Both the position numbers and the translations under genes were made by a program. Positions 1-64,000 of a DNA stretch of 64,000 bases are shown in pieces (the stretch's first letter is position 1; every line of letters starts with the position of its first letter). The notes under the pieces are model-generated. The model did no database searches, had not been told where the DNA came from, and saw nothing but the letters and a program-made list of their open reading frames with translations. The DNA comes from Rhododendron vialii (Eukaryota > Streptophyta > Magnoliopsida > Ericales > Ericaceae): positions 25,075,352-25,139,351 of the forward strand of contig NC_080562.1 of NCBI RefSeq assembly GCF_030253575.1, written 5' to 3'.

Positions 1-1
1 G

Positions 2-175
2 GATTTTGATCGTTTACCCCCAGAGAAATCAATAGTGCAGAAAGTTGCTAATGCTTATGAGATTTTAGGCCTACTTGAAGAGCGGGATCGGGTATTGGAG
101 AAGTACAAGAGTCTATTTTCTGTGGCAGGACGACACAAGAAACCTAGAATTCTTTCCAAGAAAAAGAAAAGATAG
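2..175 (+). CDS. 3' terminal exon of an unidentified protein, possibly PPR-like (partial)
   Basis: The window opens inside an open frame that encodes 57 residues and stops at TAG 173-175. The readable part contains VQKVANAYEILGLLEERDRV, a helix-turn-helix stretch of the kind seen at the end of pentatricopeptide or tetratricopeptide proteins, and it finishes in a very basic tail (KKKKR). The amino-acid composition and the clean stop support a true C-terminus. The start and the upstream exons lie outside the window. The PPR assignment is a guess from the helical pattern; it could be any helical-repeat organellar protein. The bases after the stop, to about 500, are probably its 3' UTR, but no clear polyadenylation site was fixed. 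Confidence 0.45.
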   Translation, partial: DFDRLPPEKSIVQKVANAYEILGLLEERDRVLEKYKSLFSVAGRHKKPRILSKKKKR

Positions 176-873
176 GGTTGGACAAAATATGCGTCGATTG
201 CAGATGCCCTGCACAATGCTGTGGAGGGTATATTGACAAGTTGAAGGTGTTTATAAGGTGACTCGAGTACTTGTGATGCATGTAATTCCTGTATCTATGT
301 GCATGCATAATTCTTTGTAAACAAAACTTTTATTGATTACAATTGAAAAGCTGCAGCAATTTATGGATAACCGAAGCAGTTGAGACTCGGGAGGGATTTG
401 GGAAAAAAAGCGAGAACAGTTTTGAGGGGAGAAACATACTGATACAAACATTTGGTTCTGTCTTCAAGCTTTTATTAGTAGAAGAAATGAGTCAAATCTT
501 AATATACTCTCTCTGAAGAATCAGGATCATTTTCCTAGAACTTGAGCCGTCCCCTCGGGCTCCAACCAAGTTCATGACATGTCATTACATCCTCTTCTAA
601 AGAAATGAAATTGCCTTTTGAGGTTATTCTTTGTTTTTGGTGTCCCCAGAGATCCACTGGGCTCATATGTTTTAACCTTTCTTCTGATTGTTGCCTTGAC
701 GGATTGTATCTTCTAGCGGGTTCATCTAACATATATGATATTGTCTTTTGACATACTTAATGCAGTACTTTGCTGCAATGGTGTTTTCATGCGTGGACAT
801 ACATACTAAAGGTAAGAAGGCTATTACTTCTTATATTCTTGTGACTTGGTACGTGTGTCTGGTGCGATATATG
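176..873. other. 3' UTR and intergenic sequence
   Basis: This stretch follows the stop codon at 173-175. It is AT-rich, and no gene, RNA or terminal-repeat structure is visible. The short open frames in it have no family resemblance. Confidence 0.5.
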
Positions 874-1033
874 TCTAAGCGTCAGATTTGTCTCATTTCT
901 ATTTCAACGACATGGTCAGACACCAAAATAGTCAATCTGCAGCATATTTCTTTTCTAAGCGTCAGATTCGTCTCATTTCTATTTCAACGACATGGTCAGA
1001 CACCAAAATAGTCAATCTGCAGCATATTTCTTT
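874..1033. repeat. 80-bp tandem duplication, two copies
   Basis: Two head-to-tail copies (874-953 and 954-1033) start with TCTAAGCGTCAGAT and end in AGCATATTTCTTT. By eye they differ at one base (GATTTG against GATTCG), so the duplication is recent. No coding meaning is apparent. Confidence 0.9.
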
Positions 1034-3257
1034 TCGTTTATTGATAAACGATGTTTAAAACTTAAAAGGTATCTAAGGGCATTTCATGCATATCATAGGA
1101 GTGTTATAGTCATTTTAAACTCGAATTATATTTCATTTGCTTGGTTAAATGTCCGCTAAACATGTTGGATATGGATCCCTTGTTCAAGTGTTGAATGTCC
1201 GACATGGGTGCCGTGCACATTTTCAAAGATATATGTAAGTAATGTAACCTAAGTAATGGGGGATATTATGCACAAGGGCCATTGAATATGGGCTTTCAGA
1301 TTGGCTTGATTAAGCAATGGGTTCATTATTTGTGGGGCGACCAAAGCTGTCAATTACATTGATTGACAGTGCTAATATGCAGAAGCTATACCTAACCTCC
1401 CTTATGTTAACTGTTAAACTGGCCAATTTTGTTACACTTATGACTTAGCTAGCCTTAGCTGATGCTTGTTTCTCTCGTCCACATTCATGGGAGTCACGTC
1501 CCATCAAGCTGAATCTCTATGTGGATGTGTGTGGCGGGAAGGGTACCTGAGGTTGCCTTTGGGTATATGGTGGTCACTACAAGAGTGCTCGGGAACACCA
1601 GAGGTGGAGCAGGAGAGAGCTCGAGGCAGCCGTAGAGAGAGAGGCTGGCAGTGGAGAGATTGGTCAACCAGGGAGTTAGAACTCCGTATTTGTAGGTATG
1701 TATTGTATCGGATGTCGTGTGTCTATCTGTTTGGTGGTGTATCAACCATCCTTATATGGAGGCCTCAGAGATGGGCAGTTCAGAGGGATGGGCTTGCCAG
1801 GGGATGGAGAGGCAGTTGATGAGCTGCTGGTGTCAGGGGTGGTTGATGTAAGTGTGGTTGTGATTGTGGTTGTGGTTGTAATGTCGGTGGTTGTAGTTAT
1901 GATGAAGGTGGTTGAGGTAGACGCCGGCTGACGTATGCGATGCCCCTCTCTCTATGGTTGGTCAAGGTGGAGCTCGCCTCCTTGACAATCCCCTTGGTCT
2001 ACATGAGGCGAGCCTTGACAATCCCCTTGCTTTAGCTTCCAAGCCACATATGTCTTTAGGTCCCAAGCGGGGTACCCCAGGCCTTGCCCTCAACAGCTTT
2101 TGACTTGGGGTATGAGGAGTCATGATACCAGAGGAGCTCGCTTGCCTTACCCGCGGGGTATTGGGTCCGCTGGTAAGTGCTACGTGGCGAGGCTCTTTCG
2201 GATACCCACTCTCTATAACCACTACACGAAAGGGACATGAGATATTGATAACGTCATTGGCCGCCGTTAGCCTCCATTGGTTAATTTTATCGCTGTTATG
2301 CATATTATTGTGAAGTGGAATCCAATTTTGTTTATAAACAACCCCAAGACAACATTGGTTACGAATTAGAAACTCTACCTATCTGAGGAACCTCACGACG
2401 ATAGCTATTATATTTTGGAACATTGGATGTCATGGATGATCACCTGTGAATGCCTATATGATATCAATACCACTTTAACTATCAACAAGCTCTCTTAGCT
2501 TGATCTCAAAAGTTGGATCGCACTTTGAGAAGCAAAAGTATTTTGTCAATCTTTTTCTCAACTCTAGCTAGAGGCTGCTAGGATTTGTGTCAAATATAAT
2601 GATAGAAAACAGGTATCAAATTCTTCTTCTAAGTCTTCAACATCAAGAGGCCCATAATCCAATATCTTCCGCCTAATATGCTGAAGTTTTGGATTCACTG
2701 GTATAGAATGTTTCCTTTTCCGATGTAGGATGAGTGAGAAGAGCACTACGCTGGCCAAATTGATTTAGGGAGGCATTGTGGGGGGCTCTTTTAAGGACGC
2801 TTGTAGATCAACACAGATGCCAAATATTTTTAGGTTCTTGCTGCTTCAGAGGTGTAAGTTGAAATGCTTGTCCTTAAGGTTTAGCTAGGCATAGAGTAAT
2901 GATGGGGCTATTATCGAGCTATGAAGGGTGTGATCAAATGATTCTTATTTGCGTGCTATGGATGTGTATCCCATAGATAAATTGATTCGTGATGCTTGAT
3001 ACTCAGTTAAAATAAGTGGTGCTGAGGGGTTGGTGTTTTATAACATATATTCAGGTATTCATGGAAGTAACTTTTTTTGGTATATTTACTTCTTATTAAG
3101 CAAACAAACCACAATCAATCGGGGACTAACCCATTACAGTCGGGAATCAAACCAGGAACAAACCTGGTAACTAAGCGAAACAGGGCAACTGCAAGAAGCA
3201 AAAATGGAATTAGCTTTGCTTATATTTTTGCTTAGTGAACGATTCTATTGTCGCCTA
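1034..3257. other. Intergenic sequence, degraded repeat-like, no recognisable gene
   Basis: Nothing here matches a known gene. A GT-rich low-complexity patch lies at about 1840-1920. A local near-duplication built on CTTGACAATCCCCTTG lies at about 1980-2030. Around 2040-2400 the sequence looks like an old LTR fragment, but no ends or target duplication were found. Confidence 0.4.
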
Positions 3258-3729
3258 TAGGGATGGAAATTTACTCTGATCTGTCCTTGCCTCTGACATG
3301 TCTGCTCTGATCCGAGCGGGTAATCCCCGATCTGATAAGAAAATGGAGTGAGGATGGTTTTTGCTAACCCCGCCCTGGTTCACCCGAACTTGTCCGAACT
3401 GTAGTGATAAACAATTTTGTACTTGTATATTTGTGTAGATTTTATTTGTTTAAATATAATAAGAGCAAAATATCAAATAATAAATAACTATTTTATTTAT
3501 TTGTTTCCTTATTTATTTGTCTTTTTAGCTCTCATCAATATGTTGTTTTCTTGTCAAAACTCTCTTAAGAGAACTAAGTTAGCACAAATGACAATGGGGA
3601 GTGGGGACCCCATTATTCCCTGACTCACTATATACCCAATGTTCCCGGCTCTGAGTCCGCCTTGGTAAGGAACGGGGTGGAAACTGGGGACTATACATCC
3701 AATTCCAACTCGCCTCATTACCATCCCTA
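3258..3729. mobile_element. hAT-like MITE with TAGGGATGG / CCATCCCTA ends
   Basis: The element opens TAGGGATGGAAATTT and closes ACCATCCCTA, an inverted-repeat pair typical of a common plant hAT-type non-autonomous family. It is about 472 bp long and AT-rich in the middle, with GGGGA-rich subterminal arms. A clean 8-bp target duplication was not found, so the exact borders are uncertain. It encodes nothing. Confidence 0.6.
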
Positions 3730-3936
3730 GCTTCACCTCTAAAGGCCATCATTTTCCTTCTTGTTGCTGTTCCTTTTGGAATTTCCAACTAGTGATTTCT
3801 CCCAACTTCCATCTGAAGCTTCTGTGCATGGAGGCTATATTTCTTGAATAAGGTATTTTCATTGTGGTTTCCTTCACCTGCGGGCTTCTTCACTTCATAT
3901 TTACTACCTCTTGTGAGTATCTAACATGGTTGTCAT

Positions 3937-4208
3937 TTGACTCATTTTACTTTAATGTAGCAAAACTTGAAGGCTTAGGTTAATGGAAAACTTTGGATGA
4001 TTAGGTAGGGAGTATCCTCCTGTATGTCAAGGTTAGATATTGATTTCTGTTGCATCTTCTCCTTGTGATGTGTTGACTCATTTTACTTTAATGTAGCAAA
4101 ACTTGAAGGCTTAGGTTAATGGAAAACTTTGGATGATTAGGTAGGGAGTATCCTCCTGTATGTCAAGGTTAGATATTGATTTCTGTTGCATCTTCTCCTT
4201 GTGATGTG
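3937..4208. repeat. 136-bp tandem duplication downstream of XTH1
   Basis: Two adjacent copies (3937-4072 and 4073-4208) start TTGACTCATTTTACTTTAAT and end CTTGTGATGTG. They appear nearly identical. They lie just beyond the 3' end of the decayed XTH1 copy, and the inner copy overlaps the read-through tail of its last exon. Confidence 0.9.
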
Positions 4209-4304
4209 TAGGATATCTCCACGAAAGTACCAAAAGTTGAGGAGAAACTGTCTTATTGGATGGTTTGTTTGTAGTGATGTAGACTGTATATCCATAATAC
4301 TGAC

Positions 4305-5235
4305 CAACAGTGGCAACTGATCGCTTCAATATTGTTTGTTTGCATTCTGGAGGTAGACCCTGAGGGAACTGTTTGAAGTTGACGCAACAGTTGTAAACCA
4401 TGTAATTCTTTAGTACCCATTGAAGTCTCTTTCTCCCTGAAGCATCCAGATCTCAGTTCATCATTTTGTAAGTGTGAATCGTGTCATAAAACTGGTTCAT
4501 TTAGAGCCACAAGATGATGCCGAAGACCAAAGACAAGTTGGTATTCAAATTCCTGAAGGAGGCAGTCAAGGAGCTTTTGTCCAGTCTATCTTCATCCTAC
4601 CACCTTGTGCCGCCCAGTCATCTGGATTCCAGAGGCTGGAGTAAACTGTAGGCAATGGGACCCTAATGGTTCAAAAACGGTCTGAATACTCTTATCGGGA
4701 CAGTATCTACTATAAAACTGCAAGAAGATAGTCAAAGCATATTAGGAAAATATGATACTGATATGGATAAAAGAATTATGGGATGGTATCAAATGGTGGA
4801 TCTTTACCTGATGAGTTTGGCGTTCCAGATGATGGAATAGGTGTTGATGCACTTGTTGGATAAAATGTAGAAGTGTTGCTCCCTGTTTCCTTTTCCATTG
4901 GGTGGAAACATTGGTGCGGACAATGTGCAAGTGTCGGATGACAACTCGACCAGTTTTTCCAAGAACTCAAAATCATTCTCGTTGGCTCTTGAGAAGATAG
5001 CTGCACATGATGCCATACACTTGGCTATTAAGTCAACCATTTGTTGTTACTAAATTTTATTGTTAGTTTTAGGAGGGAACTAGGCATATGCGTAAGATAT
5101 AGTGCCAGTGCTAGTGTATGCCAGCTGAGTTGCTGGGAACAAGCTCAAGGGCATGCCGATCCTCCCAATGAGGTACTCGTTCTTTGATTAAAACCAGAAC
5201 CAGAGTACTTGTCCCAAGACAGAGTGTGAAGTTGG
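4305..5235 (-). pseudogene. XTH1: degenerate xyloglucan endotransglucosylase/hydrolase pseudogene
   Basis: Three XTH exons can be followed on the minus strand. The last exon keeps [13 protein letters not shown], the family's C-terminal signature, and upstream [16 protein letters not shown]. The middle exon (about 4808-5000) keeps FEF, GNREQHF and YSIIWN, but it is 193 instead of 194 bases long. Its catalytic core, normally DEIDFE, reads NENDFE. The first exon (about 5105-5235) keeps only the segment equivalent to LTLSLDKYSGSG through [10 protein letters not shown]. Several stops and frameshifts are present, and there is no signal peptide. The 5' part of exon 1 is replaced by LINE-like sequence. 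It is the most decayed member of the array and surely non-functional. Confidence 0.85.
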
Positions 5236-5282
5236 CCTGTATTATCCAACTACCAACGTCAGCTGAATGTAGTCCTCGAAAT

Positions 5283-5480
5283 TAGAAGTCTGGCTGGGCA
5301 AAGCTGGAAATGCTCTATCGCCCACACTTGGTCTGAAGCTAATACCCATGCGGATTTTCTATCTCGGGAGGCCATTTATTAGCAAAGATCTTTTTGTGGT
5401 CCTTGGTCAATCTCCACTTCATTTGCAAACAATTCTTATGATGGATGTTCAGGAGCTATCCTAGAGTTCTCTCTTTTAGT
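5283..5480 (+). pseudogene. LINE-derived RNase H fragment
   Basis: On the plus strand the frame reads CSIAHTWSEANTHADFLSRE before a stop. This matches the end of the RNase H domain of plant L1-type LINEs, where the histidine and the conserved aspartate lie in an H-x-x-NxxAD context. A short tail follows. It abuts the truncated first exon of XTH1, so the insertion or rearrangement probably removed that exon's 5' half. The rest of the LINE is missing. Confidence 0.6.
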
Positions 5481-6328
5481 CTTTTGGGCTTTGTCCCCTA
5501 TTTGTAGGATTGTTCGCCCCAAGTGATATGTAAAGACCTATAAACTTCTAGCTGAAGCAGCCCTTAGGGAAGTAGTGACTAGAAATGGAAAAAGTATATA
5601 GCTAAGAGTGTAGAGATTTTGCTGCTGTTGAACATAAGTTCTGGGTTTAAGAGCAGTGGGTTTTGTGGCTTTGGAAATGTGCTTGAATAGGACTCTTAGG
5701 CGGGCTTCGAGTTGGAGAGGTAAAAGTTCAATGGTTTTGCATATGGCCCTCCCCCCCTTTAGACCTACCTCATGAGAAACACTTTTGACAGGTTTTTTGA
5801 ACTTTGCAACACATGGCAGTTGACAGACGTAATTTTATGTTATAGAGGAAATGCACTGATAATCCTTGCAGTTTTTTCAGTTAATACAAGAGTAGTGTCG
5901 GTGCTATGCATGGAAATACGGAAATATTTATGTTATGTTTCATCGTACGTACACTTTTTGACACAGTTTTTTCTCAAACCACATGCAAATATTAGATCGT
6001 ACTCCAGGTTAACGAGATAAATTGTAGTATAAAAAAGAAGTACGTTAAAAAATGATTGATTGTTGAGTCTCCAATAAAAATACAAAAGTCAAACTATCAA
6101 ATTGTTGGGAAGATATATTGGTCAAGAAATGAGTGTCTTGGGGATTTGGAAGAGTGAAATTAAACACTAGAGTTCGGATTTGATACATGAAGGAAAGGAG
6201 TCTTAAAACGAACTTCTTCCAAATGATTTACTACAATCGGAGCAAAAGTACAATAGCAATATTAATTTTGGCACTATTCAATTTCGCCGAATCTACAAAC
6301 CTGAATCTTAGTTTGGTTTTTTTTTGAA
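5481..6328. other. Intergenic sequence, nothing recognised
   Basis: This is AT-rich sequence upstream of the XTH1 remnant. The short open frames in it show no domain or motif. Confidence 0.4.
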
Positions 6329-6553
6329 GTGGATCCTCTCCCGTCTATGTTTCAGACTGGAGAAGACGGTCGAAATCTGAACCGTTCAATACTGAAATAA
6401 ATGGTTTGGATCTGCTTAAAGAACCTTTGATAGAAAAATTAAATTATTCGCGGGAAGAATCCTTGAGCAGATCCAAACTATTGATTTTTCAAACGTATGG
6501 CCCAGATTTAGACTACTTCCTCTAGTCCAAAACTTGGATTGGAGAGGATTCGA
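6329..6553. mobile_element. Foldback MITE, about 225 bp
   Basis: The left arm starts GTGGATCCTCTCC and the right arm ends GGAGAGGATTCGA. The arms remain complementary, with mismatches, over most of their length (for example GGTTTGGATCTGCT against AGCAGATCCAAACTA). The whole sequence can fold into one hairpin. The target duplication is not clear. Confidence 0.7.
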
Positions 6554-8293
6554 ACCCTATTTTTGAGCTTTTATGTATTTACTGATTCTCTCTAAAGTAG
6601 CGCACAAAAAGATCAAATTAAACACAAATTACAAAATAGGAAGACTATGCTCTTCTAAAACATAAATACTCTGTTGCTGAGCAAAAAAACAAACAAACAT
6701 AAAAACTCTGTTTTCGACGGTTCAAGCATATACAACTTTAATCTTGTCAAAATAACCGGTTCAAAAAAAAAAAAAAATCCTTGTCTCAATGACTAAACTT
6801 TCTTTAAATGGTTAGACGTACCCTATTTAGATTTAGGGTAAATTATAACAAACTTCCTTAAACCTATTACCCATTTGGGGTTTTGGCATTAGTAATAGAG
6901 AGTTAAGAAATATTGTATGTCAAAAGCATATACGTAGCAAAAAAAAAAAAAAACGCATTATATCTCTCAAGGGCATAAAAATTAATTCATATTTCCCATT
7001 AACAGAGTTAGGGGTATTTGTATTGCATGTAGTTGAAGGGTTTAAGTGTCGAGTTTTCAACTTTAGATTTATGCCGGATCAAAAAAAAAAAAAAAAAACT
7101 TTAGATTTATGCAACCGGAATGTCTTATTGTTCTATTTAATAGTAATTGCATTACTGGCTCGTGTTATTTTAATTTTCTTATTTTGTTCAAAGAGTAACA
7201 AATCCTAACCTTCTAACTCCGATTCTTATGAGGATCAAAAAAAAAAAAAAAAAAACTCTGATTCTTGTAATCGGGGCAGGTGACCCAACAATTGTGTAGC
7301 TACACTCAAGTGCTTGAGGTTGTAATGTGTTGGTGGTCTTTCCAAAAATAAATATTGAGCCAATAAATCAATCCATAGTCAAACCAAGAGAACAGACAAG
7401 ATTATGTGGTTCGGACGAATTTAGTTTATAGCCCAATTCATTTACTCATCTGGTTCGGACAAATTTAGTTTATAGCCAAATTCATTTACTCATCAGCAAT
7501 CTCATCCATTCTCATTCATTAATAAATCTCAACGAGTACAAATATCACTTATATCAAATAAATCGTGGTGGATATCAAACAATTATCCAAAATAACCGGA
7601 TTACACAATTATCGAATTGAGGCGCTGATATCTCGCTATCTTTAAGGAGATTCAATTCCTCTGTGGCTAGTTGAATCTTGAACTATTACCAATGTAGTAG
7701 AATTCCAATATGGCCTGTCTCCTCCCGGATACATCAGCCCGACTAACGAGTCATACGTGTACGCTCGAACCACCCTGCACAAGTAGGTTAAAACCCGAAG
7801 CTCCGCCACAAAAACACCCTTACATTTCGCTGGATAATCTCTCAGTAAACACAATACAGAGAATATAGAATAGGGAGCAATAGGGGGAGAGCCTTGATCA
7901 CAGCCTTAGCCCTCAATGCCTCTTCTAACCAGATGCATGCATAAGCATTTCCATTATTACTGAAACGAAAAATATAAATAGTACAAAAAGTATTTTTTTC
8001 ATATTAAAATACTTAAAACCCCAACATGATGTTTATACTTTTTGCTCCTGGGTTGAATTGGGTAAGATGGCAGTATAAATTACTTCTAACATACTGGGGT
8101 GAAAAAAAAACTTTGATTCTTGCCAAAAATTCCCACGTGTAGCAGGCTCTAGATTTTGGCAGCTATCAAGCCGATAAAGGAAAATTAATCTTGCATTTAA
8201 ATTCATCACTAGGCATTTGAATTGAAAGAATAAAGAATATCCATGAGCTTGTAAATTCCAAATTTAGGGAGAAAATAGTCATCAAGAACACCC
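6554..8293. other. Intergenic sequence with poly(A) runs and a short repeat
   Basis: Apart from the 44-bp repeat listed separately, this region holds long A runs (about 6762, 6940, 7081 and 7239) that may be tails of old retroposons. No gene is visible. Confidence 0.4.
7407..7494. repeat. 44-bp tandem duplication
   Basis: Two copies (7407-7450 and 7451-7494) begin TGGTTCGGAC and end TTCATTTACTCATC, with only a couple of differences. Confidence 0.9.
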
Positions 8294-9756
8294 TCATTGC
8301 TGAAATCTAGGTTGGTTGCATTCAGGGGGAAGTCCCTGAGGAAAGCGTTTGTAGTCGGTGCAGTAATCGTAAATCATACAGGTCTGCTGCACCCACAAAA
8401 GTTTTTCCAGGTCTTCGGAGTCCAGTGATTGGGTTAGCCATGCCTCAGTACTTGTTATTGAAGTTGTAGACTGAGAAGAACCGCAGGAAGATGAACCCGA
8501 TGAGTATACGCAAACCTCTAACTCGAAATGTTCATAGGAAGCATTTGGGAACAGTCGGTCTGTATTCTCCCCCCTTCTGTCGCCCAGTCCTCCGCATCCC
8601 AGATGGTTGCGTAGACATTCATCGCTTGGCTATTTGGGAACAGGACACCTATGGCTTTGTTATTGTTGAACAACCTAATTGGAATATCATCCACCATGAG
8701 ACTGTATGTTTAAAGAATGAACGAAGTATTAATTAGAAAGTACTGGCTAAGAAGCTAACTGGTATTGATCAGAAACTCGTCGTTTTTCATTAAAAAAACC
8801 CTGTTTGTAACGATACAAATATGAAAGCAGAGGATGGGGAACATTACATGATGCGCTGAGGATTCCAAATCACTGTGTACTTGTGGAAGGCTGCAGTGGG
8901 ATCGAACCAGACTCGAAATTGTTGTTCCTGGTTACCGACACCTTGGGTGTAAATATTGGTATGGACAGTATATAGCTGTCCAGACAAATTTCCTAAGGAC
9001 TCAAAATCGATCTCATCATGTGTTAACCCTTGGGATGATAACTGCATACAGAAACAAAGTCATAATAAGTTAACGAAGCCATTTACAGTAATTCTCACAC
9101 AAGAACCAAAAAAAAGGACAAAGATGTATTAGAAAGAGATAAGTGTGGTTCGGGCTTTGATCCGACATGGTGAAACGATATTTCGTACAGGCCATCATGA
9201 CTCTCTTTTAGGTGCATTAATATTGTTGATTATTGTTAACTTTGTTTTATAATAAGTGCATTGTGGGGAGGCTTAGGTGCCACAGTACTTGGGATGCGTT
9301 TGCTCTAGTCCCTCTAATCTATCTCTAGTCCCTCTAATATATCGTATTATTTACATTTGATCAATAGAATCCTTTTTACGCCTTTAAAAAAAAAAAAAAG
9401 TGCATTGTGTATTTGGTGTATGTCACATTGGTAAAATATAAGTAAGTTAAATTTTAATTTGATATTGGAGGAGAAGTTTGCGTCTTACATAGAAAGTGGC
9501 GACAGTACCGGAAGAGTTGTTAGGAACAAGCTATTCATGTCGAACCTTCCGAATAAGTAGTCGTTTATGGATTGGAAATCAGAGCCAGAGTAGTTGTCTA
9601 ATGACAACGTGAGAAGGTCCCGCCATCAAGTATCACAGCGAGTTCATCGCCGAAAGTGATCTCAACATCTCTGTAGAAGTTCTCAGCTGAGGCAGCCATT
9701 AGAATGGCCATGAGCACTAGAACCAAAAGCATTACAGAAGAGGAAAGGGATGACAT
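8294..9756 (-). pseudogene. XTH2: recently inactivated XTH copy with three frameshifting deletions
   Basis: The gene layout is complete: exon 1 9489-9756 with ATG at 9756, exon 2 8848-9041 (194 bp), exon 3 8294-8701, all with GT/AG borders. A hydrophobic signal peptide ([20 protein letters not shown]) opens it. Exon 2 keeps HDEIDFES, so both catalytic glutamates remain. Exon 3 ends [16 protein letters not shown]. Compared with XTH5, exon 1 has a 1-bp deletion after LDGG and a 4-bp deletion in the [10 protein letters not shown] segment. Exon 3 has about 10 bp missing in the [13 protein letters not shown] region. Each breaks the frame, so no full enzyme can be made. The family acts in the cell wall, cutting and rejoining xyloglucan chains. 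Confidence 0.88.
9266..9397 (+). mobile_element. Short retroposon insertion in XTH2 intron 1
   Basis: About 132 bp ending in an A tract (9386-9399) is flanked by the direct repeat AAGTGCATTGTG (9254-9265 and 9398-9409). The paralogous intron of XTH4 near 18430 has the uninterrupted site TAAGTGCATTGTGTATTTGG, which proves the insertion. The short length and poly(A) tail suggest a 5'-truncated LINE or a SINE. Confidence 0.85.

Positions 9757-9758
<2 letters not shown>

Positions 9759-9811
<53 letters not shown>
9759..9811. repeat. (GA)n microsatellite in XTH2 5' UTR
   Basis: A pure GA run lies directly upstream of the ATG. The same CT/GA tract is found at the same place in XTH3 (about 12966-12987), XTH4 (about 19561-19594), XTH5 (about 22782-22804) and XTH6 (about 36789-36818). 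It is therefore an ancestral part of the 5' UTR. Confidence 0.9.
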
Positions 9812-9814
<3 letters not shown>

Positions 9815-9819
9815 TTTGA

Positions 9820-10340
9820 TGGTTTTAAGGTTGGGGTGGTGAGGGTACATATATTATTATGTATTACTACTAAATAGTAGTACATGGGAAGATCCTAATT
9901 AGCAATAGGCGTTGACCATGCAAATTAAAGGAGGAAGCAATGCATCGAGAAGAGGTTGTTTTGTTTGTACAGCTGCATGGGTTGGTGTGTTGGTCATAGA
10001 ATAGACAATTCAGACTCAGATAAAACTTGAGACGGGGAAACAAGTTCGCGAGTTTTTTGCCGAGACTAGCCTTCCCTGGGTGCAACTATTCCATTTTCAA
10101 GTACTATTATTTCTTAACAAATTACTATTTCGACTCAGCTGCAGTGTGAAATAGATCTCATTGGCTAACTCAGAGCATGTTCGCTCACGAGCTATTTAGA
10201 CTTTCGAAGCTAAAATTTGATAGTTAAATTATGTTTGATAGTACTGGTACTACTCCTGTAAACTAAAGTTGCTGTTAAACCATATTTGGAGTTGAATTCT
10301 GTAGCAACTTTAATTTCGGTAAATCTGACATCACTTATCC
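9820..10340. promoter_or_regulatory. XTH2 upstream region, duplicated upstream of XTH4
   Basis: From about 9880 to 10320 this sequence matches 19615-19975 upstream of XTH4, for example GCCGAGACTAGCC and CTGCAGTGTGAAATAGATCT. The two gene blocks therefore share one ancestral promoter. Near 9813 lies TGTTTGATGG, a motif shared with XTH3, XTH5 and XTH6. Confidence 0.65.
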
Positions 10341-11104
10341 ATACGAATGGTATTTGAAAACCTAGGAAACAAATACTCAACTGTAATTGAAAGAATTGAA
10401 AACCATATCTGATTCGAATAAAAACCCTAATCTATACAAAAGAACAAGGTTACTTGGTATGAGCCTTCATCCCTCCCCTAGATAAGAGGTTTAGCCGGTC
10501 TTGAAGAAGAACAACGCGCTTGGAATTGAATAACACTTCAAGAATTAATGTGAAGAAATCTCTCTTAAGTTGCTCTTGCCTCTCTCTAGCTTTCTAAAAC
10601 AAAGTTGGGAAACCTAAAACAATGTTTGGAAGTTGTATTAATACCAATGGCCTAAAAATTACAAAAAAAAAACAATTAAAAACGTTAAAAAAGGGGCTTG
10701 TTTGTCCAGATCAAGCTGTGGGGTGGTCCGGACTAGAGTTGTTGGGAGCTGTAGGAACGTTCCAGAGTTGCTCGTCCGGACCACCATATGTTTGGTCCGG
10801 ACTAGACATGCTGGTTGCTTGGTTTTGCTCTGCTGATTGCTGGTCCAGACCAGACTTTGGGATGTCCGGACTTGAGATGCCGCGAAGGTGATTTTCACGC
10901 TATTTTGCCTCTTCTCGCCCTTCGGCTTCTCCTCTTTGCTCCCCAACATCTCTAACATTCTCCAATTGCTATGTTTTCGCGCTCATTGAGTCCCAAGGCC
11001 GACTAACATCAAAACTAACAAGAAACACATCAAATAACCATGCCAAGGAACTCACAAAGCGTAAATTAAAGGGATTAGATTGGTATTTTTGAGCACCTAT
11101 CACC
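10340..11104. mobile_element. Insertion of unknown type with spaced TCCGGA palindromes
   Basis: The corresponding flank of XTH4 (about 19980-20020) lacks this stretch, so it is an insertion or the remains of one. It includes an A-rich part and, at 10705-10870, repeated self-complementary TCCGGA motifs. No coding region, clear terminal repeats or target duplication was found. It may be part of an LTR. Confidence 0.45.
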
Positions 11105-11154
11105 GTACAATAGAATTGTGCGAATAGTGAAATAGTTTCAAGCAAATGATCTGA

Positions 11155-11557
11155 GGGGTTGTTTGGGAGCCGGATTGTCCAATCTGATTATCCATTTTTC
11201 AACTTTTTCTGTTTGGGAGCTCAATTGTGATCATGCATTCTCTCATGATACATTTTAAAAGCTACAATTTACATGCACAATTTTAGAATTAGCCCTAGAG
11301 GAGCTTTTACTTTCTCATTTTGGAATATTTTTCCAAATCGATCATAATCTTTTTTGAGAACTATCCTCAAAATACCCTTTCATAATCTTTTTTAAGCATT
11401 ACCCACACCCTATTCCTTTGCAAAATATATTTTGCATATATCTTTCAAACACACGTACTCTTACCATATTATAATCTACTATGGTCACAATATAAAATCA
11501 ATAACTCACAATCCAAAATGCAAAATGCGAAAATAATTAGGCTCCCAAACGGACTCC
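11155..11557. mobile_element. MITE with GGGGTTGTTTGGGAGCC ends
   Basis: The left end GGGTTGTTTGGGAGCC is answered by GGCTCCCAAACGGACTCC at the right end. The paralogous site near 20035 reads TGATTTGAATTTGAGATTG without it. The flanks TGATCTGA and GGATTTGA suggest an imperfect 8-bp target duplication, which would fit a hAT-like family. It is about 400 bp and non-coding. Confidence 0.7.
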
Positions 11558-11958
11558 GGATTTGAGATTGTAACGATATGACTCTGAACTGACGCAATAA
11601 GTTTTTCAATTTTTTAACGCTGTAAGCCAGAAATCACTTGCTCTCAAATGAAGAAAAACTGGAAAAGTGGCCCAATGTATATATCCCCCATCAAATTGAG
11701 TTTCTTTACCGGCCCCCAAACCACCCCTTTAGGCCTCATTGTATAAATTTATACTCCTACCAACATGCTAAGTAGAATTCAAATATGCAGGGATCTATTT
11801 TCATGTTTCCCGGAATTTTGATTTCTTGTCAATGACCGATGGGAGAACGCACATTTTTGGTATCTCACCCATGTTGAAAGAATAAAAAATATCCAAGTGC
11901 TTGTAATTTACAAATTGATCGAGGGAGCGAAAAATGATCGTCAAGAACACCAACCCAC

Positions 11959-12765
11959 TCACTGCATAAACCTAGGTTGGTTGCATTCAGGGGGAAGTCC
12001 CTGAGGAAAGCGTTCGTAGTCTGTGCAGTAATTGTAAATCATACAGTTCTCCTGCACCCACATGAGTTTGTCCTGGTCTTCGGAGTCCAATGCTTGGGTT
12101 AGCCATGCCTCAGCACCTGTTACTGAATTGCTAGACTCAGAAGAACCACATGAAGATGATCCCGATGAGTATACGCAAGCATTTATGTCAAAATTTTTAT
12201 AGGAGGCAGTGAAAGGAGCTTCTGTCCAATTAGTCTTCACTCTTCCCCCTTCCGTTGCCCAGTCTTCCGCATCCCAGATGGTTGAGTAGACCGTCATCCC
12301 TTGGCAATTGGGGAATGGGACGCCGATGGCTTCGTTATTGTTGAATACCCTTACTGGAGTATTATCCACCATGAAACTGTACATTCGAAGAATAGAAGAA
12401 GTATTAGAAAGAAGCTAATTAAGAAGCTAAAGGCTATTGGAACAAAAAACCGATGCAGAATGACAAGACACGGTAGTGGAATTTTTAATGTTTCGAGGGG
12501 AATGCGACATCATTTTGCTTAAAAAAACCTCTGTTTGTACACTTATGAAAGCAGAGGATAGGGTACATTACATGATGCGTTGAGGATTCCAAATCACTGT
12601 GTACATGTTGAAGGATGCGGTGGGATCGAACCAAACACGAAATTGTTGTTCCCGGTTACCAACGCCTTGGGAGTAAATATTGGTATGGATAGTATATGGC
12701 TGTCCAGACGCATTGCCTAAGAATTCAAAGTCGATCTCATCATGGTTTGCTCCTTGGGAGGATAA
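11959..12765 (-). pseudogene. XTH3: XTH copy lacking exon 1
   Basis: Exon 3 (11959-12376) and exon 2 (12572-12765, 194 bp) are open and well preserved, with GT/AG borders. Exon 2 has [13 protein letters not shown], which includes both catalytic glutamates and the usual adjacent N-glycosylation site. Exon 3 ends [18 protein letters not shown] and has the C-terminal cysteines. Exon 1, which should encode the signal peptide and the first beta strands, is absent. Intron 1 runs straight into the 5' UTR GA repeat near 12965. Without it no secreted enzyme can be made. The clean remaining frames suggest the loss is recent. Confidence 0.88.
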
Positions 12766-12954
12766 CTGCATGCATAGAAAAAAGAAAGTCAGATGAAATT
12801 AATGAGACCATGTAAGAAAGAGAGAGAGGTGTGTAGTTCAGGCGTAGATCCGACATAGTGAAACGATATTTGATATGGGTCAACCATTAGTTAATTTTTG
12901 TGTGCGTTAGTTTTTTGGTGCATCTATCATTGGTGAAAATAAGGAAATTGAGTT

Positions 12955-13028
12955 GTGATCGATGGGGAGAGAGAGAGAGAGAGAGTATGTGTGTTTGATG
13001 GTTTGAAGGTTGTGGTTGTGGTTGTGGT

Positions 13029-13059
<31 letters not shown>

Positions 13060-13080
13060 AGAAGATCGAAAGCAATAGCC
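12955..13080. other. Deletion scar: intron 1 joined to 5' UTR and promoter of XTH3
   Basis: Up to about 12963 the sequence matches XTH5 intron 1 (TTGTGATCGGAGGGGAGAGG). From the GA run onward it matches the XTH5 5' UTR and promoter (TGTGTGTTTGATGGTTTGAA). The roughly 290 bp between them in XTH5, that is exon 1 and its donor site, are missing. A shared GGAGAG/GGGAGAG stretch at the join suggests a microhomology-mediated deletion. A (TA)n run follows at about 13030-13054. Confidence 0.8.
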
Positions 13081-13083
13081 ATT

Positions 13084-13138
13084 TTAAGAATTCATAATCG
13101 ATGTAATCATGTGTTACCCCTTGAGATGATAACTGCTT
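13084..13138 (-). pseudogene. XTH4 exon 2, 5' fragment next to the MULE
   Basis: The first 52 or so bases of an XTH exon 2 remain, readable as LSSQGVTHD followed by YIDYEFL. The DEIDFE core is altered to DYIDYE, which loses the first catalytic glutamate. On the low-coordinate side it joins XTH3 promoter sequence, so the rest of XTH4 (exon 2 end, intron 2, exon 3) is deleted. On the high-coordinate side it is cut by the MULE. Confidence 0.75.
13130..13138. repeat. MULE target-site duplication, left
   Basis: TAACTGCTT, identical to 18246-18254. Confidence 0.92.
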
Positions 13139-13200
13139 GGAGGGCTGCTTTTCCCCCCCCCCCTGACACCCCACCCCCCCCGGCCCCACACCCCATTTCC
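13139..13200. repeat. MULE left terminal inverted repeat
   Basis: It opens GGAGGGCTGCTTTTCCCC and contains TGACACCCCACCCCCC then GGCCCCACACC, complementary to 18185-18245. The outermost 15 bases match only partly (GGCTGCTTTTCC against AATTGCTATTCC). Confidence 0.8.
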
Positions 13201-13719
13201 CATATTACCCCTCCCCCCCCCCCCCCCCTCCCGTTCTCCTGCTCTCCTCTCTTTCCTTTTACTTTTTTTTTTCTTTCTTTTTTCTCCCCCTCCCCCTGCC
13301 GTTCTGCTGCTTCCCCCACGTTCCATTTACTTTTTTTTTTTCTTCTTTTTTCTTCTTTATTTTCTTTTGTTTTTTTTTCTGGTAGAATTTTTTTTTCGTT
13401 TTTTTCTCTTTATTTTCTTTTGATTCCTTCTACTTTGAACTTTTTTTTTATTATTTTAATAATCTTTTCTATTTTCTTTATTTGTTTCTTTTCCCCTTTA
13501 CCTCCCTTCTTTATTTTTTTTTTGGTTAACTCAAATTCTATTTTCAATTAAAATTGACTTTATGCTTAATAAATTTATATTATTTTAATTAGTTAATTAG
13601 TCTTAACAATGAATAATAAAAATAACTTGTAATGAACAATAATAAATTGAAATAAAATTTCATTTTATTATAATTGAGTACATATTGTCAAAACATGAAA
13701 ATACATAAAAACACAAATT

Positions 13720-16567
13720 TTAATCAATATCTCCTCCAAATGCTGCTCCCGGCATGCTTATACCCATTACTTCGTACCACAATAGCAAACGTGTTTCATA
13801 ACTGGCAGCCCATCCTTTAGCTTCATCCGATGAATGCTCCTCCCACCATATTGGGATGGGTGGTACAGGGTAATTAGGTTCTAAGAAAATTTGCACGAAG
13901 TGATCGTTGTTAACACGGGCAATAGCAATTTCCCGGCGGTATTCGACTGAAACTGGAGGGGACCTCAATGGCAAATGAGTAAAACAACCGTAAACATCCT
14001 CATCAAATGTATGCAGTACTAGGTTGTACCTTGTTGCGATGACAACTCCCAAAGTCATAGCCTCCATCCAGTGATCCTTTGGTGCCGTAGGCTCGAACCA
14101 ATTTAGTAAAATTAGTAGATGCTTTGCCCAATCATTTACTGGATAAATCTCGGTGTATAGATAATAATTTTGTTGAATCTCTTCAATAAGCTCCTCTCGT
14201 ACTCGACTCCAATCATTTTCACTATACCCGATTAGTGCAGCTATCGCCCTGAATCCACAATGACCATCACCAAGCACGTCAACAGTGTGGGAAATATAAC
14301 GCTGATAAGCCTGAGGTAATCGTTGAATGTAGGGATCAATGATGGATGGAACTATAAATTGAGTGTTGCGAACCCCCGAACCCCTCCCACGTCTCCCTCT
14401 CCCTCTCACTCGCGATGTTGCAGTCCTTGATCCTGAAGTGGATGCTTCTGAGAAAGAAGGTATGCGACGTGTACTTTGCTCATCTCTACCTGTAGGTCGA
14501 CCTCTATGTTCTGTGTTGTACGATGGAGGTCGAATTGTGCTACGAGATGGATCTGCCATATCGATAATCCTGTCTATGATATGCTCTCGCATAGGTGGAT
14601 CCATCCCATCTAATATCTCAACGACCTGAGATGTCCTGTCAGATCGTGCTCCCTCCTCATTAAACTCGGTTGCGTGCATAGACAACCTAGTCCAATGAGC
14701 GTGGATACTCCATAGCGGAATTGGAGTGGAAATGGAACGATAATATGCAAGATCGTGCATGCATGGCAATCCGTGTGTGATTTTGATCGTACAGTTGCAA
14801 TAGCCAACAATGTGGGGGGATACTTCTAAAGCGGTTTCTAGCTGATCATGTATGAACTCCATTGCCTCTAATGAAATACGACACCTTACCTGATCAAAAA
14901 TGTCGTCACGTAATTGTTTGTGGCGTGGAATGTTCAATGATTTCTCGAACGACTTCTTAATTTCCCCGAACTGATTTTTCAACATCTTATGTATTTTATC
15001 AAAAGATGTTTGTAGTGATGACATGGTATCCCCTAAATATAGCTTTAGCCTCGCATGTGCAGACTCTGCCCTGTAATAGAATAATGCACTGTGTTTAAAT
15101 AGGAAAGTATCAAAAAGTATTTCTTAGTATAGTAGAGAAATACACAAAATTTTAATAGGAAAGTGAAAAAGCGATTTTACCTTTGACTTGAATTGCTTCC
15201 GAGGTGCATACATGTATCTGTCCATGCTGAAACAAACCGCTCTTTGTACGACCTTAACCATGTTTGCCACAGGTAAGTTATGACATACGGAAACTGGCGA
15301 AAATCGTCGCACATGGCTTGCCACTTATGTTCGAAAGACGAAGGTGTAGATGAATTGATAAGCGAGTGCCATGACTTGACGAAGCGCTTCCATTCCGAAC
15401 CAAGCACACGGCTGCAGTTCTTCATGACGCACTGATTTATGTGCCAAATACACAAGATGTGACGTGCCGTAGGGAAACATGTTTCAATGGCGTTCATAAG
15501 CGCTAAATCCCGATCTGAAACAAACACCAATGGCATCGACGCCCCCTTTTGAAGCATCCAGTTTTTTAAGTTATCCAATGCCCATGTCAATGTCTCTTCT
15601 CTCTCATTACTAAGATAAGCGAACATAAGCGAGTAAGTTCGCCATGTGGATGTGATACCCACAACCTCCAATAGTGGTTTTCGATACTCATTGGTCTTGT
15701 ACGTGGCGTCAATGATCAGTACAGACGGAAAGTTGACAGATAGCTCTAGACTCATAGGATGAACCCAAATAATATCTGTGATTTCGTTAGTATCCGGATT
15801 TGTAAGAAATTGATGGAGGTAATGTTCCTTAAGTAATTGACGTATGACATACTGAATAGGAGTTAAACCGTCCAGTTTGGCTGCTTTGTTTGAAAAAATG
15901 GTGTTATAAATGCTCTTGATTCCCGTAGTGTTTGACGGGTCTTTTTGCTTCAAAATATTAAGAATCTCACGAGGCGCAGTACTGTTGGCCATGTCGACCA
16001 CAAATTGTTTCTCTATTGGTTTTAGCCTTGACGGGTACTCGTGGCCCTCAATATGTTTTGCTATTTCATGGTTATGGACACCACTAATAACCTCTAAACC
16101 CCACCTGATACCGTATGGATGTTGTGGTATACCTCGCAGTTGAAATGGGCAATCGCATTTTCTAGTCCCAGTATTTCTTTGCAAGGATTGCCCTTCAACC
16201 AAATACCGTGGCGGTTCGTACTTTCCTCCTCTTTCGCAACCAAGAATGCACTTCGGCAATTTGCCGCCTTTTAACTTAGCAGAATTTAAAATAACCACCA
16301 CAATACCATATTTTAGACCAACGCTCCGTGCCCAAGCTAACATATCTTCTCTACTTTCAAAAATCTATATAAAAAAAAATGTATAAATACAACATTAACC
16401 AGTCTTAACATAAATAACGAATATGCAAAACAATAACAGTGAAAACTAACCTGGTCGGTGGTAAATTCTTGTGTATAATCGCGACTATTGTGGGAGACAC
16501 TCTCCTCACTACGAATATCATTCTCAAATGACCAACTATCTGAAATTGAAAAGTTGTAGTCATCCAT
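13720..16567 (-). CDS. MULE transposase fused to a C-terminal OTU cysteine-protease domain
   Basis: Three exons are predicted: 16451-16567, 15181-16364 and 13720-15070, with GT/AG introns. The joined length is 2652 bp, exactly 884 codons (883 aa), with no internal stop. ATG 16567 (MDDYNFS) is chosen; ATG 16672 is an in-frame alternative. Residues about 80-160 hold a FAR1/WRKY-GCM1-like zinc motif (C..C, CDC, HNH). About 230-330 is the MULE transposase domain with LIIDATYKTN and FVSDRDLALM carrying two acidic catalytic residues, then CIWHINQ; the third acidic residue probably lies near FEHKW. CNCTIKITHGLPCMH is a SWIM zinc finger. The tail has an R/G-rich linker, then an OTU domain with GDGHCGFRAIA (Asp, Cys) and NNDHFVQIF (His). 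It should bind the element ends and mobilise it; the role of the protease is unknown. Confidence 0.88.
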
Positions 16568-16569
16568 TG

Positions 16570-17760
16570 TTCCTTCCCGAATTTTTCGCTGCGGCGTTCC
16601 TAAAAAATTTGACAAATACACAGTTTGTGAGGAAAGCCTAAGTAACCATGCCAAATTTTCACCGAAAATCATTATTCTAATTTTTGTAGATTATGTTTGA
16701 CATAGAAATAACCAGGAAAGTCCCAGGTCGGATGGTCGGACGAATCCAATTAGAATCACCATTCCTTCCTTAGTCGGTACGAAGCCAGACTTGTTGACAA
16801 ACTTTCGAGGGTGTTAGCCTCGGGTTACTCCACAATTGTAAAAACGATCATAAAGCATAGTGTCACATGGACGGACACCTTTGGAGTGGAAACCACTTAT
16901 GCTTTAGACCAGTAATTTTAGTAGAATAAGTTTGCTAGCTATCTTTAGTATTTTAACTTAATATGCATTTTTAAACACAAAAATAAAATATAATAGAAGG
17001 TTACGGTAGCTTACAGAAGATGAATGTGGCTATCGAACGAACTGACTTCTTACGGTAAGCTTACGTTAGCTTCGAAAGAGAAAACAAAATACTTTTTTTT
17101 CCTCTCGAAAATAAATATTGACTAAACTACTAAATTTTTTGGATCGAGAAGCTGATCGGGTGGTGGTTTAGTGGCGGCCTTGGGTTGAGTTTCTTGAAGA
17201 ACTCAAGAAGAAACTGAATAATACCAAGAACAAAGTAAGAACAAAGAGCAAACACAAAATTTCTAGAGAGACAAGTTGGAGAGATTCAAGGTGTGAATTG
17301 AATGGTTTCACAAAGAGTTCTATTTATAGGAAAATGAGGACCTCTCTCCTCACTCCATATGGCCGGCCCCCCCCCCCCCCCCATATTTGCTCTATGGTTG
17401 AAATCTAATTCTAGGTTTAAGTCTAATAAAAATATAGTTACAAAAATAAATGTTTCAACTTTCAATCTGTTTGAACTGGTGCAAAGATGTTATTTTTCTG
17501 ATCATTTCATCCTAAATGGTCGTAATAAATTTTTGCCTCCAAAGCCTTTCAATGAACACCCTAAGAGAGTCTTGAAACTAAATAATGAGTTTTAGGGTGT
17601 TTGTTGAAAAGTCTTAGAGCAAAAAATTCATTATAAACATTTCAAATAAAATTATCAAAAAAACATGATTTTTTACCCGGTGTATTTATAGAAATTAAAT
17701 AAATACGATAAAATTTATTAAATAAAAATAAAATTTAAAAGGTGAAGGTGTTTTAAGAAG
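16570..17760. promoter_or_regulatory. MULE 5' region upstream of the transposase
   Basis: No other gene is visible here. The stretch from about 16680 to 17300 contains a short repeated phrase (CTTACGGTAAGCTTACG-like) near 17000-17060 and a TATTTATAGG stretch near 17322. It should hold the transposase promoter, but no start site can be fixed by eye. Confidence 0.35.
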
Positions 17761-17859
17761 GGAGGGGGGGCCGGATGTTTTTTGGGTGGGGGGCCGGGGG
17801 ATAATCTGGGTTTTAAGAAAAGGCTGGAGTTTGATAAAAAAAAAAAAAAACAAAAAGAG

Positions 17860-18180
17860 AAGGCTGGGGGGCCGGGTAAAAACAAAAAGGGAAGGCTGGG
17901 GGGGCCGGGGCCGGTTAAAAAAAAAAGAAAACGGCCGGGTTTTAAAAAAAAGGAAAACAGAAAGGAAATGTTTGGGGGGGGGGGGGGGGGGGGGGGGGCG
18001 GGTAAAAAAAAAAAGAAAACGGCCGGGTTTAAAAAAAAAGGAAAACAGAAACGGAATGCTGGGGGGGCCCGGGTAAAAAAAAAACGAAAACAGCCGGGTT
18101 TAAAAAAAAAGGAAAACAGAAACGGAATGCTGGGGGGGGCCCGGGTAAAAAAAAGAGAAAACAAAAAGGAAAAGGGTAAG
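17860..18180. repeat. G-rich subterminal tandem repeats of the MULE
   Basis: Units of about 70 bp repeat with the order GAAAACGGCCGGGTTT, an A run, GGAAAACAG, GGAATGCTG, then a G run. Unit starts are near 17927, 18015 and 18086, with a degenerate one near 18155. One unit holds an uninterrupted run of about 23 or more G (about 17971-17998). The open frames across this region are low-complexity artefacts. Confidence 0.85.
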
Positions 18181-18184
18181 GGCA

Positions 18185-18245
18185 AGGAGGTAATTTTGGT
18201 GTGGGGCCGGGGGGGTGGGGTGTCAGGGGGGGAATAGCAATTTGC
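18185..18245. repeat. MULE right terminal inverted repeat
   Basis: Read on the minus strand it begins GCAAATTGCTATTCCCCCCC and continues TGACACCCCACCCCCC, matching the left end. Confidence 0.8.
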
Positions 18246-18254
18246 TAACTGCTT
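18246..18254. repeat. MULE target-site duplication, right
   Basis: TAACTGCTT, identical to 13130-13138. Other XTH copies carry the related unoccupied site ATAACTGCATRCA at the same exon border. Confidence 0.92.
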
Positions 18255-18484
18255 ACAAAAAGAAAGTCATAAAAAGTCAATTCTCACACAAGAACCCAAA
18301 AACAGACAAAGTTGTAAGTGTGGGTTCAAAGCTTAGATCCGACATAGCGAAACTATATTTGGAGCAGGTCAACCAGGGCTCGTCTTTTAAGGGCATTAAT
18401 TGTTTTTTTTTTTTCTCTTTTTTTAATAGTAAGTGCATTGTGTATTTGGTGTATGTCTCAATGGTACAAATCGGAAATTTTGAT

Positions 18485-18841
18485 CGCAAAAAAAATTTGT
18501 AGAGAATAATGCAAGGAAAAATGTATTTAGGTTCATTTCGGGTTCCATAAAAATCTAAAAAAATATCTATAAATTTTTGAATATTATTTTATGAGCCCCT
18601 GTAAAAAATCTGTTCAAACGGACATCGGTAAGTATTACTTTTGGATTCGTAGAGCGAAACTGCTCAGTTCGCCCCTACGAATCTAAAAGTAATACTTATC
18701 GATATCCATTGGAGTTGATTTTTTATAGGACCCATAAAATAATATTCGAAAATTTATAGATATTTTTCTAAATTTTTGTGCGACCTAGAATGGGCCCAAA
18801 CGCATTTTTCCTTGCGTGGTTCCCTGCAAATCTTCTTTGCG
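18485..18841. mobile_element. Foldback MITE in XTH4 intron 1
   Basis: The arms are complementary over about 170 bp each. CGCAAA is matched by TTTGCG at the ends, and GCAAGGAAAAATG (18511) by CATTTTTCCTTGC (to 18815). The inner arms share AAGTATTACTTTT..GATTCGTAG. The whole element forms one long hairpin. A convincing target duplication was not seen. A fragment of the same family lies at about 27825-27880. Confidence 0.85.
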
Positions 18842-18990
18842 AATAGCAGGGTTCTATATAAGGATATTATATTTTTGATATCATGGGAGAAGTTTGCGGC
18901 GTACATATATAGGAAGTGGCGGAAAATACCAGCAGAGTTGTTTTTATTTTTTATTATTTTTTATTATCAGTAGAGTTGTTAGGAACAAGC

Positions 18991-19280
18991 TTTTCTTTTT
19001 CTTTTTTTTTAAATTTTGATAAGGAAAAAATTTCATTAACTCGCGTAAATAATAATTACAAGTTAAAAGAAGATAGCCAAGAACATCAAAGGCGCGAAAG
19101 TATAACCCTGAAATGTTGGCACATACTGCCGTACCAATCATATGCTAGCCAAACACCAAAACAAAGGAGGGTAAGACACAAGCAGGCTAACCAAGAGAAA
19201 CAAACACATTACAAAGCATAAGACCAACCACACCGAATGTAAAACCATCCAACAAGAAACACGGCTATAAAGCCCCTGAA
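18991..19280 (-). mobile_element. 5'-truncated LINE 3' end in XTH4 exon 1
   Basis: On the minus strand the sequence ends in a poly(A)-like tail (T-rich at 18991-19011). It is flanked by two copies of the XTH exon 1 end (AGTGGCG..ACCAGCAGAGTTG at about 18912-18980 and 19288-19313). The duplication is the target site. The body resembles plant L1 3' ends, with reading ...PPLFWCLAS.... It removes the splice donor of exon 1. Confidence 0.7.
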
Positions 19281-19557
19281 AATAGAAAGTGGCGACAGTA
19301 CCAGCAGAGTTGTCATGAACAAGTATCATATACATGTCGAACCTTCCGAATTGCTAATAAATAGTCTTTCATGGATTGGAAACTAGAGCCAGAGTAGTTA
19401 ACAACGTGAGACAGTCTCCGCCATCCAGTATCATAGCGCGTTCATCACCGAAAGTGATTTCGACATCTCGGTAGAAGTTCTCAGCTGAGGCAGCCATTAG
19501 ATAATGGTCATGAACAATAGAACCAAAAGCGTCGCAGAAGTGGAAAGGGATGACATT

Positions 19558-19560
<3 letters not shown>

Positions 19561-19596
<36 letters not shown>

Positions 19597-20175
19597 TGTA
19601 TCATATTATTATAAAGTACATGGGAAGATCCTAAGCAGTAGGAGTTGACCATGCAATTAAATGAAAGGATGAAGCATCGGGACGGGGAAACAAGTTTGCG
19701 CGTTTTTTGCCGAGACTAGCCGTCCCTGGGCGCAACAATTCCATTTTGAAGTACTACTATATTTCTTAATAATTACTATTTCGACACAACTGCAGTGTGA
19801 AATAGATCTCATGAGTTAAAAGTCTTTAATAACGGCCAACTCAAAGTATCTTCACTCATGAGCTATTTAGACATTCAAACCTAAAACTTGACGGTAAAAT
19901 ATTTGTTTCACAGTGGTAAAGGTGATGTTAAACCATATTTGGTGTCAAATTCGGCAGCAACTTTAGCTTTGGTAAATCTGACTTTACTTGAGCAAAAATA
20001 TAGAATTGTATTGAAGAGTAAAATAGATTCAATCTAGTAATGATTTGAATTTGAGATTGCAACAACACTACGCTTGCTAGACTGACGACACATTAATTTT
20101 TCCTATTTTTTAACACTGTAAGTCAGAAATCACTTGATCCTCTAATGAAGGAATACTGGAAAAGTGGCCCAATGT
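19561..20175. promoter_or_regulatory. XTH4 upstream region, paralogous to XTH2 upstream
   Basis: Matches 9870-10330 and 11560-11680. Shared blocks include GTACATGGGAAGATCCTAA, GTTTTTTGCCGAGACTAGCC and AAAAGTGGCCCAATGT. This is the duplicated intergenic spacer between the XTH2/XTH3 and XTH4/XTH5 blocks. Confidence 0.7.
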
Positions 20176-20179
20176 GTAA

Positions 20180-20958
20180 GTATGCAGATGAGTGGGTGTT
20201 TCCACTAACCAACAAGTTGTGGAATGTCTCTTGTAGACATTCATTAGGAAAGTAATGTCTCTTTTAGGCACCCTTAATTCCTGGAGGGTCCTGGCATTTG
20301 TAGACACCAACTAGGATGGGTCACGCATGCCTCATCTACACATCCTTACACTTCACATTGATCCGTTCCGAACAAACACATCATCTCAATTTACCAGGTG
20401 TTATACCTATTCACATCCTTCCCGTAAAGACACAACTCATATGAAAAGTTGTTACAACCTTTGACAAAAGTCAGTCTTCCCTCCCAATTTACGATCAGGA
20501 GACATTTCTTGCATTGTAATCAAGTTATTCCCTTCTTCCATCTCCCAAGAATATAGCAGCCTCCCCTCCTGAGTTCTAAATTCCAAGCCTCATCGAAGCC
20601 TTGCCATGCCCCTACCACTGAAATATCTCTATTGCTGTAGATTTTGGAAATCCTAGGGAATAAGACCCTGGAAACTTCTGATCACAACCATTTGTCGAAC
20701 AAGAATTGTGTACCACTTCCATCCTCATAGAGTTATGATTGTGTTGTTCGTGAATTTATGTTGAAAATCTGTTCATTTCTCGCATTGACTTGCACCGTAT
20801 CCTTCCATACACTAGACCATCTTCTATTTGCCTCGGTGCTCTTAAGGAAACCTAGCATGCATTCTCTTCATTCTTGCACTTACTGCAAATAACCTTTCTC
20901 CAAAGAGCCCTTTTTTCCACCCCAAAACTCCACCACCAGTTCAGGAAGAGTCATTCAT
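20180..20958 (-). pseudogene. L1-type LINE ORF2 fragment
   Basis: This 780-bp stretch is absent from the paralogous spacer near 11690. On the minus strand it reads WWWSFGVEKRALWRKVI, then FLFDKWL and later AWQGFDEAWNLELRRGG, phrases of the C-terminal part of plant LINE reverse transcriptases. Stops and frameshifts break it. There is no poly(A) end or target duplication, so it may have arrived by template switching or end-joining rather than by ordinary retrotransposition. Confidence 0.65.
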
Positions 20959-21444
20959 CAACCTGAGTTTCTTTACCGGCCCCCAAACCACCCCTTTAGG
21001 CCTCATTGTGTAAAATAGTACGAACATTCTAAGTAGTATTCAAATATGCATAGATCTATTTTCATGCTTCCCGGTATTTTGATTTCTTGCCAATGACCGA
21101 TGGGAGAACATTTCGGTATCTCATTTATCTTGAGGTGTAATTTTGAGTAATGCTCTTGAAAGTTTCTATTTAATGAATTATCTTAATGTTTCTTACTTCT
21201 GTTTAATTTTGAGTTATGTTACTTTGATTCTTCTTACAAATTCACAGGCACAATACACTCTAGATATGGAAGCTGTCAATTAAGCCAATAAGGAAAACAA
21301 AGTTAATCATCGAAAAAATTGCTTCAATCTTGCATTTGTGCTTATTACATAGGCATTTGATTTGAAAGAATAAAGAATAAAGAATATCAATGAGCTTGTA
21401 ATTTACAGATCCAGCGAACACAAATGATCGTCAAGAACACCCAC

Positions 21445-22779
21445 TCACTGCAAATAGTAAGGTTGGTTGCATTCAGGGGGAAGTCCCTGAGGAAAGCGTT
21501 CGTAGTCGGTGCAGTAATTGTAAATCATACAGTTCTCCTGCACCCACAAGAGTTTTTCCTGCTCTTCGGAGTCCAATGATTGGGTTAGCGATGCCTCAGT
21601 TACTGAATTGGTAGTCTCAGAAGAACCACATGATGATGATCCTGATGAGTATTCACAAGCATTTATGACAAAACTTTCATAGGAAGCGGTGAAAGGAGCT
21701 TGTGTCCAATCAGTCGGTATTCTCCCCCCTTCCGTGGCCCAGGTCTCCCCATCCCATATGGTCGCGTAGACCGTCATTGCTTGGCTATTTGGGAATGGGA
21801 CACCGATGGCTTCGTTATTATTGAATACCCTTATTGGAGTATCATCGACCATGAGGCTGTTCGTTTAAAGAATATAAAAGAAGTATTAGATAGCGACTAA
21901 GAAGCTAAAGTCTATTGGAAACAAAAAACCGATGCAGAATTTTTGAAGTTTTTGGCGGAATGCCACATCGTTTTGCATTAAAAACTCTGTATACTCATGA
22001 AAGCAGAGGGTAGGGTACATTACATGATGAGTTGAGGATTCCAAATCACTGTGTACTTGTGGAAGGCTGCGGTGAGATCAAACCAGACACGGAATTGTTG
22101 TTCCCGGTTGCCAACGCCTTGAGAGTAAATATTGGTATGGATAGTATATGGCTGTCCAGACGCATTGCCTAAGAATTCAAAGTCGATCTCATCATGGTTT
22201 GCTCCTTGGGAGGATAACTGCATGCATAGAAAGAAGAAAGTCAGATGAAGTTAATAAGACCCTATAATTCTTGTATCCCCCAAAAAAAAAGAAAAAACAA
22301 AAACAAAAACAAAGAAGAAGAGATAGATGTATAAAAAAGAGATAGGTGTAGCTCAGGGGTAGATGAGACATAGTGAAACAATCTTTGGTATGGCTCAAGT
22401 ATGATTTTATTTTTTTGGTTTGTTTACTTTTTTTGCTGTGTATATGTATCATTTGTATAAATAAGGACATTAAATTGTGATCGGAGGGGAGAGGTTTGTG
22501 GCTTACATAAAAAGTGGCGACAGTGCCAGCAGAGTTGCCAGGAACAAGCTTGATATTCATGTCGAACCTTCCAAATAAGTAGGTGTTTGTTGATTGGTAA
22601 CCGGAGCCAGTAGAATTGTCTAATGACAACGTGAGAAGTTTACCGCCGTTGAGTATATTAGCCAGTTCATTGCCAAAAGATATTTGACCGGCTCGGTGGA
22701 AGGTCTCAGCTGAGGCAGCCTTTAGAAGGGCCGTCAACATTAGAACTAAAAGCATTACAGAAGAGGAAGGGGAGGACAT
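21445..22779 (-). CDS. XTH: XTH5: xyloglucan endotransglucosylase/hydrolase, intact
   Basis: Three exons are predicted: 22507-22779 (91 codons, ATG 22779), 22024-22217 (194 bp) and 21445-21856, with GT/AG borders, giving 292 aa, the normal family length. Residues 1 to about 24 form a signal peptide ([11 protein letters not shown] core). The GH16 catalytic motif [11 protein letters not shown] is complete, with nucleophile and acid/base glutamates, and is followed by the conserved NAS glycosylation site. The XET C-terminal domain has [22 protein letters not shown] and FPQGLPPEC, with cysteines for two disulfides plus one extra. The enzyme is secreted and cuts and re-ligates xyloglucan during wall loosening or reinforcement. 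It is the best-preserved copy of the proximal array. An 80-bp (AT) run in its promoter is unusual. Confidence 0.92.
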
Positions 22780-22804
22780 TGGAGAGAGAGAGAGAGAGAG
22801 AGAG

Positions 22805-22846
22805 CAGTTGAGTGTATGTGTGTTTGATGGTTTGAAGGTTGTGGTG

Positions 22847-22850
<4 letters not shown>
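22805..22850 (-). promoter_or_regulatory. Conserved XTH proximal 5' motif
   Basis: TGTTTGATGGTTTGAAGGTT occurs just upstream of the GA tract here and in XTH3 (about 12991). Close variants occur in XTH2 (about 9813) and XTH6 (about 36830). It is the best conserved non-coding block of the family. Confidence 0.65.

Positions 22851-22930
<80 letters not shown>
22851..22930. repeat. (AT)40 microsatellite in the XTH5 promoter
   Basis: A pure 80-bp AT run lies about 70 bp upstream of the XTH5 ATG, where the TATA box is expected from XTH6. XTH3 has a shorter (TA)n at the same position. Confidence 0.95.
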
Positions 22931-22933
<3 letters not shown>

Positions 22934-23125
22934 AATATCCAAAGCAAATAAGCAGTAGCCGTTTTGACAAATGCTAAGGAGGAAGCATCCTAGAGAGGTA
23001 AGTGGATAGCTGGATTGTGTTGGCCAGGGTAAAGTTTAGTCAGACGACAACCATACGCGTTGGGTGCCGCTTAGCCTTCCCTGGGTGCAAAAATTCCATA
23101 TTGTATCAGGTACTGTTTGTATAAA

Positions 23126-24578
23126 GGGAAAAAAATTGTAATAGTCCTTGTAGTTAAGTGTTCGTGTCAATTTGGTTCCTGTAGTTATAATTGGCTCGAT
23201 TTACACTCTGTACTTTCCATTTTGTTTCAATTCGGTCCAATTACTAACTTCCGTTAGTCCGCCGTTAGTCCTTTAAATAGCAAAATCATATGGCCCCCTT
23301 TTTTGGGGTTAAAACAGACCCGTTCGGCTAAATAAATCAACTTCCTTATTTTTTGTCCTTATTCAATTTTTTTTTCCGTATTTGTTAGTTTTTCGTCAAT
23401 TTTTTGGGGGCTATTGCATCGTCATGACGAGAAGAATCTAAAAAGTAAAAAATTATTATCGAAATTCAATTTTTTTTGAATAAAGACGAAAAAATTGGCT
23501 TAGGTTTATTTTTCAACATTCCTAGTCAAGAATCAGTGCATAGGCCAAGCGTAGGAAAATGAATGGAATGACAGGGCACTATTTTTTGTAACCACTTGGG
23601 TTGTTAAGTTAGGTTTTTTGTAACCTAGTTGAGTGCTTTGTTATGTCTATGTATTAGGTTATGATATGGTAAATTTGGAACTGAGTTTATATAATATTCT
23701 GACTTTTGGATATGGTTATTTATCATGTTGTGACTTTTAGATCTATATCATGTTGTGACTTTTGGATATGGTTCTATATGCATTTTCAGTACTATGCAGA
23801 AAAATAAGGCATTTCAGTATTTGTCCACAAGTTGAACATGTAGACAATATCAGTGGTTATGATGCCTCATGGCTGATCATAAAAATGCTAAATTCGATGG
23901 CAACTTTTTGTAGAAAATTATAACCAAATATCTTCCCAAATGTCTCCTTATCAATAGAGAATGGAAGAATGAGCTGTGTTTTGGTTCGGAGGTATATTAG
24001 GGCAAGAGGGGAATGAGTAACCCTATTCAGCTAAATAAGTCAACTGGCTTATTTTTTTGTCCTTATTAAATTTTTTTTCGTATTTGTTAGTTTTTTGTCA
24101 TTTTTTTGAGAATTATTGCATCGTCATAACAAGATGAATTTAAAAAGTAAAAAATTACAATCGAAACCTAATTTTTTTGAATAAAGACAAAAATAAGCAA
24201 ATAAGCCAATTTTTTAGTTTTTATTCAAAAAAAATTGAATTTCGATCATAATTTTTTTACTTTTTAGATTCCTCTCGTCATGATGATGCAATAACCCCAA
24301 AAAAATTGACGAAAAACTAACAAATACGAAAAAAATTTCATTAAGGATGAAAAAATAAGCCAGTTGGCTTATTTAGCCGAACGAGTCTATTTTAACCCCA
24401 AAAAAGGGGGCCATATGATTTTGTTGTTTAAAGGACTAACGGCGGACTAACGGAAGTTAGTAATTGGACCAAATTGAAACAAAATGAAAAGTACATAGTG
24501 TAAATCGAGCCAATTACAACTACAGGGACCAAATTGACACAAATACTTAACTACAAGGATTATTTCAGTTTTTTCCCC
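23126..24578. mobile_element. 1.45-kb foldback element with long inverted arms (MULE-like)
   Basis: The ends GGGAAAAAAATTGTAATAGT and its complement near 24578 begin arms of about 390 bp (23126-23500 and 24200-24578). Shared inner phrases include CCGTTAGTCCGCCGTTAGTC and ATATGGCCCCC. The flanks TTGTATAAA (23117-23125) and TTTTATAAA (24579-24587) form a 9-bp target duplication with one mismatch. The centre (about 23510-24020) is unique and non-coding. A third copy of the inner arm lies at about 24030-24205. Confidence 0.82.
24030..24390. repeat. Inner palindrome of the foldback element
   Basis: 24030-24205 repeats the left inner arm in direct orientation. It is immediately followed by its complement in the right arm (24207-24390). 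The shared phrases are CTTATTTTTTTGTCCTTATT and AATTTTTTTGAATAAAGAC. Confidence 0.75.
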
Positions 24579-24587
24579 TTTTATAAA

Positions 24588-25030
24588 TTGCTATATGAAA
24601 TCCGTATGTCAAATTATGAATCTCATGGGGAAGGTACACAAGGGGAAAGGGAAACTCACAAAACTATTGGTATCCCTATTAACACATGCACACTTTTTTC
24701 CGCATATTAATGAAGCTGTGTCTGACTTGATAAATTATATTCCGATATGATTTTTGAAATAATTAATGTTCTTGATCAACAGAGTTGAAGATGAAAAATC
24801 ACCTGTTGGATGAAGGGCCAGTGATAGCATATGGGAAACTGGATTCATGTAGCTAACCATGCATGATTGGGACTTTAAATTAAGTTCGATTTGGATTGGT
24901 TTAGTTATTCGAGGAACCTTTTTGTTGATGTGAAATTTTGTTAAGTATTGATATATCTAATCCAATTTGTGGAATGGAAGCTTTTTAATGTACTGTACCA
25001 AAATTGAGTGGACCACCACTGCTAACTAGA
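24588..25030. other. Intergenic sequence, nothing recognised
   Basis: AT-rich sequence between two transposons, with no gene or repeat structure. Confidence 0.4.
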
Positions 25031-25313
25031 CAGGGCCGGCTCTGAGCTAAGGTGGACAAGACAACGGATTTAAGCTCCCGAATTTTCGCTCAAAACTAGG
25101 GCCCTAGATAAGTATAAACAAGTATATATGTAATATATATTTAATTTAGCGATTGTATAACAAATGAGCTAGCTAGCCTAGCGAAAAAGTTTAATTTTGC
25201 TATCTAATCGGTATATGGTTCAAGTCCTAAGGGCCTCTCTTTTCCTCCCAAAAGAATATTTTTCCCACCTCACAAGTTCGTTTTAGGCCCCGAGAATCTC
25301 AGAGCCGACACTA
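25031..25313. mobile_element. hAT-like MITE, 283 bp
   Basis: The ends are CAGGGCCGGCTCTGAG and CTCAGAGCCGACACTA. The flanks TAACTAGA (25023-25030) and TAAATAGA (25314-25321) form an 8-bp target duplication with one mismatch, the hAT hallmark. It is non-coding. Confidence 0.8.
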
Positions 25314-25321
25314 TAAATAGA

Positions 25322-28175
25322 AGGTCATATATGTAGCTTAACATGATCAAGAACTTAATATATTTACCAGTTTACCAAAGAACGACAAAAATGAATTAAT
25401 TACACAATTAGTATATATTTTGACCAAACAAGATCTGGGGGTGCACGCAGAGATTTTAATAGTATGACACAATTGTTCCTGTCAATGAAGATTCTGTTGA
25501 ACCATATGAAAGGAATCATTAAAAGAGGGCGGACAGCCCCCACCCCCCACAAAAAGTGTTAGTAATATAATGTACTAGACTATTAGGAACAGGTAGATAC
25601 CCGTCAATTAATGTTTATAAACCCAAGAGCTCTGCACTGCAGTATTCTATTGCCGACGGAACTGCAAATCCGCGTGGGGTGGTATCTACGAGTAACAACT
25701 GGGTGGCTCTGCGGTTCTGTTCACATAGTGTTATGATATCTCTGCAAAGAGTTTACGAGTTGTGGCAGTGTTCTAAGATCATCCTAAATAAATTTTCGAT
25801 ATCTATTGCCATTATTGTATTTGAGAGTTGTTCCATCAGGTCGACCGAAATGTAGGCTTGGACATTTGATTTTTCATCTATGCTATCTAGTAAAGCAACG
25901 CTACTCTTCGTGTATGTCTTTTTTTTTTTCCAAAAAAAAGAATGACTTTCCAACTGAGAGTTTTTGATTTTTGTAAGAACGATGTACTCTTGATTCCTAT
26001 ATATTTTCCCCTGTTCAAACAGATCATTTGTTTATATCGAAGTAGAATGACTTGTTTGCAACCCCTAAAAAAAAAAAGAAGATTTTTCTCATAGTATCTC
26101 CTATTCATAAACCTTTAAAAAGTTGTACCCTAAATTTTATCATCCAGTTTGAAATCTTTTTTTTTTTTTTTTGAACGGCATCCGGTGTAAAATCTTTATA
26201 TCCAATTAAAAACGAATTGACAAAGAATGGAAAGGTCCAATCATTATATTAAGTGATTACTCATTTCACTCCCAAACAATACGAGCCTATATTCCTTAAC
26301 ATGTTCCCATGTGCAGCCACATTTCAGGCCTATTATCGTGCAACATTTTTTCCTTAATTACCTTTTTTTCAAAACCCTCACCAAGCCTTCTATCGAATGG
26401 AGCAATGCTAAGAACATTTGTTAAAGCTGAAAATGTCCTTGACGGGTATTAATTATCAAAACACGTCCTTAGCCGTCATTTTCCCTAATTTCTTTTCCCT
26501 ATAAGCCATTGTGTAATGACCCATTAAGACTGAAGGCCCTTGGGTTTGAATCCCTCTAGATGGCCCAATATCACCAATAGGCCCAAATAACAGCTTTGAT
26601 TGGGTGTTGCATATGCCCATTCCCATGCTAGGATTGACTCTTCTACTTCCCACCACAGATTTTGAAATGCCCGAAGAACTCATCAAGTCCCTCACCCCTG
26701 CCTTGTAATTATGATTGTTGCCTTTGTCTGCTTCAATTTCTTCTTCGTTGCCACCAATTTTCCGCATCCGAACATCAACATCACATAATGTGGCTCATTC
26801 CTTGTCTCCCAAGTTTAACCACCCATAAAAGTGATTAATAATGTCCTCATTGCTTAATTTGTCGCTACGTAAATGATTAGGAGTACCCAGGCCAAGCTCT
26901 GGGCATAAGCCCACCAGAATGCCACATAGGGCCACCAATTTTAGGCTCAATATTAGGGCCCACAAATTTTGGTAAATATTAAATATATGTAAAGAATAGA
27001 ACAAGAAGACAAGTGTATTACAGTGGAAACATTTATTGTCTTCTAACGTTCAGGTCATGAGTTCAACTCTTGATCTCTGAGTTTTTAACGCGTACATATT
27101 TTCCAACTTATACAGAAAAAACGTAGCTACAAACGGCATGAATCGAATTCCCAACCAAACGGAACAAACCAATGTCACAAACGACTGCACCACAAGGCAC
27201 TCTTGCTCATCCTGTTGAAACGAGTAACATACATATACAACATTGAGAGGTCCCATTTTACAATTTTGTCTAGAACCTCAAAAATCTCAAGATTGGACCT
27301 GGGAGTACAACGTAGGTAACATCACATGAAACTCCAGAAACACACTCTGGTGTTTCTGCTACATTTATGGGGTTATTTTATACAGATCCTAAGGCTATTT
27401 CGCTTGCTGCAATTATGAGTCTCGTGCAACACCTAAGGAATGCCACTCCTTGTGGGGATTTCACAGCGTTGGGATTCAAATTCGAATGGTTATCTCTGGT
27501 GCTGCTGTGCTATGAAGTTTTTGGCTTAATCGCAAGTTTAGGTGATGGTAATCCGGGTGCTGAATTTAGGCTGGGTTGGGGATTCCTATTTTAAAAGCAA
27601 AAGAGTGTATCCAATTGCATAACCAAAAACAAAAAATTTCTAAACTTAGCAATATTGGTCTAAAATATGACTCACAATAGTACGATCAAACTTTGGAGTT
27701 ATTTTGGTCTTAATTTGGTTAAGCAAAACTAGCAACATTTTCACTTTGCATAACCAAATTGAGGGATGCTAATACATTATATTGTTCCATTACATAGTTA
27801 CACTACATTTCATATGGGGCATATTCTGGGTCCCACAAAAATCTAGAAAAATGCTCATAAATTTTAAAATATTGTTTTATGCAAATTTAATTGGAACCAC
27901 GCATTCTCTCTTTCCCTCTCCTCTCATCATTATCACTGTACCCATTCACTTGCATTTATGCCCAACTCTCTATCTCTTTGTACTAAAGTTGGATTTTTCA
28001 TTATGGATTAAAAATGACTACTGTGAGATTTCACAATGTTAATCTTAGAAACTCCTTAAATGAATAACTAAAAAATAAGGTGTCAAATTTTAGTTATGCC
28101 ATTGGAGATACCAAAGAATCATTTCTTAAAGTCAACAAAATCCTTTCCTATACAAATATTTTTAATTTGGTTTAC
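25322..28175. other. Intergenic sequence, no supported gene
   Basis: Minus-strand open frames at 26456-26767 and 26795-27004 have no recognisable domain and are not called as genes. At 27825-27880 lies a fragment related to the MITE of XTH4 intron 1 (AAAAATCTAGAAAAAT..CATAAATTTTAAAATATT). The rest shows nothing. Confidence 0.4.
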
Positions 28176-28183
28176 CAAAGAAA

Positions 28184-29326
28184 GGGCTTATTAATCTTTT
28201 TGGTTTCCAATGTATTCAGAAAATCTCAATTTGGTTCCCTATCTACAAATAGAAGACATTTAGTCCCCATAGTATTAATTTTTGTACCAATCAAGTCCCC
28301 AAGTCTAACACCATTAGCTTCATCCGTCAAAATGAAGGGCATCCTCGTCATTTCACCCACCCTCATATTCCTGTCAAAATAAAAACGAAAAAAAAGAAAA
28401 AGAAAAGGGGGAAAAGCTGTAGCGACAGCCATGGTTGTCTGCTCACTCTGGCGACCATCCCGCCATCCCGGCGAACTCGTCTCTCCGGTATGCTCTCTTC
28501 TCCTCACTCTTTCTCTGGTTGTTGGCCCAATAGCTCGATAAATTTTTTTTGGAGGGGTAATTAGTAGCCTAGTAATTTGTTTAAAGAACAAAAGAAAATG
28601 AAAAATAAAAAAATTTGCAGCGGCAGCCATGGCCTCTGGCCACTGCCACCGCCCCACCTCTCCCTCCACTCCTCTTCTTCTTCCTTTTCCCCACTCCCCT
28701 TCACCTCTCAGCTTACCCTAATTTCTTCTAAAAACAAAACGAAAAAAAGAGAAAAAGATGAAAGGGACACAACGGCAGCCATGGACGCCCGTTGGCTGCC
28801 CACTGCCCGCCTCTCTCTTCCTCACCTCTACCTCCCTCTTCCTCTTCTCTTCTCTGCTCTCTCCCTTTGCCATCCTCTATTCCCTCATTTTCTCTGTATT
28901 TTTCTTATCGGAAAAGATTACCGTAGACCAGTCGCCGTCACGACGCGGCTGTCGTGCACGTTGTTGCTCCTGCCGAAGCTATTGTGGCTAGTCATCTCTC
29001 TCATTCACCTCCCCACTTCCCTCTCTGCACATTCTCTTTCCCTTCTCTCTCACCCGCAACACCACCTTCTTACCACCACTTTTTCTTCCAACCAGAACCA
29101 TCACCACCACTTTTTTAACGTTTGGGGCAACATCTGGGCGTCCAGAGGGTTTGGGTGGGTGAAATGACGAGGATACCCTTCATTTTGACGGATTAAGCTA
29201 ATTAGACTTAGGGACTTTATTGGTACAAAAATTGATACTATGGGGACTAAATGTCTCCTATTTGTAGATTGGGGACTAAATTGAGATTTTCTAAATACTT
29301 TGGGGACCAAAAAGATTAATAAGCCC
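28184..29326. mobile_element. 1.14-kb non-autonomous element with ~190-bp inverted repeats
   Basis: GGGCTTATTAATCTTTTTGG at the left is matched by the complement at the right, and the arms stay similar for about 190 bp (28184-28375 and 29145-29326). A perfect CAAAGAAA repeat flanks it (28176-28183 and 29327-29334); it extends to 9 bp (CCAAAGAAA) if the right end is one base shorter. Eight would fit hAT, nine a MULE. The interior is C/T-rich, with two GCAGCCATGG phrases. The long open frame across it is low-complexity. Confidence 0.8.
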
Positions 29327-29378
29327 CAAAGAAAGCATGTGTTTCAATTAAAAATAAGTAGTACTTATTTTTTGAATT

Positions 29379-29415
29379 TGTAACAATCCGTATTTTTACC
29401 ATTAATAATATCGTT

Positions 29416-29454
<39 letters not shown>

Positions 29455-31900
29455 CGTAATAATAAAAAAATTCCTTCCTTAATAGATATATACAAATATA
29501 ATTATCTTATCCTATTTATCTTATTTTTATTTTTCTTTACAAATTGCATGCATGCATACATACAAACTCCTTCCGTCTCTCCCTTTTCTACTCAGTTTCT
29601 ACTTCCTCCCTGACCATATATTCGTCCTTATCTCGTCCATCTCAAAGCCCAAGAGATAGAATTTTCATTAATTCAATTCTATCACCCTCTTCAAAATTCT
29701 TCTATAAATACCCCATCACTCCGACCCTAGGGCATACCACGATACTCCCCCTGCCCCACCAGTCCAGAAGAGAGAAAAAAATCGGAGGAAACCAAGCTTC
29801 AATCCATGGAGTTTTAGAGAGAGAAATTGAGAGAAAGAAAAGTGGGTTTGTGTCCAAAAACCAACCGAAACCCAAATTGACCGTTTCAAACTTTTTTCCC
29901 AACCCCAAGCATCCCTAAACATCATCCAATTCGGACCCAAGGTCTACCGATCGAAGAAACCGAAGTCACCTTCTCCAAAAATTCAAGTTTCATTTTTGAT
30001 TCAATTCGATTCAATCGAGGTATTATAATCCATTCCAACCTCTTCTCTACGTATATTAAGTGTTTTTATGCATAACCCAATAGCCCAAATGGACCCATGC
30101 ATCGAAACCGAGCCAAAACAATAAAAAAATCGAATCTGGCCTCGAGTTTGCGGGTGCAACCTGCGGACCGCAAGAACCAGCCGCGAGTTCGCAGTGGACT
30201 GATCCACCGCAAGGTTGACCAGTCCAACCTCGCGGTTTGGACAGTTTTGGTTCGAAATCGTTTTGTGACCTTCCAAACATCATTTTTGACACCCGAACTA
30301 TTTTTCCTAGACTTTTCACACCTCAAAGATCATAACTTGTTAAGATCATATTTTTTTTATTTAATTACCTATTTATTAAATTATTTATTAGTTATCTTTC
30401 AAAATTTACAAACAAAAAATCTTTGCGACCTTTCAAACAACGTTTTAACACCCAAATTATTTTTTTCTAGACTCCTTGCATCTCAAAGATGATATCTTGT
30501 TAATTTAATATTTTTTTATTTAATTTACTATTTATTATTATTTTTATAGTGTTTCCAAATCAAAATTACCTTACGACCTTATAAACTTTATTATTAATGC
30601 CCGAGTAATTTTATTTAGACTCCTTACATTCCGAAGATGAAACTTTGTTAATCTCAACGTATTCTATTTATTAGATTATTTATTATCTATTTATTTTACT
30701 TTCAGCAACTTTCGTTAATATCCTTATTTAAAATAATCCCGCGACCTTCCGAACCCAACTTTTGATACTCAACTAGTTGCATAGAACCTTTAGGACTTTT
30801 ATTAAGGTAATGTTAATTATTCTAATATTTTTACCTAATTAATGTATTTAATTAATTTTTAATCAATCTAATTACTTAGAAATAATTAATGAGAGCCTAG
30901 AAAAATATTTCTTTTAAAATTATTTTAAAAGTTCTTACTTATTATCATCATGGCCATACAAGACTAAGGGCAACGGCCCATTTATAAAAGGTTGTGTGAT
31001 TGCTTTGCTTGTAGTTTGTTTTAATTATTATTCGTTTTAATTGTATATTGCATCGATACTTGATTCAAAATGCTAGATTGGACCCTAGAGACATGAGGTG
31101 GTATGGGAATAGAATTCACCTAGACGATGCTAGGTAACGGATGAATTGGAAAGTTTTATTTTTAGATTGCCTGCAGGCGTGATTTTGAGATGTGATGAGA
31201 TTTGTGATGAGATTGGAACTAACGGGAGTCCAGTGATGATTGTGAAGTAATTTGTGAAGTGGTGTATAAGATAGGTGAACCCTAGTTGTGATTCAGGCAC
31301 GATAAGCTTTCCCCTTGTTGTAGTTATTGGGGTGCACACTCGGTGTATAACTTAAGTGTATCTGCGACAGCAAAGGGAAGTGATCTCATGGGACCGAGCA
31401 TGGCTAGCGGTTGGGGAGGAAAGATCTCATGGATGAAATCTTAGATCACACGATAGGTTAATGGATAGTAATGAACTGGCTTATTTGAAAAATCTCTATT
31501 TAACTTCTTTACATCATTTTGATCCTGTTTGCTTGCTAGCTGTAAAGTAAGAGGGGTAGTTAGGTTAGATTATTCTACTGGGTGATTTATCACTCACGGA
31601 TACGTCTGTATCCTGGTAAATCGATTGCTTCGGCGATCAATTTGCCAGAGGGCGCAGGATTTAATAGAGGGGATTCAACGATGGTGCAGTTCGACACGGA
31701 AAGAATATTAGAAACAAAGATCAAGAATGCTTGGAATCCATGTCAAGCCTAGAGTCGGCTCTGAAGTTATTGTATTTTGATTCAGTAAATTTATCTTGAG
31801 ATTGTAATAGCTAAACCTTTATTTTGGAAAATTTTATTTATTTAGCAAAATTTTCCTAAAGAATTATTTTATTTTGCTCCCAAAAAATCGGGGTGTTACA
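29379..31900. mobile_element. Solo LTR of a Ty3/gypsy-type retrotransposon, 2.5 kb
   Basis: It starts TGTAACAATCCG and ends CGGGGTGTTACA, giving the TG..CA ends and short inverted repeat of an LTR. It is bounded by the perfect 5-bp repeat GAATT (29374-29378 and 31901-31905). A TATA box (CTATAAATACCCC at about 29703) could be the LTR promoter. No internal region or second LTR follows, so recombination between LTRs has removed the rest. The lineage cannot be fixed. Confidence 0.85.
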
Positions 31901-31905
31901 GAATT

Positions 31906-32796
31906 AAAGATAATGTATTATGAGAGAATGACATGTTTCGTAAAGCAAAAATAAGTAATTAAAAAATATGAACCTTAGCGAAACAGGACTTACCTTGCTA
32001 ATTGATTTTGATTAGTGGCTTAATTTACCTTCTTTTTTTTAATCAGCGCTTAATTTACCTTGATTGATTTGTTTCTATCAGGCTGTTATGGTTAGAACAT
32101 GTTTGATGTAGTTTCTTTATTTTACTGGATGTTGTGTTTGTCTGGTATCTTGCTAACCGTTTCTTTTTGTTAATTTTGTTTGGGTTCTTGGTGGCGTATG
32201 TTAATTAATTTGTTGGTGTGCATACAGTTCCAACTTAGTTGTGATGCTCATTTTTGTTGTGTTTCCACCATGCTTAGAGTTCGTTTAATTATGGTAACCG
32301 TCCTTTAAATTAGAAGATTAATAAATTTCTTTTTTGTCATTCATAAAAAAAGAAAAAAAGAAAAGCCAAAGGTCGACGTCGCTAAGCAAATTTAACAATA
32401 AAAATAGTTGAAATTATGAAGGAAATGGGATCTAGATTGCATAAATAGTTTGAAATTTACAAGGGAAAATGGGAGATCATGGATAATCGTGTCAGATGGA
32501 TATATTCATTTACCTGAATTCTTCAAGTATCTTCACATGTGGTAGTGGAATGAAGAGTTTTTGGTCGGATGGATTGGAGATTTGGATCGTGAAAAATGGA
32601 GCACCAAATTAAATTAAAGAAAAGTAGAAAAGTCAACTGTTTTGAAGTGTACAACTCGAATTTTCTTCTTTTTTAAAATTGAAAATCCAACCAGAGTAAC
32701 ATGTATGTGAATCACCAAATCTAATGGGAATTTATTTGCATGTGATTCAGTGATTCAAACTTAATTGTTAATAATGGTTGGATTGGCTCAGGCTAA
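31906..32796. other. LINE-like 3' tail and intergenic sequence
   Basis: About 32090-32365 resembles a plus-strand LINE 3' UTR that ends in an A-rich tail (32345-32365, AAAAAAAGAAAAAAAGAAAAG). The rest shows no structure. Confidence 0.45.
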
Positions 32797-32805
32797 ATAC
32801 TTTTC

Positions 32806-33140
32806 GAGTAGTGCTATTTGTACCGATGGGGTTGGTACCGAAATTGTAGGGACGGCCGCGCCGGGCCGTCTCTGGCCACCGGACGGCCAATCCGAACCGT
32901 CCAAAAATTTAAAAATAAAATAAAATGAGGGGGTCTACGCGGGAATCAACTGCATCCGAGGTGTGTAGGGTGCTTGATCCGAGCACCCCTACACATGCTG
33001 TTGATTCCAGCATAGACCCCTTCGTTTTTTTTATTAGAATTTTTGGAAGACTCGAATCGGCCGTCCGGTGGCCGGAGATGGCCTGGCCTGACCGTCCCTA
33101 CGATTTCGGTACCGACCCGTCGGTACCAATATCATTTTCG
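32806..33140. mobile_element. GC-rich palindromic MITE with 9-bp target duplication
   Basis: The element is bounded by the perfect direct repeat ATACTTTTC (32797-32805 and 33141-33149). The arms pair along almost the full length: TTGTACCGA with TCGGTACCAA, GGGACGG with CCGTCCC, GGGGTCTACGCGGGAATCAA with the complement of TTGATTCCAGCATAGACCCC. The 9-bp duplication suggests a Mutator-type family. It is far richer in GC and CpG than its surroundings. Confidence 0.88.
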
Positions 33141-33868
33141 ATACTTTTCTGGTGCATTATTTTTCATAGGAAAGTTACAGTGTTTTGTGGCACAAAAACA
33201 AATATAGTGAATGAAAAAAATATTTTCCATGGTTTATCAGAGTAAGACCCCATTCCGCAAAGATTTTTATTTTTAAGTACTTAATTTTCATTTTATGAGA
33301 CAGACCATTCTCTCATAATTGACAATATATCACCTTTAATTTAAAAAAAATATACTTATTTTAGTTAGTGAAACACACCCTAATTGATTTTTTTTTTTCA
33401 ATCGTCATAAGAACAAGTAAATGATTTTGGTAGGAAACGTTTTCTACTTTTAAATGTGGAAAACATTTTTCGAATCAGTACGGTACTATCACTACCACCA
33501 CTTCACTGCCATCACCACACGCGTTTCAAAAAATGACCGAAACATTTTTTTAATTTTTTTTTGGTAAGTAACCGGAAAAATTATATATGCAAAAAACCCA
33601 AAAAATATCCGTGTTTTTAATTAAAGATATTAAAATGATCAAAATACCCTTACATGTAAAAATGGCTAAATTATCATTCATGTTCTGCATGGTTAAAAAA
33701 ACCATTTCAAAGGACAAGAATTCCGCTGCAGGTCCAGTGAGTATTATTTTCCTTTGAAATTAATTAATAGTTCATCAACATCGAAGATGTTTTGTAAAGT
33801 TTGGTTACTTCCTGCGATTATTTTCCGAGATGATATCATTATACGCTCGGTCTAATATTCTTGATTTC

Positions 33869-34265
33869 GGCTCCGTTTGTTTCGATGTAAAATATTTTTT
33901 CAGAAAACAAACTTCAAACTTTTATTTTTTGGTGTTTGGTTGGCACTTGAAAAATATTTTTAGAAATCGAAAAAATAGTAGTGTAGAGAGAGAGAGAGAA
34001 GGGGGGGGGGGCTTAAAAGGTGGAGAGATTTGAGAATATTGGAACTGAACGTGGGTCAAGACTGACGATCGAGGAAACTGAGCAATGAGAATTGCAGTAG
34101 AAGGCAATGGTTTCATTTCATAAAATAACTTATGGAAAATTTAAGGGTAAGTCATTTTCATCAAATTAATGGAAAGTGTTTTCCTAATTTTTTTACACAA
34201 CCAAATACTGAAAAATAGGTAAAATATTTTACCGAAAAATATTTTACGCCCAAACAAACAGAGCC
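33869..34265. mobile_element. MITE with GGCTCCGTTTGTTT ends
   Basis: GGCTCCGTTTGTTTCGATGT at the left pairs with AAACAAACAGAGCC at the right, and subterminal AAAATATTTT motifs are mirrored. A 3-bp TTC flanks both ends, which would suit a PIF/Harbinger-like element, but three bases are weak evidence. The GA run with a G stretch near 33985-34012 is simple sequence. Confidence 0.65.
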
Positions 34266-35641
34266 TTCATATGGTAATTAGAAGTTTTAACTTGACATAA
34301 CAAACAATAACAATATAATGAATTGATCAAATCAATATTGACAAAAGAGATTGAAAGCAGTGACATTCTTTTTAATTTTTTTTTTTAATCACTTTTTCAA
34401 CTTTTAAATACATCAACAAAATTGGGTGTCAAAATGGGTGTGAGCGGAATTGGCCCCTCTATTTATCATGGCTACTTCTATAAACTTATAAAATATTATC
34501 TTTGGCTTTTCGAAATGAAAATGCATCATGAGATCGACTTTCGGAAATAAAATACTATTACTGGACCAGCAATATTAGACAGTGGGAGAACATTAGATTA
34601 TAATTAAACTTTTGGGTTTTTTAAGACATTAAATTAGTTCCATCTGACAGTTTAATTCTCAACCAACTAATGTCAACCAGATTTAAGCATAATAGAAAAT
34701 CTATTTGTTCCATTCTATTAGATCTAAAATATGCTCCTACGAATTTTATTTTGATAGTTCTCCAAATAAGCGAACAAAAAGATCATATTAACTACAAAAA
34801 CAAAAATATTTCAAGATTTTATTTTCAATTTGTACAATCACGTTCTTTGTGGTTCTCCATACCACTTTAAACTTGTCACAGTGACTAACCATTCATGAAA
34901 TGATTTGGCTCGTGCGTCCATTTTGAGCCATATGTAGGGGGGTCGCCAATAGGGTTTGAGCGGGTTAAAGCGAACCTCTTGAGTTCAAAAAATGTATTGA
35001 AAATTTGTATTATTTCGCTCATAATTTGATATTTTTTTCTATTGTTGGCACTGAATCAATTAATTGTACAAAGCAGAGTAAATGAAAATTTATTGACATT
35101 TGTGAGTAAATAGATCATATAGCTCAAAAAAATAAAATAAATTATGTTCAATAAGTCTTCAAGCAAAATAAATATAATTATCTTATATCTTGTATGCTAA
35201 AGTTTTTGTATCCATTTTTGTCATTGCTGAGTTAAAATCCTGCAAGCGCCACTGACTCTATGACTTTAAAGTTCTCCATTTAACTCTCAAATTTCTGGAT
35301 TGTGTCATTTTGATTTTCTTAAAATCCAACCTTCTAATTTTTATTTATTTATTGATCGGCAAAAACTTAGCATGGTGAAGAAGTTGAATCTGCTATTCCA
35401 ATAAGGAAGACAAATTGAAATATTCAGATTAAAAATTGCTGCAATATATCTTGCATTAATTTGGTAATTGTACATTAGCACTTTAATTGAAAGAATAAGG
35501 ATTAATACACATGAGCTTATTTACCCAAAAACGAAAAATACCCATGATCTTGTTGCGCCAGTTTACAAAATTACTCCGGGAAGAAAAGATAATCGAGAAC
35601 CAAAAGATCACTTCGATTAAAATCAAGAAGCGAAAACGCGC
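34266..35641. other. 3' intergenic region of XTH6
   Basis: AT-rich sequence with no gene or repeat structure seen. The last 150 bp or so will include the XTH6 3' UTR. Confidence 0.4.
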
Positions 35642-36786
35642 TCATTGGTAAAACTGCGGACGATAGCATTCGGGGGGAAACCCTTGGGGAAATCGCGCGT
35701 AGTCGGTGCAGTAATTGTAAATCATATGCTTGTTCTGCGCCCGGGCGAGTTGTTTCTTGATTGTGTCGTTCAACGTTACGGGTTGCCATAACGGAGTGCT
35801 GGAGCCACACGAAGTTGATCCGTACGAGACTTTGCATGCATTCGCTTTCAAATTCCTGAAGGAAGCAGTGAAAGGAGCGTCCGCCCAATTGGTCTTTATT
35901 CTCCCGCCTTCCGTTGCCCAACTATCCCCGCACCAGATGCTCGAGTAGACGTTCATCGCTTGCGAATTCGGGAACGGAACGCCGATGGCTTCGTTATTGT
36001 TGAATATCCTTACCGCTTTATTATCCACCAACAAACTGCACGTACAAAGCATCGGAGTATTAGAAAGTGGCTAAGACCGGCCAGTGAAAACAACAAATCA
36101 ATGCAGAACGAGTTGAGGAAAGATCTAAATGAAAGAGTTGAGGAAAGGCCGCGTTACAGGATGAGTTGGCGATTCCAAATGAAGGAGTACTTGTGGAATT
36201 TTAACGTGGGATCGAACCACAGAGAAAATTGTTGTTCCCGGCCGCCTACGCCGTTGGAGAAAATATTGGTGTGAAGTATATATGGTTGTCCTGTCACATT
36301 GCCTAAAAACTCCATATCGACCTCATCATGATATGGTCCTGAAGAGGATATCTGCATAGAAAGAAGAAAGTCATATTAGGTACATTACGTTAGTCTTGTG
36401 TGGGGGAAAAAAAGTTACGGATCTAACTGAATTTTCTTTTCTTTGTTTCTTTCAGCAGCTTTGCTATGAAATAGAAAGGAGCTCAAATTGATAGTAGCGG
36501 GGAATGTGGAGCTTACATAGTATGTGGTGACGGTGCCGGCGGAATTGCCAGGAACAAGCTTGATGCGCATGTCGAACCTTCCGAATAGAAACCCATCGTA
36601 GGATTGGAAACCACAGCCGCCGGAGTTGTATAAAGACATCGTGACAGCTTTGCCGCTTTGTACATTAGCGAATTGACCGCCCCAGTAGAATTCGACATTT
36701 CGGTCGAATCTCAAAGCTGAGGCAGCCATTAGACTTGTCATGAACAATAGAACCAAAAGCAATGCAGAGGAAAAAAAGGACGACAT
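35642..36786 (-). CDS. XTH: XTH6: divergent intact xyloglucan endotransglucosylase/hydrolase
   Basis: Three exons are predicted: 36517-36786 (90 codons, ATG 36786), 36158-36351 (194 bp) and 35642-36035, with GT/AG borders, giving 285 aa. A signal peptide opens it ([17 protein letters not shown]). The GH16 motif reads [11 protein letters not shown]: both glutamates and the aspartate are kept, while Ile and Phe are replaced by Val and Met. NVT supplies the usual glycosylation site. Four C-terminal cysteines remain and the tail ends [14 protein letters not shown]. The segment before [14 protein letters not shown], lacks the WVQ tryptophan common in the family. Coding GC is higher than in XTH1-5, so it is an older branch. 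It is expected to act on wall xyloglucan, with altered preference possible. Confidence 0.9.
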
Positions 36787-36789
36787 TGT

Positions 36790-36820
<31 letters not shown>

Positions 36821-36870
36821 TGTACTTGTGTTTGATGGGTTTGAAGGTTGGGGTTTTATACATATGCGAG
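36787..36870 (-). promoter_or_regulatory. XTH6 core promoter and 5' UTR
   Basis: Reading on the minus strand, a TATA box (TATAAAAC) lies at about 36853-36860. The shared motif CCTTCAAACCCATCAAACAC and a CT tract then lead to the ATG at 36786. The spacing fits a transcription start near 36825. Confidence 0.65.
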
Positions 36871-37227
36871 CGGAGGCTAATGATTGAGACGGTGAGTATA
36901 TTATGGTCAGGAGGAAGCATCCTAAAGACGTGCACGTACCTTCTGATCGAACTTTTAACTTCCAATATTTGTGAAATTTACCTTGCATGGCAATTGCCAA
37001 AGACATTAAAGGGGGACAACATCATGTCGATATCTATAAAAAAAGAATTGCACTGAACAAAGATGCTATTTTCAGATCGGCAGCGATTTTAATCTCGTTA
37101 TCTATTTCATCCGACGAGATCGGTTAGAGGAATAGAATCATCCTCAGCGATCGAGGCTCAAGCCGTATGGGACATTAATAAGATGCTAGGGATGAATTAT
37201 GATGGTGACAATGGTGAAGTAGTTGCA
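36871..37227. other. XTH6 distal upstream region
   Basis: No gene or repeat was recognised between the XTH6 promoter and the copia LTR. Confidence 0.4.
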
Positions 37228-37650
37228 TGTTAGGAATTGAACTCCTCGTTCAACTCACAACGCCCTACGGATTTTGAAAATTATGATCACAGAAATCGCA
37301 AGTAGACAGAAATAATAGTGCGTAACGGAAAAAAGAAGAAATAACACAAGATATACGTGGAAAACCTCAACGCTAGGAAAACCCACGAAAAACCACGGGA
37401 GCCATACCAGTCCATTATGAAATTGAATCAAGAGTACAAGTCTTCTCGCAATCTCTCTGAGACCTGCGTTTTCTTTCGTCTCTCTTTGTTTTTCTCTAAA
37501 AACACGTTAACCTAATTACAGACAAACTGCAGTGTAAAATAGGTCGGGTCTTATATGAAAATTACACCACAAGTCCTTGAAATATCGTTTTGTTCCGTGG
37601 GGGTGGACCCCGGGCTAAAACACAGCTGAAGGTTGTCTACACCCCTAACA
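37228..37650 (-). repeat. Copia 3' LTR
   Basis: About 423 bp, matching 56568-56992 with scattered substitutions and small indels. Confidence 0.9.
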
Positions 37651-37834
37651 ATCTCCCACTTGAAGATAATCGAAATATCAGCAAACAAACAACTGTAGAC
37701 CCAAATATTCTCAATCAACGCGGACGTAGTCATCTGACCCCTCTTGGTGTGGCTCCAGCCCGATCATCTTTTTCAAACATGAAGACCAACTGACGTTGAA
37801 CACAACTTCAGTTTCTCAACAATAACAGGCTTGG

Positions 37835-38902
37835 TCAATATATCTGTTGGATTTTTGCGTCCCAAAAATCTTCTCTAGTAACAAATCCCCATCCTCTGGC
37901 CAAAAGCGAACGAATGAAATGGTATCTCAAATCGATATGCTTCATCCTAGCGTGGACCACTGGATTTTTGGCAAGGTGTATAGCACTTTGGCTGTCATTG
38001 AAAAGAACGCAGTTCTCTTGTTTCAAACCCAACTCCTCCAAAAAACTCTTCAACCAAATCATTTCCTTTGCAGCCTCAATCACGGCCACATACTCAGCTT
38101 CTGTCGTGGATAATTTCACTATTTTCTGCAGACGTGAAACCCAACTCACCGCTGTTGAACCAACAGTATAAACATACCCCGTGGTGCTTCGCCGTGTATC
38201 CTGATCATCGGTAAAGACTGCATCCAAATATTCCTGTATTGTCAACTTCCCTCTTCCAAAACAAAGTAACAAATCAGTGGTACCTCTCAAATAACACAAG
38301 ATCCACTTGACTGCTTCCCAATGTTGTTTCGTTGGATTGCTAGCAAACCTGCTTACAACTCACACTGCATGGGCAATAACTAGTCTCATGCACACCATCG
38401 CATACATCAGGCTATCAATGACCGAGGCATAAGGAACCTTGGCCATGTACTCCTTCTCTGCATCTGTCTTTAGTGATTGACCCTGAAAAAGTTTGAAGTG
38501 ACTTCCCAAGGGCGTGCTAATTGCCTTAGCACTCTGCATATTGAATCTCTCCAGAACACGTTCAATATACTCAGCCTGACTCAATCGCAAGATCCTCTGA
38601 GCCCTATCCCTGCTAATTCTCATCCCAAGTATCTGCTTTGCTGCACCCAGATTCTTCATAGCAAACTCTGTTGCCAACTGTTGCTTCAAACTATTTATCT
38701 CCCTAACACAGGATCCTACTACAAGCATATCGTCAACATAAAGCAATAAAACAATGTAACTGGATTCACACCTCTTGAAGTAACAACAGTGATCTGCATT
38801 GCACCTCTTGTAGCCGTTGCGCTGTATAAAACCATCAAACTTTCTGTACCACTGTTTGGGAGCCTGTTTCAAACCATGTAGACTCTTCTTGAGTTTACAC
38901 AC
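37835..38902 (-). pseudogene. Copia reverse transcriptase (3' part) and RNase H
   Basis: The reading resumes after the gypsy insertion with CKLKKSLHGLKQAPKQWY and contains the polymerase site LLLYVDDMLVVG. Conserved YIERVLERFNM and STPLGSHFKL follow, then YAMVCMR. RNase H is seen as RRSTTGYVYTVG, KLSTTEAEYVAV and NDSQSAIHLAKNP. One frame break near 38350 separates the two domains. The first RNase H aspartate context reads YLDAVFTDD. The protein was already cut by the insertion at 38903, so it is dead. Confidence 0.85.
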
Positions 38903-39676
38903 TGTTGAATGACAAATTTCGAGTCTACGAAAAAGACGGGAAAAATGATGAACGAGAGTCAATTTTATTGATGTATCAAAGCTAGGGTTACAATCTCTGA
39001 TAAATTTGTAAGAGAAAATAATCCTCTGATTCTTCTCTTCGGTTGTTGTTGAAATGAGAGCTTGATGCTTATTCTCGGATCGAACGGCGGAATCTTCTCC
39101 AATGTTTGTGAAGAAGATGATGATCTAGGTTGAACGTTCTTCGGAGCTTTGTAGCTTTTATCTGAAAGAACCTTATTGTTGGATTTGGACTTGAGACTTG
39201 AGAAATTCTGAAGGGCTTTGAGGTTTTGATCTTCAGAGCTCTGGAGTTGGATGCTTGAATGTTTATTTTAAAATATGAGATGAGAGCACCTCTATTTATA
39301 GAGATGTAGGATGGAGAGTCATGACCATCTCTACCTCCTTCATATTTATCTTCCTAATTATTTCTTTATTTAACATAAAAGAAATAATTATATAACTTGA
39401 TAATTATCCTTCTTCCTTTTATTTTAAGAAAGACAATTATAAAGAGAAATACAATTATTATTTTATCAAGTGGCTTAATTTGATTGGCCGAACTTAATAA
39501 AAATAATATCTGCATCACTTCGACACGTGGCACCATCTGATTGGTCCATTCGCATCATTTTAACTTTTGACCTAAAGACACTTGGCAACATTAGATAGGC
39601 CATTTATTGTGCCCTATTTATCAGGTCCCGCAACACGTGGCAACTTGTGATTAGCTGAAAATTTTACATGCCTACA
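38903..39676 (-). repeat. Gypsy 3' LTR
   Basis: 774 bp, TGTTGAATG to GCCTACA. A TATTTATAGAG stretch at about 39292 suggests a TATA box on the minus strand. Confidence 0.93.
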
Positions 39677-41715
39677 GATGTCCCCTCGAGACTTACTCAT
39701 GCATGAAAGTGAGTAGGTCTCGAAAATGTTGACTTGATTTGATTTGATGCCAAAAATTTGTGTGCTCGGCAACAATTTCTTTTGCTTGAAACTTGAAGCG
39801 GATTTGGCTCTTCAAAATTTTAACTCATGATTCGCGATAAAATTTGTCAATCCATATGCTTGAGTTTTTTTTTAGAATGATTTGCAAACCCAATTTATCT
39901 TGGGGCTACTAATTAATCCTTTGAAGAAACTTCTAAGACCGTCAAATAATTGGAACTTGATAACCCAATTAAATTAAGCCCAGGTGAACCTTGCAATCAT
40001 TCACCAAATGCTTGATTGCCCCGAAAGCAGCAAACAGGGACACGTTATCGCGGCCAACTTCGACACCGCTTAAAGAAGAACTCAGTTGGTGTCAGGAGAG
40101 GAAAGAAGAATCCTTCTCCCAATAGGAATTTAGGTGCCCCCTTATAGGTGCATGTGTCGACCCGTAATACGCTTCTAGAGATCACCACTTAAAACGACCA
40201 CCTCTTAAGATGAATTTGAATTAGGATAGGAGTCTGCCTTCCTTTTCCTATTAAACTTTGAATTAGGATAGGAGTCTGCCTTCCCTTTCCTATTAGACTT
40301 TGTCTTCGTGCTCTATAAATTAAGAGCAGTAGAAACACAATTCTCATAACTTGAGTGATTGGTTCGCAACCAAAAGAAACCAATCTGGTAAACTTCCTCT
40401 TCGTCTTTTGCTTCTTACCTTTTATGTTTTTTTTGTTAACTTTTTACTGCATGGTTTGTTTCTGTGTCATCGTCAGAGGACTGATAGGCTATTGCATCAA
40501 ATGCATAATAAATCTGTTCGTCTCTTTTGACTGTCTTTGTCTTGCACTAGCACAAAATCCACGTAGCACGCCGTATTCCAGTAGCACACAACTCTTCTTT
40601 ATGCAAAATTTACCCCGCTCTCTGACTCGATTGAGACTTTGTAAGTTATCTAACTTATTTTGGAACCGTGAATTTTTTTTTTCAGGCTGTCATGTTTCCG
40701 TTTCGGTGAACTTCGACCGCGCAAAACAAACTCTTCCTTTTTAACGGTACGATCAGGACTTGGGATTTGGACTTGCAAAAGCCCTTTTTGTTTTTTTTTT
40801 TTGAACGCCTTTGCACAATTTTTCTTGCAAAACAGTAATTTTGCTTCTTCTGAATTGAGGCTTTGTGGGTCAAAACGCGCGAACCGAGATTTTAAGGGCA
40901 CTATACTAGATCAGAATTTTTTGGAAACCAAGTAAACCCCTCTCTTTTTTTGGGTGCCGAGAGCATGTAAAGAAAAATCTTGCACTCTTCGACTCGTTGC
41001 GGTACAACTGCGTATGTGGACAAACAATTAAACGCTTTTCCTTAACATGGCGCATGCTCTCTGTTTGGACAGAATTTTGGTAAATACATGGCCCAACTTC
41101 GTGACTTGTAGTTTATAGCCAAAACCAATTTTGCCTCCGACTTGGTAAGAAACTAAATATCAAAGCCTTTGCACCCGAAATAAAATTAGTGATAGATCGA
41201 ATAATTTCCTTCGGGTGAATTGAATCAATGAAGTTTTACTTTTCTTCCTGATCAACATCAAGTTATGTAGGCGCATGGCAACATAATTAATCCAATCGAG
41301 ATAGAGCAGCTAGGCCAACTTGCTCAGGGATTTTTTTTTTAGGAGTATCAACGGGCATGAATTGGCGTGACGTAATCCCGTAAAACACCAACTGCTTTTT
41401 TTATTGCAAAAAAAAGAAAGAAAAAGAAATTAATTTGTTGGCGTATAGTATCATGACATCCCATGAGACAGATTGTTTGGCATTAGTTTCTTTTGTAATT
41501 CTCCTTCTTTTTCTCTTTGCAGCTGCCGAACAAAAGCCTTTGAATTTCAGCATTCATCGTTGGAGAGAGTTTGGTTTATTTTTTTAACCATGCCTCTAAC
41601 CTTTCCTTTTCATATCAGTACTCTGAACTTTTTTTTTACTATTGCTCTATCTTTATTTTCCTTTATAGATTTGAAGCCTTGCAATTTGCCCTCCAAACCT
41701 TCCGTTGTTCAAAAG
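39677..41715 (+). promoter_or_regulatory. Promoter and 5' UTR of the antisense PMD gene
   Basis: A TATA box (CTCTATAAATTAAG, TATAAAT at 40314-40320) stands just after a 42-bp tandem duplication (40215-40256 and 40257-40298, TTTGAATTAGGATAGGAG). A likely donor (CTTTGTAAGTT, GT at 40641) and acceptor (CTCTTTGCAG, to 41522) could remove a roughly 880-bp 5' UTR intron. No coding region is evident before 41716. Confidence 0.55.
40215..40298. repeat. 42-bp tandem duplication upstream of the PMD TATA box
   Basis: Two copies beginning TTTGAATTAGGATAGGAGTC, differing at about two bases. Confidence 0.9.
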
Positions 41716-44700
41716 ATGGCAATTTTCGCAGACACGGTCCTACATGGCCAAGCACTACTTTCCATTGCTGAGGGTCAAAACGCATGTGACGAAGCACTAC
41801 TTCTTCCGGTCTTTGATCCTGTCATTGGCTCACCTTCTACATGCCAACCTGCAGTTGCTGACCTTGCCCATCCGAGACAATGGTTCGTTGACACTAGGAC
41901 GGACTTGCACGATCTCACCAGCTCTGCCACCATTCCTTCCTCCAGGGCGCTCTTAATGCGGTCATCACTCCATTCAGAAGATGATGCCACAGAACAATTT
42001 ACCTTGCTGGGTGATCAAATCAATGACGGAAAAGCCGCTTGGACAGCTCCTCTTGCCAGCTTTGGCCAATTTTCATTCATCAATCAATATTGGGAGTGGG
42101 CAGAAGATGTACTTGGGCAATTTTCAGAAATACTTTTTCAGGCAAGGATTTATGGTGCCGTCTATGCTTCTCTTTTCACATATGACCGGGTTGCAAACCT
42201 CATTCAATCATTCTGCGAGCATTGGTGTCCTTCCACAAACACACTTCATACACCAGTAGGAGAGCTATCAATCTCCCTTTGGGATCTATTTTATATTGGT
42301 GGTCTACCGATCTATGGAAAATTTTACGACAAAGTTATCCCGCCGGCATGCGATCTGACAGGCGTCGATGAAAACATGTACCTCCTTCCACCTAGTTGCA
42401 GACACCTCTTTGCAGCGTACCACAGACTCTTTCGTGTTTCAGAAACTCACCATATCACCGCTCATGACATTTCTGGTGCAGGCTAAAAAGTAGATATTCA
42501 AATCTTTCTCCTAATGATCAGAGCGAGGGAGCAAGCAGGCCAACTGGACATACTAGCATGCCACCATAGCGCACAAAGGGTGAAGAAGGAGCATTCAACG
42601 AGCTAGGCATCAAAGCACGTTTAAGGGAAGAAGTCTATTTAGCAGGCTTCCTGTCGTGCTGGCTGTCCGTATTTGTCCTACCCAATGGAAAAGCAAACCA
42701 AATTCGTCCTACTGTCTTCAAAATTGCAAGCATGATGGCGCGCGGATCTACATTTTCTTTGGCGGTGCCCGTTCTGGCGAGCATATACCATGGCTTGAGG
42801 CAAATTTCATCATCTCCTACTCCAAGTCAATGCCATGCGATCCTTCCCATGCATTATATCTACGGATGGCTTGGCAACTACTTCGACACATACCTTCCAT
42901 CCCCACACTCTCAACCGGGCGTTAGAATGGTCCGACTAGCTGGAGAGAAGAATGCAAAACATTTCACAGCAATAGGGCCTGGAAACTCCTCAGAAGCGTT
43001 GATCCTTCGCAATTATCGTCCTTGGCCATGTCTGACAAAGAAGAGCGATTAATGGTAGATGACGGAAAGCAATCCCACTTCTGGACAGCCTACACCATCA
43101 GTCTTCGTTCAAGCTACCTGACTCTTCGCTGTGACATGCAGTATACCGTTGAGTCTTACAGCCCTCATCGATTCTCACAACAATTCAACTTTTACCAAGA
43201 CATACCTGAAAAATTGGTGGAAGAAGCATGTCCCCTCAATCTACCCAATGTTGTAGGACTTTGGCAATCCTGCACGAAGCTTGGCACCAAGGCAAAACTG
43301 AGAATTCTTGTCTCTTCGCACAGAGGCCTTACCACAAAGCGATATCAAGAGTGGTGGACAAAGCATGCAAGCAACTTTATTAAAGCAGACATTGAGCTTG
43401 CCGAGAAGCAAGAAAAGCCCAAGACTCCAGTCAGAATTTGCCTAACCAAGGGCAAGGGAGCAGTTACACCTATTGAGAATGCCCATGAAGTTGAAGGCAC
43501 TAACGCAATAGCAAGCAAAACCAAAGCAAGCAAAGCTAAACCAAGCAAGGCCAAACCAGTAGTTCTACCTACTATCGGTAACGAGGAAGTTGACGGCACT
43601 AATGCAACATTAGGCAAAGCCAAAGCAAGCAAAACTAGACCAAGCAGGGCCAAACCGAAAGTTCCACTTGTTGTTAGCACCCATGAAATTGATGGCGCCA
43701 ATGCAACATTAGGCAAAGCCAAAGCAAGCAAGGATAGACCAAGTAAGGCCAAACCAAACCAAGGAAATGATCTACCCAAAGATGCATCCAAAGAAATGGA
43801 GAGATCAACTCTCAAGCCTGAACCTCTCTTGAAGATTTCTGCTCCAAAAATTCCATCCGTGATTGTCAAAAATCCAACCACCGAAAATAGAGACAAGAAA
43901 ATAAGCCTTGTGATTTGTGATGCGGACAGCAACTCTAGCCAAGGTGATCGTCACTGGAATCGCCCCAAGAAGCAGAAAAACATAGCCCAAGTCACACCCT
44001 TGGAGGATATCCACATTGACACGGACGGTTTTTTCCAAGATGTGCCTGATAGCAGCACACCTTTGGAGGATTTAGAAGCACATGTAAGAAAACACATACT
44101 TCCTCGAATGCTTTCACACATTTTTTTTATTTCAGTAAGATGCTTAAGTTTTTCCTGGTATATGTGCAGTTGGGAGTCAACAACTTGAATCTTGGTGATG
44201 AAATATACTCTCAAAGTAGTGGAGGTTCTATAGATGGTCCAGATTCCTTTGGATTGCTTTCTCGTAAGGGAAAATCTGTCGAAGAAGCATCATGTCAAAT
44301 TTCTCATGAGAAGGCTCCTGTTGACATGCCCAAAGTGCCAATAACAGAACCAAGACAATTTCGAGTGAGACCTTTTTGTCCCACCTTATCCGATGTTGGT
44401 GTCTTTCAAGGGATAGATGTGATTGCTAAAAGTCGGCGCAAGTATGTCTCAGGGTTGTGGTCCCAACTTTCACATTAAATCGAGAAAACCAGCTTGGATC
44501 ATGTTGACGATATTGAAGATGAGGCTGAGAAGGTCCTTGAAGAGATGAGAAACATGAAAGTAATGGACATTTCTCCGTTACAGCGCAACCTTAAAAGCTT
44601 CTTTGATAATATTCGGGCATACAAAAACCGCTCCACTTCTATCAAATCATGTGCAAGTCAGCTGACAAATATTTCTCAAACTCTTTCTCATGCTAAAATC

Positions 44701-45018
44701 AGAGAAAATGAGGTAATTAAAGAATCTGAACTTCATCAACAAGAATTTGAAGCCCTTGGGGTTAACAAGGCGAAGTTGAAAAGAGCATTGGAAGGCATAG
44801 ACACCAAGCTGAAGGCCAAAGAAGCAATGGTTGTTGCAAATGAAGGAGAATTATCCAAGGTGCAACTTGAGATCTCTAACCTTGAAGATAAGGTCGTCTC
44901 TGCTATCAAGAATGCCGCAGTACAGATTGATGAAGACATTGCAAAATTGGAGGAGATTAGAAGGTTGCTTGAAGCAAATCAGAACGAGTTGGCAAACGTC
45001 AAGCTATTTCCTTAGTTT
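41716..45018 (+). pseudogene. Antisense plant-mobile-domain (PMD) gene inside the gypsy element
   Basis: On the strand opposite to gag-pol, PMD-family phrases occur in order: SFINQYWEWAEDVL, SLWDLFYIGGLPIYG and LFAAYHRLFRV (41716-42486); YLAGFLSCWLSVFVLP, ARGSTFSLAVPVLASIYHG and YIYGWLGNYFDTY (about 42600-43052); AYTISLRSSYLTLRC, SPHRFSQQFNFYQDIP and YQEWWTKHAS (43052-44083). An intron (44084-44169, GT/AG, in phase) leads to a coiled-coil tail rich in Lys and Glu, ending at TAG 45013-45015. ATG 41716 (MAIFADTVL) is the likely start. Frameshifts near 42490 and 43045 and a TAA at 44476 break it. PMD proteins of the MAIN/MAIL1 type act in nuclear silencing; transposon-borne members have no settled role. 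Confidence 0.82.
43490..43770 (+). repeat. Three 99-bp (33-aa) repeats in the PMD gene
   Basis: In-frame copies start at 43490, 43589 and 43688 with VEGTNA, VDGTNA and IDGANA. Each continues into KASK..PSKAKP. The repeats give a lysine/alanine-rich basic linker between the PMD and the coiled coil. The exact 99-base period keeps the frame. Confidence 0.88.
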
Positions 45019-45045
45019 TAGCTTTTTTTTTTTTTTTTTGCCATT

Positions 45046-45232
45046 AGGAAAGATTGTTTCCCTTTCTTCATTGTTAATAACATTTGGTCTACTTATTCAT
45101 TTGAGAAATATAGCAAACACAATTTGTCATTATTGATAAGAGGAAAGACTGTTTCCTTTTTTTTTTCATGATTAATAACACTTGATCTACTTATTCATTT
45201 GAGGAATTTAGCAAATGCAATTTGTCATTATC
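45046..45232. repeat. 95-bp direct repeat between the convergent gypsy genes
   Basis: Copies start at 45046 and 45141 with AGGAAAGA(T/C)TGTTTCC and end with CAATTTGTCATTAT. They lie between the end of the PMD gene and the end of integrase and may cover the termination regions of both transcripts. Confidence 0.8.
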
Positions 45233-45423
45233 AAATTAATATTTTTTTTTTGGAATGACTGAGCTCGAAATTCTAGCTGCCTACGTACCCAAAATGGGAT
45301 CGAGCCAAACGTAGTTCGTATTTTATGTTTTTGTTTTTTGGTTTGCCGTGCACAGTTTTAGCTCATGCGGGCCAGGAGCAACATGCAGTTTAAGCTCGTT
45401 CATCATGGAGTGACGCTTGTTTT

Positions 45424-48400
45424 TCATGGGTAGTAGCGCTTCAAGAATTTGCCGTTTATGGGGCAAACTCTCAAGCCATCTTCAGCAACCAATTTGTAGG
45501 CGCCACTTGAGTAAACTTCTTGCACCACATATGGTCCATCCCACTTGGAAATGAATTTATCACCAATTTTATGAGTGGTATTAATGGGTCTTCTTACAGC
45601 AAGAACTAAGTCTCCTTTCTGAAAAGAACGAAGACGAACCTTCTTATTGAATGACTTTGACATACGGGCTTGATAGCATTCAAGACGTTGTTGTGCCTCA
45701 AGCCTCTTTTCATCAAGTGCCTCTAGTTCTTCGAGGCGCAAGCGAGCATTGTCTTCATGAGTGAGGCCTTCTTGAATGGCAATCCTTAAAGATGGAATTT
45801 AACGCTCAAGGGGCAAAACAGCTTCCACGCCGTACACTAGTGAATATGGAGTGGCTTGTGTGGGCGTTTGAAACGTGGTTCGATATGCCCAAAGTGCTTC
45901 TTCCAGTCTCTCAGGCCAATCTCTTCTTGCTTTGGCAACCACTTTCTTCAATAAGCTCCTAAGAGTCTTGTTGAATGCTTCAGCAAGACCATTTGCAGGT
46001 GGATTGTACATAATAGAAACATGTTGTTTGAAGCCAAACTTCTGACAAAGTCTAGTTAGGGCACTATTGTAGAAGGACTTTCCATTGTCAGTGATGACAT
46101 AACGCGGTACACCATATCTAAAAATGAGATGAGTATGGATGAAGTTGACGACATTTTCCTTCTTCACTTCCTTCAATGGAATGGCCTCTGCCCATTTAGA
46201 GACGTAGTCAGTCGCAGCCAAAATGTATAAGTGGCCACCAGAAGACTTTGGCAAAGGCCCCACGACATCTAGCCCCCATGCATCAAAAGGCCATGAAGCG
46301 ACAGTTGGATGGAGCAGTTCTGGTGGTTGATGTATAAAGTTGGCGTGGATTTGGCAAGCATGACATCTTTTGGCGTACTCCATGCAATCCTTGACCATGG
46401 TCAGCCAGTAGTAGCCCATCCTTTTGATTCGAAAATGAAGTTTGGGGCCAGATTGATGAGCGCCGCATATTCCAGAATGAGCTTCTTCCAGAGCTTGCTT
46501 TGCCTCATTTTCTCCAAGGCAACGGAGGAATAACCCTTCAAAAGATCAACGGTAAAGTGTGTCCTTATAGTAGATGAATCTAGGGGCGCGACGCTTCACA
46601 TCCGTTCTTTTAGGTGGATCATCAGACAATTTTCCATGTTGTAGATAATCAATGAATGGTTGGCGCCAATCCTCAGTTTCAATTTCCAAAACTGAGACGA
46701 CGTTCACTTCCCTTTCACCATTGTCTTCATCGTCAAAGATTGGCGGTATGACCCAACTTCGGCATATTGGAACGTGCGTCTCTTGGTCAGGTAAAGCAAG
46801 CATAGAAGCAAGCTTTGCAAGTGCGTCTACTTGCCTATTCTCTCCTCGCAGCACATGCTCTAGGGTGACATCACCAAGCCATGCAATCAAGCGATGTGCG
46901 TAGTTATTGAAAGGCACAAGTTCAAGCTTCCTCACTTCATAGATGTCAAGAAGCTAGTTGATGATCAACATTGAATCTCCATATACCTTGAGTTGTAAAT
47001 GCTTTACTTCAACCGCCATCTCCAGCCCAAGAATGAGAGCTTGGTACTCAGCCTCGTTATTTGAACAATTTTGTGTGAGAGTGAAAGCATATGGCAAGAC
47101 ATCTCCTTCTGGGGAAATAAATACCACACCAGCGCCTGCTCCACTTCGATGAGACGCGCCATTAAAGTACATTGTCCATGGGGGATGAACTTCGACTACC
47201 ATGACATCCTCATCTGGCAATTCTTCGGACAACTTCCACACGGCTGGTATAGGATGGTCTGCTAAGAAGTCAACTAGAGCCTGCCCTTTAACGGCTTTTT
47301 GAGGCACGTAGATGATCTCGTATTGTTGAAAAATGAGTGACCACCTTGCCAATCGATCAGAGAGGACTGGCTTTGACATGACGTATTTGATGGGATTAGC
47401 CTTGGAGATGAGATGCACTGTGTGAGCTTGAAAATAGTGCTGCATCTTTTTGATTGCAAAGACAAGGGCGAGACACATCTTCTCAATCACAGAATAGTTC
47501 AACTCATGTGGCAGCATCATTCTGCTCAAGTAATACAAGGCATTCTCTTTCCCTTCATCATTCTCTTGAGCGAGAAATGCTCCAACAGAACACTCTTGCG
47601 CAGCAATGTACAAGATTAGTGGTCGTCCAGGTACAGGGGCAGTGAGAACTGGAGGGCTCGTTAGATAGGATTTGATACTTTTGAAAGCATTGTTGCATGC
47701 TTCATCCCATTCAAACGGGGTCCCTTTCTTCATGAGGTGATTGAATGGTTGACATCGACCAGCCAAATTTGATATAAAACGACGAAGGTAAGCCAATCGT
47801 CCTTGAAGACTCTTCAGCTCATGAATATTCTGAGGTTCAGGCATTTTCTCGATAGCGTCAATTTTAGCTTGTTCAATTTCTATGCCGCGGTGGCACACAA
47901 TGAAACCAAGAAACTTTCCAGACGTAACCCCAAAAGCGCATTTTAAGGGATTCATCCTAAGTTGGTACCTTCGTAACTGTTCAAACACTTGTCTTAGATC
48001 ATGAAGATGTTCGGCTCGTCTCTTTGTCTTCATGACTAAGTCATCGACATAACACTCTACATATTTGTGAAGTACATCATCGAAAATCTTTTGCATTGCT
48101 CTTTGGTATGTGGCACCCGCATTTTTCAAGCCGAAAGGCATAACTTTGTAACAGTAGATGCCTTTAGGTGTGCGAAAAGCTGTGAACTCTTCATCTCGCG
48201 GAGCCATGCAGATTTGATTGTAGCCAGACGAACCATCCATGAATGACAAAACCTCATGTCCAGTAGTAGCATCGACCATGAGCTCAGGTATAGGAAGTGG
48301 AAAGTCATCATTCGGACAAGCATTGTTCAAATCACGAAAGTCAACACAAACTCGGATTTTCCCATTCTTCTTCTTTACTGGGACGATGCTTGAAATCCAG

Positions 48401-49072
48401 GTGGGATACTTGACTTCTCGAATGAAACCAAACTTCAATGAGTTTATTAACCTCTGCTTCAATTTTGGGAACCAAGTCAGGTCGAAAGCGTCTTTGAGAT
48501 TGCTTGACAGGTCAAATACCGTGTTTCACTGCAAGATGGTGAACAACGACTCTTGGGTCTAACCCTGGCATTTCCGTGTAATTCCAAGCAAAGACGTCTT
48601 TATACTCTCGTAGGAGTTCAATGTAAGCAATTTCTTCTCGAGGAGTGAGCGAGGCACTTATGTAGGCTGGTCGTGGGTCACCTTCAGTCCCGAGGTTGAT
48701 CTCTTTTAAATCGTCAACGGTGGACTTCACGTCTTCTTCCAATTCTTGTGGAGCATCTTCAACATCCTCCTCTTCTTGGACTTCATTACAAGAAGCTGTG
48801 ATATGGAATGAGGAAGTGAAACATCCTTCATTAAGTCCATCTTTCAAGCCCCTAGAAGGCACCTTGGTTAACACCATAGCTTGTCGCTTTACTTTCAGCA
48901 CTTCATCGTCAACTGCCACGACGAGAGTAGTATGGCGCTCCATGCGAGAGGGTATTTTACTCTTCAACTTATTATCGTCTTCTGACAGGAGAGTAGTCCT
49001 CCGTTTTGAAGCCTTCTTGATGGTAGTATTTGAGACTTCTTGATGGTAGTATTTGAGACATCCAATCGGCAA
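45424..49072 (-). pseudogene. Gypsy pol: reverse transcriptase, two RNase H domains, integrase
   Basis: Reverse transcriptase (to about 48462) has VCVDFRDLNNACP, FMDGSSGYNQI and the active site YVDDLVMKT. The normal RNase H follows with a changed start (ILYIAAQECSVGAFLAQ) but a normal end (ALVDFLADH). Next is the second, plant-type RNase H (YFNGASHRSGAGAG, NNEAEYQALILGL, YGDSMLI), diagnostic of Tat elements. Integrase keeps CHACQIHAN, DVVGPLPKS, TDNGKSF and AEAFNKTL. Stops interrupt it at 48512, 46954, 46546 and about 45799. A 1-base insertion breaks the frame near 48440 (IEV|GFIREV). Sequence is otherwise well kept, so it decayed recently. Confidence 0.9.
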
Positions 49073-52000
49073 TGTATAGACTTTCGAGGAGCATTTGATG
49101 AAGACACTCCCTTCGGTAGACTCAATCTACTATGGATAGACTCGCACAAGCTAGAGGGCGTAAGGCTTTCACTTGGCGGCCCTAATCGGCTTTGAATGGA
49201 TTTTCTCGTGCGAGACGATGAGACTACTTCATTTTGGGGTGCCAATCTGTCAAAGATTGACACTTGAGATTTCGGAGCACTTAAACAGTCGAAGACAGAT
49301 GTCTTAGATGAAACTGATGAGGTTCCTTCTTCTGTCGTGATGTAATTGCTGGTGGATTTCTTTATGAAGATGCGAGCAGGAGCAGGTGCGGTATATCCAA
49401 TGCTTGCTTGAGACTCTTTGACAGCATATCCCTTTTGCTTGAGCATCTTCTGAGTTGAGTTCAAGCCATGCATCTTTTCACCAGTCGCCTCAGGCAGAAG
49501 TTTCCCTAGAGAAGTTGAATCTTTAGGATTATGTCCAGCCTTTGCGAGAAGCTTGTAGGCATTGGGATCAAAGCCGTTTGTCCGTTGTGAAGGCAAGTAG
49601 CCATTTTCCACTATGGATGTATGCGTGGCTCGAACAAATCCTTTTAGGGGTGGAGCGACCTTGGCTTCGTTAAGGTTAGTGACTGGGAGCGTCAATCCAT
49701 CTAAGGCCGACTTCTCACCTTTCTTCACTTTTGGCACATAATGAAGTACAGGTGTCTCTTTCTTCTTTAATGCTTCCTCTACATGACGACTGATACCTTG
49801 ATCAATTTTCTGCTTCTCCTTAGTTAGAATATTGGTCTTACTAAGTTGCAAGTCATTTGCTTTGGACTGCTTATAGCTTGATGAAGAGGCAGTAGGCTCT
49901 AACTCCGTCAGCACCACATTTGCCAAGTAGAATTTAGCATCAGCAAAATGGGATTCGGCTTCGCTAAAGGGTTTATCATCAGCTACCACTTTCTTTATCA
50001 CATCATCTTTGCAGTACCTGAAGCATTGATGGAGGGTTGATGGGACGACTCCATTCTCGTGGAGCCACGGCAGCCCTAAAAGCACGTTGTAAGAAGTTTT
50101 GGCATCAATGATATGAAGTGATGCACTTGAGGTCATATCATCGATGAGCAAGTCCAGACGAATCACGCCAATAGCTCTTTGCCCCCCTTGATTGAATCCT
50201 TGGATCATAAGACGACTAGGTGCTAGTTCATCTATAGAGATGCTAAGTTCCTTCATGGTACGAAGAGGCAAGATGTTAACTGCAGATCCACCATCCAAGA
50301 GCACCCTATTAACCCTCTTTTTGCATATGTATCCAGTGACAAAGAGTGGGCGATTGTGTGTTATGTTACCAAGTAGTAAATCCTCGTCAGAGAGTGTAAT
50401 GCTTCCAATGCAAGCAAGACAATCACTGACACAACTTGTAGAGTCAGCCTTGATTGGAGTATGTTTTGGTGACTTAGGCTCTGGATCCTCAGTTTCTTCG
50501 ACATTCACAGTGTTGCATGAAGCCTCAAAAAGACCGGAGTTGCGAATTTTCTCAGGAAGGAAATCCCATAGGGTAAAAGGAGCACGCAATTTTCGGATGA
50601 GCGTGTCTTTTTGCTGATTTGAGGATATTCTCTTCGACTTCTTCCTTCTTTGTTGCCTTCTCGCACGCATCCTTTTGGGACTAGACTTTGGTATTGCAAC
50701 TTGGGGATGCTTCACACTTGATGTGTGCTTCTTCTTTTTACGAGTAACAAGGGTCCATCCTTCATCATTTGCATCCTCAACTTTTGTGTTGGTAGAGATG
50801 CTGCCCCCAAACTGTTGAATAGAAGGGCATCGCACTACTTCAATGGGATCAAATGACCCAAATTGAATCTTCACCCTTGGTGACGCTTTAGGCTGAAGAG
50901 TGTCATTTTGTAGAGTAACTACAGTCTGATTTGTAGCTACAGTTTCATTTTCTTCCTCCAAGACAATCTTCCCTTGGCTAGCGAGCTCTACTATCTTCTC
51001 TTTAAAGACGAAGCACCATTGATTGGGGTGGCTAACCAAGCAGTGGTACTTGCAATAATTTGGATCATTCACCTTGTTAGCCTCATCAGGTCGTTTCATC
51101 TCCGGGAGCTCAATGAGTTTTAGATCCAGCAATTGATCAAACATTGAAGGGACCTCTGAATCTGGAAACGGATACACCTTTTCCTGCATCTCTTTTAACG
51201 TGAGCCTCATTTTCTCCTTCACCTGTGGAGGAGAAAACTTCTCTACTTGCTTTGTCTTAGGTCTAGTAGAGATTTTGAAGGGTGCAACATTCACTATCAT
51301 GGAATCCTTCTTTTCTCCTTTGACTATGGGTTTGCCTCTTTTATGAATGTCTGGCTTATTTCCTACGGTGCGAGAATCTTGCGTTTTGCGAGAGTCTTGT
51401 ACTTGTAGGCCTTGCCTTCCATTTGTTGCAATGGTGAGTTCCATGTCATGAGCTCGAGACGCTAACTCTTCAAAGGTTTTAGGCAGGATTCCTTGACGAA
51501 TGTATTGTAAATCCCATTGCATGCCTTTGATGCACATCGCGATTCCAGAAGTTTCAGACAGTCTATCCTTACAGTTTAGACTCACGTGCCGCCATCTATT
51601 GATGTAATCAATGACAAGTTCATCCTTCCATTGGCGAGCATTCGTAAGCTCGAACATACTGACAATACGGCGAGTGCTGTAAAAGCGGTTAAGAAATTCT
51701 TGTTCCAGCTGCTCCTAACTTTCAATCGTGCCAGACTCAAGGTCGCAATACCAGTCGAAAGTATTGCCTTTGATCGTTTGAACAAACTGCTTGACGAGAA
51801 GATCACCATCAGTTCCAGCATTGCTACACGTTTCAACAAAATGGGCAATGTGCTGTTTTGGATTGCCCTTGCTATCAAATTGCTGAAACTTTGGTGGTTG
51901 ATAACCAGTAGGCATCTTCAAAAGGTCAATCCTTCTGGTATAAGGCTTAGCATAAGTAGAAGAAGATTTTGGCACCTCATTGTACTTCTGCTTGATGGTG

Positions 52001-52862
52001 CCTAAAATGAAATCCTTTAGTTGGTCCATGGGAATCGAACCTTCACTAGAAAGCGCGAACGCTTCAGGTACCTCCTTTTGTTTACGCGAGGACTCAACTC
52101 GACTTGAATCCCCTTTACTTTCTACTTTGCTCTTGAGGTATGCGATTTCAACATCACGTTCTTCTAGGGTTTTGGACATTCCCTCAACCACTTTGGCCAG
52201 GCTAGCGACTTGTTCTTCTAGGCTGACTGCATTTGTTGTCATAACATCCATGACTGAAGAACTGGTAGTCTTGGTGGGGGCATTAAATTTTGACTGAGGA
52301 GTGCTTTTAAAAGAGTCAGAATCAGAACTCCAACCGCTTAAATAGCCATCTTCCAGATTCTTCTGAATTTCTGAACCAGACTTCTGAGGCATAGAAGGAT
52401 TTTCAATGTCGGTTGCCACATCCTTCATTGCTTCTATGGTAGAAACCACATCCCTTCCTTCTGGTGAGCTTGGCGGTGCTTTCGGTAGATCAACCTTAGA
52501 CTCGGGATTTAATCTTGGTGAGCTTGGCGGCGCTTTTGGTAATTCAGCCTCAGACTCGGGATTTAATTTTGGTGAGCTTGGTGGTGCCTTTGGTATATCA
52601 GCCTCAAATGTGGGATTTGATTTAAACAAAAGTGAGGCCTGGGCAGTATCCGTAGCGACAACCTTCACCTTGCTTCGAGTTGTTGGACCAACACTTTTGA
52701 TGTGAGATCCAGAGCCAGATTTGGTAGTGGCAACCTTTACCTTGCTTCGAAATGTTGCACCAACACCTTTAGCATGAAATCCAGAGCCAGTTTTTGAAGT
52801 GGTTGAAGACTTGGAGTGTGCAATCGGAGCTTGAGGAGCTTTTGAATGGGCAGTCTTAGGAG
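48964..52862 (-). pseudogene. Gypsy gag-protease with a single nonsense codon
   Basis: ATG 52862 starts MAPKTAHSKAP. A basic N-terminal part holds two 24-aa repeats ending SKVKV and three 18-aa repeats of the PKAPPSSP type. A coiled coil and the retrotransposon gag core follow ([34 protein letters not shown]). After gag come [15 protein letters not shown], a Cys/His motif usual in these elements, and the protease [12 protein letters not shown]. One TAG (51715-51717), in place of an expected Trp codon, interrupts an otherwise continuous frame of about 1300 codons. A 23-bp tandem duplication (49013-49058) shifts the frame before pol. Confidence 0.9.
49013..49058. repeat. 23-bp tandem duplication at the gag-pro/pol boundary
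   Basis: CTTCTTGATGGTAGTATTTG plus AGA occurs twice head to tail (49013-49035 and 49036-49058). Because 23 is not a multiple of three it shifts the frame. Confidence 0.92.
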
Positions 52863-52936
52863 CCATTGAGAGTTTGTTGATTTGTTGAAGAGAAGAGATG
52901 AGAGGCAGAGATTGTCCCACCGGGCGTGCCAAAATC

Positions 52937-53710
52937 TGTTGAATGACAAATTTCGAGTCTACGAAAAAGACGGGAAAAATGATGAACGAGAGTCAATTTT
53001 ATTGATGTATCAAAACTAGGGTTACAATCTCTGATAAATTTCTAAAAGAAAATAATCCTCTGATTCTTCTCTTCAGTTGTTGTTGAAACGAGAGCTTGAT
53101 GCTTATTCTCGGATCGAATGGCGAAATCTTCTCCAATGTTTGTGAAGAAGATGATGATCTAGGTTGAACCTTCTTCGGAGCTTTGTAGCTTTTATCTGAA
53201 AGAACCTTCTTGTTGGATTTGGACTTGAGACTTGAGGAATTCTGAAGGGCTTTGAGGCTTTGATCTTCAGAGCTCTGGAGTTGGATGCTTGAATGTTTAT
53301 TTTAAAATATGAGATGAGAGCACCTCTATTTATAGAGATGTAGGATGGAGAGTCATGACCATCTCTACCTCCTTCATATTTATCTTCCTAATTATTTCTT
53401 TATTTAACATAAAAGAAATAATTATATAACTTGATAATTATCCTTCTTCCTTTTATTTTAAGAAAGACAATTATAAAGAGAAATACAATTATTATTTTAT
53501 CAAGTGGCTTAATTTGATTGGCCGAACTTAATAAAAATAATATCTGCATCACATCGACACGTGGCACCATCTGATTGGTCCATTCGCATCATTTTAACTT
53601 TTGACCTAAAGACACTTGGCAACATTAGATAGGCCATTTATTGTGCCCTATTTGTCAGGTCCCGCAACACGTGGCAACTTGCGATTAGTTGAAAATTTTA
53701 CATGCCTACA
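52937..53710 (-). repeat. Gypsy 5' LTR
   Basis: 774 bp, the same length as its partner, with about 15 visible differences. Confidence 0.93.
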
Positions 53711-53715
53711 CACAC

Positions 53716-56509
53716 CATCTCTTCTTTTCCTCTCTCAATAAAGTCAACAGATTGCTTCATGTAGATTTCTTCATTTAAGTCATAATGAAGAAATGCAGTT
53801 TTCATATCTAACTACTCAAGGAAAAGATTTTCAGTAGCAACTAAATTCAACACCACTTTGATAGTGATGTGCTTCACAACTGGGGAAAATATCTCTGTAT
53901 AATGGATCCCTTGCTTCTGTTGAAAGCCCTTTACTACCAATCTAGCCTTGTACCTCTTCTTACCATCACTTTCTTGCTTAATCCGAAAAACCCATTTATT
54001 GTGCAAAGCCTTCTTTCCTGCGGGAAGAGTAGCCAAATCTCAAGTTTCGTTGGAGTAAAGAGAATTCATCTCATCCTACATTGCATGTTCCCACTTGACT
54101 GACTCACTAACCTGCAAAGCCTTATCATAGCACTTTGGTTCTCCACTGTCTGTCAAAAGCAAGTAATCTAACGATGAAAGGTACTTGGGATTAGGTTTGG
54201 GTACCCTGGTTGACCTCCTCAAATCTCTGACCGGTGAGTTAGACTCTGTCTCTGGAATTGCCTCATCTGAAATTGTCCCATTTGTCCTACTAAAACTTGG
54301 CTCAACCCTTCTGTCATCTGAAAGATCCTCTAACCCAAAGTACTTTGAAGTGTCCCCATCTGTAGTGTCACTCCCACTGTTCTGTTTGTTGTCCCTGTCT
54401 TCGTACATTACCCTTTCATTAAATACAACGTCCCTGCTTCTGATTATCTTCCTGTTTTTATAATAAAAAAATTGATAACCAAATTCATCACCGCCATACC
54501 CAATGACGTACACTTCTGCGATTTAGGATCAAGCTTATCCCTTTCCTTATTGCTAGTATGCACATAAGACACGCAACCAAAAACCCGTAAATATGAAAGA
54601 GTTATCTCTTTGTCACTCCAAACCTCTTCCGGTATCCAAAAGTTCAACGGAACTGATGGCCCAAGATTGATCAAACTGCATCTGCCCAAAACTCCTTAGG
54701 CAAACCTGCGTGTATCCGCATACTCCTCGCACACTCAGTCAAAGTCCTATTCATCCTTTATGTGATGACATTATGCTGCGGAGTCCTTGGAGGTGTTCTC
54801 TCTAAACGAATCCCATAAAGAGCGTAGGCTTTCTTGAACACACCCAACTCATACTCTCCGCCATTATCAGACCTCAACCGCTTCACTTTCAAATCTGTTT
54901 CATTCTCAACCATGACTTTCCACTTCTTGAAGACCTCAAAGTTCTCTGACTTCTGCTTCATGAAAATACCCATACCTTCCTCGAGTGATCGTTGACAAAA
55001 GTAACGTAGTAGTAAAAACCGCCAAGAGAACGCACAGTAGCTGGACCCTAAAGATCTGTATGGACAAGTTCTAGTTTCTAAGCTTTGGGAGGCTTGCCGC
55101 CTTTCTGAAAGCTAACTCGTTTCTATTTGCCGAAGATGCAATCCACACAAATGTCAATATCCACTGACTCTAACCCTGGTAGCTTCCCATTAGCCTGCAA
55201 AACCTTCATTCTCTTCTCACTCATATGTCCCGATCTATTGTGCCACAGATCTGAACCTTTCTTGCTGTCTGCAACTACAAGTGTATCACTACCATGTGAA
55301 GTCAAGTAAAGTGAAGCAGCTTTCTTCCCTTTCGCCACCACCATGGTACTGCTGGAGACTTTCCACATGTTTTCTGTGAATGTCGATGTATAACCCGCTG
55401 CTGCAAGCTGCCCAACCGAAACAAGATTCAAACACCATTTGAACCCCTGCATAGTAATCTGAACATCACCTCTTCCCACAATAGTACACGACTGATCGTC
55501 ACCCAAGTATACTTTCCCAAAATCCCCTACTACATAGTTCTGCAGAACCTCTCTGTTAGCAGTGGCGTGGAATGAGGCCCCCGAATCAATAACCCATGAA
55601 TCGGTGTCGCTGTCAAGAGTAAGAATAAGTGCATCGTGCATAACATGAGCCTCCTGCTCATCCTTATTCTTCTTCAGTGCTTTGCAAGTTGATGACATAT
55701 GGCCTGTCTGACCCCAATTCCAACATTCACCTTTAATGGGCCGAACTTGGAAAGCCTGAGATTTACCCTGATTTCCCTTGCTGCCCTTTGACTTCGACCT
55801 GTTTCTGTTCTGATCCTGACTAACCTTACTCTGGCTTCTGCCCTTCCGCTGTTGAAAACTTAAGGCTGAACCCGAAGTGCCTGAACTTGAACAATCAATC
55901 GAATTTCTTCTGACCTCCTCGGTCAAAATTAAACTAACAACCTCACTCAGTTTCAATTTTTCTTTCCCAGCCGAATTACTTATTGCAGTAACCGTACCTT
56001 GCCAGGTCTCTGGCAATTGAGACAGAATTAACAACGCTTGAACCTTATCATCAAACTCGATATTGATAGACGTAAGTTGATCAACAATCGTATTGAACTC
56101 ACTGAGGTGTGACATAAGGGAAACCCTTTCTGCCATTGACAGGTTGAAAAGTTTTTTCATAAGATGTACTTTATTCGCAGCAGACGGTTGCTTGTACATC
56201 TTAGATAGCGCTTCCATAAGATCCTTCGTCGTTTTCTCCTTCAATATGTTGTGGGCGACATGCCTTAGAAAGGGAAAGACGAATAACTCCTAACGCCTTT
56301 CTGTCAAGAACATTCCAATCCGCATCTTTTTCTTCAGTCCTATTTCCCTTCGCTTTACCCTCCAACGGACGGTAAAGATCCTTTTGATACAGATAGTCAT
56401 CTATCTGCGTCTTCCAGTATGCGAAGTCTGACCCGTCAAACTTTGCTATCTTCTGACTACCTTCTTCAGAACCCATAGCTCCCACTGAAACCCTAGGCTG
56501 CCCGAACAA
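53716..56509 (-). pseudogene. Copia gag, protease, integrase and 5' part of reverse transcriptase
   Basis: Gag starts MGSEEGSQKIAKFDGSDFAY (within 56201-56509), and a frameshift follows near 56280. The next frame (55123-56244) carries the gag body and a zinc knuckle CWNWGQTGHMSSTC, in which the second cysteine is tryptophan. It also holds the protease DSGASFHATA and the pre-integrase LWHNRSGHMSEKRM. Integrase pieces (54758-54973 and 54444-54689) include RSDNGGEYE and are separated by stops. The start of reverse transcriptase (53812-54036) reads NKWVFRIKQESDG and ARLVVKGFQQKQG. It ends at the gypsy insertion in the codons for EEMVC. Confidence 0.85.
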
Positions 56510-56567
56510 GATTAAACCCTAACCTGTCGAACAAAACCCTACCGCAACCTACGGCTCTGATACCAGT

Positions 56568-56992
56568 TGTTAGGAATTGAACTCCTTGTTCAACTCACAA
56601 TGCCCTATGGATCTTGGAAATTATGATCACAGAAATCGCAAGTAGACAGAAATAATAGTGTGTAACGGAAAAAAAAAGAAAGAACACAAGATATACGTGG
56701 AAAACCTCAACGCGAGGAAAAACCATGGGAGCCACACCAGTCCACACTATGAAATTGAATCAAGAGTACAAGTCTTCTCGCAATCTCTTTGAGACCTGCG
56801 TTTTCTCTTGCCTCTCTTTGTTTTTCTCTAAAAATACGTTAACCTAATTACATACAAATTGCAGTGTAAAATAGGTCGGATCCTATGTGAAAATTACATC
56901 ACAAGTCTTTGAAATATCATTTTGTTCCGTGGGGGCTCTGCCCCCACACCCCTGAGCTAAAACATAGTTGAAGGTGGTTTGCAACCCTAACA
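56568..56992 (-). repeat. Copia 5' LTR
   Basis: About 425 bp. The minus-strand primer-binding site follows at 56553-56565. Confidence 0.9.
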
Positions 56993-57480
56993 GTAATCAT
57001 GAGTAAGATTGCTTAATTCGAGGAAATTAATGAAGTGAGATACAGAGCTATGTTGGTCGAGGAGGATAGGAACATGGATTAACCAATGTAGGAGATAATT
57101 AAAGATATGTGGTCCCATCTCATCATTCATCATTCCTAGCATTCGCTTCTCTTTAATTCTTTGATAACAAGCGTACTACCATAGCATGGAATTCTATTAT
57201 TTCGTTGACCCCGTATTATTTATGATCGGTCTTCAATGTAAAAGTTTTAATGAAGAATGTTTAAGCATGAAAAGAAGTTTGAAAGCTTCTTTTTAATTTT
57301 TTATATTTAACTTTCGATATTTTGCAAAGTGTATGACAAAAGAAGAAGAAGAAAATAACTTTTTTTTAGAAGAACGCCACATAGGAGAAGGATGAAGAAG
57401 AATGCTCGATTTCATTTTTGAAAACTACATTTGCTTAGTATATAGTATAGATTTCATTCCGTTTCAGTCTTGGCTTAAAT
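56993..57480. other. Intergenic sequence right of the copia element
   Basis: No gene or repeat was recognised. Confidence 0.4.
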
Positions 57481-57484
57481 CTCA

Positions 57485-58260
57485 TTGCAAATCCCCTTTT
57501 TCCCATATGTCGGGTATCCAGTGGCCCATCATCTTCCCGTTTTGGGACGTTGGACCGTGTGGCTTAATCGCCACAAACATCATTTCCAATCTAATTCCAC
57601 TTTGAACAATCTGGATTCTAGATTTTTTACCCCTCAAGATGTGCTGGTCCGTGCCACCGAATATATTCTTCACTATGCCAAGTCTGCTCAAGGGAATGGT
57701 GAAAAGTTGGTTGGATGGGATCCCCTACTCGTCGGATTAGTTGAGGTTAACACGGATGGAGGAGTTGATCGTCACGGTTCTACAGTTGCGGGGGGTCTAA
57801 TTAGAGATCATAACGGGAATTTTCTGGCAAGTTTTCAACGCCATATTGGCTTGCGCTTCGCTCTGGCAACAGAGTTATGGGGTGTGATAGGATGGATCAA
57901 CTCTAGCCAAAGAACACAATTTGTCCCTGATCGAAATCAGTTTGGATAACACTTCTATTGTTAAAATTAATCCTTAAGGGTCAACACAACTGCTATTCAT
58001 ATCCTTTTTACAACTTGATTGGTGAATGCATGTGGCTCTTACCACAATTCCAGTCGGTGGAGCTGAGATATGATCCACGAGAATCGAACAAAAGTGCGGA
58101 CTTGTTGGCAAAAGAAGTTCTAATTAAATATGTCGTTGGGTTTAATTTCTCTCTGTTGCCCCCGTTGTATTGTTATTTCAATTACAAGAAGATTTTGTAT
58201 GGGTTATGTAATCCATTTATTTTTTAATTCGTAATAGAAATCGTATTTTTTGCACGCAAA
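57485..58260 (+). pseudogene. LINE RNase H domain and 3' end
   Basis: The frame reads VEVNTDGGVDRHGSTVAGGL then RDHNGNFLASFQRHIG, the start of the RNase H domain of plant L1-type LINEs (first aspartate in NTDGG). A frameshift near 57890 follows ATELWGVI. Another frame gives VELRYDPRESNKSADLLAKE, the domain end. The sequence then runs through LLPPLYCYFNYKK into an A-rich tail at about 58256-58284. The polymerase part is missing, so this is a 5'-truncated, decayed LINE in plus orientation. Confidence 0.75.
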
Positions 58261-58284
58261 AAAAAAGAAAAGAGAAAAGAAAAG

Positions 58285-59640
58285 AAGGTTCTCTTCTCCC
58301 AAGCATTGGTTAATCCTTCTGATACCAAATTTTGCCCCATCATCCACCGCAGCAATTATCACCCGGTGGAAACAAAGATTTTGTTTGTATTCGGAACCCT
58401 ATGAGACACCGTTCGACGAAGCTTTCTGATTCACTGCTCCGGTTCGCGAAAAAGATTGAGCTTAATTAGCATCGCAAAACAATGCGTTTCTTTAAAGCGA
58501 TAAGGGCCTGTCCGTGGCAGCCTGCGACAATTCCTTCCAGCCACACTGCGGCAAATGCATGTGCCAGGCCCCTTATTTTGCTTCTTAATTTAGTGCCATA
58601 CATATCAATTTTTTTTTTTGGGGTACATCATAGATATAAATATTCTACTACTATATTAGGTATCGTATTCTACTACTATAAATATTCTACTCTATACGTA
58701 TTAAATATTATATCAAGTACTACTAATATCTAAGTTGCAATAAGACAGGTGGGTCTTGAATGTGTTTGTCTTTTTTTTGGTTTCTTGGGCCGGGTTGGCT
58801 TCTCGTCATCCATGGGTGGTTTTTTCCCTTCTAGTTCCTAGCGGCATAACATATGATTATTGAAGTTCTCTTTGTTCTGTTTTGATGTCTCGTGCTATGG
58901 ATCCTTTTAATCTTTGTAGTCTGTTTTCAAAAATTAATAAATTTTCTTTGCTGTTTAAAAAAAAAGTTGAAATAAGACAGGAAATAAGGCAACGTGGGTT
59001 CGATCCCCACTTTTAGCCCATTAAGGCAGTGCTAGCTTCAGGGGATGGTGGAGGGAAAAAAAAAACAAGGGAGCCAAAGCACTCTCTCTCATCCCGACAA
59101 ATTAAAAAAATCCCGAAAGCCTTGGCGGGAAAAAGCCGCTTTCACTCCTCATTCCTTCAACAAACCAGACCGTAGATAAGAAATCTAATTTTGATTTATA
59201 AAATCGATCATATATAAGTTTAAAATTAAACTATCAATGACCGTTTATTTTATAAACTAAAATTCAATTTTTGATGTACCTATCAATGTCTGATTAACCT
59301 CTTCTTTTTTTTGCGTGAATGTACCATTCTGCAGGTCCTATAATATGAATGATTTAGATTACTGGAAAAAAAATGCACATTGAGTTAAAAAAAACACTAA
59401 ATAACAGGACATTAATTTCAAAAAAATGCTAGCGAACCAATATCACAGCAGCTTGATAGAGCCTTTGTTCCTCCAAGTCTAACCGGATAAACCTGTTCAG
59501 GACTCCATGTGCACTCCCACAATTTTTCTAACCACCACGGGATTAATTAACCAATTCCTTGATTATAAAACCATTTCTTATAGCTATATCCTCATTGAAC
59601 ACACGGGCAAAGTGGTTACTGCATTCTTATAAACGCTGTT
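58285..59640. other. Retroposon debris and intergenic sequence
   Basis: A second LINE-like 3' tail lies at about 58860-58966 (AAAATTAATAAATTTTC, then an A run). At 58994-59010 is GTGGGTTCGATCCCCAC, a perfect tRNA T-arm shape without the rest of a tRNA. No gene is visible. Confidence 0.45.
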
Positions 59641-59659
59641 GTAAAAGAGGATTGTCAAG

Positions 59660-59858
59660 AGAAGCCACTGCTAGTGCAGTTGGTTGTCTCTTTTTCCCCC
59701 TCCGTGGAGCTCTCAGTTCGAGCTCCATGAGGGGCGGGTTTTGAAAGCTAAGGCTATAGATAGTCTCTGGACTTTCCTGTGCTAACTCTAACACCCCACT
59801 AACTCCTCACTAACTCCTGCTAACTATACAATATTGGCAAAAAAAAAAAAAAAAAAAA
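59660..59858 (+). mobile_element. tRNA-derived SINE
   Basis: An A-box-like TAGTGCAGTTGG (59672-59683) and a B-box-like AGTTCGAGCTCC (59715-59726) lie at the spacing of an internal RNA polymerase III promoter. A short body and an A20 tail (59839-59858) follow. The 5' border and target duplication are not clear. Confidence 0.65.
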
Positions 59859-60259
59859 CTACCATCAAGTTTAACACCAGCTTCAATCGAGTCGTTAAGG
59901 TCTATAGATCAATTCGTGTTTTCTCTAACTTCCTTGGGAGCAATGTAGTTATGGGTAGCATTCAAAATATTCTCAAAAGAGTCTGGTCCTACTGGCCCAT
60001 TCATGAGTCCACCTAAATGTTTGAGAATCAGTTTGTAGGCCCATATTAACTACTTCTAATAAGTACTCCTGGCTTAGCCCGAATCACATTATCAAGATTA
60101 GGTGATTCAAAACATAGACTCTTCGACTTCCCCATATAATGCCCTTCAAAGAAAGAGCCTGCCCGGCCCCTAGGAACTTGCACCTGAGTAAGGCCCCTTT
60201 CATTTGAAGCAGGAGCTTCTGCACGCACCCTTCTCTTTATGGACCGATTGGGCATTCAC

Positions 60260-60733
60260 TGTAAGTTTATACTGTTAGTTTTTTCCTATTAGTATGGCCC
60301 ACTAGCCTCCATATTTTGTGCATGTGGGACTCCACTATCAGATAAGCCAATGAAGTGATATGGTTCATTACGATAACTAATTAGAATTATAGATGAAGGA
60401 AAACTCTTGATAATAAAAGAGATCTTGATGGACTAGGTATCTTTTAATAATTATCTCTAAGGCCCTCTTCTCTCCTCTATAAAAGATAGAATACTCTCTC
60501 CTTATTCTTACGGTTTTTCCATCAATTAAAGTACAGGGGTATTCTAGAAAAGTAGAGACAGAGAGGAGAAGGTGAGCCAAGAATTAAGGTGTTTCTAATT
60601 AAGGGGTTTGTTCTTTCTAATCTCGATGGCCGACAAAGGTATGTCATTTATTGTTCTTGAGATGTGTTGAATTCAAGATCCTGTTATATCTGTTTTTCGC
60701 ACAATAGATTAAATACAGATTTATAGATTTACA
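60260..60733 (+). mobile_element. Copia-type LTR (5' LTR) of an element without visible coding sequence
   Basis: The stretch starts TGTAAGTTT and ends GATTTACA, and is directly followed by the primer-binding site TGGTATCAGAGC (60736-60747). A TATA box (CTATAAAAG at about 60477) fits an LTR promoter in plus orientation. No partner LTR occurs before the window ends, and no gag frame follows, so this is a truncated or non-autonomous element. Confidence 0.75.
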
Positions 60734-60735
60734 GT

Positions 60736-60747
60736 TGGTATCAGAGC
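60736..60747 (+). promoter_or_regulatory. Primer-binding site (initiator-Met tRNA type)
   Basis: TGGTATCAGAGC, two bases after the LTR end; the same sequence serves the copia element at 56553-56565. Confidence 0.85.
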
Positions 60748-62290
60748 ATGATTTTTCTGAATCAATACAACTTGGAATAACAGTATCGCGAACGTACTGC
60801 CATGTTATATTTATATATTGACTCATGAACGATCGAAACTGTCGAACCCAATCACTACTAGTTACGTTACTGTTTTGTGGTTGTGTTTTCATGTGGCTTA
60901 AGTTTCGTTGTTAGAATACAATTGGTTTTATCGAATACTGATGAAAGACCCGAAGTAATGTCATTGGTATCATGTTTACATATGGCCTAATGTAGTCAGT
61001 TTAGACTATGATTAAGTGGATCTCGTTTTTTGTGATTGGAATTGAATATTCTCTATTATGCTAACAAATCGTATTCATATGTGCCGATTAAAGTTAATAC
61101 TTGAATATGATCATACGGTGAGTCCAGTAGATAATCATCGTTTAAATTGATAGCAGCTTTGAGTACTACTGCATCGTTCTTTCGGATTGAAAAGAATCGT
61201 TTTATCGCATTTATGCCGTAATTGATTCACGGGTTAGTAGCATAATTCACGGGCTATGATTGTTGGCACTTGAATGTCAGTTTGCAAAGTTTACAAGTAA
61301 ATTTATGTTTCCCTACTTGGACTTTGCATATGGACTTTTCTACATGGAGCATATTATTTTACTCCTTGTTAATTAATAGCCTATTAATGCTACTGTTATT
61401 TGATGAAGCGATACATGGAAGAATGACTGAATCGTAATTTTTGATTCATGTACTGATCATAATTACTGGATTGGAAAACATGTACACATATTTTTTTTAA
61501 TGTATGTATGGATATTGTTTTCGTTATGGCTATGGTCAGTGATAGAGATAAAGGTTATGATCACATGCTTACAAAATTAATCTGTTTTGTCAGATTATGT
61601 TTTCTGCAATAATGTATGATTATTTTGAAGCATTTAATTTGAAAAGCTTTTCTATTACTGTGTTACTGTATATGTAAGAGTTATGATTATATTGAATGTC
61701 ATTGAACGGATAATCAATCACATAAAAAAAATACTTAGTTGTATATTTTATTTTTTCGGTAGTAGTGATTGAATAAAAGAATGACACCGGAATAACTCGA
61801 ATAAAAGAATAAAGTATATCATTGGTTAGTTTAATACTCATAGGAATTACTAATTTGATAGTCACCAAAGTGACCTAGATTAGTGAAACTTATGAATATT
61901 GAACTACATTAAAGTTTTGTTAAAAGGGTAACAATTAAGTCAATGATATTCTCGATTGCAGTCATAATTATAAGAATGGGACTAGGCCCAAAGGAGAGTC
62001 AGATTTAAATAATTATGAACTGGATAGGGTGAGTAATTTATGCAACTTAGCGGGTTAGGATTGGATATCCAAAGATAACATGACTAACTTGATAAGCTGT
62101 ATAAATTATTTAGACCTATTTAGGTGATTATGTTGCACCTAATTAATGAGTGAACATTAGATATGCTTAGGTTTCGCCCAAAGGAGGACCTAAGTGATGT
62201 CAATAATTCATCATTATAAATTATTTAGACCTATTTAGGTGATTATGTTATACCTAATTAATGAGTGAACAATAGGTATACTTAGGTTTT
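60748..62290 (+). other. Non-coding leader or interior after the copia-type LTR
   Basis: AT-rich, with no open frame of note. The phrase GCCCAAAGGAG occurs twice (about 61987 and 62174). A 75-bp direct repeat lies at 62100 and 62215. Confidence 0.5.
62100..62289. repeat. 75-bp direct repeat, 115-bp period
   Basis: TATAAATTATTTAGACCTAT begins both copies (62100 and 62215). They match through TGCTTAGGTTT with few changes. Confidence 0.85.
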
Positions 62291-63700
62291 GTGCTTGCGA
62301 CCTTAGAGTGTGTTGCAATAAGAATACCCCAAGCGTAGGGCTAGGTCGGTTGAACGCATAATAAAACCCGAAAGTCCGGGGTCGAATCCATAGGGAGCGC
62401 ATCCATAACTCGGTTCGGAGATTAGCTTGCGTAGAGATTTTAGCGTTAGGACCACCAACCAAAGTTCGGCGTTGAGACGGCCAACTGAGCGATTTAGAAA
62501 GTTGCTACTTAACCTAACTACGGCTTTTTGATTGGAGATTAAACTAAAGGCTAGGTTTAGGGATAATTAACACCCATAACGTAAGGATAAACTCGATTCT
62601 TCTCTTCTTAACAACGGTGTTAAACATGACTAGGGCTCTTTTGATTCATTTTAACAAACACAAAGAGGGACATAGCTTCAAGTATCAAATGTGGCAAATA
62701 GCTTAGCCATTGCCTACATTTGATCAAAAAGATTAACACCTCTAAGTTTTGGTACATAAAATTAGTCCTAAGCCATGTTTAAGCTAGAAAATGGGATTTT
62801 ACAAGAGAAGAACAAGCTACATCCTTGGTTACGGGATGTTAACCATTCCACAACCTAACCTTACTACACTACTCACTCATATTGAAAGGGGCAACGAAAT
62901 GAGCAAGGGGAAACATAAGGAAAATACCAAACATTGAGTAAATTCAAAATAAATACAAGATCCTCGAAGAGAATGAAATTTCTTACAACTTTAATGAAGA
63001 CCAAAAGCTCCGAAAGTAAATGGATCGCACCTAAAAACCTTGCTTAAGACTTGAATGAGGAGAGAGGTTGGAGCTCCATTAATGGAGGTAGAGAGAGAAA
63101 GTGCAAAAATGAAAGATGACCTACTCCCCTTGTAGAGACTCGTATTTTTGAAAATCTCTTAAAGGATTTATAATGTTAAAAATCTTGACTAAATGTGAGA
63201 TTTCTTGGATTTATTTGAATTGGGAATTTAAGTGATAAGGATTGAAAGCGGAGGGAGTGCAAGTGTGATTAGTGTGTGTGTGTCCTAGTATATATATGTG
63301 TGTATAGGGATGTAGGGGATTAAAATCCCCAATCCCACTCTCTCTCTAACTCCCGGCCTCTCTCCCCTCTCTCGGCTCCTCTCCCTCTCTCACTCCATAA
63401 CTCAAAAACTCCACCCAAAACTCAAAACCCAAGACAATCAACCTCCAATCCATCATCTACGCGCGTATTTGGAGCTCGTACATCGTTGGCTAGCGCTCGG
63501 TGGAGGTGTATTGCTCTCGAAGTCGATTTTGGAAGCTAGGGCTCGATCTCTCGTGGGGTTCGGCTTTGATGCTCGAGGTAGGGATTTCTATCTTTCTCTA
63601 TATGTTTATGGGATGATTCGGTGTCCAAAACTTACGTTGGATCATTGTTTGGAGGCCTCGTGTTTGCCTTTGAAAGCTGTCAAAATCGTGCTGAAAAACC
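62291..63700. other. Unrecognised sequence, possibly LTR-related
   Basis: It contains GTCCGGGGTCGAATCCATAG (about 62376), a phrase I associate with plant LTR elements, though that link is from memory. No gene is supported; the short frames lack domains. The (TG)/(TA) patch near 63270-63305 and the CT-rich 63340-63400 are simple sequence. Confidence 0.35.
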
Positions 63701-63704
63701 CAGG

Positions 63705-63945
63705 TGCTACATGTACCAGTATTTACCCCGGTACATGTAGCAAACCCAGATTTCTTTGATTTTTCGTTCATTAGCTACATGTAGCACCCTTACTCTGCTA
63801 CATGTACCAAATGCAGATTGTATCTTCTGTTCGCTGGCTACATGTAGCACCCTTAACTGCTACGTGTACCAAACTCAAATTATACCTTCTGTTGGCTGGG
63901 TACATGTAGCACCCTTATCCTGCTACATGTACCAAACTGGAAAAT
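63705..63945. repeat. Approximately 62-bp units with palindromic ACATGT motifs
   Basis: Units starting GCTACATGTAGCACCCTTA recur at about 63774, 63837 and 63899, each followed by GCTACATGTACCAAA. ACATGT occurs at 63709, 63733, 63777, 63800, 63840, 63902 and 63925, with a variant ACGTGT at 63862. It continues to the window end. Confidence 0.85.
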
Positions 63946-64000
63946 TTTGAAAAAGTTTCTTCTTCCATGGTTTGGACCCCCGATCACTTTCAATACCCCC

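Follow-up and report, generated by a model that had tools for sequence, protein, structure and literature searches.

A recently multiplied Mutator-like element of Rhododendron vialii apparently encodes a transposase with a built-in OTU-like domain

Background

Ubiquitin/SUMO-type proteases recur in unrelated transposons. In the passages that treat them, Ulp1 proteases are known from plant Mutator-like elements (MULEs) and from CACTA elements (PMC13317346, PMC2528002), OTU or Ulp1 from Ginger1, and OTU-like proteases from Helitrons and Helentrons (PMC2836005, PMC6431247). The Ginger1 elements of hydra, aphid and Aplysia are described as having a C-terminal OTU protease-like domain in one transposase protein, and the authors of that work already proposed that the ubiquitin pathway plays a part in transposition (PMC2836005). 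Plant FAR1/FHY3 proteins and Jittery-like MULEs combine, in the part of the MULE survey that describes them, an N-terminal FAR1 domain and a C-terminal SWIM motif in one ORF (PMC6446971). In the main text of that survey “otu” has 0 occurrences, and the word OTU is absent from the main text of a study of 18,744 FAR1 genes (PMC8599713). Among the matches listed from the open-licence literature, no description of a MULE-OTU fusion was found.

Here we analyse a locus of Rhododendron vialii in which, as the initial annotation had claimed, a MULE transposase and an OTU-fold domain stand in one plant protein with the frame open throughout. The window is the whole stretch of 64,000 nucleotides that was analysed (contig NC_080562.1, positions 25,075,352 to 25,139,351 of the forward strand).

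Results and discussion

The interval first singled out, 13720..16567, holds the coding part, but the mobile unit is larger and runs from 13140 to 18245. Its features are as follows.

13140..18245 (5,106 bp, gene on the minus strand): whole transposon, delimited by eight aligned copies and the flanking duplications
13130..13138 (no strand): left target-site duplication TAACTGCTT, an exact 9-mer found again at 18246-18254
18246..18254 (no strand): right target-site duplication TAACTGCTT, recognised by the exact repeat and the empty site in a paralogous exon
13140..13192 (plus strand): terminal inverted repeat (TIR) at the 3' end of the element, core 13157-13192, outer part imperfect
18198..18245 (minus strand): TIR at the 5' end of the element, core 18198-18232, an inverted-repeat match
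17846..18173 (minus strand): 5' subterminal tandem repeats with long G runs, with unit lengths including 32, 71 and 88 bp (Tandem Repeats Finder)
13218..13353 (minus strand): 3' subterminal 68-bp unit, present twice (Tandem Repeats Finder)

Alignments of copies L009 and L011-L017 with the element begin at its base 1 (base 14 in one copy), end at query position 5106 or 5107 and have 99.1-100% nucleotide identity, and one extra base (13139) lies between the left duplication and this common end. The TIRs are short; their cores agree at 35 of 36 positions with one gap, and the sequence CCCTGACACCCCACCC, searched in the whole window with at most one mismatch, occurs only at 13161-13176 (plus) and 18213-18228 (minus), against a chance expectation of 0.00. 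Tandem repeats with long G/C runs occupy both subterminal regions (Tandem Repeats Finder). The element sits in a truncated duplicate of an exon, which we take to be XTH-like, and the other copy of this exon lies in the same window at about 12568-12763. That paralogous exon aligns uninterrupted across the insertion point with a single copy of the duplicated site, i.e. it represents the empty site; the alignment scored 92 against 29 for the best among 200 shuffles of the joined flanks.

Searching the 532.6-Mb, 13-contig assembly with exon 3 yielded at least 95 genomic matches, nine of them at about 100% identity and other groups at about 91-94%, about 64% and about 60%, the last of these at 55-57% when the places were aligned. 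The nine near-identical copies are spread over five contigs (C6, C8, C10, C12 and C13), all retain 883 codons and the stop, and differ on average by 2.0 of 2,652 bases (36 pairs), amounting to seven distinct coding sequences and four distinct proteins. Exact duplications of at least 9 bp flank six of the eight assessable copies, that of L013 leaving one base undecided between duplication and element; L015 has a duplication only if one mismatch is allowed, none was reported for L016, and the right end of L010, the ninth copy, reads N. The intact gene has multiplied very recently. The nine near-identical copies point indirectly to transposition itself, and by its sequence the element is apparently a recently mobile, autonomous TIR-type MULE of Rhododendron.

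These observations bear on whether the gene could be a host gene domesticated in the manner of FHY3/FAR1 instead of a transposon. The order zinc region, MULE domain and SWIM is that given for FAR1/FHY3 in a passage of PMC2528002, and several relatives carry the annotation FAR1-RELATED SEQUENCE or FAR-RED IMPAIRED RESPONSE 1-like. Domestication is nevertheless contradicted by the TIRs, the target duplications, the empty paralogous site and the nine near-identical copies on five contigs, and we hold it to be the least credible of the explanations considered.

The coding part consists of three exons on the minus strand.

16451..16567 (minus strand): exon 1, ATG at 16567, present in 9/9 copies, with start and junction peptide common to relatives
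15181..16364 (minus strand): exon 2, with the zinc region and the MULE domain including D258 (15710-15708) and D323 (15515-15513)
13720..15070 (minus strand): exon 3, a single uninterrupted frame with E436, SWIM, R/G-rich linker, OTU and stop

Joined at GT-AG introns, they give 2,652 bases, i.e. 883 codons and a stop with zero internal stops, in agreement with the three-exon join first proposed. Within the donor and acceptor windows scanned, three alternative GT-AG combinations (879, 889 and 898 amino acids) are likewise open, so openness by itself is no proof of the 883-residue join. This join reads ...FTT(D/N/H)Q|IF... and ...GSNSSQ|RAESAH..., the junction peptides of most relatives; both recur, conserved, in models of Rhodiola, Actinidia and further relatives, some from other plant orders, and it is these models, not transcripts, that support the junctions. 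In 9/9 near-identical copies, the one in the window among them, the exons are bounded at the same places by intact splice dinucleotides and the frame ends with a stop at codon 884. The best protein match is the RefSeq model P0001 of R. vialii, with one residue differing (Met to Lys). This model begins at Met47, whereas a second R. vialii model, P0002, starts at another in-frame ATG, to which the frame stays open upstream of 16567; the ATG at 16567 is thus a candidate start. The family at about 64% identity (L025/L026) was considered as an intronless copy and rejected: its 884-codon frame is open, but intron 2 is merely open there, so L025 and L026 are no evidence for the splice.

The joined frame could in principle be a chance product, two neighbouring genes united by prediction. 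Such an artefact would be in keeping with the open alternative joins, with a splice join known from sequence and gene models rather than RNA, and with the R. vialii models, of which P0001 starts elsewhere and P0002 splices exon 1 differently (...TTDQ, then a different sequence). Exon 3 alone, however, encodes in one frame the catalytic Glu, SWIM and OTU, gene models from other plant orders have identical junctions, and 9/9 copies are intact. On these grounds we reject the two-gene reading, to which we attach only a very slight probability.

In the transposase part and the linker the following were located.

15432..15722 (minus strand): MULE transposase domain PF10551, residues 254-350, E 2.4e-27
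16068..16250 (minus strand): AFT/FAR1-like (WRKY-GCM1 type) N-terminal zinc region, C...C...HNH, from the family profile
14755..14799 (minus strand): SWIM zinc motif C525-x-C527...C537-x-H539, seen by eye
14380..14412 (minus strand): R/G-rich linker segment, residues 654-664, from the sequence

PF10551 scored 95.7 bits in the window protein against a Pfam cut-off of 27.6, and an RNase-H-like ZSWIM domain of Pfam overlaps it. We take D258, D323 and E436 to be the catalytic DDE residues, C344/H347 to be the C-x-x-H, and residues 525-539 the SWIM motif. Of the SWIM finger named in the initial annotation, the CxC...CxH pattern is visible at 525-539, but Pfam made no SWIM call in the window protein and detected SWIM at E <= 0.1 in only one of the 39 family rows. 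The zinc region was recovered by the 39-row family profile, which matched the yeast AFT2 structure 4lmg at E 1.2e-9; in the window protein alone Pfam AFT reached E 0.016, below its cut-off, and among the 39 rows at E <= 0.1 PF03101 FAR1 was found in 9 and AFT in 21. The R/G-rich linker noted earlier is there by eye, and this segment of the full model has a block pLDDT of 28-30. The AlphaFold2 model of the near-identical P0001 (837 aa; pLDDT 79.5, pTM 0.56) retrieved first the ISCth4 transposase (E 8.2e-8), presumably of IS256 type, and next Hermes and OTU proteases. Pfam searches of the window protein at E <= 1 gave neither a Ulp1 (C48) protease nor a Gypsy-integrase-like family, with MULE found in place of the latter.

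The C-terminal domain is placed as follows.

13723..14349 (minus strand): OTU-like domain, residues 675-883, Cys705 at 14259-14257 and His824 at 13902-13900

Both motifs read in the initial annotation, GDGHCGFRAIA and NNDHF, are present and supply Cys705 and His824. The AlphaFold2 model of the domain has a pLDDT of 91.8 and a pTM of 0.88, and in Foldseek every one of the 38 PDB chains matched at E <= 0.001 was an OTU structure or a complex containing one, with modest query-normalised TM-scores of 0.37-0.55 among the matches listed. Family profiles, Foldseek and VIA point to VCPIP1, OTUD3, OTUD5, A20 and nairovirus OTUs, the best VIA match being VCPIP1, named a deubiquitinating protein. The OTU nature was revealed by family profiles and fold: a single-sequence PDB search gave no clear OTU match (only VCPIP1, E 0.82), and Peptidase_C65 Otubain of Pfam was detected in 5/39 family rows (best E 0.0095). 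The Pfam OTU family had no match in the window protein at E <= 1, and the domain is therefore termed OTU-like.

An OTU catalytic triad had also been anticipated. The predicted fold is that of an OTU and places Cys and His, but the residue two after His824 is Val. In most OTUs the third catalytic residue is an Asp or Asn two after the His, whereas A20-type enzymes use an N-terminal Asp from elsewhere. In the family alignment this position is Val in 28, Ile in 6, Pro in 1 and Cys in 1 of 36 rows; the genomic places (n=87) have Val in 77, Met in 6, Glu in 2, Ala in 1 and Ile in 1. Neither Asp nor Asn ever occurs at this position, where a classical triad would have its third residue; Asp698 (D in 34, N in 4 of 38 rows) is a candidate for that role.

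The missing Asp/Asn at this position is one reason to consider that the OTU fold is a ubiquitin-binding or structural module (dimerisation, host-factor docking), catalytically weak or dead; the relatively high dN/dS of the OTU given below and the absence of Cys from 3/38 family rows would agree with it. Against it stands the conservation of the remaining residues. At the genomic places covering each residue, decayed copies included, Cys is kept in 89/90, His in 86/87, Asp(-3) in 86/90 and Asp(-7) in 87/90, counts at the 95 places being inflated by near-copies. The 39-row family alignment, in which the window protein and P0001 are two of the rows, has Asp(-3) in 38/38, Cys in 35/38 (3 Tyr) and His in 36/37, compared with a mean column identity of 0.54. 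Moreover, A20-type OTUs take their acid from elsewhere, and the best VIA match bears a deubiquitinating name. We consider a non-catalytic role improbable, if a serious competitor, and conclude that the transposase protein has a near-invariant Cys/His pair on a predicted OTU fold.

Selection was assessed by Nei-Gojobori dN/dS only, on 25 of the 95 places chosen for a stop-free exon 3 and falling into four families, A-D. Mean OTU-core dN/dS within families was 0.22 (D), 0.45 (C) and 0.75 (B), family A having too little internal change for a ratio, and between families 0.78 (A-B), 0.57 (A-C), 0.79 (A-D), 0.54 (B-C), 0.80 (B-D) and 0.58 (C-D). For the 85-codon transposase tail next to it the values were 0.09 (D), 0.16 (C) and 0.23 (B) within families and 0.21 (A-B), 0.37 (A-C), 0.36 (A-D), 0.44 (B-C), 0.38 (B-D) and 0.29 (C-D) between them; the linker gave 0.41-0.51 for A/B against C/D and 0.49 within D. 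With these means below 1 the OTU is under constraint, but its dN/dS exceeds that of the adjoining tail and, in comparisons of A/B with C/D, also the linker value, so the constraint is weaker than on either. At 31 codons the short SWIM segment lies above the OTU in A-D (0.98) and B-D (0.96). Single pairs reached OTU values of 0.97 (L009-L018) and 3.81 (L018-L019, within family B), and values above 1 also occur in A-B for the linker (2.19) and the C-tail (3.96); where the ratio passes 1 there is hardly any synonymous change, and gene conversion or chance may be the cause. From these sequence comparisons we read the OTU as a probably functional yet fast-changing domain, relaxed constraint being the sober alternative.

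The rate of change also bears on the possibility that the OTU targets not the transposase but host chromatin or silencing factors near the element, e.g. ubiquitylated histones, and acts against silencing like VANC/KIU of Arabidopsis VANDAL elements. Arabidopsis OTU1 is reported to deubiquitinate histones (PMC7068640), KIU-carrying VANDALs are described as escaping silencing in a passage of PMC13317346, and the family studied here has recently multiplied in a plant genome. On the other side, no sequence feature here points to histones, VANC is encoded by a separate gene while here both functions lie on one protein, and the fast OTU change fits a constant histone target poorly, but might suit a host factor that itself changes. 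We rate this chromatin role as unlikely, very slightly below the non-catalytic one.

The same fusion was sought in other plants, as had been suggested, and was found in 49 of 63 homologues from many genera with profile A3, 14 of the 63 being without OTU; a single-sequence model gave the identical 49/63. Sources named include Rhododendron, Actinidia, Camellia, Rhodiola, Citrus, Rosa, Prunus, Malus, Rubus, Phaseolus, Lactuca, Perilla and Lithospermum, and OTU-only matches add Impatiens, Apostasia (orchid), Dionaea, Humulus and Vaccinium as well as the fungus Gigaspora at 32% identity. The fusion already stands in database records under names such as FAR1-RELATED SEQUENCE or PKS-NRPS-like. The view that an OTU-type fusion is little described needs qualification: among the literature matches listed no MULE-OTU paper was found, but the fusion is not rare and OTU is known in Ginger1 and Helitrons.

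On a tree of 42 transposase cores (21 of the 63 were dropped for short cores), 5 changes suffice to explain which cores have the OTU, where shuffled labels required 9.9 and 0/500 shuffles came as low; a separate tree held 36 of 38 chosen rows, two being dropped on coverage, and both trees have long branches and midpoint rooting only. One old fusion followed by a few losses would fit this pattern. At least one apparent OTU loss, that of P0008 in Impatiens, may come from a gene model that was split, because an OTU fragment, P0071, is assigned to a contig of equal length. As to a host source gene, none of the 64 OTU-only rows is named as a known deubiquitinase, in a search limited by length and shared words. 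Many of these rows are unnamed or “uncharacterized”, several are called “OTU domain-containing protein” and one “alpha-glucosidase”.

Our leading explanation, for which we judge the case about evenly balanced, is that the product of this MULE's single gene is a transposase ending in an OTU-like cysteine protease, which spares the enzyme or its transposition complex. The zinc region and SWIM would bind the element ends and the DDE core would cut and join. The OTU, on its flexible R/G-rich tether, would act in cis and strip the transposase itself, or its neighbours at the transposon ends, of ubiquitin or a ubiquitin-like tag. The transposase would then be spared proteasomal turnover, or the cut complex would be more easily released or repaired, in either case with more transposition as the outcome. 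Cleavage of ubiquitin or a ubiquitin-like protein in cis is inferred from the residues and the modelled fold, which together suggest that the transposon may interfere with the host protein-tagging system. We favour such self-protection over both the chromatin target and the non-catalytic role. A more elaborate and decidedly speculative version, doubtful as a whole though not fanciful, has the tethered deubiquitinase shielding the transposase while it and the ubiquitin ligases of the host evolve in an arms race, and the cassette later entering a host SET-domain gene in Rosaceae; within this proposal the arms race would account for the OTU changing faster than the adjoining tail while its catalytic residues stay fixed.

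Self-protection by the OTU should be open to direct study, since the family is very young, has nine copies of the complete protein and carries transposase and OTU on one chain. Furthermore, the family profile covers an OTU lineage missed here by Pfam and would help to annotate genes labelled FAR1-RELATED SEQUENCE or PKS-NRPS-like.

Relation to known systems

With Ginger1 the R. vialii element shares a C-terminal OTU on a single transposase chain; as far as Ginger1 is described in PMC2836005, it differs in having a Gypsy-integrase-like transposase and in occurring in animals, whereas here a MULE transposase with putative AFT/FAR1-like zinc region and SWIM is found in plants. The Ulp1-bearing plant MULEs (KAONASHI/KIU and those of melon, rice and grapevine) likewise carry a ubiquitin/SUMO-type cysteine protease in the passages that treat them (PMC13317346, PMC2528002), but theirs is Ulp1, placed by the KI-MULEs in reverse to mudrA (PMC2528002), while here an OTU lies within the transposase. 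FAR1/FHY3 and Jittery-like MULEs, also one-ORF systems of plants, have N-terminal FAR1 and C-terminal SWIM modules with putative counterparts in the present protein, the difference being the OTU, on which the survey's main text is silent (PMC6446971). Helitrons and Helentrons also bear an OTU-like protease on a mobile element, but are described there as having a rolling-circle Rep/helicase without a DDE transposase (PMC2836005, PMC6431247). In a soybean BAC with a CACTA insertion, “ovarian tumor otubain” predictions lie between two F3'H pieces; that element belongs to another superfamily, and the passage assigns them neither to the transposon nor to any fused transposase (PMC2613891). The OTU proteases VCPIP1, OTUD3, OTUD5, A20 and those of nairoviruses share with the domain the fold, the DGxC motif and the His, and differ in sequence, with 8-21% identity among the structural alignments listed, in the Val next but one to the His found here and in the fusion to a transposase. 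A transposase joined to a ubiquitin/SUMO-type protease domain is thus of a kind already known, and MULE with OTU is a new combination within it, not a new category.

Sequence context of the insertion

The transposon lies among segments (12568-13138 and 18255-19605 of the window) that we take to be pieces of an XTH-like gene on the minus strand, and its ends contain and adjoin long simple tracts.

Features at the insertion, with the basis of each assignment
within 12568-13138, minus strand: putative XTH-like exon, apparently intact (sequence resemblance)
within 12568-13138 and 18255-19605, minus strand: cut-short duplicate of the XTH-like exon, carrying the transposon insertion (exon-to-exon comparison)
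19290-19605, minus strand: XTH-like upstream exon, its similarity running on in another frame (reading-frame inspection)
13029-13055, 13153-13240 and 17974-18002: long simple tracts of TA, C and G runs, inside and adjoining the element ends (Tandem Repeats Finder)

Comparison of the genomic copies revealed that the C and G runs at the element ends differ in length from copy to copy, and these runs may be sensitive to sequencing.

Distribution of the OTU lineage

The OTU-only search recovered domains of the same lineage, at 32% identity, in two proteins (P0113, P0116) of Gigaspora, arbuscular mycorrhizal fungi. Among plants, the OTU of the orchid Apostasia shenzhenica (P0070, P0104) clustered with those of Impatiens (P0071) and Rhodiola (P0003/P0004) with support 95/99 in a midpoint-rooted, long-branched tree of 36 of the 38 chosen sequences. 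The orchid domain shares 85% identity with its Impatiens counterpart over 196 residues and 54% with that of Actinidia over 327 residues, linker included; in P0070 the Asp of the DGxC motif, which holds the catalytic Cys, is replaced by Gly. Horizontal movement of the element between these distant plants is possible; the resemblance may instead be a product of assembly contamination or of hidden paralogy.

Variants of the cassette and a SET fusion in Rosaceae

Pfam annotation listed FAR1 and OTU without a MULE domain in P0058 (Lithospermum), and cassette variants with a NUDIX domain in P0027 and an AP2 domain in P0029 (Rubus); all three may be gene-model fusions.

AWS and SET domains precede the zinc-MULE-OTU cassette N-terminally in proteins of Rosa rugosa (P0023), Prunus avium (P0024) and Malus domestica (P0025). 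The Pfam scan gave SET E-values of 2.1e-25 and 3.3e-25 for P0023 and P0024, respectively, the P0025 assignment being taken from the Pfam annotation in the homologue listing. Across 1,132 aligned residues, the Rosa and Prunus proteins share 81% identity. The three proteins appear to represent a SET-transposase fusion that became a domesticated gene of the Rosaceae host, of the same type as primate SETMAR. A literature search on this Rosaceae fusion found nothing.
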